Source: Lentisphaerota bacterium (GTDB lineage: Bacteria > Verrucomicrobiota > Kiritimatiellia > CAIQIC01 > Lenti-01). Taken from it: a DNA stretch of 44,099 nucleotides. Positions 1 to 44,099 of this stretch are shown in pieces; position 1 is the stretch's first letter, and each line of letters starts with the position of its first letter. Where the stretch lies: positions 1-44,099 of the forward strand of contig JAAZBB010000009.1 in the NCBI GenBank assembly GCA_012514035.1. The letters are read 5' to 3'. Below the pieces are notes generated by a model. That model searched no databases. It was not told where the DNA came from and saw nothing but the letters and a program-made list of their open reading frames with translations. The position numbers and the translations under genes were made by a program.

Positions 1-206
1 GTCGTCGCCGCGCTCTGGATCGTGATGCCGCGCTCGCGCTCCTGGGGCATGAAGTCCATCGTGGCGGCCCCGTCGTGCACCTCGCCCAGCTTGTGGGTCT
101 TGCCCGCGTAGAACAGAATACGCTCCGAGACCGTCGTTTTGCCCGCATCGATGTGGGCCATGATGCCGATGTTCCGGATGTTCGCGATGGGAGTCGTCCT
201 GGCCAT
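1..206 (-). CDS. fusA: Elongation factor G, N-terminal fragment
   Basis: Translation GTPase that drives ribosomal translocation. Only the first 68 codons are inside the window; the gene runs off the left edge. The frame starts at an ATG at 206-204 and reads [20 protein letters not shown]. It continues with the P-loop AHIDAGKTT (residues 17-25) and the switch region ending in ERERGITIQ, which is diagnostic of EF-G rather than EF-Tu, LepA or PrfC. A terminator-like hairpin separates it from the lipoprotein gene upstream, so fusA probably has its own promoter or depends on read-through. A second EF-G paralogue cannot be excluded from so short a fragment. Confidence 0.9.
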
Positions 207-231
207 GGTGCTTGTGTTCTCTTGGGCTATT

Positions 232-266
232 ACAAAACGCCCCCGGGCGCACGCCGCGCCGGGGGC
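232..266 (-). terminator. Hairpin terminator after the lipoprotein gene
   Basis: GCCCCCGG (239-246) pairs perfectly with CCGGGGGC (259-266) around a 12-base loop. Read on the minus strand the stem is followed by GTTTTGTAAT, a short T-tract. It lies between the stop of the lipoprotein gene (378) and the fusA start (206). The T-tract is weak, so termination may be partial. Confidence 0.5.
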
Positions 267-377
267 TGCTTCAAACGGAAACGCATCATGCGGACCCGGC
301 CGCCCCGGCGCAACCACAAATTTTCTGTTCCCCGGGCCCGGGGCGTCGAGCCGGCCAGGCCGGCACTTCCTGCGGTG

Positions 378-722
378 CTATGGCACCAGCGGCTTGGTGT
401 CCTGGATCAGCCGGTAATAGCGCTTCTGGGCGGGATCCACGCGGTCCTTCACCACGATGGGTTCACCGGTGACCAGGCCGGGCACGTTGATGGCGTCGGG
501 CAGCAGATGCCATTGGGCCCGTGCACTGCGGGAATCGGTGTACATCACGCTGTAATACATGCCGCGCACGCCAATCCAGGAGATGGTCACATCGCCGCCG
601 GAACGCCCCATGGTCATGGTGGTTTCCCGAATGGGCCGGATTTCCTCCCGGATGGTCTTGCACCCGGTCAGGACCAGCGCCACCAGCGCCAGCCCCACCC
701 CCCACTGAAGGGTCCGGTTCAT
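378..722 (-). CDS. Small lipoprotein of unknown function
   Basis: 114-residue predicted lipoprotein. Residues 1-20 form a signal sequence ending in the lipobox LTGC, with Cys21 as the expected lipidated residue. The mature part is about 93 residues, with YYSVMY and QKRYYRLI suggesting a small beta-rich domain. I do not recognise a family. It follows the secreted protein gene at 741-1406 with an 18-bp gap on the same strand, so the two are probably co-transcribed and may act together in the envelope. The start ATG at 722 is supported by the immediately following signal peptide. A terminator-like hairpin follows at 239-266. Confidence 0.75.
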   Translation of the reverse strand: MNRTLQWGVGLALVALVLTGCKTIREEIRPIRETTMTMGRSGGDVTISWIGVRGMYYSVMYTDSRSARAQWHLLPDAINVPGLVTGEPIVVKDRVDPAQKRYYRLIQDTKPLVP

Positions 723-740
723 GGCGACCGCCGCCCCGCC

Positions 741-1406
741 CTACGGCGCCGGCGTCTGGACGGTTTCCGCCGGCAGGACTTCCACGGGCTGCAACGGCGC
801 GGCCGGCGCGGCCTCCCGGCTGTGGCGTGCCCGCGTGAAATACTTGAAGAACGACGGCGGCGAATCCTTGACGGGCGCCTTGCCGTCGTACCAGCTTTCG
901 CTCCGGGCGGCTTCGGCCTCCGCCGCCTTCAGATTCGTCAGCGTCAGGTTGTAGCGCCCGGCAAACCAGCGCCAGTCCGCGGGCGTGAACGGCAGATAGC
1001 TGCCGATGCCGTTGACCAGCTCGTGGCTGTTGAGCCCCGGAATCTGGGTGGACTGTGCACACCAGTTGTTGATCGAGCGCAGGCTCGCCGGCAAGAGCGC
1101 GTCGTCGCCCAGGAACACCGCCCGCCCGGGTGCGGATTGCAGGAAGGCCCCGCTTTGGTAGTCCGCCAGCGAAAGCGGCATCCATTCAAACCCGGTCCAG
1201 ACGTGCAGCACCGGTTCCTCGGCGGTGCCCTGATAGCTCACCAGCACGGTCGGATAGCGCCGGGCCACGTCGAAGGCCACCTGCATCACCGAGTAGCGCG
1301 AGGGAACCACCAGCAGGACGGAATCCCCCTGCGCTCCGGCCGGCTCCGCCGCCGGGCCCGCCAGCGCCACCATTGCCACCACCATTATCCACATCAGGTT
1401 CTTCAT
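741..1406 (-). CDS. Secreted protein of unknown function
   Basis: 221-residue protein, start ATG at 1406 chosen because AAGGAG sits just upstream and a signal peptide (residues 1-25, ending ...AEPAGA) begins directly. The open frame extends 58 codons further upstream without a better start. The mature domain contains VPSRYSVMQVAFDVARRYP and WTGFEWMPLSLADY, and ends in a Pro/Ala-rich tail (about residues 200-221). No catalytic motif is recognisable. VPSRYSVMQ and the mention of a displayed value followed by FLGDDALLP hint at a Rossmann-like or ligand-binding fold, but that is speculation. It heads a two-gene unit with the lipoprotein downstream. Confidence 0.7.
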   Translation of the reverse strand: MKNLMWIMVVAMVALAGPAAEPAGAQGDSVLLVVPSRYSVMQVAFDVARRYPTVLVSYQGTAEEPVLHVWTGFEWMPLSLADYQSGAFLQSAPGRAVFLGDDALLPASLRSINNWCAQSTQIPGLNSHELVNGIGSYLPFTPADWRWFAGRYNLTLTNLKAAEAEAARSESWYDGKAPVKDSPPSFFKYFTRARHSREAAPAAPLQPVEVLPAETVQTPAP

Positions 1407-1987
1407 GCTGGTTCTCCTTGAAAACCGTACTCCGCAATACTGCCGCATTACACCACGCCGCCCCTGCAATTGCAAGCCCCCCGCTTCGGGGACAACCGCA
1501 CCCCCGCCTGAATGCGAACCTCTCTGGCAAACATCCTGCCGGATGCGGAAAAGCGACAGACATATCATCCCGACCCGCATAGAAAGGGGCCGTCATATCA
1601 CCTCCCCTATGTAGAAGTGCGAATGCGGCGACTTGCGGAGGCCAACCGGAGCGTCCCCTCATCCCATCGCCTCACGTGGGGCCCGCAACAGCCCACGTGA
1701 TCCCCGTCGTCGCCGGCCATCTACGCGCCCCTCGCCCCCCCCTTTTTTTCAGGCCGCTGTGGGTCAATCTGTGGCCCGCGTGGGGCGGCCCTGCGGCTGT
1801 CAACCGAACAACGACAATTTCTCGTCCTCAAACACCCCAATCTCCGGCAAGGTTTGGCAAGGATTTTGCCATTCTGCGCATTCCTATGCGTCTATCTGTA
1901 CTTTGGGCGTTTTGCACAACCCGTTGACGGGAAACAAAAAGCCCCGAAACAGGGGGGTCCGGGGCGTGGGCCTGAATGGGCCGTTTT
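1407..1987. other. Gene-free interval with hairpin and homopolymer tracts
   Basis: No convincing gene. It holds the leader of the secreted-protein gene, a perfect 9-bp hairpin (TCACGTGGG at 1672-1680 with CCCACGTGA at 1692-1700), two direct CATATCA copies (1560 and 1592 area), and a C8T7 tract near 1735-1749. The terminator of the operon to the right lies at 1936-1965. The hairpin has no T-run on either side, so it is not an obvious terminator. Confidence 0.6.
1936..1965 (-). terminator. Terminator of the paaK-ACT operon
   Basis: GCCCCG (1941-1946) pairs with CGGGGC (1960-1965). On the minus strand the stem is followed by TTTTTG. It starts 22 bp beyond the stop codon of the ACT-domain gene, the expected place for a Rho-independent terminator. 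Confidence 0.75.
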
Positions 1988-2419
1988 TTACAACCTGTAG
2001 ACCTTCTCGGCCTCCACCAAGGAGATGCCGGCCTTTTTCAGCGTCGCAATGGCGGCATCCAGACGCTCAAAACGAAAGACCACCATCGCCTTTTCCGTCG
2101 CCCGGCTCACGAAGGCATACATATATTCCACATTCAAGCCCGCCGCCGACAGGACGTCGAGGATCCCGGCCAGGCCGCCGGGATGATCCGGCACCTCGAC
2201 CGCCAGCACCTCTGTCACCGACACCGTGTGGCCGCCGGCCCGCAACGTCTGCACGCACAGGTCCACGTTGTCCACAATCAGCCGCAGAATGCCGAAGTCA
2301 CTGGTGTCCGCCAGGGACAGCGCCCGGATGTTGACTCCGGCGCGGCCGACCTCCTTGAGCACGCTCGCCAGCCGCCCCGAACGGTTTTCCAGGAAGATCG
2401 AGATTTGACGCACTTTCAT
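1988..2419 (-). CDS. Tandem ACT-domain protein
   Basis: 143-residue protein made of two ACT repeats. The first starts MKVRQISIFLENRSGRLASV and the second begins around residue 70 (EVLAVEVPDHPGGLAGIL). ACT domains bind small ligands, usually amino acids. A stand-alone double-ACT gene directly after a phenylacetate-CoA ligase gene is a recurrent arrangement in bacteria and archaea; the protein is thought to sense an amino acid or aromatic acid linked to the ligase. A strong Shine-Dalgarno (AAAGGAG) precedes the ATG at 2419, and the gap from the ligase stop is 15 bp. A terminator follows. The ligand cannot be read from sequence. Confidence 0.88.
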   Translation of the reverse strand: MKVRQISIFLENRSGRLASVLKEVGRAGVNIRALSLADTSDFGILRLIVDNVDLCVQTLRAGGHTVSVTEVLAVEVPDHPGGLAGILDVLSAAGLNVEYMYAFVSRATEKAMVVFRFERLDAAIATLKKAGISLVEAEKVYRL

Positions 2420-2434
2420 GTCCGGCTCCTTTCC

Positions 2435-3736
2435 TCAGGTCAGTTTCCGCAGGTCCTGCACGCGCTTGGCCTTGCCGAGCGTGCGCTCGATGGTCTTCGG
2501 TTCCACCAGCGTGATTTTCGCGCTGACGTTCAACATGGTCCGGATCTGGTGGTGGATCTTGTCGCGCAGCGCCTCCAGCTTCCGCACCTCGTCGCTGAAG
2601 AGGCTCTCGGTCACTTCCACCTTGATCTCCATCGTATCGAGGTTGCCCTGGCGATCCACGATGATGAGATACTGCGGGTGCACGCCTTCGATGCGGACCA
2701 GCACATCCTCGACCTGCGATGGAAACACGTTGATGCCGCGGATGATGAGCATGTCGTCGGTACGGCCCATCAGGCGCGCCATGCGGCGGCTGGTCCGGCC
2801 GCAGGGGCACGCGCCGTCGTCCATCAGCATCGTGATGTCCCGGGTCCGGTAGCGGATCAGGGGGACGCCCTCCTTGGTCAGGCAGGTGAAAACCAGTTCG
2901 CCCTTCTGGCCGGCGGGCAGCGCCTTGCCCGTGGCCGGTTCGATGATTTCCGGATAGAAATGGTCCTCGAACACGTGCAGGCCGTTCTGCTCCAGGCATT
3001 CGTTCGCCACGCCCGGGCCGGCCACTTCCGAAAGCCCGTAGATATCCAGCGCCTTCAGCGGCAGCAGTTCCTCGATGTGCGTGCGCATGGCCTCGGTCCA
3101 AGGCTCCGCGCCGAAGTTTCCGGACTTGAGGGGCAGTTGGTGGAGATCCACCTTCATCTGGGCGGCCACTTCGGCGATCTGCAGGGCATAGGACGGGGTG
3201 CAGCACAGCACCGTCACCCCAAAATCCTTCATGAGCATGATCTGCTTCTCGGTGTTGCCCGCCGACATCGGCAGCGCGGCCGCGCCGAGCTTCTCAGCCC
3301 CGTAGTGCATGCCCAGCCCGCCGGTAAACAGCCCGTAGCCATAGGCCACCTGCACCGTGTCATCCGCCGTCGCCCCCCCGCAGGCCAGCGACCGCGCCGC
3401 GCACTCGGCCCAGTTCTCGATGTCGTGGCGCGTGTAGCCCACCACCGTCGGCTTGCCGGTCGTGCCCGAACTGGCGTGGATCCGCACGATCTCGCGGAGC
3501 GGCACCGCAAACATCCCGAACGGATACTGGTCGCGGAAATCAGCCTTGGTGATGAACGGCAGCTTGACGATGTCTTCGATGCTGCGGATGTCCTCAGGCT
3601 TGATGCCCTGCTCCTGCATCCGCGCCCGGTAGAACGGGACGTGATCGTAGGCCCGCTCGACCAAACTGCGCAACCGCTGGCTCTGCAGCTTCCGCAGCTC
3701 GTTGACCGGCATCGCTTCGGCTTGGGGATTGAACAT
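2435..3736 (-). CDS. paaK: Phenylacetate-CoA ligase family protein
   Basis: 433-residue AMP-forming acyl-CoA synthetase of the PaaK type (usual length about 430). The start ATG at 3736 has an AAGGAG ribosome binding site. Seen motifs are the ATP-binding loop [19 protein letters not shown], the [10 protein letters not shown] adenylation motif and a C-terminal [20 protein letters not shown] hinge region, and the frame ends [14 protein letters not shown]. It activates an aryl acid, typically phenylacetate, to its CoA thioester. No paa degradation genes are nearby, so it more likely works in aromatic amino acid or arylacetate turnover, in line with its ACT partner. The substrate is inferred only. 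Confidence 0.9.
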
Positions 3737-3815
3737 GCTGAACTCCTTCCACACTGACTGGATAAATGCTGGACCCGGCCCCGGCCGCCTGTCCAGCCAA
3801 AAGGTCCGGCCGACC

Positions 3816-4796
3816 TTACTTTCCCGGAGGCGCCCGGCCGGCCACCGCCTCGGCCATGCGCGCCGCCACGCGCCCGACGATCTCCAAACTCTCCGCCGAC
3901 ACCTTGTCCAGCGTATCCTCCGCGGTATGCCAGTAGTCATTGCGGCCCGGGGCACTGCCGAAATGGAAATCGATCAGATTGATCGCGGGGACACCCCGTT
4001 CATAAAACGCCACATGGTCGTCGCCGATATTGCCTGGAAATAATTGAAAATACGCCCGCACGCCCTCGGCGCGAGCGGTCTCGAAGGCCAGCGCAGCCAG
4101 CCAGGGCGTGCTGTTGCGCGGAATCGTCACCGTCAGGTTCCGGTCCCCCACCATGTCCAGCAGAATCATCGCCGCGATGTCCGTCAGGCGGCCATCCGCA
4201 GCCATGGTCCCGGCCAGATGGCGGCTGCCGTGGAAGCCGTCGGCCGGTCCGTAGTGCACCTGGCATTCCTCGCCGTCGAAAAAGGCGAAGCGGATTTCCA
4301 TTTTGTGGGGCGCGGCGGCCAGAAAACCTTTGGCCAGTTCCAGCAAGAGCCCCGTGCTCGAGCCAGAATCATTCGCCCCGGGAAAGTGTTCGATGCCGCC
4401 CTTCGTGTCGTAGTGCGATCCGAACAGGATGATCTGGCCGCTCTTTCCCGGAATCCGTCCCAGCACGTTGCGAAACGTGGTTTCCCCCCGCGGCGAGGCA
4501 TCGCGAAACTCCTGAATCTCCGCTTCCACCCCGATTTCCCGCAGCCGGATCAGCAGATAGTTTGCCGCCCGTTCGGCCCCCGGCGTACCGGCCTCCCGCG
4601 GGCCCAACTCCACGAACCGCCGCACCTCTTCCAGCGCCGCCGGGCCGGATACCGCCACTTTCTCCCGCTCGGCGGGGACCGGCGGCGCATCAGCGGGCGC
4701 GGCGGACGGAGGCTGACCGCAGCCCCCCGCGCACAGCGCCGCCATCAGCCTAAATCCCAGGCCGCAAATGGTTCGTTTTCCATGCATGTTCGACAT
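3816..4796 (-). CDS. M28-family, glutaminyl-cyclase-like lipoprotein
   Basis: 326-residue exported zinc enzyme. A signal sequence ends at a weak lipobox (CAGGC, Cys26). The M28 metal ligands are visible: [32 protein letters not shown] and [10 protein letters not shown]. The stretches FFDGEE followed by [11 protein letters not shown] and [12 protein letters not shown] resemble glutaminyl-peptide cyclotransferases more than classical aminopeptidases, so it may cyclise N-terminal Gln or trim peptides in the periplasm. The start is ambiguous: the ATG at 4796 sits close to a weak GCGGG site, and an in-frame ATG at 4787 is possible. It lies 79 bp upstream of paaK on the same strand, with no clear functional link. 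Confidence 0.85.
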
Positions 4797-5038
4797 TCTA
4801 CCCGCCCGGCACCCGGATGAAAACACCCAACCGGCGGCGTCGGTCCGGTGCAAATCCGAAATGGAAGGGGCAACCTCCGTGTTGCCCGCCATGGCTTCAA
4901 CGTTGGCGACCGGAACCGGGCAGGACAGAACCTGCCCCTCCCGAACAGCCCATGGGTACAAGCGGGTTCCAATCCATGGCATTCAATCGCCGCTGCCCGC
5001 TCCACCAAACCCGACGGCGCCCGACGGCGCTTCGGGGA
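4797..5038. other. Intergenic stretch with tandem hairpins upstream of the serC promoter
   Basis: No gene seen. On the plus strand there are two perfect short hairpins: GGGCAA/TTGCCC (4868-4873, 4882-4887) and GGGCAGG/CCTGCCC (4918-4924, 4931-4937). Before them is GGTGCAAATCC (about 4848-4858). That 11-mer plus AGAACCTGCC recalls conserved boxes of cobalamin riboswitches, but the GCCACTG box and proper spacing are missing. The stretch is upstream of the best serC promoter, so it may not be transcribed with serC. Confidence 0.3.
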
Positions 5039-5067
5039 TTGAAAAGCCCGGCCCGACCGTCTAGGAT
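5039..5067 (+). promoter_or_regulatory. Sigma-70-type promoter of serC
   Basis: TTGAAA (5039-5044) and TAGGAT (5062-5067) are separated by 17 bp, the optimal spacing. Transcription would start near 5074, about 40 bases before the serC ATG at 5116. Confidence 0.65.
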
Positions 5068-5094
5068 ACGGTTTGAATTTTTAAGAAAACCGTA
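5067..5094 (+). promoter_or_regulatory. Inverted repeat overlapping the serC transcription start
   Basis: TACGGTTT (5067-5074) and AAACCGTA (5087-5094) form a perfect 8-bp dyad with a 12-bp AT-rich spacer. It begins at the last base of the -10 box and covers the predicted start site, a typical repressor operator position. A small 5' hairpin in the mRNA is the alternative reading. Confidence 0.5.
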
Positions 5095-5115
5095 CGCGAA
5101 AGAGAAGGTATACCC

Positions 5116-6198
5116 ATGAGCAGAGCCTACAACTTCAACGCCGGCCCGGCCGTTCTCCCCCTCGAAGTCCTGGAAACCGCCCGGCGCGAAATGACCGACT
5201 TCAATGGCACCGGCATGTCCATCATGGAACACAGCCACCGCGGCAAGGCCTATGACGCCGTCCACGCCGAAGCCATCGCCAATCTGGGCCAGTTGCTGGG
5301 CGTCACGGATGACTATCAGGTCCTGTTCCTGCAGGGCGGCGCCAGTCTCCAGTTTTCGATGGTGCCGATGAACCTGCTGGGCGCCGGCCAGGCGGCGGAC
5401 TACGTCAACACGGGCGCCTGGGCCGGCAAGGCCATCAAGGAGGCCAAGAAGGTCGGCCCCGTCAACATCCTGGCAGATACCTCCAAGGACATTCCCACGA
5501 CCATGCCGGACTTCGCCGCCCTGCCCTATACCCCAGGCGCGGCCTACGTCCACGTAACCTCCAACGAAACCATCGCCGGCACGCAAATCCAGCAGTATCC
5601 GCGGACCGAGGCCCCCCTCGTCGCCGACATGTCCAGCGACATCCTCAGCCGGGTCTTTGATCTCCGTCAGTTCGGCCTGATCTATGCCGGGGCCCAGAAA
5701 AACCTCGGCCCGTCGGGCGTCACCCTGGTCGTCATTCGCAAGGACCTGGCTGAACGCGCGGCCGCTACGCTGCCGACCATGCTGCAGTACCGGACCCACA
5801 TGGCGGACAACTCCCTGTACAATACGCCGCCGACCTTCGGCATCTACATTCTGATGCTGGTGAGCCGCTGGCTGCTGGCCAAGGGCGGCGCCGCGGGCAT
5901 GGAGCAGATCAACCGGGCCAAGGCGGACAAACTGTACGCCGCGATCGACCAGTCCGGCGGCTTCTATCGCGGCACCGCCGTGAAGGAGTTCCGCTCGATC
6001 ATGAACATCACCTGGCGGCTGCCAAGCGAGGATCTCGAAGCCCAGTTCATCAAGGAGGCCACCGCGCTGAAGATGAGCGGCCTGAAGGGTCACCGTTCGG
6101 TCGGCGGCATCCGGGCCAGCATCTACAATGCCTGTCCCGCCGAAGCCATCGATGCCTTGATCGCCTTCATGGGTGACTTCCAGGCCAGGAACGGGTAA
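5116..6198 (+). CDS. serC: Phosphoserine aminotransferase
   Basis: 360-residue PLP enzyme, full length for SerC. It transfers the amino group of glutamate to 3-phosphohydroxypyruvate in serine synthesis, and can also serve pyridoxal phosphate synthesis. The frame begins MSRAYNFNAGPAVLPLEVLE. Lys195 in YAGAQKNLGPSG is the expected PLP lysine, ADMSSDILSR carries the cofactor aspartate, and the end has GLKGHRSVGGIRASIYNA, all SerC hallmarks. GAGAAGG lies upstream of the ATG. It stands alone, with its own promoter and dyad upstream and a strong terminator downstream; serA is not in the window. Confidence 0.97.
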   Translation: MSRAYNFNAGPAVLPLEVLETARREMTDFNGTGMSIMEHSHRGKAYDAVHAEAIANLGQLLGVTDDYQVLFLQGGASLQFSMVPMNLLGAGQAADYVNTGAWAGKAIKEAKKVGPVNILADTSKDIPTTMPDFAALPYTPGAAYVHVTSNETIAGTQIQQYPRTEAPLVADMSSDILSRVFDLRQFGLIYAGAQKNLGPSGVTLVVIRKDLAERAAATLPTMLQYRTHMADNSLYNTPPTFGIYILMLVSRWLLAKGGAAGMEQINRAKADKLYAAIDQSGGFYRGTAVKEFRSIMNITWRLPSEDLEAQFIKEATALKMSGLKGHRSVGGIRASIYNACPAEAIDALIAFMGDFQARNG

Positions 6199-6221
6199 CG
6201 GGTGGATTGCCAAGCCCCAGG

Positions 6222-6252
6222 CGCGCCGCGGATTTCCGCGGCGCGTTTTTTT
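6222..6252 (+). terminator. serC terminator
   Basis: CGCGCCGCGG (6222-6231), a 4-base loop ATTT, and CCGCGGCGCG (6236-6245) form a perfect 10-bp stem followed by seven T residues. Textbook Rho-independent terminator 24 bp after the serC stop. Confidence 0.95.
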
Positions 6253-6280
6253 CGTTCCCCCGTCCGGGCGGCGGGAGCAT

Positions 6281-7117
6281 TCAGCCCCGGCGGGCTTCCA
6301 GAGCCGCCAGAACTTCGTCGGGGACGTGCAGGCCGCCGAATCCGGTGCCCAGGCGAACGCCCGGCGTGACCTCCCCGTGATAATCGGAGCCGCCGGTCGG
6401 CACCAGGCCGGCTTTGTCCGCCAGCGCCAAATATTCCCGGGTGAGATCGGCGGAATGTTCCGAATAATAGCACTCCACACCCGCCAGTCCGGCCGCTGCC
6501 AGTTCGCCGAGCAGCGCCGCCAGGGCCTCCTTGCCGATCCGCAGGGAGTAGGGATGCGCCAGGACGGCCACCCCGCCGGCCCCCCGGATCAGCGCCACCG
6601 CATTCTCCGCGGTCAGGCGCGCGCGATCCACATAGGCGGGCTTGCCGTTGCCGAGCCATTTGTCAAAGACTTCGTTCTTGTCCCGGGCATAGCCCTTGCG
6701 GAGCATCACCTGCGCGAAATGCGGACGCCCCACCACGTCTTCGCCGGCGACGGCCTGCACTTCCTCCCACGTCATCGCCAGGCCGAGTTCGTTGAGCTTT
6801 TCCAACATGGTGCGGTTGCGCATCGTCCGCGCATCGCGAATCCACTCCAGCTGGCGCACCAGCTCGAGGTTGTGCACGTCCATCCAATAACCCAGCATGT
6901 GCATCACCCCAGAAGAACAGTCCACGCTGAGTTCCACGCCCGGCACCGGCCGGATTGGTTTGTCCGCGCCCGCCGCCAGGAACCGCGGCAGCCCCGCCAC
7001 GGTATCATGATCCGTCAGCGCCAGGGCCGACAGGCCGGCCTGCAGGCCTTCATCCACCAGCTGTTCGGGCGTGAGCGAGCCATCGGAAAACGTCGAATGA
7101 CAATGCAGGTCGATCAT
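6281..7117 (-). CDS. PHP-domain phosphoesterase (TrpH/RNase AM type)
   Basis: 278-residue protein of the polymerase-and-histidinol-phosphatase superfamily. The metal-binding motifs are MIDLHCHSTFSDG at the N-terminus, LTDHDTVAGL (about residues 36-45), GVELS, VLAHPYSLR, and GGSDYHGEVTP near the end. The order and length match the YciV/TrpH group: 3',5'-nucleoside bisphosphate phosphatase or 5'-3' exonuclease acting on short RNA. The start ATG at 7117 directly opens the first metal motif. It lies downstream of rpsA on the same strand, but a strong hairpin separates them. No clear Shine-Dalgarno is visible; the leader is pyrimidine-rich. Confidence 0.9.
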   Translation of the reverse strand: MIDLHCHSTFSDGSLTPEQLVDEGLQAGLSALALTDHDTVAGLPRFLAAGADKPIRPVPGVELSVDCSSGVMHMLGYWMDVHNLELVRQLEWIRDARTMRNRTMLEKLNELGLAMTWEEVQAVAGEDVVGRPHFAQVMLRKGYARDKNEVFDKWLGNGKPAYVDRARLTAENAVALIRGAGGVAVLAHPYSLRIGKEALAALLGELAAAGLAGVECYYSEHSADLTREYLALADKAGLVPTGGSDYHGEVTPGVRLGTGFGGLHVPDEVLAALEARRG

Positions 7118-7130
7118 GGAAAGAAAGAAG

Positions 7131-7159
7131 CCAGAATTCAGTAGTCAGTATTCAGAATG
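7131..7159. repeat. Degenerate CAGAATTCAG/AGTCAG repeat
   Basis: A run of imperfect CAGAA-TCAG-type units (CCAGAATTCAGTAGTCAG, then TATTCAGAATG) just upstream of the PHP gene. Very similar runs lie at 23661-23692 and, inverted, at 23726-23753. It is non-coding. Confidence 0.5.
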
Positions 7160-7175
7160 TGGGAACGGGAAAACC

Positions 7176-7206
7176 GGAATGCCGGGAGAGTCGTTCCCGG
7201 CATTCC
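7176..7206 (-). terminator. Strong hairpin after rpsA
   Basis: GGAATGCCGGGA (7176-7187) pairs perfectly with TCCCGGCATTCC (7195-7206) around a 7-base loop. On the minus strand GGTTTTCCC follows, so the U-tract is short. Its position 44 bp beyond the rpsA stop supports a terminator or 3'-end stabiliser role. Confidence 0.6.
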
Positions 7207-7224
7207 ATCATTCCATCATTCCAT
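7201..7224. repeat. Three tandem CATTCCAT units
   Basis: Exact 8-bp unit repeated three times without interruption in the rpsA 3' region. Its first unit overlaps the right arm of the hairpin at 7176-7206. Confidence 0.8.
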
Positions 7225-7249
7225 GCCTGCCGCGTTTGCGCGCGGCGGC

Positions 7250-9004
7250 CTATTCCTTCTTGCCGGATCCGGGCGACCACTCCTGGGGATTGGCCTCGCT
7301 GGAGCCGAGCGCCGCATCAAAGGCGCCGGCCAGGTCCACGAGATCCTCGCCCGGCCGCAGGCCTTCGAGCATGCTGTCGTCCACCTTGAACTCCTCTTCG
7401 GGCAGCTTGGCTGCCTTGATGCTCAAACCGATCCGCCGGTCGATCGGATCAATCTTGATGACGCGCGCCTCGACCTCCTGGCCGGGCTGCAGCACGTCGC
7501 GGATCTTCGCCACGTGATCGTCGCTGATCTGGCTGATGTGCACCAGGCCGTCCACGCCCTCTTCCAGCTCGACGAACGCGCCGAAGCTGGCGAGCTTGCT
7601 GACCTTGCCCTTGATGAGCTGGCCGATGCGGTAGCGCCCGGAAATGCCCGCCCACGGATCCTCCTGCGCCTGCTTCAGGCCCAGGGAAATGCGCTGGTTC
7701 TCAGGGGAGACCTCGAGGACGATGGCCTCGACCTCGTCGCCCTTCTTGAGCACTTCGCTCGGATGATTGATCTTGCGCGCCCAGCTCATGTCGGACACGT
7801 GAATCATGCCGTCCACGCCTTCTTCGAGTTCGACGAACGCACCGTAGTTCGTGAAGTTGCGGACCTTGCCCTTGATGCGGCTGCCGATGGGATACTTGCC
7901 GGCCACATCGTCCCACGGATTCGCTTCCGTCTGGCGGATGCCCAGGGAGATCTTCTGCTCCTCCTTGTTCACGTTCAGCACGACCGCGTCCACTTCGTCG
8001 CCCACGTTCAGCACGTCGGACGCGCGCGCCACCCGCTTCGTCCAGGAAATCTCGCTGACGTGCACCAGGCCTTCCACACCGTCCTCCAACTGCACGAAGG
8101 CGCCATAGGGCACGAGGTTGACCACCTTCCCCCGGATCCGGGTGCCCTTGGGATACTTCATCTCGATCTCTTCCCAAGGGTTCTGCTGCTTCTGCTTCAG
8201 ACCCAGCGAAATCCGCTCCTTTTCCTGGTTGACGTCCAGGACGAACACTTCCAGTTCCTGGCCGACCTGAACCACTTCGCGCGGGTCGTTGATCCGGCCC
8301 CAGCTCATGTCCGTAATGTGCAGCAGGCCGTCCATGCCGTTCAGATCCACGAACGCGCCGAAATCGGTGATGTTCTTCACCACGCCCCGCCGGGTCTGGC
8401 CCGGCTGGATTTCCGCCAGCAGTTTCTTCTTCTGCTCCCGGCGGGTCTCTTCAATCAAATCGCGGCGCGACAGCACGATGTTGCGGCGCTCTTTGTTGAT
8501 CTTGAGCACCTTGCACTCCAAGGTCTGGCCCATGTACTCGTCCAGATTGCGCACCGGCACGATGTCGATCTGCGACCCGGGCAGGAACGCATCCACCCCG
8601 CCCACATCCACAAGCAGGCCGCCCTTGACCTTGCCCTTGACCGTGCCGGAAACCACCTTGCCTTCTTCGCACGAGGCCGTCACGTTGTCCCAGTTGCGCT
8701 GCTGTTCCGCGCGCGTCTTGCTCAGCACGACCATCCCATGCTCGTCTTCGAGCCGCTCCAGCAAAACCTCGAGTTCGTCGCCCACGTGGATTTCGCTGAC
8801 ATCCTTGAATTCGGCGGCCGGCAGCAGGCCTTCGGATTTGTAGCCGATGTTGACCAGCACTTCCTGCGGTCGCACTTCGACCACCGTGCCCGTGACTATC
8901 GCACCTTCGGTAAAGGTCTTAAGGGTTTCTTCATACATCGCCATCATCTTGGCGCGCTCGGCGTCCATTTCGACAGCGGGTTTCTTCGTTGATTTTTTTG
9001 CCAT
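7250..9004 (-). CDS. rpsA: 30S ribosomal protein S1
   Basis: 584-residue protein with six S1 RNA-binding repeats, the full complement for a Gram-negative S1. The first two are divergent (GAIVTGTVVEVRPQEVLVNI; GKVVSGTVKGKVKGGLLVDV). The last four are near-identical in pattern, for example RIKGKVRNFTNYGAFVELEE followed by GVDGMIHVSDMSW. S1 docks mRNA on the 30S subunit. I chose the ATG at 9004 (MAKKSTKKPAVEMDAERAKM) over the longer open frame because S1 proteins begin this way and the upstream extension lacks similarity. There is no clear Shine-Dalgarno, common for rpsA. The C-terminus is a short Pro/Ser/Gly-rich tail. It is divergent from the membrane-protein gene at 9258. Confidence 0.95.
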   Translation of the reverse strand: MAKKSTKKPAVEMDAERAKMMAMYEETLKTFTEGAIVTGTVVEVRPQEVLVNIGYKSEGLLPAAEFKDVSEIHVGDELEVLLERLEDEHGMVVLSKTRAEQQRNWDNVTASCEEGKVVSGTVKGKVKGGLLVDVGGVDAFLPGSQIDIVPVRNLDEYMGQTLECKVLKINKERRNIVLSRRDLIEETRREQKKKLLAEIQPGQTRRGVVKNITDFGAFVDLNGMDGLLHITDMSWGRINDPREVVQVGQELEVFVLDVNQEKERISLGLKQKQQNPWEEIEMKYPKGTRIRGKVVNLVPYGAFVQLEDGVEGLVHVSEISWTKRVARASDVLNVGDEVDAVVLNVNKEEQKISLGIRQTEANPWDDVAGKYPIGSRIKGKVRNFTNYGAFVELEEGVDGMIHVSDMSWARKINHPSEVLKKGDEVEAIVLEVSPENQRISLGLKQAQEDPWAGISGRYRIGQLIKGKVSKLASFGAFVELEEGVDGLVHISQISDDHVAKIRDVLQPGQEVEARVIKIDPIDRRIGLSIKAAKLPEEEFKVDDSMLEGLRPGEDLVDLAGAFDAALGSSEANPQEWSPGSGKKE

Positions 9005-9257
9005 GTGACTCTGGGGAGGGTAATACGGCCCCGGGCATTCGCTTTTCCAGGTCCGCGGCTGAATGCCCACTGAAGCGCCGGCGAACAGGTTGGTCCGGAA
9101 TTGCTCCGGAACCGAAAATCGGCGCATGAAACCACAGCCCGCCCCCCCGCACAAGCCTTATTTTCCAACATTTTGCCCCTCTGGCCGGCCGGCGCGCCGG
9201 GGCCGGAACCGGCAAAACGCAGTTGAATCCACCCATCTCAAGTCGTAGCAGCAGGTC

Positions 9258-9959
9258 ATGGACCCACGCCAGCCCGGACGGTTCCACCGTCAAATCATGC
9301 TCTCCGAGGAGAGCAGCGTATTCGTAGCGGGAAGCTTGGTCCTCATGGCCTGGCTGCTGGCGGTGGCCGTGCTCTGCCCCCTGGGCGGCCTCTGGGACCA
9401 GTGGGTCATCATGGAGTTCACGGAACTGCTCCTGGGCCGCGGAGTCGCCATCGCCAAGGGCGTGGCGCTGGGCAGGCGGCCGGGGTTGATCATCCTGCTG
9501 GCCACCTACGTTGATGCGGTGAGCGTCTTCCTCTCTCTACCCCGTCCTGATCCTGGCCAGCCGCAACCTGATCGGCGGCCGCCCCGTGGACAACCGCATG
9601 AAGGGCATCCTCGCATCGGCGAAAAAGGATGTCAGCCGCTTTGCCAAGTTCAAGATTGCCGGCATCTTCCTGTTCGTGTGGCTGCCGTTCTTCATGACGG
9701 GCGTGGTGGTCGGCGCGGTGCTGGGACACCTGCTGGGACTGAAAACCTGGCTCAATCTGATCACGGTGGTCCTGGGCACGCTGTCGGCATCTGTCTGCTG
9801 GCTGTACGCCTACGACTATCTCTATGCCCGGCTGGAGCACATCCCCCCCAGATCCCGGCGCTGTTCACTGCGGTCCTGATCGGCACCGTGGTGGGTGGCC
9901 TTTCGTCTGAACACCCACATCCGCAGGAATCGCGCCTACCTCCGCCCGGGCCGCCCTGA
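9258..9959 (+). pseudogene. Small multi-drug export-like membrane protein, two frameshifts
   Basis: Joined over two frames this encodes a hydrophobic protein of about 230 residues. The first frame gives MEFTELLLGRGVAIAKGVALG and a membrane helix. The second frame (about 9540-9843) gives FKIAGIFLFVWLPFFMTGVV, then a GHLLGL helix. The first frame resumes with PQIPALFTAVLIGTVVGG. FLFVWLPFFMTG and the following helix resemble the PF06695 family (small multi-drug export protein), which has a similar LP-x-x-TG motif. The shifts sit at a CT repeat (9531-9538, one base too many) and a C7 run (9843-9849, one base too few). Both are slippage sites, so assembly error, phase variation or decay are all possible. 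The start ATG at 9258 has a weak AGCAGG site. Confidence 0.6.
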
Positions 9960-10014
9960 ACCCGCCGGCCCTGCCCTCCGGAATGGGATTTCGACGGGAT
10001 TTCATCCTCGGGGC

Positions 10015-10042
10015 TTGACTTCCCGACTCATCCGTTTATCTT
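10015..10042 (+). promoter_or_regulatory. Promoter of tRNA-Asn
   Basis: TTGACT (10015-10020) and TATCTT (10037-10042) are separated by 16 bp. The predicted start is about 10 bases before the mature tRNA 5' end at 10061. Confidence 0.65.
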
Positions 10043-10060
10043 TGCCCCCGATTTTTGGAT

Positions 10061-10135
10061 TCCAGCGTAGCTCAATGGTAGAGCGGTTGGCTGTTAACCA
10101 ATAGGTTACAGGTTCGAGTCCTGTCGCTGGAGCCA
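10061..10135 (+). tRNA. tRNA-Asn (anticodon GTT)
   Basis: A 72-base cloverleaf plus encoded CCA (10133-10135). The acceptor TCCAGCG (10061-10067) pairs with CGCTGGA (10125-10131). The D arm contains AGCTCAATGGTAGAGC. The anticodon loop CTGTTAA (10091-10097) carries GTT at 10093-10095, on a stem with one G-T pair. The T arm is ACAGG-TTCGAGT-CCTGT. All four arms are intact, and a promoter lies just upstream. Confidence 0.97.
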
Positions 10136-10295
10136 TATTATCCGCGCTTCGGGCGTTGTTTCCGGCGGTAACCGGACACAAGGCCGCGGGAAGGGCCTGG
10201 CCTTTCCGCAACCGGAGCACCACGTCCTTGTCGTCGGATCCTCCCGATCATTCCGGCACGGGGTTGTTTCACAATCAGAATTGGAAAGAACCGCG

Positions 10296-10325
10296 TTGAC
10301 AGTCGCGCGGCCCTCGCGTTACTGT
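10296..10325 (+). promoter_or_regulatory. Likely promoter of rplM-rpsI
   Basis: A perfect -35 box TTGACA (10296-10301) is followed after 18 bp by a weak -10 TACTGT (10320-10325). It lies 30 bp upstream of the rplM ATG. The -10 is poor, so the call rests mostly on the -35 and the position. Confidence 0.45.
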
Positions 10326-10354
10326 TCGCCGCTCATCGTTTGGGATCGAGGATC

Positions 10355-10783
10355 ATGAAGACGACACTGCCGAAAGAAACTGAAATCCAGCGCGCCTGGT
10401 GGCTGATCGATGCCACCGGCAAGCCCGCCGGCCGCCTGGCCGTTGAAATCTGCCGCCTCCTGCGGGGCCGAGGCAAGCCCGACTACGCCCCCCACATGGA
10501 CCTGGGCGACTTCGTCGTTGTCATCAATTCCGCCAAGGTCGGCCTGTCCGGCAATTCGAAGGAAGACCAGAAGGTCTACGCCAAGTACACCGGCTATCAA
10601 AGCGGCTACTCCGAAACCTCGGCCGGCGTCATGCGCCAGAAGAACCCCAACTACATCCTCTGGCACGCCGTTCGCGGCATGCTCCCCAAGAACCATTTGA
10701 GCCGCCGGCTGCTCCTGCGCCTCAAACTGTATCCCGGAGCCGAACATCCTCATGCCGCCCAGAACCCCCAGCCTGTCAGCTGA
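10355..10783 (+). CDS. rplM: 50S ribosomal protein L13
   Basis: 142-residue uL13, one of the first proteins to bind 23S rRNA in 50S assembly. The sequence shows WWLIDATGKPAGRLAVEIC near the start, a DFVVVINSAKVGLSG core, and VRGMLPKNHLSRRLLLRLKL followed by YPGAEHPH at the end. The ATG at 10355 is preferred over an in-frame TTG at 10340, because GAGG lies just upstream and family members begin near here. rpsI follows after 15 bp, the standard rplM-rpsI operon, and both share the terminator at 11225. Confidence 0.97.
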   Translation: MKTTLPKETEIQRAWWLIDATGKPAGRLAVEICRLLRGRGKPDYAPHMDLGDFVVVINSAKVGLSGNSKEDQKVYAKYTGYQSGYSETSAGVMRQKNPNYILWHAVRGMLPKNHLSRRLLLRLKLYPGAEHPHAAQNPQPVS

Positions 10784-10798
10784 TCCCGGAGACGTATC

Positions 10799-11203
10799 AT
10801 GGCCACCAAGAAAGCTGAAATCGAATACCTCGCCACCGGCCGCCGTAAAACCGCCATCGCCCGCGTCCGCCTGCTCCAGGGCAAGGGCAACATCACGGTC
10901 AACGACCGAGAATTCGCCGAATATTTTCCCACCACCGACCTGCGCCTGATCGTCGAAGCCCCCTTCAAGGCGTTGGATGCCAGCGGCCGATTCGATGTGA
11001 TCGCCCAGTGTGAAGGCGGCGGCGTTCCCGGCCAGGCCGGGGCCCTGCGCCACGGAATCGCCCGGGCCTTGCTTCAGGTTGATGAATCCTACCGCGCCCT
11101 GCTCAAGAAAGCCGGCTTCCTGACCCGCGATCCCCGCATGAAAGAACGCAAGAAACCCGGTCGGCCTGGCGCCCGGCGCCGCTTCCAGTTCTCGAAACGC
11201 TGA
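10799..11203 (+). CDS. rpsI: 30S ribosomal protein S9
   Basis: 134-residue uS9. Its basic C-terminal tail reaches the P-site tRNA. Seen: [20 protein letters not shown] near the start, [20 protein letters not shown] in the middle, and the end [20 protein letters not shown] with the terminal SKR typical of the family. It is the second gene of the rplM operon. A strong terminator begins 22 bp after the stop. Confidence 0.97.
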
Positions 11204-11224
11204 GCCGTTTCAACGCCCCATCCG

Positions 11225-11252
11225 CCCCGGGCCTTCGCCCGGGGTTTTCTTT
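11225..11252 (+). terminator. rplM-rpsI terminator
   Basis: CCCCGGGC (11225-11232), loop CTTC, and GCCCGGGG (11237-11244), followed by TTTTCTTT. A stable tetraloop hairpin with a T-tract. Confidence 0.95.
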
Positions 11253-11274
11253 GCCCGGCCGCCCTGCCCCCCTT

Positions 11275-11377
11275 CGGATGCCCGCCGAAAGACGCCGATC
11301 ACCCTTATGATGGCCGTCCGCAATTATTATGGAGTTTATAAACTCCATACTATAATATTTGCAAATATTATACTCGA
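11275..11377. repeat. ~103-bp repeat, copy 1, with two palindromes
   Basis: First copy of a direct repeat recurring at 11619-11722. Its left part is GC-rich (CGGATGCCCGCCGAAAGACG). Its right part is AT-rich and holds two adjacent perfect palindromes: a 20-bp one at 11329-11348 (half-site ATGGAGTTTA) and a 22-bp one at 11351-11372 (half-site TATAATATTTG). The copies differ at a few bases in the left part but are identical across both palindromes. Confidence 0.9.
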
Positions 11378-11618
11378 ACCAGCCCCCCCCCATGGCGGAG
11401 CCGTATGGGATTCCATGCGGACTTTACCCGCCAAGGCCGGACGCTCCCGCAAGTCCGGGCCCGCCCGTACAAGCACAGTGCCATCACAATGTCCTCGCCC
11501 GCATTGGGATTCGGCACGCCCATCCGACGGTCTTCCCGCCATGAACCAACTCGATCATCCAAACCAGAACCCTTCTGATGGCGTGAATCCGCGTTTGGCA
11601 AAACCATCCCCCCCCCCC
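11378..11618. other. Spacer between the two repeat copies
   Basis: About 240 bp with no gene I can support. It has C-runs near each repeat boundary (11382-11390 and about 11608-11619), where replication slippage is likely. Together with both repeat copies it makes the 11253-12027 interval gene-free. Confidence 0.5.
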
Positions 11619-11722
11619 CGGATGCCCGCCGAAAGACGCCAATCACCCCTGATGGTGGCCGTCCGCAATCATTATGGAGTTTATAAACTCCATACTATAA
11701 TATTTGCAAATATTATACTCGA
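11619..11722. repeat. ~103-bp repeat, copy 2, with two palindromes
   Basis: Second copy, same orientation, 344 bp downstream of the first. The palindromes are at 11674-11693 and 11696-11717. The AT-rich half is unchanged from copy 1, while the GC-rich half has substitutions and one length change. That suggests selection or recent gene conversion on the palindromic half. Confidence 0.9.
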
Positions 11723-11999
11723 CCCAGGCGGTGCCCCCCCCCACCGCGATTCAGTGCCGCGGATCTTCCGACCGCCCCTGGCGGGCAGCAGCCCCCCTTC
11801 GGGGGCCACCGCTCCCGGACCGCAGTAATGCATCGGAGATGCAACCAGGCCCGGTCGTCGGATTTTTCGATCTCCCGACCCCGACATCGATTCCCCGCAC
11901 GAATGTCATCTGATCGGAATCGCACGGCCGCCGGCCCGGAAATCTGGGCGCCGCCATCTTCATCCCGCTTTCTTCTTCACTCTTCCGGCCGGTTGTTTC

Positions 12000-12005
12000 T
12001 ATACT
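12000..12005 (+). promoter_or_regulatory. Possible -10 box for the arg genes
   Basis: TATACT at 12000-12005 lies 22 bp before the argJ ATG. No good -35 hexamer is found at 16-18 bp spacing, so this is tentative. Confidence 0.3.
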
Positions 12006-12027
12006 CGCCCCCTTTGAAAGGCCCATC

Positions 12028-13236
12028 ATGAAGACTTCCTCCGCTCTCCGCTTCCTTCCTCAAGCCAAACTTCCAGCCGGTTTCCGCGCAGCCGGCATCG
12101 TCGCCGGCCTCAAGGCCTCCGGCAAACCGGACATGGCCATGATTTTCTCCGATTCTGCCGCCGTGCTGGCCGGCACCTTCACCACCAACCAGGTCAAGGC
12201 CGCCGCCGTCCGGCTGGATGCCGCCCGCGTCGCGAACCTCGGCGCAGCCCATGGCATTGTCGTCAACAGCGGACAGGCCAACGCCTGCACCGGCAAGGCC
12301 GGATTGCGCGATGCCCGGGCCATGGCCGCCCATGCCGCCCGGCAGCTCGGGGTCGCCCCGGAAATGTTCCTCGTCTGCTCGACCGGCCGCATCGGCGTCC
12401 CCCTGCGCATGGATCTCATTCTCCCCGGCATAGAAAAACTGGCAGCGGCCCTTTCTCCATCCGGCGGTGAAAACGCCGCGCGCGGCATCATGACCACCGA
12501 TACCGTGCCCAAACGCCATACCACCACTTTCACCGTCAACGGCAAGACCTGCCGCCTCACCGGCATCGCCAAAGGTTCCGGCATGATCCAGCCCAACATG
12601 GCCACCATGCTCGCGTTCCTGCTCACCGATGCCGCCGTCGACCGCCGCGCCTTGCAGCGGGCCCTCAAGGCCGCTGTGGACAAGTCCTTCAACCGCATTT
12701 CGGTCGATGCCGATCAAAGCACGAACGACACCGCCCTGATGCTCGCCAACGGGCGCGCGGACAATACCCCTCTCCGTCCTGGGCACCCCGACTGGCCCGT
12801 GTTCGCCACCGCCCTGGAGGGCATTACCTTCCGCCTGGCCATGGACATGGTGCGCGACGGCGAAGGGGCGCAAAAGCTTGTGACGGTTCACGTCCGGGGC
12901 GCCCGCTCGGCCGCCGACGCGGAAGCCGCCGCCCGTTCTGTTGCCAATTCGTTCCTTGTCAAGACCTCCTGGGTCGGCACCTATCCCAACTGGGGCCGGG
13001 TCATGGATGCCCTCGGCTATTCTCCGGCCCGGATCCATGAAGACCGCGTGGAAATTTTCTACGACAAGCTCCGCGCCGTGCAGAACGGCCTCAAAGCCGG
13101 CGCCTCCATTACGCGCCTTTCCAAGGTTGTCGCGAAAAAGCAGTTCACCCTCACCATCGATCTGCACCTCGGCCGCCATGCCGCCACGGTCTATTCCTGT
13201 GATTGCACCGAGGAATATATCCGGATCAACAAATGA
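12028..13236 (+). CDS. argJ: Bifunctional ornithine acetyltransferase / N-acetylglutamate synthase
   Basis: 402-residue ArgJ. It recycles the acetyl group from N-acetylornithine to glutamate in arginine synthesis. The self-cleavage and nucleophile motif GSGMIQPNMATM places the catalytic threonine at Thr193, and the precursor is expected to autoprocess there into alpha and beta chains. Other marks are VNSGQANACTG, TTDTVPK, ISVDADQSTNDTAL, NSFLVKTSWVGTYPNWGR and the C-terminal CTEEYIRINK. The usual STGVIG reads STGRIG here, a mild oddity. GAAAGG precedes the ATG. It opens argJ-argB-argD, so the pathway is the cyclic one; whether it also makes N-acetylglutamate from acetyl-CoA cannot be told from sequence. 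Confidence 0.97.
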   Translation: MKTSSALRFLPQAKLPAGFRAAGIVAGLKASGKPDMAMIFSDSAAVLAGTFTTNQVKAAAVRLDAARVANLGAAHGIVVNSGQANACTGKAGLRDARAMAAHAARQLGVAPEMFLVCSTGRIGVPLRMDLILPGIEKLAAALSPSGGENAARGIMTTDTVPKRHTTTFTVNGKTCRLTGIAKGSGMIQPNMATMLAFLLTDAAVDRRALQRALKAAVDKSFNRISVDADQSTNDTALMLANGRADNTPLRPGHPDWPVFATALEGITFRLAMDMVRDGEGAQKLVTVHVRGARSAADAEAAARSVANSFLVKTSWVGTYPNWGRVMDALGYSPARIHEDRVEIFYDKLRAVQNGLKAGASITRLSKVVAKKQFTLTIDLHLGRHAATVYSCDCTEEYIRINK

Positions 13237-13290
13237 GCCGCGCTCCTCGGGCCCGGGCGCCGCGCCTTTTTTCTTTCCCCCGCGCGGATC

Positions 13291-14196
13291 GTGTCCGATA
13301 ATGCGCCGCTGAACATGGAAACCGCCATCCAGAAAGCCGGTGTCTTGCTCGAAGCCCTGCCGCACATCCAGCGGTTCCAGGGCGATACCGTCATCGTCAA
13401 ATTCGGTGGTTCCTCGATGGACAACCCTGAGGTCGTGCGCAGCATCCTGGAGGACGTTGCGTTCATGAGTTGCGTCGGCTTGCGCCCCGTCATCGTCCAC
13501 GGGGGCGGCAAGGCCATCAACAGCCGCCTGAAGAAACAGGGCCTCGCCGCCCATTTTGTCAGGGGCCTGCGCGTCACTGACGCCGATACCATGGCCATTG
13601 TCGAGCAGGTGCTCAACCGCGAAATCAACCCCGAACTCGTGATCATCCTCAATGGGTTCGGCGGCAAGGCCCGGGGCATCCACGGCGAAGATATCATCAC
13701 GGTCCGCAAGCACACCTCCGAAGACCCCGACACGGGCGCGACCCTCGACTGGGGGCTTGTGGGCGAAATCACGAATGTCGACGTGCTGCCCGTCAAGGCC
13801 TTCCTGGAATCCGGCATCACGCCGATCATCACCCCGCTGGGCGCGGATGCCGCGCGCCAGGTGTACAACATCAACGCCGATGCCGCCGCCGCGGGGCTGG
13901 CGGAGAAACTGCAGGCCCGGAAACTCGTGTTTCTCTCCGACGTACCCGGCCTGTTGGCCGATCCCAAGGATCGCGCCTCGCTCATGAGCACGCTCCGCCT
14001 CTCCGAGGTCGAGGACCTCATCGCGCGGGGCGTCATCGGCGGCGGCATGCTGCCCAAGATCAGCGGCGCGCTGAAGGCCCTCAAGGCCGGCGTCCGCAAA
14101 ACCCATATCATCGATGCGGCCCTGCCGCATTCCCTGCTGCTCGAACTATTCACCGACCAAGGCGTCGGCACGGAGATCGTCAACGATGCAACCTAG
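13291..14196 (+). CDS. argB: Acetylglutamate kinase
   Basis: 301-residue amino acid kinase that phosphorylates N-acetylglutamate, the second arginine step and often the feedback-controlled one. Motifs are VIVKFGGSSM, PVIVHGGGKAIN, VYNINADAAAAGLAEKL, VFLSDVPGLL and GGGMLPKI with a downstream DAALPHSLLLELFTDQG. The N-terminal helix before the first motif (about residues 1-30) resembles that of arginine-inhibited hexameric enzymes. The likely start is GTG at 13291; an ATG at 13315 is possible, and neither has a strong ribosome site. Its end overlaps argD by 11 bp, so the two are translationally coupled. Confidence 0.96.
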   Translation: MSDNAPLNMETAIQKAGVLLEALPHIQRFQGDTVIVKFGGSSMDNPEVVRSILEDVAFMSCVGLRPVIVHGGGKAINSRLKKQGLAAHFVRGLRVTDADTMAIVEQVLNREINPELVIILNGFGGKARGIHGEDIITVRKHTSEDPDTGATLDWGLVGEITNVDVLPVKAFLESGITPIITPLGADAARQVYNINADAAAAGLAEKLQARKLVFLSDVPGLLADPKDRASLMSTLRLSEVEDLIARGVIGGGMLPKISGALKALKAGVRKTHIIDAALPHSLLLELFTDQGVGTEIVNDAT

Positions 14197-15352
14197 CCCC
14201 AAGGAACTTCACGGCCAATTCGTCATGCCCACCTACGCGCCGGGGCTTACCCTCGTGCGCGGCGCGGGGGTTTCGGTCTGGGACGACACCGGCCGGGAAT
14301 ACCTCGACTTCATGGCCGGCATCGCCGTCAACAATCTCGGCCATTGCCACCCCGCCGTGGTTGACGCCATCCGGAAGCAGGCCGGCATCCTGATGCACTG
14401 CTCCAACCTCTTCCACAATGAACTGCAGCCCCGGCTCGCCCAGAAACTCTCGGGCATTTCCCTGGGCGGCAAAGTCTTTTTCTGCAACTCCGGGGCCGAA
14501 GCCAATGAATGCCTCTTCAAGCTCGCCCGCAAATGGGGCTCCCTGGACGGCCGGTTCGAGATCATCACCATGAAGAACTCGTTCCACGGCCGGACCCTCG
14601 CCACCATGACCGCCACCGGCCAGACCAAGTACCAAAAGGGATTTGAGCCCCTCATGCCCGGCTTCTCCCTGGCGGAGTTCAACAACCTCGATTCCGTGCG
14701 CGCGGCGCTCACGCCCGCCACCATCGCCATTCTGTGCGAGGCCGTGCAGGGCGAGGGCGGGATTGTTCCCGCCACGCCCGATTTCATGACCGGCCTGCGC
14801 GCCCTTTGCGACGAACGGAAAATCCTGCTTTTCTTCGATGAGGTCCAAGCCGGCATCGGCCGCACCGGCCAGTGGTTCGGCTATCAGCATTACGGCATCC
14901 GCCCCGATGGCATCTCCATGGCCAAGGCGCTCGGCGGGGGCTTTCCCATTGGCGCTGTCGCCGTCACGCCCGAACTTTCCGACGTCTTCCAGCCCGGCAA
15001 CCATGCCAGCACGTTCGGCGGCACGCCGCTCGCCTGCGCCGCCGCACTGGCCGTGCTGGACACCATCGAGCAGGAACACCTCCTCGACCACGTTCGGCAG
15101 ATGAGCGATCTGTTCCTGGCCGGCCTGCGCCAACTCGCGGGCCGGCATGCCAACATTCAATCCGTGCGCGGCCTGGGCCTGATGATCGGCCTGGTGCTCA
15201 ACATTCCCGCCAAGCCCATCGAAGCCAAGCTCCGTGAAAACGGCCTGCTGTGCATTGCCACCGGCGATTACGTCCTGCGTTTTGTTCCGCCGCTCATCGT
15301 GCAGCCCGCCCATATCGAGCAGGCCCTCCGCCTCATCGACCAATCGCTCTAG
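14186..15352 (+). CDS. argD: Acetylornithine aminotransferase
   Basis: 388-residue class III PLP aminotransferase. It converts N-acetylglutamate semialdehyde to N-acetylornithine, and may also act in lysine synthesis. It begins inside the end of argB at the ATG at 14186. Motifs are CNSGAEANECLFKLAR, FHGRTLATMTATGQ, EAVQGEGG, FFDEVQAGIGRTG and SMAKALGGGFPIGA, with the PLP lysine at Lys247. The length and motifs fit ArgD better than rocD or gabT. No hairpin with a T-run follows, so termination is probably Rho-dependent or the transcript continues. Confidence 0.95.
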   Translation: MQPSPKELHGQFVMPTYAPGLTLVRGAGVSVWDDTGREYLDFMAGIAVNNLGHCHPAVVDAIRKQAGILMHCSNLFHNELQPRLAQKLSGISLGGKVFFCNSGAEANECLFKLARKWGSLDGRFEIITMKNSFHGRTLATMTATGQTKYQKGFEPLMPGFSLAEFNNLDSVRAALTPATIAILCEAVQGEGGIVPATPDFMTGLRALCDERKILLFFDEVQAGIGRTGQWFGYQHYGIRPDGISMAKALGGGFPIGAVAVTPELSDVFQPGNHASTFGGTPLACAAALAVLDTIEQEHLLDHVRQMSDLFLAGLRQLAGRHANIQSVRGLGLMIGLVLNIPAKPIEAKLRENGLLCIATGDYVLRFVPPLIVQPAHIEQALRLIDQSL

Positions 15353-15594
15353 AACATGGGCGAGGTGGCGGTTGCCGCAGCCGTTGGGCGCGAAGCGGTC
15401 CGGGCCGTGTCCGGGCCCCGTTGCGGCCAGCCGCGGATTATCCCAATCTTCACGATGCTGGCGACAGTTGGCGCGGCGCCGATCGTAAAAGATCCATCCC
15501 GATTCCAGGACCTGGCGGGTCCGGAACGCCCGGCATGGTCCGTACCCCGCATCTGCACTTGATTCCGGGGAGGATTCGCAGTACCCGCTAGGGT

Positions 15595-16497
15595 GTGGGC
15601 ACAACGTTACACCGGCTTGCAGCAACGTGGGCGGGCAGCATTTGCCTGGCCTGCCACCCGGCCCCTGTCGCTTCCGCCGCCCCGCCCCCCGCAGAGGGGG
15701 TTGTTTTGGCGGAAGAGATACCCCCCGGCGCGCGCAACGGCTGGTCCAAGGAAATAAAGCTCAAACTGCTCAATACTGCCGTCATCGGCGGCATCGTGGG
15801 CTACGGCGTGATGTATTGGCATTATGGAGAAACATCCCCCCAGGTGGTGGATGAGGACTGGTTTGAACACGACAGTGCCCATGGCGGGGCCGACAAACTG
15901 GGACATGCCATCAGCACCTATTACGCCGTGATGGCCTACAGCTGGCTGTACGACCGCTGGGGATATGAACCCGCCCAATCCGCCCTCTACGGCGCCTTGT
16001 CCGCCTGGTCCACATTCTGCATGATCGAAGTGGGCGACGCCTTCAGCCGCCATGGCTTTTCCGTCGAGGATCTGGTCATGGACAGCGCCGGGGCCGTGGT
16101 GGGCTATCTGCACCGGCGGATCCCCGGTTTCCGCGCGCGGGTGGATTTCCGGGTGGAGTACTGGCCTTCCTACGGCGCGCGCAAGGGCACCGACATCGAT
16201 TATGTCAGCGACTATTCCGGCTATAAGTATCTGGTGGCCCTCAAGGGCGACGGGATCGAGGCCCTGTCCTCCACCTGGCTGCGCTTCTGCGAACTGCAAC
16301 TGGGCTATTACACCCGGGGATATCAGTCGCAGGACGAGGACTACTACGGAGATCCCTACCGGGTCCTCTACGCCGCGGTCGGGGTGAACCTCTCGCACAT
16401 CTTCCACAAGCACAACTGGAACAAGACCGCCGCCTTCCTCCACTACTACCAGGTGCCTTGCACCTATGCCCCGCTGGAATACAACCTCGACGATTGA
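15595..16497 (+). CDS. DUF2279 (YfiM-like) envelope protein
   Basis: 300-residue protein starting at GTG 15595, with a probable signal sequence (residues 1-28, ending ...PVASA). The core has DKLGHAISTYYAVMAYSWLY and FSVEDLVMDSAGAVVGYL, the pattern of the DUF2279/YfiM family. That family has an N-terminal Asp-Lys-x-x-H motif and small-residue membrane helices. The C-terminal half is rich in aromatic residues and reads like an outer-membrane strand region (YLVALKGDGIEAL; LQLGYYTRGYQS; AAVGVNLSHIF). The function is unknown. It lies 242 bp after argD on the same strand and converges with glnN. An alternative start could shift the signal peptide slightly. Confidence 0.75.
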   Translation: MGTTLHRLAATWAGSICLACHPAPVASAAPPPAEGVVLAEEIPPGARNGWSKEIKLKLLNTAVIGGIVGYGVMYWHYGETSPQVVDEDWFEHDSAHGGADKLGHAISTYYAVMAYSWLYDRWGYEPAQSALYGALSAWSTFCMIEVGDAFSRHGFSVEDLVMDSAGAVVGYLHRRIPGFRARVDFRVEYWPSYGARKGTDIDYVSDYSGYKYLVALKGDGIEALSSTWLRFCELQLGYYTRGYQSQDEDYYGDPYRVLYAAVGVNLSHIFHKHNWNKTAAFLHYYQVPCTYAPLEYNLDD

Positions 16498-16540
16498 GCC
16501 CGCCCACGCCCCCCCCTATCCCCGGGCGATTCTTGTCCTG

Positions 16541-18715
<2,175 letters not shown>

Positions 18716-18903
18716 GCTGATCTCGCTTTCCCGGGACCGCGCGCACAGTCCACCGCCCTGCTTGTACTGCAATATCGCCCCGAAAACAGCATAAAAGCGC
18801 GGTTTCATCCCGGGCGCCGCCCCGTCCCCCGCCCCCGGCCCCGGCCAGCGGCCCCCGTTCTTCCGGCTTCATTCTGCTTCCGGCCTGCGATAAACTGCTC
18901 CCT

Positions 18904-19659
18904 ATGACCTCGCCTTTCGCCCGCCTGGAACTCCTCCTCGGCCCCGCAGCCCTCCCGCGCCTGGCCCGCGCCCGCGTCCTGATCGCGGGCCTTGGCGCCG
19001 TCGGCGCCGCCGCCGCCGAATCCCTCGCCCGCTCCGCCGTCGGACATCTCGTCCTGGTCGACTTCGACGAAATCCGCGCCGCCAACCTCAATCGCCATCC
19101 CTTCGCCTTCCATTCCACCCTCGGAGAAAAAAAGGCCGCCGCCGCCGCCCGCTTCCTGCGCGATATCAACCCCGACGCCGACATCACCCCCCTCGCCCTC
19201 TTCCTCGACGCCCGGACCGCGCCCCAACTCCTCGCCGAACATCCGTGCGATGTCCTGATCGATGCCATTGATGCGCTCAATCCCAAGACCGACCTGCTGC
19301 TGACCGCCCAGCAGGCCCAGGTGCCGTTCATTCTCACCTGCCTGGGCGCCGCCCGGCGGATCGATCCAACCCGCTTCGTCGCCGCCGACCTCGCCGCCTC
19401 CCATACCTGCCCCCTCGCCCGGCTCCTGCGCAAACGACTCGCCAAGCGGGGCGCGGCCCCCGGCATCCGCTGCATCTTCTCCACCGAACCGCCCGGCGCA
19501 TCCGCCGAACCGGTCATGCCCGCCGCCGACTTCTACGTCCGCGGCCGGCTCCGCCCGCCGCTGGGCAGCCTTCACTGCGTCACCGCCGCCGCCGGCCTCG
19601 CCGCCGCCCGCGAAACCCTCCGCTTCCTCCTGGAGCCCCCATGCCCTACGCCCAATTAA
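18904..19659 (+). CDS. ThiF/MoeB superfamily protein, TcdA-like
   Basis: 251-residue E1-like adenylating enzyme. The nucleotide loop GLGAVGAAAAESLARSAVGH is followed by LVLVDFDEIRAANLNRH, where the Asp and Asn-x-Asn-Arg match TcdA (CsdL), the enzyme that cyclises t6A37 of tRNA. DVLIDAIDALNPKTDLL and a late GSLHCVTAAAGLAAAR block fit the same family. No Cys-x-x-Cys zinc pairs of the MoeB/ThiF type are seen, which favours TcdA. The ATG at 18904 follows an AT-rich GATAAACT that may be a -10 region. It is upstream of a pseudouridine synthase, so two RNA-modification genes are side by side, with the palindrome cluster between them. Confidence 0.8.
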   Translation: MTSPFARLELLLGPAALPRLARARVLIAGLGAVGAAAAESLARSAVGHLVLVDFDEIRAANLNRHPFAFHSTLGEKKAAAAARFLRDINPDADITPLALFLDARTAPQLLAEHPCDVLIDAIDALNPKTDLLLTAQQAQVPFILTCLGAARRIDPTRFVAADLAASHTCPLARLLRKRLAKRGAAPGIRCIFSTEPPGASAEPVMPAADFYVRGRLRPPLGSLHCVTAAAGLAAARETLRFLLEPPCPTPN

Positions 19660-19673
19660 CTGCCGACGAAATT

Positions 19674-19776
19674 TTTTTCCATTGTGTGGAAAAATCCCGA
19701 AACTTTTTTCCATTGTGTGGAAAAAATCGCCCTTTTTTTCCACACCGTGGAAAACTTTTTTCCACACCCTGGAAAA
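19674..19776. repeat. Cluster of four TTTTCCA-N-TGGAAAA palindromes
   Basis: Four inverted repeats in about 100 bp, each of the form T-run CCA, 3-5 base centre, TGG A-run: 19674-19694 and 19704-19726 (centre TTGTG), 19736-19754 (TTTTCCACACCGTGGAAAA) and 19758-19776 (centre CACCC). They lie between the tcdA-like stop (19659) and the rluA-like start (19823). The third is base-for-base the same as the copy at 39698-39716. Confidence 0.95.
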
Positions 19777-19822
19777 CCCGCCCCGGTCTCCTGCCCCTCT
19801 CCCGCCCGCCCCGCCGCACCCC

Positions 19823-20764
19823 ATGATCCCGCGCGAACAACACCACATTTCCGCCGCCGGCACCCGCCTCGACCGCCACCTGCTGCGCCTCTATCCCTGG
19901 CTTGACCGCGCCACCGTCGCGGAACTCCTCGCCGCCGGCCACATCCTGCTCAACGGCCGCCCCGCCAGAAAAGGCGCCAAACTATCCGCCGGCGACACCC
20001 TCGATTGCCGCGACATTCCCGAGCCCGAAGACCTCCGCCTACGGCCCAACCCCGACCTGCCCCTCGCCGTCCTCTACGAAGACTCCTCCCTCCTCGCACT
20101 CGACAAGCCCGCCGGCATTCCCACCCACCCCCTCCGACCCGCCGAAACCGATACCCTCGCCAACGCCCTCGTCGCCCGCTACCCCGCCCTGGCCGATGTC
20201 GGCGACGACCGCCTCTTCCCGGCCCTGCTGCATCGCCTCGACACGCAGACCTCCGGCCTCGTTCTCGCCGCCAAGACCCCCGCGGCCTACGCCGCCCTCC
20301 GTTCCCAATTCCGCCACTTGGCCGTCCAAAAACACTACACCGCCCTCGTCCACGGCATCGTGGACAGACCCGGCCGGCTCGATGCCCCCCTCACCCACCA
20401 GACGCGCTCCCCCTGCAAAATGACCCTCGTCCGCAATCCCGACAAAGTACCCGCAAGCGACTGCTTCCCCGCCGCCACCTCCTGGGCCCCCCTCCAAACC
20501 GGCAAGGAATTCTCCCTCCTCGATGTCGTCATTTACACCGGCGTCACCCACCAGATCCGCTGCCACCTCGCCGCCGCCGGTCATCCCATCCTCGGCGATA
20601 CCCTCTACGGTTCCCCCTCTTTCCCATCAATCATCAACCCTCAACCCTCAACCCATCTCCGCCACTGGCTCCATGCCTCCCGCATCCTTCTCGCGCACCC
20701 CGCCACCGGCCGTTCCCTCGACCTTACCTGTCCCCTGCCCCCCGACTGGCCCGCCTTGGCATGA
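19823..20764 (+). CDS. RluA-family RNA pseudouridine synthase
   Basis: 313-residue enzyme converting uridine to pseudouridine in rRNA or tRNA. It has an N-terminal S4-like domain (LDRHLLRLYPWLDRATVAEL to about residue 55), the catalytic motif HRLDTQTSGLVLAAKT with the active aspartate, and the late HQIRCHLAAAGHPILGDTLY block. A short Ser/Pro-rich insertion follows (SFPSIINPQPS). The ATG at 19823 opens directly at MIPREQHH; the open frame upstream only reads through the palindrome cluster. There is no good Shine-Dalgarno. The substrate (RluC, RluD or TruC type) cannot be assigned from sequence alone. Confidence 0.92.
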   Translation: MIPREQHHISAAGTRLDRHLLRLYPWLDRATVAELLAAGHILLNGRPARKGAKLSAGDTLDCRDIPEPEDLRLRPNPDLPLAVLYEDSSLLALDKPAGIPTHPLRPAETDTLANALVARYPALADVGDDRLFPALLHRLDTQTSGLVLAAKTPAAYAALRSQFRHLAVQKHYTALVHGIVDRPGRLDAPLTHQTRSPCKMTLVRNPDKVPASDCFPAATSWAPLQTGKEFSLLDVVIYTGVTHQIRCHLAAAGHPILGDTLYGSPSFPSIINPQPSTHLRHWLHASRILLAHPATGRSLDLTCPLPPDWPALA

Positions 20765-20811
20765 AACGCGATGCCGCAAATGGCAACCGGATGTTACGGG
20801 CGAATCCGGCC

Positions 20812-20839
20812 TTGACCTGCCCCCTCAATTCTCTATGAT
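20812..20839 (+). promoter_or_regulatory. Promoter of rplS
   Basis: TTGACC (20812-20817) and TATGAT (20834-20839) are separated by 16 bp. Both are one mismatch from consensus. The predicted start is about 25 bases before the rplS start codon. Confidence 0.8.
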
Positions 20840-20869
20840 GTCCGCTCGTTTGAAACAAAAGGCATGCCC

Positions 20870-21220
20870 ATGAAATCCGCCCTCTTGGAAAAAGTTGAAC
20901 AGAGCCAGTTGAAAGATAAAGTTCCGGAATTCCAGATCGGAGATTCTGTGCGCGTGCACGTGAAGATCAAGGAAGGCGACAAGGAGCGCGTGCAGGTCTA
21001 CGCCGGCACGGTTATCGCCCGCAATGGCGGCGGCGCCAACGAAACCTTCACGGTGCGGCGCATTTCCTTTGGCGAGGGCGTCGAGCGGGTGTTTCCGCTG
21101 CATTCCCCCTTCGTCACCAAGGTGGAAGTGGAGCGGCGCGGCGCCACCCGGCGCGCCAAGCTCTATTACATGCGCAAGCTCACCAGCAAGCAAAGCCGCC
21201 TGAAGGAAGTCCAGGCCTGA
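20870..21220 (+). CDS. rplS: 50S ribosomal protein L19
   Basis: 116-residue bL19, located at the 30S-50S interface. Seen: [56 protein letters not shown] and a C-terminal [19 protein letters not shown]. Of two in-frame ATGs (20864, 20870) I prefer 20870, because AAAAGG is then about 8 bases upstream; with 20864 the spacing is too short. It is the first gene of rplS-rnhB-yraN, driven by the promoter at 20812. Confidence 0.96.
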
Positions 21221-21233
21221 ACAGGACGGCCGC

Positions 21234-21863
21234 TTGCTCCGCCACGAGCAGGAGGCATGGGCCGGAGGCGCCCAACGCGTCGCCGGCGTGGATGAGGCCG
21301 GTCGCGGTCCGCTGGCCGGTCCTGTATTCGCCGCCGCCGTGGTTTTTGACCGGGATTTTCTGATCGCCGAATCCCCCCAGGCCCTGCAGGGCATCCATGA
21401 TTCCAAGCAACTGACCGCCGCTCGCCGGAATCATTATTACGCCCTGCTGACCACCTGCCCCCGGGTGCAGATCGGCATCGCCTCCGCCTCCGTGGCGGAA
21501 ATCGACGAGTTGAACATCCTGCGGGCCACGCATCTGGCCATGGCGCGGGCCATCGCCCGCCTGGATCCGCCACCGGACCTGGCACTGGTGGATGGCCGGC
21601 CGGTCAAGGGCCTGCCCGTGCCGCACTGGGCCATCGTCGGCGGGGATGCGGCCAGCCGGTCCATCGCCGCCGCCAGCATCCTGGCGAAGGTGGCACGGGA
21701 TCGGGTGATGACCGAGTTGGCGGCTCAATATCCCGGATACGGATTCGAGCGGCATAAGGGCTATGGCACTCCGGCACACCTAGCCGCCTTGCGCCGGCTC
21801 GGTCCCTGCCCCGTCCACCGCCGGAGCTTTGCCCCCGTCGCCCAACGCGCATTCGCGTTCTGA
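21234..21863 (+). CDS. rnhB: Ribonuclease HII
   Basis: 209-residue RNase HII, removing RNA from RNA-DNA hybrids and single misincorporated ribonucleotides. Motifs are [20 protein letters not shown] with the paired Asp-Glu, [39 protein letters not shown], and [20 protein letters not shown]. The start is TTG at 21234, with AGGA upstream; the ATG at 21257 is out of frame. Only 13 bp separate it from rplS, and yraN follows 2 bp after, the common rplS-rnhB-yraN order. Confidence 0.96.
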
Positions 21864-21865
21864 CC

Positions 21866-22312
21866 ATGCACCTGCCCTGGCCATTCTCAACGTTCCGGAA
21901 GAATCCGCCCCGCTCCGAAACCCAGCACGCCGGCGCGTGGGGCGAAGAGGTGGCCGCCGGATTCCTTCAGCGCCGCGGCTACCGGATTCTGGGCCGCAAC
22001 GTCCGCTTCGGCTCCCGGAGCGAACTGGATATCGTGGCACGCTCGCCCGCGCCGGAAACCCTCGTTTTCGTGGAGGTCAAGACCCGCCGGACCGAGGATT
22101 TCGGCCGGCCCATCTCTGCCGTGGACCGGGGCAAGCGGCGGGCGCTCGGACGCGCCGCCGGACAGTACCTGCGCCGTCTCCGCGCCAGGCCGGACCGGAT
22201 CCGCTTCGATGTCGTGGAAGTCGTCGGGACGCCGGATGGCCCAATGCCGCCCGTAGTGCGCCACATTGAGCATGCCTTTTCGCCGGGACCGGGATATCGT
22301 TTGCCATGGTGA
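21866..22312 (+). CDS. yraN: UPF0102 YraN-family nuclease-like protein
   Basis: 148-residue member of UPF0102, a small restriction-endonuclease-fold family of uncertain role, associated with rnhB in many genomes. GAWGEEVAAGFLQRRGYRIL, then SELDIVARSPAPETLVFVEV and KTRR, supply the conserved Glu, Asp and Glu-x-Lys of the fold. It begins 2 bp after the rnhB stop and ends 1 bp before the transglycosylase start, so the four genes are tightly packed. The N-terminal 22 residues are not conserved in family members I know. Confidence 0.92.
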   Translation: MHLPWPFSTFRKNPPRSETQHAGAWGEEVAAGFLQRRGYRILGRNVRFGSRSELDIVARSPAPETLVFVEVKTRRTEDFGRPISAVDRGKRRALGRAAGQYLRRLRARPDRIRFDVVEVVGTPDGPMPPVVRHIEHAFSPGPGYRLPW

Positions 22313-22313
22313 G

Positions 22314-23399
22314 ATGAAACCTGTCTGGATGCTAGCGATGGCCTGCGCCGCCGGGACCGCGTTTCCGGCCCGGGCCTTATTGCAGGATTGGGAACTGGAT
22401 CCCGGACAGATTTCCCAAATCGGCGCCACCATCTATGACCGGCTCGCACCGGAGTCGTTCAAGGCAGAATACGAGCCGGCATCCCCGGAGGATATCGCGG
22501 AATTCATCGCCCCGGTGCAGGTCGCGCTGGCGGGCGAAAGCGTCGCCGTGCTGGCGACGCTGCGGCCGCGGGCCCAACGGACCCTCGAGATGCTGCGGGC
22601 CAGTCCCGCCACCCAGAACTATGCCGACTGGCTGGAAGCGCGCATGGATTTCTTTGACATGGCCGCCGAGGTGGAGGCGGCCATCCCCACGCCCAGGCCT
22701 GCCCCGACCCCGCCGCTGCCGCCCCATCCGGTTCCGGCTCCCACGCCCCGGCCCCCGCCGCCCGCCCCGCCTCCAAAACCACTGCCACCCCATCCCCAAA
22801 GCCCGCCGGCCGGACCGCGACTGATCCCGCATCCGGTCGAGCCCGCCCCGGCCCCAGCTCCCGCCCCGGCCCTGGAGAAAGCGCGCAACCGGTATGTCGA
22901 GAGCAAGCAGGTCTGGCTGCGCAAGCTGGCCGGGCGTCCGGCGCCGGCCCGGGCCGCGGGGCTCCTGCCCGATCTCAAGGGCATCTTCCGGGCCGAAGGC
23001 GTGCCGCCCGAATTGGTCTGGCAGGCCGAGGCGGAATCCACCTTCAATCCCGCGGCCCGCAGCCCCGCGGGAGCCGTGGGCCTCTATCAGTTCATGCCCG
23101 CCACGGCCCGGCAATTCGACCTGCAACTGACCCCCGCAGATGAACGGCTTGACCCCCGGAAAAACGCCCGCGCAGCCGCACGCTATCTCAAGCAACTGCA
23201 TGCCCGCTTTGGCAACTGGCCGCTCGCCCTCGCCGCCTATAATTGCGGGGAAGGACGCGTGTCCAAAACCCTCCGCACCCGGGGCGGCACAACCTTTGAC
23301 GAGATCCACGACAACCTGCCCGCCGAAACCCGCATGTATGTCCCTAAAATCGCCGCCCTGATCCAGCTCCGCGAAAACGCCGATCTGGAACAACTGTGA
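22314..23399 (+). CDS. Lytic transglycosylase (SLT family) with Pro-rich linker
   Basis: 361-residue exported murein lytic enzyme. A signal sequence (MKPVWMLAMACAAGTAFPARA) leads to an alpha-helical region, then a proline/alanine-rich linker of about 70 residues (about 124-195). The C-terminal catalytic domain has VWQAEAESTFNPAARSPAG with the catalytic Glu, GLYQFMPATARQFDL, and NWPLALAAYNCGEGRV. It cuts peptidoglycan between MurNAc and GlcNAc. The linker suggests that the enzyme spans or wraps around another envelope layer. It is last in the rplS-rnhB-yraN group, and the start ATG overlaps GGTGAG. No LysM domain is visible. A weak CTCCAC/GTGGAG dyad follows but lacks a T-run. Confidence 0.9.
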   Translation: MKPVWMLAMACAAGTAFPARALLQDWELDPGQISQIGATIYDRLAPESFKAEYEPASPEDIAEFIAPVQVALAGESVAVLATLRPRAQRTLEMLRASPATQNYADWLEARMDFFDMAAEVEAAIPTPRPAPTPPLPPHPVPAPTPRPPPPAPPPKPLPPHPQSPPAGPRLIPHPVEPAPAPAPAPALEKARNRYVESKQVWLRKLAGRPAPARAAGLLPDLKGIFRAEGVPPELVWQAEAESTFNPAARSPAGAVGLYQFMPATARQFDLQLTPADERLDPRKNARAAARYLKQLHARFGNWPLALAAYNCGEGRVSKTLRTRGGTTFDEIHDNLPAETRMYVPKIAALIQLRENADLEQL

Positions 23400-24089
23400 G
23401 GCCTCCACAGCGGATGAATCAGCGTGGAGTCCTGCAACAGCAACTGCCCGAAGTTTTCAAGCGGAGTTCGGATGTCGCGACGCGGAATCTGATTTTCGAA
23501 AGCCGGCCTTGACGGGCTCGGACATTTCCGGAACAGCCCCGCACCCCTGGGTACGGCCCTTCTGCAACAAACCTCAAAGTGTTGTTGTGCCAGCCCCCAA
23601 ACATTCGGATTTCATAGAGGCTCGTGCAACATTCCGATCGGAGCTGATGCCATAGAGGATGCAGAAGTCAGACGCCAGAATGCAGAATCATGCCCCCATG
23701 GCGGCAGTTGTGTCAGGCGGCTGTTCATTCTGACTGCGGAATACTGAGCATTGAAACACAGCGGTGCAAAACCGCATTTTGCACGCGCCCCTATTGAATT
23801 TATAAATCACTGTTAATTAATACTGTCTTGATGGTCTCCCTAATTTTATTAATGAAAAATAAGATAACCTGATATTTCAGGCATCATTATTAATTAACTA
23901 TGGTCCTTCTCCTGAATCATTCCTCAACCACCCATATCGGGGACATTTGGGGATCGGTATTGCGAGGTGCGGTAAATGTTTCTATGAGTTAACGTTCCAT
24001 TGCTTAACCATATCCAATTCCAGAAGAATGGAATAAGAATTCCAACTCCTTTTGTTTGTTCAGCTTGATGAAATATTCCGGCTTGAGCA
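23400..24089. other. AT-rich gene-free gap left of the IS element
   Basis: No gene seen in 690 bp. The first half carries CAGAAGTCAG-type repeats (23661-23692; inverted at 23726-23753) and a perfect hairpin GTGCAAAA/TTTTGCAC (23764-23771, 23777-23784). From about 23790 the sequence is strikingly AT-rich. It contains an 11-bp inverted repeat, GTTAATTAATA (23812-23822) with its reverse complement at 23888-23898, enclosing CCTGATATTTCAGG (23868-23881). The composition change suggests foreign or old mobile DNA. Confidence 0.6.
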
Positions 24090-24110
24090 TATTACTATTT
24101 AGTATAGCCA
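24090..24110 (+). repeat. IS630 left terminal inverted repeat
   Basis: Pairs with the right end at 25060-25080, 20 of 21 positions matching. It starts with the TA target dinucleotide. Confidence 0.85.
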
Positions 24111-24139
24111 TTCTGCGGAGGGCGTGGTAAGTTCGGGGC

Positions 24140-25075
24140 ATGAAAACAACCTCCTTGGACTTACGGAAACGGATTCTGGCCTGCTATGACACGGGCAAGG
24201 AGACGCGGGTATCGGTGGCCAAGCGGTTTTGCGTTTCGCTGGGCTTGGTCAAAAAACTGATCCAGCAGCGGCGGCATCTGGGCGACATTTCCCCCCTGCA
24301 TTGGCGCGCGGGGCGAAAGACGATGTTCACGCCGGAACACCGGGAGCAGATGCTCGCGGCGATTCGGCGGCAGCCGGACACGACCTTGGCGGAGTTCCGG
24401 GAGTTGCTGGGGCTCGACTGTTCGCTGGTCGCCATCCACCGGGTGTTGGCGCAGATGGGCATGACATATAAAAAAAGACGCTTCGGGCCAGCGAACAGGA
24501 CCGCGCGGACATCCAGGAAGCGCGGGCGAATTGGGCTGATAAGATAAAAGGGTGGGATCTCGATCGGCTCGTGTTTTTTGACGAATCGGGGGCCAAGACC
24601 CATATGACGCGCTTCCGGGGGCGCGCCCCGAAAGGTGCCCGGGCCTATGATTCGGCACCGCTGTGCCGGTGGACCGTGAGAACCATGATCTCGGCGATCC
24701 GCGGGGATGGCAGGACGGCCTGTATGACCATCGACGCCCCGACCGACGGCGACATCTTTCAAGCCTTCGCGGAACGGGTGTTGGTGCCCACGCTTCGGCC
24801 GGGCGACATCGTGATCATGGACAATCTGGGAGCTCACCATGGCGAATCCGTTGCCGCCGCGATTGCCCGTGCCGGGGCCAAGGTGGAATATTTGCCGGCC
24901 TACTCGCCCAACCTCAATCCACATCGAGAAGATGTGGAGCAAGGTGAAGGAGTTCCTCCGGGCGGCCAAGGCCCGGACCTCCGACGCCTTGGATGCCGCC
25001 ATCGCAACCGCCTTCCAATCGGTCACGCCCCAAGACGCCGCCTCTTGGTTCGCCTCATGTGGCTATACTATATAG
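24140..25075 (+). pseudogene. IS630 transposase, two frameshifts
   Basis: Reconstructed length is about 310 residues. The N-terminal frame has a helix-turn-helix (VAKRFCVSLGLVKKLIQQRR) and a second one (TLAEFRELLGLDCSLVAIH). At an A7 run (24470-24476) the reading passes to the -1 frame, giving KKTLRASEQDR, VFFDESG with the first catalytic Asp and IVIMDNLGAHH with the second. The A7 step may be programmed -1 frameshifting, known in IS630-type elements. Near 24919-24922 one extra base shifts the frame again just before NPIEKMW, whose Glu is the third catalytic residue. Without that base the stop would be at 25075. The extra base should inactivate the enzyme unless it is a sequencing error. Confidence 0.88.
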
Positions 25076-25080
25076 TAATA
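25060..25080 (-). repeat. IS630 right terminal inverted repeat
   Basis: Reverse complement of the left end with one mismatch. The transposase stop (25073-25075) lies inside it. Confidence 0.85.
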
Positions 25081-25084
25081 CGCT

Positions 25085-27400
25085 CTAATAGGAATAGCCG
25101 ACGGAAAAGCTGAAGCGGCCGCCGTCGCCGAGCATGTCGTCCACGCGGATGGGCCAGGCATAATCGAGTTGGATGGGAAACATCGGGAAGTCAAAGCGGA
25201 TGCCCACGCCGTATCCATCGCAGTATTCTCCATCTCCGACGGCGGGGTTGTCCGGATCCTGGTCGTAGATGTCCTGCCAGACGATGCCGCCGTCGTAGAA
25301 GACCGCCAGCCGGATTTTTTCCACCACCGGCATCGTGTATTCCAACGAGATATTCGCCGCGGTGCGGCCGCCGAGCGGCTCTTCGTTCACATCCTTGGGC
25401 CCGACCTGGCGATACTTGAAGGCGCGCACGGTGCGGGGCCCGCCCATGAAGAACCGGTCGAAGATGGGCACGCGGTCCGAATCGCCGTATTCCTGGACCA
25501 GGGCGGTCCAGCCGCGCAGGTTCAGGACGTGATCGAACCACAACGGCACGTACTGCGAGGCGCGGAGCTGAAGCCCGTAGAAATCGGTTTCGGCCCCGAA
25601 GGGGCCGCCGGCCAGCGTCGCCGCGGCCGAACCGCGAAACCCGCGGGTGGCGACAAAGGTGCTGTCGCGCGTGTCGCGGATGAGTTCCACGGTGCCGTAG
25701 CTCTTCAGCCGGCCGCCGCCCTCTTGCCGGATCAGGTCGCTGGCGTTGGTCTCCACGTTGCGGATGTCGATGTTTTCCAGACCGTATATCCAATTGATGC
25801 GGTTGAAGGAGAAAAACGGCATGCCCAGCGTGAGCGACCCGCCGGTGTTGACCTGGTCGTATTCATCGCTGAAGTACTTGTTTTCGCGCCGGTAGAGGTC
25901 CAGACCCAGCGAGAGCCGCCGGTTGAGAAACCAGGGTTCGATCAGCGACATCTCCAAGTCCGTGCGGGAACTGCCGGCCTGCGCGCGCAGGCGCAGTTTC
26001 TGTCCCCCCCCCGTGAAGGGCGGGCCGAACAGGTTGAAATTGCCCTGGGTCAGTTCGACGTAGCCGATGACGTTGTCCACGCTCGAAATGCCCAGACCCA
26101 CCATGAACTGACCGGTCCGCTGCTCCTCCACGTCGAACACGAGATTGAAGCGGTTCGAAACCGCCGTGGATTCCGGATAGGAGGCGACGTAGGAAAAGTA
26201 GTTCAGATTGCGGACGCGGTTCTCGCTGGCCCGGATCTTGACTTCGTTATAGACCTCGCCGGGCGCCACGCCGATTTCACGCCGGATCACCTTGTCCATC
26301 GTGTCCGAGTTGCCGCGGATTTCAATGTTCTGGATGAAGGCCAGCAGGCCCTCCCGGACCTGATAGGATACCCGCGCGGCCGCCGCATTCGTATCCAGCA
26401 CCACACGCGGGTCAACCGTCGTTTTGATGTAGCCGCGGGACCCGTAGTAGTCGCGGATGTTCTGCGCGCCGCGCTGGATGGCCACCAGTTCCGCAACGCC
26501 TCCGGTGGCCGGCATGCCGCGCGCAACCTCATTGCTGGAAAAACGCGCCAGGCCCTCGATCCGCCAGTCGGCCAGCGTGTACTGCGGGCCCTCGGTGACG
26601 TCGAAGACGATGTCAATCTTCTTGCGCCCAACGTAGGCGAACACGGGCTCGGCGACCACGGCCCCAAGGTAGCCCTTGTCCATGAATACCTTGCGGATCG
26701 ACTCCCGGTCCACCAGCAGGCTGCCGGGCTCATAGACTCCCGCACTGTTGAACCACGACAGCCACGAGGACTGTTTCTGGCTCATGACCTTCAGTAATTC
26801 GCGGCGCGGCACGTGCCGGTTGCCACGGAACAGAATCCGGCGCACGACGGCCCGGCGGCCTTCGACCACCTGGATTTCCACGTCGGTGAATTCGGGACGG
26901 CCTTCGACCGGCTGGAACGTCCACGTCACTTTCGCGTCGGGAAAATATTCCTTCCGGTAGCTGTCGCGCACCTTCTGGGCCTTCTCGCCCAGCACGGCAT
27001 TGTCGGCCCGGTCGCCCGAGCCGATTTCCAGCAATGTCCGGACCTTCTTGTTGCCCAGCGTATCCGCGCCGCGGATCGAAAGGTTCCGGATCTGGGGCCG
27101 CCCGGTCACCCGGAACCAAAGCACCACGCCCCCGTCCGCTGCGGATTCCAAACGCGCTTCGGCATAGGAAAAGGCCCCCGCCCGCTGCAGGGAACGAATA
27201 TCTTCCGACAGCGCGGCCCGATCCAGTTCCGCCCCGACCCGGGCGCTGACATGGGCCAGCACCTGCTCGGCGCTGACCGGCACCTCGCCCACAGCGGCGA
27301 CCCGGATGTCGCGGATGGGCACGGCGCCAGCCGCCACCGCCGCCAGGAACACCGCCGCCCCAACCGCCCCGAGCTGGCGCGCTGTCCGGGTTGCGCTCAT
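25085..27400 (-). CDS. bamA: Outer membrane protein assembly factor BamA
   Basis: 771-residue Omp85 protein, the channel that folds beta-barrel proteins into the outer membrane. A signal sequence (to about residue 26, ...AAVAAGA) precedes about five POTRA domains (residues about 28-430; IRNLSIRGADTLGNKKVR, VRRILFRGNRHVPRRELLK, ADWRIEGLARFSSNE, IQNIEIRGNSDTMDKVIRRE). A 16-strand barrel follows, including the conserved FFMGGPRTVRAFKYR (RGF-type lid loop) and a C-terminal FSFSVGYSY ending in an aromatic residue. Its start codon overlaps the dnaB stop by 4 bp, so translation is coupled to dnaB. An IS630 end lies 4 bp downstream. A TamA-like barrel is less likely, given five POTRAs and the length. 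Confidence 0.95.
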   Translation of the reverse strand: MSATRTARQLGAVGAAVFLAAVAAGAVPIRDIRVAAVGEVPVSAEQVLAHVSARVGAELDRAALSEDIRSLQRAGAFSYAEARLESAADGGVVLWFRVTGRPQIRNLSIRGADTLGNKKVRTLLEIGSGDRADNAVLGEKAQKVRDSYRKEYFPDAKVTWTFQPVEGRPEFTDVEIQVVEGRRAVVRRILFRGNRHVPRRELLKVMSQKQSSWLSWFNSAGVYEPGSLLVDRESIRKVFMDKGYLGAVVAEPVFAYVGRKKIDIVFDVTEGPQYTLADWRIEGLARFSSNEVARGMPATGGVAELVAIQRGAQNIRDYYGSRGYIKTTVDPRVVLDTNAAAARVSYQVREGLLAFIQNIEIRGNSDTMDKVIRREIGVAPGEVYNEVKIRASENRVRNLNYFSYVASYPESTAVSNRFNLVFDVEEQRTGQFMVGLGISSVDNVIGYVELTQGNFNLFGPPFTGGGQKLRLRAQAGSSRTDLEMSLIEPWFLNRRLSLGLDLYRRENKYFSDEYDQVNTGGSLTLGMPFFSFNRINWIYGLENIDIRNVETNASDLIRQEGGGRLKSYGTVELIRDTRDSTFVATRGFRGSAAATLAGGPFGAETDFYGLQLRASQYVPLWFDHVLNLRGWTALVQEYGDSDRVPIFDRFFMGGPRTVRAFKYRQVGPKDVNEEPLGGRTAANISLEYTMPVVEKIRLAVFYDGGIVWQDIYDQDPDNPAVGDGEYCDGYGVGIRFDFPMFPIQLDYAWPIRVDDMLGDGGRFSFSVGYSY

Positions 27401-28815
27401 TCGGGCACTCCGGAATCCACGCCTTCCTGGCGGTTCGAAAACCGGGTGAAGCGTCCATCGAAATCCAGTTTCACTTCGCCGGTGGGCCCGTTGCGGTGCT
27501 TGGCGATATCCAGAATGGCCAGCCGGGGATCCTTGTCTTCCGTGTTCTTCTCGTCTTTGTACATGGAGGGCCGGCGCAGCAGCATCACCACGTCCGCATC
27601 CTGCTCAATGGCGCCCGAATCGCGCAGATCGGAGAGTTTGGGAATCGAGCTGCCGCCGCGGGTTTCCGGGGCGCGGCTGAGCTGGCTCAGCACCAGGACC
27701 GGCACTTTGAGCTCCTTGGCCATGCTTTTCAACGCCTGCGAAATGGCTGCGGTTTCCCGCTGCCGGCCCTCGCCCGCATACTTGGAAAAATTCATCAGTT
27801 GCAGATAATCCACCACGATGAATTCCACCGCGTACTTGCGCTTGAGGCGGCGGGCACGGGCACGCAGGTCCATGGCTTCGAGACCGGCGGTATCGTCCAC
27901 GTAAATCGGCGCCTGGCGCAGGGCATCGGCCGCCGTGATCAGTTGGCGGTGCTCCGCCTGGCCCACCAGGCCCGAGGACAAACTTTGCGCGGACACTTCC
28001 GCCCGGCAGCAGATCATGCGGCGAACAAGGGATTCGGCCGCCATTTCGAGGCTGAAAACGGCGACGGGCCGCCCGGTCTGGCCGCGGGTCCCGAGCGCCA
28101 CATGCTCGGCGATATTCAGCGCCAGCGAGGTCTTGCCCATGGACGGCCGGGCCGCCAGCACGATCAGATCCGATCGCTGCATGCCCAGCAGCATCCGGTC
28201 GATGTCCACAAAGCCGGTCGAGATCCCGGTCAGGCCTTTCTTCTCTGTGATGAGCGTCTCGACCTCTTGCATCTCCTCGGTGATGAGCTGGCCCCACGTG
28301 CGCTCGACGCCGCGGCGTCTTTCGCTCAGGGAGTAGAAGGCCTCCTCGGCGGTGCCCAGAAGTGCTTCGGCCTCCAGTTCCCCCTTGTAGCAGTCCTCGG
28401 TAACGACCCGGGCGGCGTCAATGATGCGCCGCAGGAGGTGGTGTTGATAGACGCTCTGGATGTAGTATTCGGCATGCGCAGTGGTCAGCGTACCGCCAAC
28501 CAGCCGGGCCAGTTCTTCTTCGCCCCCCACGCTCTCCAGCGCGTGAATGGTGCGGAGCCGTTCCACCACGGTGACGAAATCGACCGGCTTGCGCTCGGCA
28601 TGCAGCGTCAGCATCGCCCCGAAAATGCTCTGGTGGCTTTGCAGGTAAAAGGAATCCGCGGCGATCTGCCGTTCAATGCACAGGTCGAGAATGCGGGGCC
28701 CGTCGAGCAGGGCGCAGCCCAGGACGGCCCGTTCGGCCTCTTCGCTGTGCGGCGGAACGCGCTCGGCGGCACGGAAGGCCCGGGGGCCCGTCCCGGTATC
28801 TCCCGCGCCAGCCAT
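27397..28815 (-). CDS. dnaB: Replicative DNA helicase DnaB
   Basis: 472-residue hexameric helicase that unwinds DNA at the fork. The N-terminal domain starts PPHSEEAERAVLGCALLDGP. The RecA core has a Walker A loop (ARPSMGKTSLALNIAEH), VFSLEMAAESLVRRMIC, IVVDYLQLMN, LSQLSRAPETR and DLRDSGAIEQDADVV, and ends GEVKLDFDGRFTRF. The ATG at 28815 is preferred to a GTG at 28818. It follows rplI by 15 bp, the common rpsF-ssb-rpsR-rplI-dnaB order, and overlaps bamA by 4 bp. No intein is seen in the P-loop or the later conserved sites. Confidence 0.97.
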   Translation of the reverse strand: MAGAGDTGTGPRAFRAAERVPPHSEEAERAVLGCALLDGPRILDLCIERQIAADSFYLQSHQSIFGAMLTLHAERKPVDFVTVVERLRTIHALESVGGEEELARLVGGTLTTAHAEYYIQSVYQHHLLRRIIDAARVVTEDCYKGELEAEALLGTAEEAFYSLSERRRGVERTWGQLITEEMQEVETLITEKKGLTGISTGFVDIDRMLLGMQRSDLIVLAARPSMGKTSLALNIAEHVALGTRGQTGRPVAVFSLEMAAESLVRRMICCRAEVSAQSLSSGLVGQAEHRQLITAADALRQAPIYVDDTAGLEAMDLRARARRLKRKYAVEFIVVDYLQLMNFSKYAGEGRQRETAAISQALKSMAKELKVPVLVLSQLSRAPETRGGSSIPKLSDLRDSGAIEQDADVVMLLRRPSMYKDEKNTEDKDPRLAILDIAKHRNGPTGEVKLDFDGRFTRFSNRQEGVDSGVPE

Positions 28816-28830
28816 CACTCGCCCCCCACC

Positions 28831-29319
28831 CTACTCCGTCTGCGCGGCGGTTTCCGCCGCCGTCTTGTCGGGAACGACCGTCACCTTCAGCCGGCCGCGC
28901 ACTTCCGGGTGGAGGTGCAACGCCACTTCGTGTTCGCCCAGCGCCTTGAACGGCTCGTACATCGCCAACTGCTTCTTCTGGAGTTCGAAGCCCGCCGCCG
29001 CCAGCCGGGCCAGCACGTCCGCCGCGCTGACGGAGCCGAACAGCCGGCCGTCGGCATTCACCTTCACGGGACAGGCCAAGGCCAGTTTCTCCAGCTTCGC
29101 CAGCAGGACTTCCGCCTCCACCTTCTCCCGGGCCAGGCGTTCCGCCGCCTCGGCGCGCTTTTTCTCGATCAGCCGCTTAGTTCCGGCAGTCATGGTCACC
29201 GCAAGCTTCTTGGGGAACAGGAAATTGCGGGCGAAGCCCGACCGGACGCGGCAGGCGTCGCCGGAGCGACCCAGCTCGGCGACATCTTCCAGCAGAATTA
29301 CTTCAATCGTTTTGCCCAT
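28831..29319 (-). CDS. rplI: 50S ribosomal protein L9
   Basis: 162-residue bL9, a two-domain protein joined by a long helix. The N-terminal rRNA-binding domain reads IEVILLEDVAELGRSGD, then RSGFARNFLFPKKLAV, the family signature. A charged helix (RLIEKKRAEAAERLAREKVE) leads to the C-terminal domain with GRLFGSVSAADV. It is slightly longer than the common 148-150 residues because of an Ala/Thr-rich tail (DKTAAETAAQTE). It is preceded by rpsR with a 22-bp gap. Confidence 0.96.
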   Translation of the reverse strand: MGKTIEVILLEDVAELGRSGDACRVRSGFARNFLFPKKLAVTMTAGTKRLIEKKRAEAAERLAREKVEAEVLLAKLEKLALACPVKVNADGRLFGSVSAADVLARLAAAGFELQKKQLAMYEPFKALGEHEVALHLHPEVRGRLKVTVVPDKTAAETAAQTE

Positions 29320-29341
29320 GGTACACCCGTCTTTCCGCCGC

Positions 29342-29587
29342 CTACGGCAGCAATCCCATCACCCGCGCCCGGCGGATCGCGCGCTTCACCTGGCGCTGCT
29401 GCTTGGCATTCGCCCCCGTAATGCGCGCCGGGGTGATTTTGCCGCGCTCCGTCATGAACTTGCGCAAAAACTCATAGTCCCGGTAATCCACCTGCTGGTC
29501 GGCCTTGAGCAGACGGGTGCGAGTGCGGCTCATATCATCGGCCCGGGCATCGCGGCGGCCGGGGCGTTTCTTCTTGTTCTTCATCAT
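29342..29587 (-). CDS. rpsR: 30S ribosomal protein S18
   Basis: 81-residue bS18, which binds next to S6 on the 30S platform. The signature [20 protein letters not shown], then [20 protein letters not shown] and [11 protein letters not shown], is complete. The N-terminus is Lys/Arg-rich ([16 protein letters not shown]). Two adjacent ATGs (29587, 29584) are possible. Its S6 partner is two genes upstream, with ssb between. Confidence 0.97.
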
Positions 29588-29605
29588 TGGATTCGTGCTC
29601 CGTGG

Positions 29606-30049
29606 TTAGAATGGAATTTCCTCGTCGTCCGCCGGCTTGGCCAGGGGTTCCTCGAAAGATGATGCGGCGGCAGGGGCCGCAGGGGCCGTATCGCGCACGG
29701 CGCCGTCGCGACGCGGACCGCTGAGGAACTGCACCCGTTCGGCACGCACTTTGAGGCGCGACCGTTTCTGGCCGGTCTCCTTGTCATCCCAGGAGTCCAT
29801 TTGCAGGCGGCCCTCGATGAAGACGGGCGCACCCTTTGACAGATATTGCTGGCACGTCTCCGCCTGCCGGTCCCACACGTCCACATCCAGAAAAACGGTC
29901 CGCTCGACGCGCTCGCCGCTCTTGTTCTGGTAATACTCATTGACGGCCAGGCGCAACGTGCTTACCGCCGTGCCCGACGGAATCCGGCGCAGTTCGGGAT
30001 CCTGCGTGAGGTTGCCGATCAAAAAAACCTTATTCAGCGCCACGGCCAT
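29606..30049 (-). CDS. ssb: Single-stranded DNA-binding protein
   Basis: 147-residue SSB with one OB-fold (LNKVFLIGNLTQDPELRRIP; FLDVDVWDRQAETCQQYLSK; VFIEGRLQMDSWDD). A flexible Ala/Pro-rich linker ends in the acidic tip DDEEIPF that recruits replication and repair proteins. A strong Shine-Dalgarno (GGAGG) precedes the ATG at 30049. Its start overlaps the end of rpsF by 20 bp, so expression is coupled to the ribosomal genes on both sides. Confidence 0.97.
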   Translation of the reverse strand: MAVALNKVFLIGNLTQDPELRRIPSGTAVSTLRLAVNEYYQNKSGERVERTVFLDVDVWDRQAETCQQYLSKGAPVFIEGRLQMDSWDDKETGQKRSRLKVRAERVQFLSGPRRDGAVRDTAPAAPAAASSFEEPLAKPADDEEIPF

Positions 30050-30368
30050 GGTCCGCCTCCTTCTGTTTGGCGGGCGCTGCTGCCGCCGGAGCCGTCACCA
30101 CCTGGACCCGGAAGACCTGCTCGTCGAGCTTCAGGCGCGCCTGCAGCGCCCCGACCTTGTCGCCCTCCAGCTGGAAGGCGATCAAGCCATAGTGGCCGCT
30201 GAGCTGCTTCTGCATCGGGCGGGCGAACTCGCGCTTGCCCAGACGGGTGCAACTGGCAACCTTGCCGCCCAACTTTTCAATTTCCGCGCGGACGGCATCC
30301 ACGGCTCCGTCCCAGTCCGCATCCTTCAGGTCTTCCCGAAAGATGATCATTGCCTCGTATTTATTCAC
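30030..30368 (-). CDS. rpsF: 30S ribosomal protein S6
   Basis: 112-residue bS6 (NKYEAMIIFREDLKDADWDG; KREFARPMQKQLSGHYGLIA; LDEQVFRVQVV), which pairs with S18. It starts at GTG 30368, about 7 bases after AGGAGG. A nearer ATG in another frame reads only Met-Arg-stop (ATGAGGTGA) and spans the true GTG, an upstream mini-frame that could affect initiation. The C-terminal tail is Ala/Pro/Lys-rich and overlaps ssb. It lies 12 bp after pth. Confidence 0.95.
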   Translation of the reverse strand: MNKYEAMIIFREDLKDADWDGAVDAVRAEIEKLGGKVASCTRLGKREFARPMQKQLSGHYGLIAFQLEGDKVGALQARLKLDEQVFRVQVVTAPAAAAPAKQKEADHGRGAE

Positions 30369-30380
30369 CTCATTGCCTCC

Positions 30381-30944
30381 TCAATTGAACTGGTTCATCG
30401 CCTGGTCCGCGCCATGGACAAGCAGACACTCCAAGGCGTCCGCCGCCCGGCTGACGACCGCCGCCAGTTCGCGGCGCTCTCCGGCATCCAGCCGTTCCAG
30501 CACATGTTCTCTCAAGCTCATTCCATTTTCCTTGTCGCCGACGCCCACCCGCACCCGGGCGAAATCCTCCGTTCCGAGACGTTCGATCACCGACTTCAGC
30601 CCGTTGTGGCCTCCGGCGCTCCCTTGGGCCCGGATCCGCAACTTGCCCATGGGCAGGTTGACGTCATCGATCACAACAATCAAGTCCTTTGCGGTCAGCC
30701 CCGCCGGACGCATCAGCGCCGGCAGCACGTTCCCGCTCAGGTTCATGAAGGTCAGCGGCTTGACCAGCAGCAGGGGTCCGGCGCCATCCAAGGTGGTCTT
30801 GGCGGTCTGGACGGGACGGCGCCAGGAACGGCGGAATCTCACCCCCCGGCGGCGGGCAAACTCTTCCAGGACCTGCCATCCGGCATTATGCCGGGTGTGT
30901 TCGTAGGCCCGTCCGGGATTGCCCAGCCCCACCACCAGTCGCAT
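30381..30944 (-). CDS. pth: Peptidyl-tRNA hydrolase
   Basis: 187-residue bacterial Pth that frees tRNAs from prematurely released peptidyl-tRNA. Motifs are MRLVVGLGNPGRAYEHTRHN with the catalytic His19 (His20 of E. coli), VKPLTFMNLSGN, VVIDDVNLPMGKLRIR with the supporting Asp, and GSAGGHNGLKSVIERLGTED. GAGAGG lies upstream of the ATG. It sits between rplY and rpsF, an order found in many bacteria (prs-rplY-pth). Confidence 0.97.
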   Translation of the reverse strand: MRLVVGLGNPGRAYEHTRHNAGWQVLEEFARRRGVRFRRSWRRPVQTAKTTLDGAGPLLLVKPLTFMNLSGNVLPALMRPAGLTAKDLIVVIDDVNLPMGKLRIRAQGSAGGHNGLKSVIERLGTEDFARVRVGVGDKENGMSLREHVLERLDAGERRELAAVVSRAADALECLLVHGADQAMNQFN

Positions 30945-30974
30945 GCGTTTCGCACCTCTCCTGCCGGCCGCGGC

Positions 30975-31727
30975 TTACTTCTTCTCCTTCTTGTCGGCCT
31001 TCTCCGGGGCGGAGGCCTTGGCTTCCTTGGCGGGGGCCTTGGACTCCTTGCCCTTCTCCGCGCCTTCTTCTCCTTCCTCTTCCTTCTTCTCGGTCAACAC
31101 CTCCGGACCGGCGGCGGCCGCGGCGGCTTCGGCCTCGGCCTCGGCCTTCTCCTCTTCCTCGGTGCGCGGCGCAGCGACGGCGGCGACCACCTGGTCGGGA
31201 TCGTCCAGCACCCGGTACTTGGCGGCGTCAATCTGCACATCGCGCACGCGCAAGGTCTTGCCCACGGTCAGCCCCGAAACGTCCAGTTCGACTTCCTCGA
31301 TCAGGTCGCCCGGCAGACACTGCACCGTCAAGGCGCGCAGCACGTGCTCCAGAATGCCGCCTTCGTTGGCCACGCCGGTCGGGATCCCGGTCAGCTTCAC
31401 CGGCAGCTCGATTTCGATCTTCCGGGTCATGGAAATCTCGTAGAAGTCCACATGGATGACCCGTCCGGTGACGGGATGGTGCTGCATGGCCTTGAGCATC
31501 ACCTTGAAGGGCTTGTCAGCCCCTTCCACGGCCAGATCCACGATCATGTTCTCGCTGCGGTGGCGGCGGAGCATCACCAGAAAATCGTGTTCGTTGAGCT
31601 GGATGTCCACGCCCGGACGGCCCTCGCCATACACCACCGCCGGGAACCAGCCCGTGCGGCGCAGGCGGCCGGCCGAGGCGCTGCCTTTTCCGGAGCGCGG
31701 CTTGGCGGTCAGTTTTGTTTCTTTCAT
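30975..31727 (-). CDS. rplY: 50S ribosomal protein L25 (CTC form)
   Basis: 250-residue bL25 of the long general-stress (Ctc) type that binds 5S rRNA. The N-terminal domain reads KETKLTAKPRSGKGSASAGR, then GWFPAVVYGEG; the C-terminal domain contains VIHVDFYEISMTRKIEIELP and GGILEHVLRALTVQCLPGDL. A tail of about 65 residues is almost only Glu, Lys and Ala, much longer than in most L25 proteins. The ATG at 31727 overlaps the prs stop (ATGA-type) and has GGGAGA upstream, so I reject the 40-codon extension. Confidence 0.95.
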   Translation of the reverse strand: MKETKLTAKPRSGKGSASAGRLRRTGWFPAVVYGEGRPGVDIQLNEHDFLVMLRRHRSENMIVDLAVEGADKPFKVMLKAMQHHPVTGRVIHVDFYEISMTRKIEIELPVKLTGIPTGVANEGGILEHVLRALTVQCLPGDLIEEVELDVSGLTVGKTLRVRDVQIDAAKYRVLDDPDQVVAAVAAPRTEEEEKAEAEAEAAAAAAGPEVLTEKKEEEGEEGAEKGKESKAPAKEAKASAPEKADKKEKK

Positions 31728-32683
31728 TGCGTTCTCCCTTGATGAATCTCGAACAGCTTGGAGACGGATTCGTCCGCATAGATCCGTTTGATCGCGTCGC
31801 CCAGCAGATCCGCAACCGTCAGGATGGTAATGGGGTAATCCCCCCAATCCTGCGGCTCGATGCTGTCGGTGGTGATCAATTCCTCGATGGCCGACTCCTT
31901 CAGGCGCTGGATGCCCAGCGGCGTGATGGGACAGTGGGTCACCGCGGCGCGCACGGATCGGGCCCCCTGCTTGCGGGTCAACTCGGCGGCGGCCGCGAGG
32001 GTGCCGGCCGTGGTGGTCATGTCGTCCACCAGGATGCAGTCCTTACCTTTCACGTCCCCCACCAGTTGGAAAGCCTCGACCTGGGTGGCGCTCGTACGGT
32101 GCTTGCCGGTCAGTGCCAGGCCGGCGTCCAGCAGCTTCATGTAGGAATAGGCCATTTTCAGGCCGCCGGGATCGGGCGCCACCACCATTCGGTTTTCGAC
32201 CGGCACCTTTTCGCGCAGATAGCGCACCAGCAGCGGCGCCGCATACAAATGATCCACGGGAATATCGAAAAAGCCCTGGATCTGGGGCGAATGCAGATCC
32301 ATCGTCAGCACCCGGTCCACGCCCGCCGCCACCAGCAGGTTGGCCACCAGTTTGGCGGAAATCGGCACCCGGGAACGCTCCTTCCGGTCCTGCCGGGCAT
32401 AGGCGAAAAAGGGCATGACGGCAGTAATGCGGCGGGCCGAAGCCCGGCGGGCGGCGTCCGTCATGATCAGCAGCTCCATCAGGTACTCGTTGGGAGTCAT
32501 GCCGGTCGGCTGGATGATGAAGACATCCCGACCCCGCACCGTTTCCTCGTAGGTCACGGATATCTCGCCGTCGGGAAAGCGTCCGATGCTGGCCACGCTC
32601 AGCGGCATGCCCACCCGCGCCGCGATCTTCTCGGCCAAGGGCCGGTTCGCATTTCCCGCGAAAATCTTGATGTGGTTCTTCAT
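31724..32683 (-). CDS. prs: Ribose-phosphate pyrophosphokinase
   Basis: 319-residue PRPP synthase that makes PRPP from ribose 5-phosphate and ATP for nucleotides, His and Trp. Motifs are FAGNANRPLAEKIAARVG, DGEISVTYEETVRGRDVFII, AVMPFFAYARQDRKERSRVP, LTMDLHSPQIQGFFDIPVDH and the PRPP loop DCILVDDMTTTAGTLAAAAE. It is a class I enzyme of standard length. It follows tRNA-Gln by 41 bp and overlaps rplY. The start at 32683 has only a weak ribosome site. Confidence 0.97.
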   Translation of the reverse strand: MKNHIKIFAGNANRPLAEKIAARVGMPLSVASIGRFPDGEISVTYEETVRGRDVFIIQPTGMTPNEYLMELLIMTDAARRASARRITAVMPFFAYARQDRKERSRVPISAKLVANLLVAAGVDRVLTMDLHSPQIQGFFDIPVDHLYAAPLLVRYLREKVPVENRMVVAPDPGGLKMAYSYMKLLDAGLALTGKHRTSATQVEAFQLVGDVKGKDCILVDDMTTTAGTLAAAAELTRKQGARSVRAAVTHCPITPLGIQRLKESAIEELITTDSIEPQDWGDYPITILTVADLLGDAIKRIYADESVSKLFEIHQGRTQ

Positions 32684-32723
32684 GTTGGCTGTCTTCTTGT
32701 TGTTCGTCTTGTATCCGGCGCAA

Positions 32724-32797
32724 TGGTTGCCCGACTAGGATTTGAACCTAGACTCTAGCCTCCAAAGGGCTGTGTGCTGCCATTACACCATCGGGCA
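32724..32797 (-). tRNA. tRNA-Gln (anticodon TTG)
   Basis: On the minus strand the acceptor TGCCCGA (from 32797) pairs with TCGGGCA, discriminator A, and the CCA is encoded (32726-32724). The anticodon loop CTTTGGA (32767-32761) carries TTG. The T arm is CTAGG-TTCAAAT-CCTAG. The first anticodon-stem pair is a C-A mismatch, the only irregularity. It is the first gene after the promoter at 32916-32944, probably co-transcribed with prs. Confidence 0.95.
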
Positions 32798-32874
32798 ATG
32801 CGTTCGATGGCCTTCCGCAATCGCGCAACGGCAGCCCGTCCGGCGCCGCGCCCGACCGTGACAAAGAACAAACT

Positions 32875-32896
32875 GGTCCGTCCCCGCGGACGGACC
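32875..32896. repeat. Perfect 9-bp hairpin in the tRNA-Gln/prs leader
   Basis: GGTCCGTCC (32875-32883), loop CCGC, and GGACGGACC (32888-32896). It lies between the promoter and the tRNA. No T-run of terminator quality follows on the minus strand, so it may be a processing or stability element. Confidence 0.55.
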
Positions 32897-32915
32897 CGTC
32901 CTCAAAAACCCGCGC

Positions 32916-32944
32916 ACCTTACCTGTGACCTTGTAAAAAGTCAA
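32916..32944 (-). promoter_or_regulatory. Promoter of the tRNA-Gln-prs-...-bamA unit
   Basis: On the minus strand TTGACT (32944-32939) and TAAGGT (32921-32916) are separated by exactly 17 bp. The predicted start near 32909 is about 110 bases before the tRNA. It is the only good promoter I see ahead of the ten-gene run, with no obvious terminator before bamA. Confidence 0.7.
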
Positions 32945-33535
32945 TCCCCCCTCGTCGGCTGTTTTGGGGAGGCTGTTTGTAAAAAAAAGGGGGGGGCCGC
33001 AATTCGATGACGGGAGAGGCGGCCGCGGCAAGGACCGGTGGCCCCCGAATGGACCGGCAGAAGGACCAGCCTGGCCTGCCGTCCGGAGTGTGCCCTCAGG
33101 ACCGATTGACCAACGTCAACCGACATCCCGGCCAACAGCCCCCCATGTAGAAGATACGCGCCGCATTGAGGCCCCCGGAAAAAAATGGTTTCCGGCGATC
33201 GAGCGGTTGTTTTTCGAGACCGCGAACCACTTCCGACCCGCGTTTATCCCCTTGGAAGAAGATAATGTTTAATTAAACATATCCAATGTAATCAGAATTT
33301 CCAAGTAATTCTTCATTTATTATCATATCATGTTTAATTAAGCATTTTTTATTCCGGACCGGGGGGGGAATGCCGCTCGATGGTCGACGGCAGGAGCAAC
33401 CCCGTTGTACACGCGCCTGCAGGCTGGCGTTCGCAGGACCCCGTCTGTCCTGACGGCAGCCGGGTTTTCGGTTGCCGGTAGTTTTCGGTTGCTGGCCTTG
33501 CCTCCCACCCCCGCCCTCCGCTATCCTGCGCGGCC
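32945..33535. promoter_or_regulatory. Gene-free interval with twin AT-rich operator-like dyads
   Basis: No gene seen. The left part is ordinary GC-rich DNA with a G-run (about 32990-32997). Between about 33255 and 33355 it becomes AT-rich and holds ATGTTTAATTAAACAT (33265-33280, perfect 16-bp dyad) and ATGTTTAATTAAGCAT (33330-33345, one mismatch), 65 bp apart. Both fit the ATGT-N8-ACAT pattern of PadR-family operators. The radical SAM gene at 33536 lies downstream on the plus strand. No clear promoter boxes were found between. Confidence 0.5.
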
Positions 33536-34666
33536 GTGGACCTATCGCTCATCCTGACCTACCGGTGCAATTCGCGGTGCTCCATGTGCCATGTCTGGCA
33601 GCACCCGACTCTGCCTGCCGAGGAGGTACCCATCGACTTCCTCGCCAAGTTGCCCGCCGGCTTTCGCCGCCTCGTTCTGACCGGCGGCGAACCCACCCTG
33701 CGCGCCGACCTCGAGGACATCGTGGACCTGGTCCGCCCCAAAACCCGCTACCTGGAAATATCGACCAATGGCCTGCTGGCTGCCCCCCTCGAGCGGATCG
33801 CAGCCAGGCACCCCGAGGTCGAAATCTCCATTTCCATCGACGGGATCGGCGCCCGGAACGATACCCTCCGCGGGGAACAAGACGGCTATGAACGCAAACT
33901 GGCCACCATGCAGCGCCTGGTTGCCGCCGGCGGCCGGAATATCGGATTGACCACAGCTATCCAGGACGGCAATTGCGACCAGTTGCTCGACCTCTACCGG
34001 CTGGCATGCCGTTTTGGAGGCGAGATGGCCGGCTGCGCCCTGCACAACGGCTTTCTGTTTCACAAGGCCGACAACGAACCCGCCAACCGCGTCCGCACCG
34101 CCCGTGCCGTCCAGCCGCTCGTCTATGAATTGCTCCTGTCCCGCCATCCCCGGAACTGGATCCGCGCCTACCAGCATCTGGGCATGATGAGAAAGATCCT
34201 GGGCCAGCCCCGCCGCCTCCCCTGCCCGGCGGGGCGCGATTTCCTGTTTGTGGACCCCTGGGGACGGGTCTATGCCTGCAACATCCGGCCCGATCTGGAA
34301 ATCGGAGACCTGGCCAGCCAGACGTGGAAAGAGATCATGGCCGGTTCGCGCGCAGCGGAAGCCCGCACCCGGGTGGCCCGCTGCACTCATAACTGTTGGC
34401 TGGCCGGCCATGCCCGCGCCTCCCTGCGCGGCCGGCGTTTCCCCAGCCTCGTCCGGCTGCAACCGCTGGGATGGATCCTGGCCAACAAATTGCGCGCGGC
34501 CCTGGGGCGGCCCATCGACTTCGACCATGCCGTGGATTTCCGCGACGTGGCGCATACTCCGGTGGCCGCCCGACGCGAATCCGGGCCGGGCAGGGATTTC
34601 CATCCCGTTCCCCAGCCCAAAACCGAGCAACCCTACGGCGCGTTCAACAACGTGATGAACAAGTAG
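33536..34666 (+). CDS. Radical SAM protein with SPASM-like C-terminus (paralogue 1)
   Basis: 376-residue radical SAM enzyme starting at GTG 33536 with no clear Shine-Dalgarno. LTYRCNSRCSMC holds the [4Fe-4S] triad (Cys11, Cys15, Cys18), RLVLTGGEPTLRADLEDIVD binds SAM, and ISISIDGIGARND follows. The C-terminal part has CPAGRDFLFVDPWGRVYACN and CTHNCW, an incomplete set of further cysteines like a SPASM/twitch domain, so an auxiliary cluster is likely. The reaction is unknown; related proteins modify peptides, sugars or quinones. It is clearly similar to the protein at 35800-36807 on the other side of a glycosyltransferase. Its 3' end overlaps that glycosyltransferase gene by 23 bp in convergent orientation. 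Confidence 0.85.
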   Translation: MDLSLILTYRCNSRCSMCHVWQHPTLPAEEVPIDFLAKLPAGFRRLVLTGGEPTLRADLEDIVDLVRPKTRYLEISTNGLLAAPLERIAARHPEVEISISIDGIGARNDTLRGEQDGYERKLATMQRLVAAGGRNIGLTTAIQDGNCDQLLDLYRLACRFGGEMAGCALHNGFLFHKADNEPANRVRTARAVQPLVYELLLSRHPRNWIRAYQHLGMMRKILGQPRRLPCPAGRDFLFVDPWGRVYACNIRPDLEIGDLASQTWKEIMAGSRAAEARTRVARCTHNCWLAGHARASLRGRRFPSLVRLQPLGWILANKLRAALGRPIDFDHAVDFRDVAHTPVAARRESGPGRDFHPVPQPKTEQPYGAFNNVMNK

Positions 34667-35789
34667 AAGCCGGATCGGCCCCCTGCCCCGCTCGGGACTT
34701 TTCCGGTCCGCCCGTTCGGATCACTTCCCGGTACACGGCAACCGTCCGGGCGGCAATTGCGTCCCAGTCAAAGGCCTTCAGGTCGTAGATGCGGACCGGC
34801 TTCGTCCGGCTTAATTTCTGTTGCAGTTTCGCGGCCAGGTCATCGGGTTCATCGGACCGGAAATAATCTTCGGGGGGCAGATCAACCAGGCGTGTGGCCG
34901 GCAGGTCACTGGCCAGGACATCGCAGCCGGCGGCCATTGCCTCCAACAGCACCAGGGGAAAACCCTCGTTCCGGGAGGACAGGACAAACAGCCGGGCATG
35001 GCGGTACAATTGCGCCAACGGACCTTCCGTCAGATGTCCGGCAAACACCACGGGAGCATCTCCGGCGCGGGCCTTCAACTCCCGCAAATGGCCATCGTCA
35101 TTGTCCACTCCGCCGGCGATCACCAGGACCGGCCGGTCAGACGGCAGGCGCCGCCAGGCGTCGATCAGCAGACCGAACCCCTTTTCCGGCGTGATCCGGC
35201 CGACCGCCAAAATGTACTTGTCCGCTTCCAGTCCGAAGCGTCCCAGCCAGTCCGTGGCCTCATCCGGCTCCGCCGCCTGCACCCCGTTGGGGATGAACTG
35301 CGACTTGCGCCGAACCGCACCATCGTATTTCTGCATTTGAACCGGGTTCACAAAGACAACGGCATTCGCGGCGCGCAGGGCCACGTATTCGCTGAGTTTC
35401 AACAGCCGGCGGGCCAGCCACCCCCACTTCTGATGCTCATAGTTCGGACTGTGAAAGGTCAGGACCACCGGAATCCCGGCCAGCCGGACCAGCGGCGAAA
35501 AAATGCCCGGACCGATGTTGTGAACGTGCACCAGGTCGGGGCGGCGGCGAATGGCGGCCAGGGTCGCCAGAAACGAATGGAACGCCGCTTCCCAGCCCTT
35601 TATCCGTGTGGACGGCAGATCCACAAATTCGATGCCCGGGAGCGGCGGACTGGCCTGGACATACGCCCGTCGGCGGCATACGACGGTTCGGACTTCTGCG
35701 GGCAACCGTGGATAGAGGTTCTCGCAGTGCTTTTCCACCCCCCCCTGGACTCCGGGAAACCCCCGGGTGCCGATGACGCAAATGTTCAA
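34644..35789 (-). CDS. Glycosyltransferase family 4 (group 1)
   Basis: 381-residue GT-B glycosyltransferase. The N-terminal domain starts NICVIGTRGFPGVQGGVEKH, contains DLVHVHNIGPGIFSPL and VVLTFHSPNYEHQ. The donor domain has ILAVGRITPEKGFGLLIDAW and EGFPLVLLEAMAAG (the Glu-x7-Glu motif). It transfers a sugar from a nucleotide donor, retaining configuration, probably onto a polysaccharide or lipid carrier. The likely start is TTG at 35789, 10 bp after the radical SAM gene stop; no ATG or GTG in frame is closer, and the ribosome site is weak. The open frame continues to 35891 inside the neighbouring gene. Confidence 0.85.
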   Translation of the reverse strand: MNICVIGTRGFPGVQGGVEKHCENLYPRLPAEVRTVVCRRRAYVQASPPLPGIEFVDLPSTRIKGWEAAFHSFLATLAAIRRRPDLVHVHNIGPGIFSPLVRLAGIPVVLTFHSPNYEHQKWGWLARRLLKLSEYVALRAANAVVFVNPVQMQKYDGAVRRKSQFIPNGVQAAEPDEATDWLGRFGLEADKYILAVGRITPEKGFGLLIDAWRRLPSDRPVLVIAGGVDNDDGHLRELKARAGDAPVVFAGHLTEGPLAQLYRHARLFVLSSRNEGFPLVLLEAMAAGCDVLASDLPATRLVDLPPEDYFRSDEPDDLAAKLQQKLSRTKPVRIYDLKAFDWDAIAARTVAVYREVIRTGGPEKSRAGQGADPASTCSSRC

Positions 35790-35799
35790 GGCCGCACGA

Positions 35800-36807
35800 T
35801 CAATCGAAGCTGAGGCGCTGTCCCCGCCAGAGGCGGAATTTGTTTTTGAGAATCCACAGCAGCGGAACCCACGGGCGCCGCACCATGTCATGCCGTTCGG
35901 TCACGATGAATGCGCAATTGCGCGGGCATTCGCGGACGCGTTGGGCAATCTCCCGTGCTTTCTCCGAGGCGAGGATGTTTTCCAGGGAATCCTCCTTGAT
36001 GTTGCCGATGATCCATTCCTCCGCCGAGCCGTTGCAGGGGGCCACGTTGCCGGCCGGATCGATGAAGAAGAAGTCCGTCAGGGCCCCGCAGGGCGGCCGG
36101 TAGCCGGGCTCATCGCCCCGCAGGCGCCGGTGGATGCTGCGGTTGAAATACGCCCGGCCGTAATCCTTCAGGCGGTCCTTCAGCCGGCGACGCCTGGAGG
36201 TCAGCAGCGCCTCCACGAATCTCTCGTGCTGTTCCAGGGCCGCCGCCCCGGAAATGGCGTTGTCCTCCTTGTGAAAGTACCAGGAATTGTGCACCACGGA
36301 ATTACCCAGTTCCACATCCAGAGCCACGCACAAGTCATAGAGATGAATCAGATCCGTGTAGTTGTCCGGCGAAATCACCACCGAAAAGCCGATGTTCCTG
36401 CATTTCGTCTTCTTCAGCTCCAGGATCGTCCGCAAGGCGTGGTCAAATCCGTCCGGAATGCCGCGCTTGGCGTCGTTCAGCGCGGGCAATCCTTCCACGC
36501 TGACCCGGATCAGGATGTTCGGATACTTCTTGGCCAGCGCCACGATCTTGTCCGTGTGGTACCCGTTCGTGCTCAGTTCCAGCAGGGCCGCTTTGGGATA
36601 GAGAATCCGGAAAATGTCATCGATATCCTTCCGCAGGGTGGGTTCCCCGCCGGTAATATTGATGCGCAGGCCGGGCGGCAGCTTTTCATAGTAGGAGAGG
36701 TCCAGTTCCTCATCCGGCCGGGTGGGATGCCGCCAGATGTCGCACATCTTGCACTTGGCGTTGCACCGGAAGGTGGTGATCAAACTGGCTTGGACGGTGT
36801 TTTTCAT
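35800..36807 (-). CDS. Radical SAM protein with SPASM-like C-terminus (paralogue 2)
   Basis: 335-residue radical SAM enzyme. LITTFRCNAKCKMCDIWRHP supplies the cluster cysteines (15, 19, 22), INITGGEPTLRKDIDDIFRI binds SAM, and IRVSVEGLPALNDAKRG follows. The C-terminal FFFIDPAGNVAPCNGSAEEW and CPRNCAF correspond to the extra cysteines of paralogue 1. The middle also matches (NSWYFHKEDN here, NGFLFHKADN there), so the two arose by duplication. It is probably the first gene of a two-gene unit with the glycosyltransferase. The start ATG at 36807 has no strong Shine-Dalgarno. An antisense-like frame continuing to 38784 beyond the start is not coding. Confidence 0.85.
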   Translation of the reverse strand: MKNTVQASLITTFRCNAKCKMCDIWRHPTRPDEELDLSYYEKLPPGLRINITGGEPTLRKDIDDIFRILYPKAALLELSTNGYHTDKIVALAKKYPNILIRVSVEGLPALNDAKRGIPDGFDHALRTILELKKTKCRNIGFSVVISPDNYTDLIHLYDLCVALDVELGNSVVHNSWYFHKEDNAISGAAALEQHERFVEALLTSRRRRLKDRLKDYGRAYFNRSIHRRLRGDEPGYRPPCGALTDFFFIDPAGNVAPCNGSAEEWIIGNIKEDSLENILASEKAREIAQRVRECPRNCAFIVTERHDMVRRPWVPLLWILKNKFRLWRGQRLSFD

Positions 36808-37011
36808 GCTGGTGAACGGTCTCCGCCTGGTCCGCGGCCCGGTTCTGATTCCAGGCGGCAGGCCGGGATTCATATATACACCATCCCCTCGGCCCCGTCC
36901 AGCCGGAGCCCCCGCGCCGGCCGGACCGCCGGGAACGGGCGGACATCGTGCCCCCCCTGCCCCCCTGCCGACTTGCACTTTCGGTCCCCATCCGCAAGAA
37001 TCCCCCCAATC
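36808..37011. other. Divergent intergenic region
   Basis: 204 bp between the radical SAM gene and the TIGR03790 gene. It contains CATATATACA (36871-36880), which could serve as a -10 element in either direction, but no matching -35 was found. Otherwise it is GC-rich with C-runs. Confidence 0.35.
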
Positions 37012-38745
37012 ATGAAACGCCAACTGCGAGCGCTGGTCCTGGCCCTCTGCTGGCTGCCCGCCATGGCCCGCGCCGGGGCCGGACCGCTGAACACGCTGGT
37101 GGTCGTTAACGGTGCCAGCCGCGATTCCCGCGCCTTGGGAATGTATTACCTGGAACGCCACGGCATTCCCGAAACTCATCTGTGCACCCTCAAGACCGAC
37201 CCGCGGTCGCCCTCCATTAACCAGCGCTTGTTCGAGCGCGAAATCCGCTTGCCGATCCTGGCCCACCTGGCCGACCGCCAGTTGGCGGGCCAAATCGATT
37301 TCGTCGTCCTGTGCATGGACATGCCCTCCCGGGTCGAAAACAGCAACGGCATCACAGCGGCACTGTTCTACGGCTACAAGCCGTATCCCCGCGATCCGAA
37401 ATGCAATCTCGCCTCGAATTCCGTCAACCAGTACTTCGGCACCGAACGGGCCTATGCCGCCACCGCAGGCTGGAACAAGACCAACATGCCGATTTTCTTC
37501 CTCCTGACTGCCCCCAGCCTCGAAACCGCCAAGCAGGTCGTGGACCGCGCCGTGGAGTCCACCGCCTCTTTTCCCGCGGGCATCTTCGGCCTCTATGGCT
37601 CCGGCGATTCCGCGCGCAACATCCGCCACCGCACCTATTCCATCGTGGCCCGCCAGTTTGAACTCTTTGGCCGGGGCGAGTGGATCGACGTCAACCCCTC
37701 GGCCAGCCCGGTTCCCCCGCGGCCCGTGCTCGGATACCTGACCGGGCTGGCGGCATTGCCGGCCGCCTTGGACAACCTCGTCTTGGCGCCCGGCGCCATC
37801 GCCGACCATCTGACCTCCTGCGCCGGCATGATTCCGGATCCCTGCGACAATCAAAGCAGCGTCTGGGACTGGCTGCGCCTGGGGGCCGTCGCCTCCTACG
37901 GCACCGTCAGCGAACCCTGTGCCTACGAAGTCAAGTTTCCCGTGCCCATGCTGTTTTTCTGGTATGCCCGCGGCTTTACCGCCGGCGAAGCCCTGGCGAT
38001 GTCGGTGCGCAATCCCTATCAGGGCATCTGGGTCGGGGATCCCCTCGCCGCTCCGTTTGCCGCGCCCCCGGTTGTCCGCATCACGGCCCCCGCCTACAAT
38101 GCCGAAGTCGACGGCGATGTCCCGCTGCAAATTTCCGTGGCCGCCCACGACCGCGGCGCCCCGCCAATCTTTCTCGACCTCTATCTCGATGGCCGGCATC
38201 ACGCCCCCGTCACACGCCCCTTCGCCCCGGTCGGCAACGAAATCGCCGCGCACATCGGTACCAACCGCTTCGCCTACACCATCGCCCCCGGCGAAGACCT
38301 GTTTGCCGCCGTGGCCGGTCTGGCCTGGGCCGTGAATTACCACGGTGGCGGTCAGCTCACCGCCAAGTCGCATGCCGATCGTCTCGAAATCACGACCCGG
38401 GCCCCTCTGGACGAAGATGGCCAGCCGCTGCCGTTTTCCGTCACCACCGAGCCGGGCTTCGCCCCTGCCCTTTATATTGGCGGCACCGCCGGCACTGACC
38501 GGCTCTTGATTGAGGATGGCATCGGCCGGGCCGCGGCCGCATTCCATCTGGGTACCACCCGCACCTGGGAAATCGAATATCCGCTGGATCTGTCCGCGCT
38601 GGAACCCGGCCCCCATGTGCTCAGCGTGGTCGCCCGCGACGGCACCGCCATGGAATGCCAAGGCCAGGCCGATCTTCCCTTCCGCATCCCACCCCGCCCG
38701 GCGTCCGCCGGCGGAGCCGATCGTGACAACCGTCCGGGCGGATAA
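37012..38745 (+). CDS. TIGR03790-family secreted protein
   Basis: 577-residue exported protein of unknown function. The start ATG at 37012 opens a signal peptide (RALVLALCWLPAMARA). The first domain (LNTLVVVNGASRDSRALGMY, YLERHGIPETHLCTLKTDPR, IDFVVLCMDMPSRVENSNGI) has the layout I associate with TIGR03790. After about residue 350 (VVRITAPAYNAEVDGDVPLQ) come one or two beta-sandwich, Ig-like modules ending in GPHVLSVVARDG. No catalytic motif is certain; the NSNGITAALFYGYK stretch and several His/Asp residues could be an active site. The next gene begins inside its last 23 bases. Confidence 0.65.
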   Translation: MKRQLRALVLALCWLPAMARAGAGPLNTLVVVNGASRDSRALGMYYLERHGIPETHLCTLKTDPRSPSINQRLFEREIRLPILAHLADRQLAGQIDFVVLCMDMPSRVENSNGITAALFYGYKPYPRDPKCNLASNSVNQYFGTERAYAATAGWNKTNMPIFFLLTAPSLETAKQVVDRAVESTASFPAGIFGLYGSGDSARNIRHRTYSIVARQFELFGRGEWIDVNPSASPVPPRPVLGYLTGLAALPAALDNLVLAPGAIADHLTSCAGMIPDPCDNQSSVWDWLRLGAVASYGTVSEPCAYEVKFPVPMLFFWYARGFTAGEALAMSVRNPYQGIWVGDPLAAPFAAPPVVRITAPAYNAEVDGDVPLQISVAAHDRGAPPIFLDLYLDGRHHAPVTRPFAPVGNEIAAHIGTNRFAYTIAPGEDLFAAVAGLAWAVNYHGGGQLTAKSHADRLEITTRAPLDEDGQPLPFSVTTEPGFAPALYIGGTAGTDRLLIEDGIGRAAAAFHLGTTRTWEIEYPLDLSALEPGPHVLSVVARDGTAMECQGQADLPFRIPPRPASAGGADRDNRPGG

Positions 38746-39685
38746 CCTCCAGCTGGACGCTTTCGCGGACGGTTTGCGTCGCACCGGCGACGCCCGCCCT
38801 TTTGATTTCTGCTCCCTGAGCGAAGGCTTTCTCTATCCCGAACGCGCCCGGCCGGGCGTGCTGGACTATTTCTTCTTCGCCTGCGCCCACCAATTCGGCT
38901 TCTGGACGCTGGCGGGCAACCGTTGGGCCGGCCCCATGGTCGCGCCCCTCGACGGCCGGAACCTGAAAGGCTCCGACTTTCTCTGGCGCGCCTGCACCCG
39001 GGCCTGGCAGCGGAACCCGGACAGCTTCGTCCCGATCGCCCTGGACGCGATGACTGATGCCGGACTCAATACCCTCTTTCAAAGCGATGCCGACATCAAT
39101 CCGCTGCCGATGTGGAGGGACCATCTGGCGCTGACCCGCGGCTACGCCCGCTGGTTCGTCGCGCGGGCCCTCACCCCCACGGACGTGCTCCGCTGCGCGC
39201 AGGCCGCTCCCAAGCCCCTGGCGGCCCTGCTGGCCGCGCTCGCGGAAATCCCGGGCTACGCGGAAGATCCCTTGCAGAAAAAAGCCATGCTGCTGGCCAT
39301 CGTGCTCGAAAACCGCCCCGAGCATTTCCTGCAGGTCACCGATCCGGAATCGGCCGTGCCGATCATCGACTATCACCTGCAGCGCAGTGCGCTGCGCACC
39401 GGGCTGGTGCGCGTGGAGAACCCCGCCCTGCTCGCGAAACTGGAATCCCGCGTAACCGTTACGGCGGCAGAAGAAGGGGCGGTTCGGGCCGCAACCTATG
39501 ACGCCATCCAGCAGCTCATGGCCCGCTCCGGCCTCTCCGCCGCGGCCGTGGACTGGTTTTTCTTCCGGAACCGCACCCGCTGCCCGGAAACGACGGAGCC
39601 CGACTGCTCCGCCTGCCCCGTGCAGGCCATCTGCGCCAAGGCCACCCGCCTCTTCCAGCCCGTCTTCCGCACCACCGCCTACTAA
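38723..39685 (+). CDS. Qng1 (DUF2419)-like protein with four-cysteine C-terminus
   Basis: 320-residue protein beginning at GTG 38723 (GGAG 7 bases upstream), overlapping the previous gene by 23 bp. The pattern DYFFFACAHQFGFWTL, then LNTLFQSDADINPLPMWRDH, and IIDYHLQRSALRTGLV followed by EEGAVRAATYDAIQQL matches, block for block, what I recall of Qng1/DUF2419. That family is the queuosine-nucleoside glycosylase used in queuine salvage, with a HhH-GPD-like fold. The end carries Cys287-x7-Cys295-x2-Cys298-x5-Cys304, close to the endonuclease III Fe-S loop (C-x6-C-x2-C-x5-C) and not part of Qng1 as I know it. The substrate is therefore uncertain: queuosine nucleotides or a damaged base. Confidence 0.6.
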   Translation: MTTVRADNLQLDAFADGLRRTGDARPFDFCSLSEGFLYPERARPGVLDYFFFACAHQFGFWTLAGNRWAGPMVAPLDGRNLKGSDFLWRACTRAWQRNPDSFVPIALDAMTDAGLNTLFQSDADINPLPMWRDHLALTRGYARWFVARALTPTDVLRCAQAAPKPLAALLAALAEIPGYAEDPLQKKAMLLAIVLENRPEHFLQVTDPESAVPIIDYHLQRSALRTGLVRVENPALLAKLESRVTVTAAEEGAVRAATYDAIQQLMARSGLSAAAVDWFFFRNRTRCPETTEPDCSACPVQAICAKATRLFQPVFRTTAY

Positions 39686-39697
39686 GCCGCCCCGGAG

Positions 39698-39776
39698 TTT
39701 TCCACACCGTGGAAAAAATCACCGTTTATTTCCACGGAATGGAAAAATATTTCGGCGGATTTCCACCCAATGGAAA
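39698..39776. repeat. Cluster of three TTTCCA-N-TGGAAA palindromes
   Basis: 39698-39716 (TTTTCCACACCGTGGAAAA), 39729-39745 (centre CGGAA) and 39760-39776 (centre CCCAA), in about 80 bp between convergent gene ends. Same design as the cluster at 19674-19776, and the first copy is identical to one of those. Confidence 0.95.
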
Positions 39777-39821
39777 GAATTTTGCCCCGCCCCAGTACAC
39801 TGGCGGCCGCATTTCAGATAG

Positions 39822-39843
39822 TATAATAGTTGCAACTATTATA
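39822..39843. repeat. 22-bp palindrome, third family member
   Basis: Half-site TATAATAGTTG followed immediately by its exact reverse complement. It is the same design as the palindromes at 11351-11372 and 11696-11717, differing at one symmetrical position per half (G for T). It sits 40 bp beyond the stop of the PLD-family gene. Confidence 0.92.
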
Positions 39844-39883
39844 GTTGGGCGGATTGCGCGGGATCGGCGCGCACGGGCCCACC

Positions 39884-41494
39884 CTAGCGGGCGAGGCTGA
39901 TCCAGACGACGCGAAAGCCGTCGAGGATCTGCTGGGCTTCCTGCAGGTAGAGGCGGGCGGCGTCGCGGTGGTTCACCACCACGAGGAGGTCGTGCGACAG
40001 CACCGAGGTGTTGTACCAGTTGAACGAGCCGTCGATCACGATCTGTTCGTCAATGACGCATTGCTTGGAATGGACCGGCGAATACGGCACGGGACGGTCG
40101 TGAACGCCGTACACCAGCGCAATGGCGATGCCGGCTTCCTGCAGTCGCCGCACCGCCGGCAGTAACGGGCGCTGGAGCTCCTCGGGCATGCTGCGCTCCC
40201 GGGCGGGATCGCCCTCCCAGGCTAGATGGCCGTTGAGGATGATCCGCACGTAGACGCCGCGATTCTTCGCGGCAATCAAAGCATCTACTACGCTCTCGCC
40301 ATGCTCTCCGCGCAGCTCCCCGATCAGAAACAGGCACAGGTGGATCGAATGCCGGGCGCGCTGAATCTCCGCCAGAATGGCGTGGTGGGGCCGATAGTAC
40401 TTGCCGTTGAGCATGGCGGTCCGGCCAAAGGTGTAGAGCAGATTGAACGGACTCATCGGGTCCACCCCGTAGCGCCGGATGACCCCGCCGCGCACGGACT
40501 GGAAAATGTTGTCGAGCAGCCGGCACACGCCGAAGGACCGGAACGTCATGCCCGACTCCCAGTTGCTGCCCCAGCGGTCGAAGGTGATGTTGAAGGAGCC
40601 GACGATGGCGTCCTCGTCGCCGAAAATAATGAACTTGTTGTGCATGTCGGTGGCCACTTCGGCCAGCGGATCGCGGGTGGTGCACACCTCGCCGAGGAGC
40701 TCGATGCCCGAACGCTTCAGGGCCAGATAGTTCGAGCTGTTGGTCAGCGTCATCTTGCGCCAGTCCACGATCACCTGCACGGGCACGCCGCTGCGGTGGG
40801 CATGGGTCAGATGCCGGATGAAATCGCCGTCATCCACGCAGTCCACGCAGACCTTGATGCCGCAGGGCCGCGCGGGGTCGGTTTGCCGGCGCCAGATCAT
40901 GGTGTCGATCAGGTCGTGAATGTAGCGCTTGGGGTGATACGGATGCCAGGCCTGGCCCTTGGTGAACTTGGGAACCAGGCGGAGCGACTCGACATGGTGG
41001 TTCATCCAGTCCACGTCGCGCTGCAGCTGGTCCGCGTCCACCTCGTGTGTCCGGTACGGATTGGGCGTGGCCCACTCTTCCGTGATATGCCGCCGGACCT
41101 CGCCTTCGCTGCCGAATTCATGACCGTCCATGAAAATGTATTCCAGCCGCGACGGAATCGACCGCTCGTGCAGATGCAGAATGTAGGAGAACTTGACGCA
41201 GGTGACGCGGCCCTGGTGCAGCGCCTGCGGATGGATGAACAGATCGCGCGTTTCGCGCCAGTGCCGGTTCCAGTCGCCGCCGAGCGGATCCGTGTGCGCC
41301 AGATACTGCTCAAAGGTGCCATCCTCGTGGAAAACCTTGAGCACGACCTTGAGATTCATCCCGGCCCCCCAGTCCACCCGGAAGCGGATGCGGCCCCAGC
41401 GCAGATAGAACAGTTCCCGAAACTCGTTGCGGCGGGGATACGGCGGACTCATCCAGGCTTCGGTCGGCGCAGCGTACTGCTCGGCGTATTCCAT
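39884..41494 (-). CDS. Phospholipase D-family protein with N-terminal domain
   Basis: 536-residue cytoplasmic-type protein (no signal sequence seen). Residues 1-175 form an unrecognised, beta-rich domain (RIRFRVDWGAGMNLKVVLKV). Two PLD half-domains follow. The first HKD motif is HNKFIIFGD (residues 285-293), with the Asp one place later than usual, then VGSFN. The second is HSKQCVID (475-482) with DGSFNWYN, fully canonical. PLD enzymes hydrolyse or transfer phosphodiester bonds in lipids or nucleic acids; the substrate is unknown. AGGAGG precedes the ATG at 41494. The gene starts 11 bp after the EEP gene and is surely co-transcribed with it. Confidence 0.85.
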   Translation of the reverse strand: MEYAEQYAAPTEAWMSPPYPRRNEFRELFYLRWGRIRFRVDWGAGMNLKVVLKVFHEDGTFEQYLAHTDPLGGDWNRHWRETRDLFIHPQALHQGRVTCVKFSYILHLHERSIPSRLEYIFMDGHEFGSEGEVRRHITEEWATPNPYRTHEVDADQLQRDVDWMNHHVESLRLVPKFTKGQAWHPYHPKRYIHDLIDTMIWRRQTDPARPCGIKVCVDCVDDGDFIRHLTHAHRSGVPVQVIVDWRKMTLTNSSNYLALKRSGIELLGEVCTTRDPLAEVATDMHNKFIIFGDEDAIVGSFNITFDRWGSNWESGMTFRSFGVCRLLDNIFQSVRGGVIRRYGVDPMSPFNLLYTFGRTAMLNGKYYRPHHAILAEIQRARHSIHLCLFLIGELRGEHGESVVDALIAAKNRGVYVRIILNGHLAWEGDPARERSMPEELQRPLLPAVRRLQEAGIAIALVYGVHDRPVPYSPVHSKQCVIDEQIVIDGSFNWYNTSVLSHDLLVVVNHRDAARLYLQEAQQILDGFRVVWISLAR

Positions 41495-41505
41495 GGCTTC
41501 CCCTC

Positions 41506-43017
41506 CTAGCGCAACTCGAACTCCACCAGATAGCCCGTGTGATCGGAGACGCGCCCGTAACAGGCGGCGGTAAACAGTTCCTCGGCGTGAATGGCCCGCA
41601 GGGCGCTGCCGTTCCGAAGCCACAGGTAGTCGATGCGGCGGTCCTGTTCCAGCAGTTGCACGGGATCGCCGCTGCGGGCGCGGAACACCTGCTGGAACTC
41701 GGCCGGCCGCAGAATCTTCAGGTACTGGTCCTCGAACTCGCCTGCGTCCACGATCTGCCGGTAGGCCTCGCTGCCGGCCGCAATGTTGAAGTCGCCGCAC
41801 AGCAGGGTGGCGGCCACTTCCGGCGCCTGCTTGGCCTCCGCCCAGCGTTGCAGGCGGGCATACTGGGGATAGAACCCGGCGCTGGGCCAGCTCAGGTGTG
41901 CGCTGAACACGTTGATCAGCCCCATGTAGGGCACCCGCACCTGGGCCATGACCACCTTCCGCGCGTGAATGTCGAACGGATCCTGGCTGTCGGACACATA
42001 GCCCGAGTCGGTGAGGGCGAAGGGATGGCGGCTGAGGATGGCCAGTCCCTCCCGGTAGCGTTCGAATCCCAGATGGGCCCAGTCCGTCCGCAGATGATAC
42101 GGCTGGGGCAGGTGATCATTGATGATGCGCGCGGCGTTGGACGACCAGTCCCCGGCGCCGCCGTTCCAGTTCTCCCCCACCTCTTGCAGGCAGACCAGAT
42201 CGATCTTCCGTTCCTGGATGGCCTGGGCCACCCGCTGAAATTTCTGCTGCTGATCCTCCTCCTGATAGGTGTGTAAATTGAGCGTCAGGACTTTCAGCGT
42301 GCCGCGGCGGGCGCAATAGTTCCGACCGCCGCAGTTGTCCCAGACGACCTGGTGGGCCGTCCGGCACTCAATGGCATATTCCACCCGGTAGGCATGCTGG
42401 ACCGGAATGCGGCCCGTCCACACCTCCCAGCCGTAGCGGTTCGGGTTGCGCGCATTGCTGCCCACGCTCAAATCCCAGTGGTTGCGCCGGAAATAGGCCG
42501 GCGCCTGGTGCGACGTGGCCCAGCCGTCCGTCGTCCAGTGAATCACCACCGCCTCCGGCGCCACGGACTGCCGGACCGCCACCTCCACCGGCACCGCCAG
42601 AATGCCCGGCGCCAGCTCCGGATCGTAGCCGACGACCTGCACCGGTTCCGGCCCGAACCCGATCACGCCGGAATCGGCATCGGACCGGTAGTTCTGCCCG
42701 AACCGGCTGTCCCAGTGGCGAATTCCGTCGCGCTCCAGGCAGGCCGCAAACTGGATGTTGCCCGGAATTGCCGAATCCATGGTCAGGGGCACCCCCACCT
42801 CGGCGGTCCATAATTCCTCCTCGCCGCCCACCCCGCAGCGGTAGCCCGCCGCCGACACCTGCCAGACCCCATCCTCTCCGCACCAGTGAATGTCCACCCG
42901 CTTGCCATAGTCCCCCGCCCCCACTCGCACCGCGAACAGCATCTCCTGGAACGTGCCGTGCACGGTCCGGGAGATGATGTTCTTGACGTAGATCAACTGG
43001 ATCGGCGGGTTCATCAT
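41506..43017 (-). CDS. Two CBM21-like modules fused to an EEP hydrolase
   Basis: 503-residue protein with no signal peptide. Residues about 20-110 and 140-235 are two similar beta-sandwich modules, with RVDIHWCGEDGVWQVSAAGY and WDSRFGQNY in the first, and VVIHWTTDGWATSH and WDNCGGRNY in the second. The WDN-x-G-x-NY ending is the mark of CBM21 (glycogen/starch-binding) modules. Residues 240-503 are an endonuclease/exonuclease/phosphatase domain with the full active site: Asn247, LQE (Glu279), SAHLSWP (His374), GDFN (408-411), RIDY (Asp463) and SDH (491-493). The start is uncertain: ATG 43017 is taken, TTG 43038 or ATG 43014 are possible. It pairs with the PLD gene downstream. Confidence 0.8.
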   Translation of the reverse strand: MMNPPIQLIYVKNIISRTVHGTFQEMLFAVRVGAGDYGKRVDIHWCGEDGVWQVSAAGYRCGVGGEEELWTAEVGVPLTMDSAIPGNIQFAACLERDGIRHWDSRFGQNYRSDADSGVIGFGPEPVQVVGYDPELAPGILAVPVEVAVRQSVAPEAVVIHWTTDGWATSHQAPAYFRRNHWDLSVGSNARNPNRYGWEVWTGRIPVQHAYRVEYAIECRTAHQVVWDNCGGRNYCARRGTLKVLTLNLHTYQEEDQQQKFQRVAQAIQERKIDLVCLQEVGENWNGGAGDWSSNAARIINDHLPQPYHLRTDWAHLGFERYREGLAILSRHPFALTDSGYVSDSQDPFDIHARKVVMAQVRVPYMGLINVFSAHLSWPSAGFYPQYARLQRWAEAKQAPEVAATLLCGDFNIAAGSEAYRQIVDAGEFEDQYLKILRPAEFQQVFRARSGDPVQLLEQDRRIDYLWLRNGSALRAIHAEELFTAACYGRVSDHTGYLVEFELR

Positions 43018-43088
43018 CCAATCAAGCACTCTAGACAAAACCCGGACTAGACGCGAAAGTTTTTTACCTGGCCCGGAGAACGCGATAT

Positions 43089-44015
43089 ATGTTCCCCATC
43101 ATGAACAAGACCACATGCCTTCGCAGTGTCCTGGGCGCCGCGCTGATGGCCGCCCTGGGCTCCGGCTGCGCCACCACGACCGACTACGTCACCGGCCAGC
43201 GCGTGCGCAATATGTATACCCTCGACGAAGAAACCCGCATGGGGGGCCAGTACTACGCCCAGATGGTCGGCGAACTGCGCAAATCCGACGCCCCGATCGA
43301 CCAGGATGCCGCCCGCGTCGACCTCGTGCGCGACATCACCCGCCAGATCGTGTCCGTCGTGCACATCACCAACCTGCCCTACAAGGCGACTTTTGTGGGC
43401 GACCCGGATTTCGTCAATGCTTATGCCCTGCCCGGCGGAAACATCATGGTCTTCGAGGGCATTTGGAACCCCAAGGAAGGCCTGGTCCGCACCGTGGACG
43501 AACTGGCCGCCGTCATCGGCCACGAACTGGCCCACGTCAACTGCCGCCACTCCACCGAAGCCATGACCCGGCAGGTCCTGCCGAATTTGTTGCTGTCCGC
43601 CTTCATGATCTGGGCCACCATCAAGGACGATGACAGCATGCAGTTGCTGGCCGGAGGCCTGCTGCTGGGCTACAACGGACTGGTCGTGACCAAATACTCC
43701 CGCAAGGACGAACTCGAAGCCGACCGCGTTGGCATGATGTACATGGCCCGGGCCGGCTTCGATCCCGAGGCCGCCCCGCGCGTCTGGGAACGTCTGGCCA
43801 ACGGCAGCGACAGCCAGTTCAAGAAAACACTGAGCATTTTTTCCACCCATCCGCGCGACAAGCTGCGGGCCGACGAACTGCGCAAGCACCTGCCCGAAGC
43901 CCGCGCCCTGTTCGAAGCCGCCCCCGTCAAGCGCGACGGAAACCGCAAGCTGGCCGACATCCTGCCGCCCCCCCCGCCGAAAATCCCGGCCAAGCAAAAG
44001 AACTCCGGATCCTGA
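43089..44015 (+). CDS. M48-family metalloprotease, lipoprotein
   Basis: 308-residue zinc protease of the M48 (HtpX/BepA/LoiP-like) type. The signal sequence ends at LGSGC (Cys27 lipidated). The zinc site His145-Glu-Leu-Ala-His149 is followed by a third ligand in SRKDELEADRVGMMYMARAG, and FSTHPRDKLRADELRK is the usual downstream helix. Such proteins carry out quality control of outer membrane and periplasmic proteins, and may process peptidoglycan or BAM clients. The ATG at 43089 has GGAGAA about 8 bases upstream and is preferred to MNK at 43101. It diverges from the EEP gene across 71 bp. The C-terminus is Pro/Lys-rich. Confidence 0.93.
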   Translation: MFPIMNKTTCLRSVLGAALMAALGSGCATTTDYVTGQRVRNMYTLDEETRMGGQYYAQMVGELRKSDAPIDQDAARVDLVRDITRQIVSVVHITNLPYKATFVGDPDFVNAYALPGGNIMVFEGIWNPKEGLVRTVDELAAVIGHELAHVNCRHSTEAMTRQVLPNLLLSAFMIWATIKDDDSMQLLAGGLLLGYNGLVVTKYSRKDELEADRVGMMYMARAGFDPEAAPRVWERLANGSDSQFKKTLSIFSTHPRDKLRADELRKHLPEARALFEAAPVKRDGNRKLADILPPPPPKIPAKQKNSGS

Positions 44016-44099
44016 GCGCTCGCCGCGCCCCAGCCCCCCACGGCCTCGCGCAGTCGGTGAATCAGGTCCCGCCTCCCCCGCGCCACCCGTTGCGATTCA
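44016..44099. other. Right edge, nothing assignable
   Basis: 84 bp of GC-rich sequence after the M48 gene. On the minus strand one frame reads RRDLIHRLREAVGG, which might be the end of a gene outside the window, but no stop or homology can be fixed. Confidence 0.3.

Follow-up and report, generated by a model that had tools for sequence, protein, structure and literature searches.

The window analysed here (the whole stretch of DNA, 44,099 nucleotides) carries two neighbouring genes on its minus strand, on which all features of the pair lie. Gene 1 (41506..43017), which begins with ATG and is kept in 21 genomes, encodes a protein of 503 amino acids with a predicted CBM21-CBM21-EEP architecture. 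The first CBM21 module, recognised by a family profile and by hhalign, spans residues 21-111 (42685..42957) and contains the motif WDSRFGQNY, the second, with the motif WDNCGGRNY, covers about residues 141-237 (42307..42597; Pfam CBM_21 match at residues 148-234), and the EEP catalytic domain, recognised by Pfam and classed as MapP-type by profile, alignment and tree, occupies residues 238-503 (41509..42306). An AGGAGG ribosome-binding site (41502..41507) overlaps the stop codon of gene 1, and 11 bp separate this stop from the start of gene 2 (39884..41494), whose product of 536 amino acids was assigned to the PLD family by Pfam PLDc_2 and by alignment of its homologues. Gene 2 comprises an N-terminal domain (residues 1-145, 41060..41494) that is beta-rich in the secondary structure predicted by AlphaFold2, and two HKD motifs, HNKFIIFGDEDAIVGSFN at residues 285-302 (40589..40642) and HSKQCVIDEQIVIDGSFN at residues 475-492 (40019..40072), both read from the translation and the homologue alignment. 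Judged by eye, no signal peptide is evident at the N-terminus of either protein, which fits intracellular glycogen as the site of both products. A preliminary description of the locus had given this domain composition, the spacing with its AGGAGG site and the lack of signal peptides, and in all these points it agrees with our analysis.

The second module of gene 1 scores 36.6 bits against Pfam CBM_21 (cut-off 28.9). The first stays under the Pfam threshold in the window protein alone; searched against the PDB as a family profile, it retrieved the protein phosphatase 1 (PP1) glycogen-targeting subunits 3B, 3C and 3A, which are the PDB entries nearest to it, together with glucoamylase A (best E-value 6.8e-10). 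The two modules align with each other at 94% probability in hhalign, Pfam finds two CBM_21 stretches in the homologue of the most divergent genome carrying the pair (G143, which belongs to another class of the same phylum), and 17/20 gene 1 homologues have a CBM_21 match at E ≤ 0.01. Among these homologues the first motif keeps W102 and D103 without exception, and the second keeps N233; W226 and D227 are nearly invariant. Since Foldseek gave exclusively EEP structures among the best 50 matches listed for gene 1, the assignment rests on sequence profiles, by which both modules are CBM21. The preliminary description had itself named modules unlike CBMs, or homologues that are never adjacent, as observations that would speak against it; neither was made, the modules being CBM-like by sequence profile and, as described below, the genes adjacent. 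Small proteins with CBM21 sequences, a signal-peptide-like start and no recognised catalytic domain were also seen in two relatives without the gene pair, G459 and G056 (L093:2270-3118, L094, L095:2378-3268 and L097).

The catalytic domain of gene 1 matches Pfam Exo_endo_phos with 62.8 bits (cut-off 24.5), and N247, E279, H374, D409, N411, D463, D492 and H493, which are invariant in 20 EEP homologues, are likely the catalytic residues. Its nearest solved structure is 3TEB, both by profile (E-value 2.4e-34, followed among EEP entries by 4RUW with 1.9e-7) and by fold among the best 50 Foldseek matches listed. In plasmid records, the nearest EEP relatives sit in maltose operons, in which a GH65 or alpha-glucosidase gene is combined with PTS IIBC and EEP genes, and one of these relatives is annotated as maltose 6'-phosphate phosphatase. 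We take them to be MapP, reportedly the maltose 6'-phosphate phosphatase of Enterococcus faecalis on which Mokhtari and co-workers published in 2013. The EEP domains of the gene pair were compared with MapP-type proteins, YbhP of E. coli, ExoIII, YafD, rhizobial YbhP-like proteins and the other EEPs of the window genome. In the resulting tree they form one clade with the MapP-type proteins (support 99/95); a grouping with YbhP is rejected by the AU test (p 0.002), while one with ExoIII is not (p 0.13), with long branches involved. Against a profile of the cassette EEPs, MapP-type proteins reach 93-113 bits, none of the other EEPs tested exceeds 43 bits and E. coli ExoIII has 0.7 bits; the MapP profile gives the reverse pattern, favouring the cassette EEPs over other EEPs. 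Motifs of the types LNxHxxxEE-, SHxG[FY]xxYxEG- and HxxW are common to the cassette and MapP-type proteins in the alignment and are missing from YbhP and ExoIII. Judged from sequence comparison, gene 1 thus groups with the sugar phosphatase MapP and not with nuclease-type or YbhP-type EEPs, and the nuclease-like character that the preliminary description had given to this domain has to be revised. At about 26% identity between the cassette EEPs and MapP, a change of substrate is possible; EEP sequences moreover cannot separate phosphomonoesterase from phosphodiesterase activity.

Gene 2 matches Pfam PLDc_2 in two stretches (124.7 bits), and H285, K287, H475 and K477 do not vary among 21 homologues; it is a member of the PLD superfamily with two intact HKD motifs. 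Its AlphaFold2 model (pLDDT 85) resembles PLD-superfamily structures generally, without a clear closest function. The scores against the NCBIfam equivalogs for cardiolipin synthase (29.6 bits, cut-off 290) and for DrmC of DISARM (40.9 bits, cut-off 133) are below threshold, similarity to ClsB of E. coli and to rhizobial PLDs is marginal (best E-value 0.026), and the PLD region is weakly similar to the C-terminal domain of polyphosphate kinase. The beta-rich N-terminal 145 residues are conserved and gave no convincing Pfam or PDB match, in line with the unrecognised domain of the preliminary description; 4/20 homologues show a weak Cupin_3 match here. A third CBM21 module was considered for this region and dismissed (hhalign probability 0.2-0.4%, no PDB match).

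The two genes form a true cassette with obligate pairing. Carriers amount to 21 genomes in the phylum of the window, namely 20/346 of its class and the outlier G143, and in 21/21 both genes share a strand and the EEP gene immediately precedes the PLD gene, about 4 to 141 bp apart (one EEP gene copy is incomplete at a contig end). When gene 1 and gene 2 were used as separate queries against 241 genomes of the phylum, they retrieved an identical set of nine genomes. No further carriers were found around G143, either among 236 genomes of its class or among 273 of its order. Both reading frames are conserved at 44-89% identity over the 21 genomes, which argues against a chance arrangement, and gene 2 is conserved more than gene 1 (56-57% versus 44% identity to the G143 copies). 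Flanking genes vary outside the genus; what is conserved is thus the pair as such.

In G143 the cassette lies directly downstream of a GH13 gene, in an array on one strand of L033 that comprises GlgE (17046-19007), a TreS-maltokinase (13684-17040), GH13 (12048-13595), EEP and PLD. This glycogen-operon neighbourhood links the cassette to alpha-glucan, and the link is suggestive but no proof, as it comes from one genome and about 209 bp separate the GH13 gene from the EEP gene; of about a dozen neighbourhoods, this one alone contains alpha-glucan genes. Co-occurrence did not yield a discriminating signal: a GT5 glycogen synthase is present in 19/19 carriers tested and is nearly universal, with 24/26 non-carriers having it as well, and GlgE was found in just 2/19 carriers (0/26 non-carriers). 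Inspection by eye of the genes called around the 21 cassette loci revealed no PTS gene. Beside the cassette, the window contains two overlapping genes without Pfam match (37012-38745 and 38723-39685, both on the plus strand), the second of which encodes a product ending in the cysteine-rich stretch CPETTEPDCSACPVQAIC; in G095 and G451, similar proteins are seen close to the cassette, judged by eye. In G095, and in this relative only, a locus close to the cassette (L026:12449-15953) shows CRISPR-array-like short tandem repeats, a Cas2-like protein and a possible Cas4-Cas1 fusion, again recognised by eye. We also observed perfect palindromes, TTTCCANNNNNTGGAAA, clustered in threes or fours at intervals of about 22 or 30 bp (39699-39776 and 19676-19775 in the window). 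Seven of them occur in the window (0 expected) and 193 in the whole genome, against 0 for a control pattern, and the clusters may serve as arrays for protein binding or represent repeat elements.

We propose that gene 1 acts on phosphate attached to alpha-glucan, as a cytoplasmic glycogen phosphatase, and put the probability of this reading at roughly 0.5. The two CBM21 modules would dock the enzyme on intracellular glycogen, where the MapP-type EEP domain would hydrolyse phosphate monoesters carried by glucosyl units, either of the polymer or of its chains, probably at C6 by analogy with maltose-6'-phosphate. The co-translated gene 2 product, a putative PLD-type phosphodiesterase or phosphotransferase, would work together with gene 1, most plausibly by opening phosphodiester-linked groups on the same polymer before the phosphatase finishes. 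This is the weakest step of the scheme, and we regard such a role of gene 2 as doubtful. Substrate, order of steps and the whole role of the PLD protein are inferred. The complete picture, that of the first glycogen phosphatase from bacteria, of EEP fold and convergent with laforin, targeted by CBM21 and paired with a PLD acting on phosphodiester-linked groups, is accordingly put forward as a tentative possibility. Our literature search found no paper on regulated glycogen phosphate in these bacteria and none joining CBM21 to exonuclease/phosphatase-type proteins in bacteria.

Gene 1 could instead be a phosphatase of small molecules such as maltose-1-phosphate or phosphorylated maltodextrins that is parked on glycogen through its CBM21 modules, the polymer itself not being the substrate. 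Its nearest enzymes by sequence are indeed disaccharide phosphatases of MapP type, and the G143 neighbours GlgE and TreS-maltokinase handle maltose-1-phosphate; yet the scarcity of GlgE leaves most carriers without a known use of maltose-1-phosphate, and an enzyme with a soluble substrate would have little need of two polymer-binding modules in tandem, so that we consider this rather unlikely. Less probable is a pair of glycogen-bound phosphodiesterases that regulates glycogen metabolism without dephosphorylating the glucan, with targets on or near the granule such as nucleotide sugars, polyphosphate, or protein or lipid modifications. Phosphodiester chemistry is known for both the EEP and the PLD fold, and the faint resemblance of the PLD region to polyphosphate kinase would suit such a role, but the EEP group nearest to gene 1 is one of sugar phosphatases.

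The adjacency of EEP and PLD genes in ybhP-clsB-ybhN of E. coli raises the question of a phospholipid system, in which the PLD protein would make or cleave a phospholipid with help from the EEP enzyme. Clusters of PLD, lysylphosphatidylglycerol (LPG) synthase and EEP genes in Sinorhizobium and Rhizobium point in the same direction (two rhizobial plasmids, L075:1442-4738 and L077:416-3714, carry PLD, a lysylphosphatidylglycerol-synthase-like gene and EEP in an arrangement resembling ybhP-clsB-ybhN). However, tree, AU test and PLD comparison all fail to support this proposal, the cassette EEP lying outside the YbhP group and the PLD protein being at best marginally similar to its counterparts; no YbhN-like gene was seen adjoining the cassette, and the CBM21 modules would be left unexplained, which makes a phospholipid role improbable. 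No more credit can be given to a nuclease or defence pair. The storage-polysaccharide function that the preliminary description had offered as one option is favoured by the MapP kinship, the CBM21 modules and the operon of G143; its other option, a sensor/effector defence pair, found no support. Both superfamilies, EEP and HKD-type PLD, do include nucleases, TDP2 and PLD3/PLD4 are among the structural matches, PADLOC reports weak matches to DrmC, and the distribution within the class is patchy (20/346). Yet the PADLOC matches, DrmC among them, are all generic to PLD proteins, the equivalog cut-offs are missed, the neighbours vary with no consistent defence genes among them, the phage, plasmid and viral collections searched contain no close relative of gene 2, and neither MapP-type kinship nor CBM21 modules suit a nuclease.

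If gene 1 is a glycogen phosphatase, some bacteria would carry covalent phosphate on their glycogen and actively remove it, and the role of this phosphate would become testable in simple organisms. A bacterial enzyme of a different fold doing the job of laforin would represent convergent evolution and would suggest that glycogen phosphorylation poses a general problem and is no peculiarity of eukaryotes, and a family now labelled 'endonuclease/exonuclease/phosphatase' would gain a functional annotation together with a concrete assay. To our knowledge, the removal of phosphate from glycogen is so far known only from unrelated animal and plant enzymes, among them laforin, which is lost in Lafora disease. 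Laforin has been described as the sole glycogen phosphatase known (PMC12834914), and all alpha-glucan phosphatases described so far are dual-specificity phosphatases (PMC13011383).

Among known systems, MapP shares with the cassette the EEP catalytic domain, a supported clade, the active-site motifs and an alpha-1,4-glucoside context, but it is a lone domain encoded in a maltose PTS operon, whereas in the cassette two CBM21 modules precede the EEP domain, a PLD protein accompanies it and no PTS operon is recognised around it. The mannosyl-6-phosphatase BT3783 (4C1R) also has the EEP fold and is a solved sugar 6-phosphatase among the fold matches of gene 1; in contrast to the proposed enzyme its substrate is mannose and not glucose, no CBM21 was noted, and the match is weaker than that of 3TEB. 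With ybhP-clsB-ybhN the cassette has the adjoining EEP and PLD genes in common, while the E. coli EEP belongs to another clade, its PLD protein is marginally similar, CBM21 is lacking there and no YbhN-like neighbour was seen here. In PPP1R3A/B/C, as predicted for gene 1, CBM21 targets a phosphatase to glycogen, but these proteins recruit the protein phosphatase as a separate subunit, whereas the catalytic domain of gene 1 is fused to the modules and has another fold. In overall design gene 1 resembles laforin and SEX4, which likewise combine a carbohydrate-binding module with a phosphatase domain, are cytoplasmic or plastidial and act on a storage glucan, as we infer for gene 1. They unite a dual-specificity phosphatase with CBM20 or another starch-binding module, and gene 1 an EEP domain with CBM21. 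Gene 1 thus has modules of starch-binding type fused to a catalytic domain, these being two CBM21 in place of the CBM20 of laforin, and it lacks a dual-specificity phosphatase domain with a Cx5R loop, its catalytic domain being EEP. Because the catalytic domain differs, gene 1 falls outside the laforin/SEX4 family; by analogy, it may be their functional counterpart built on an unrelated fold.
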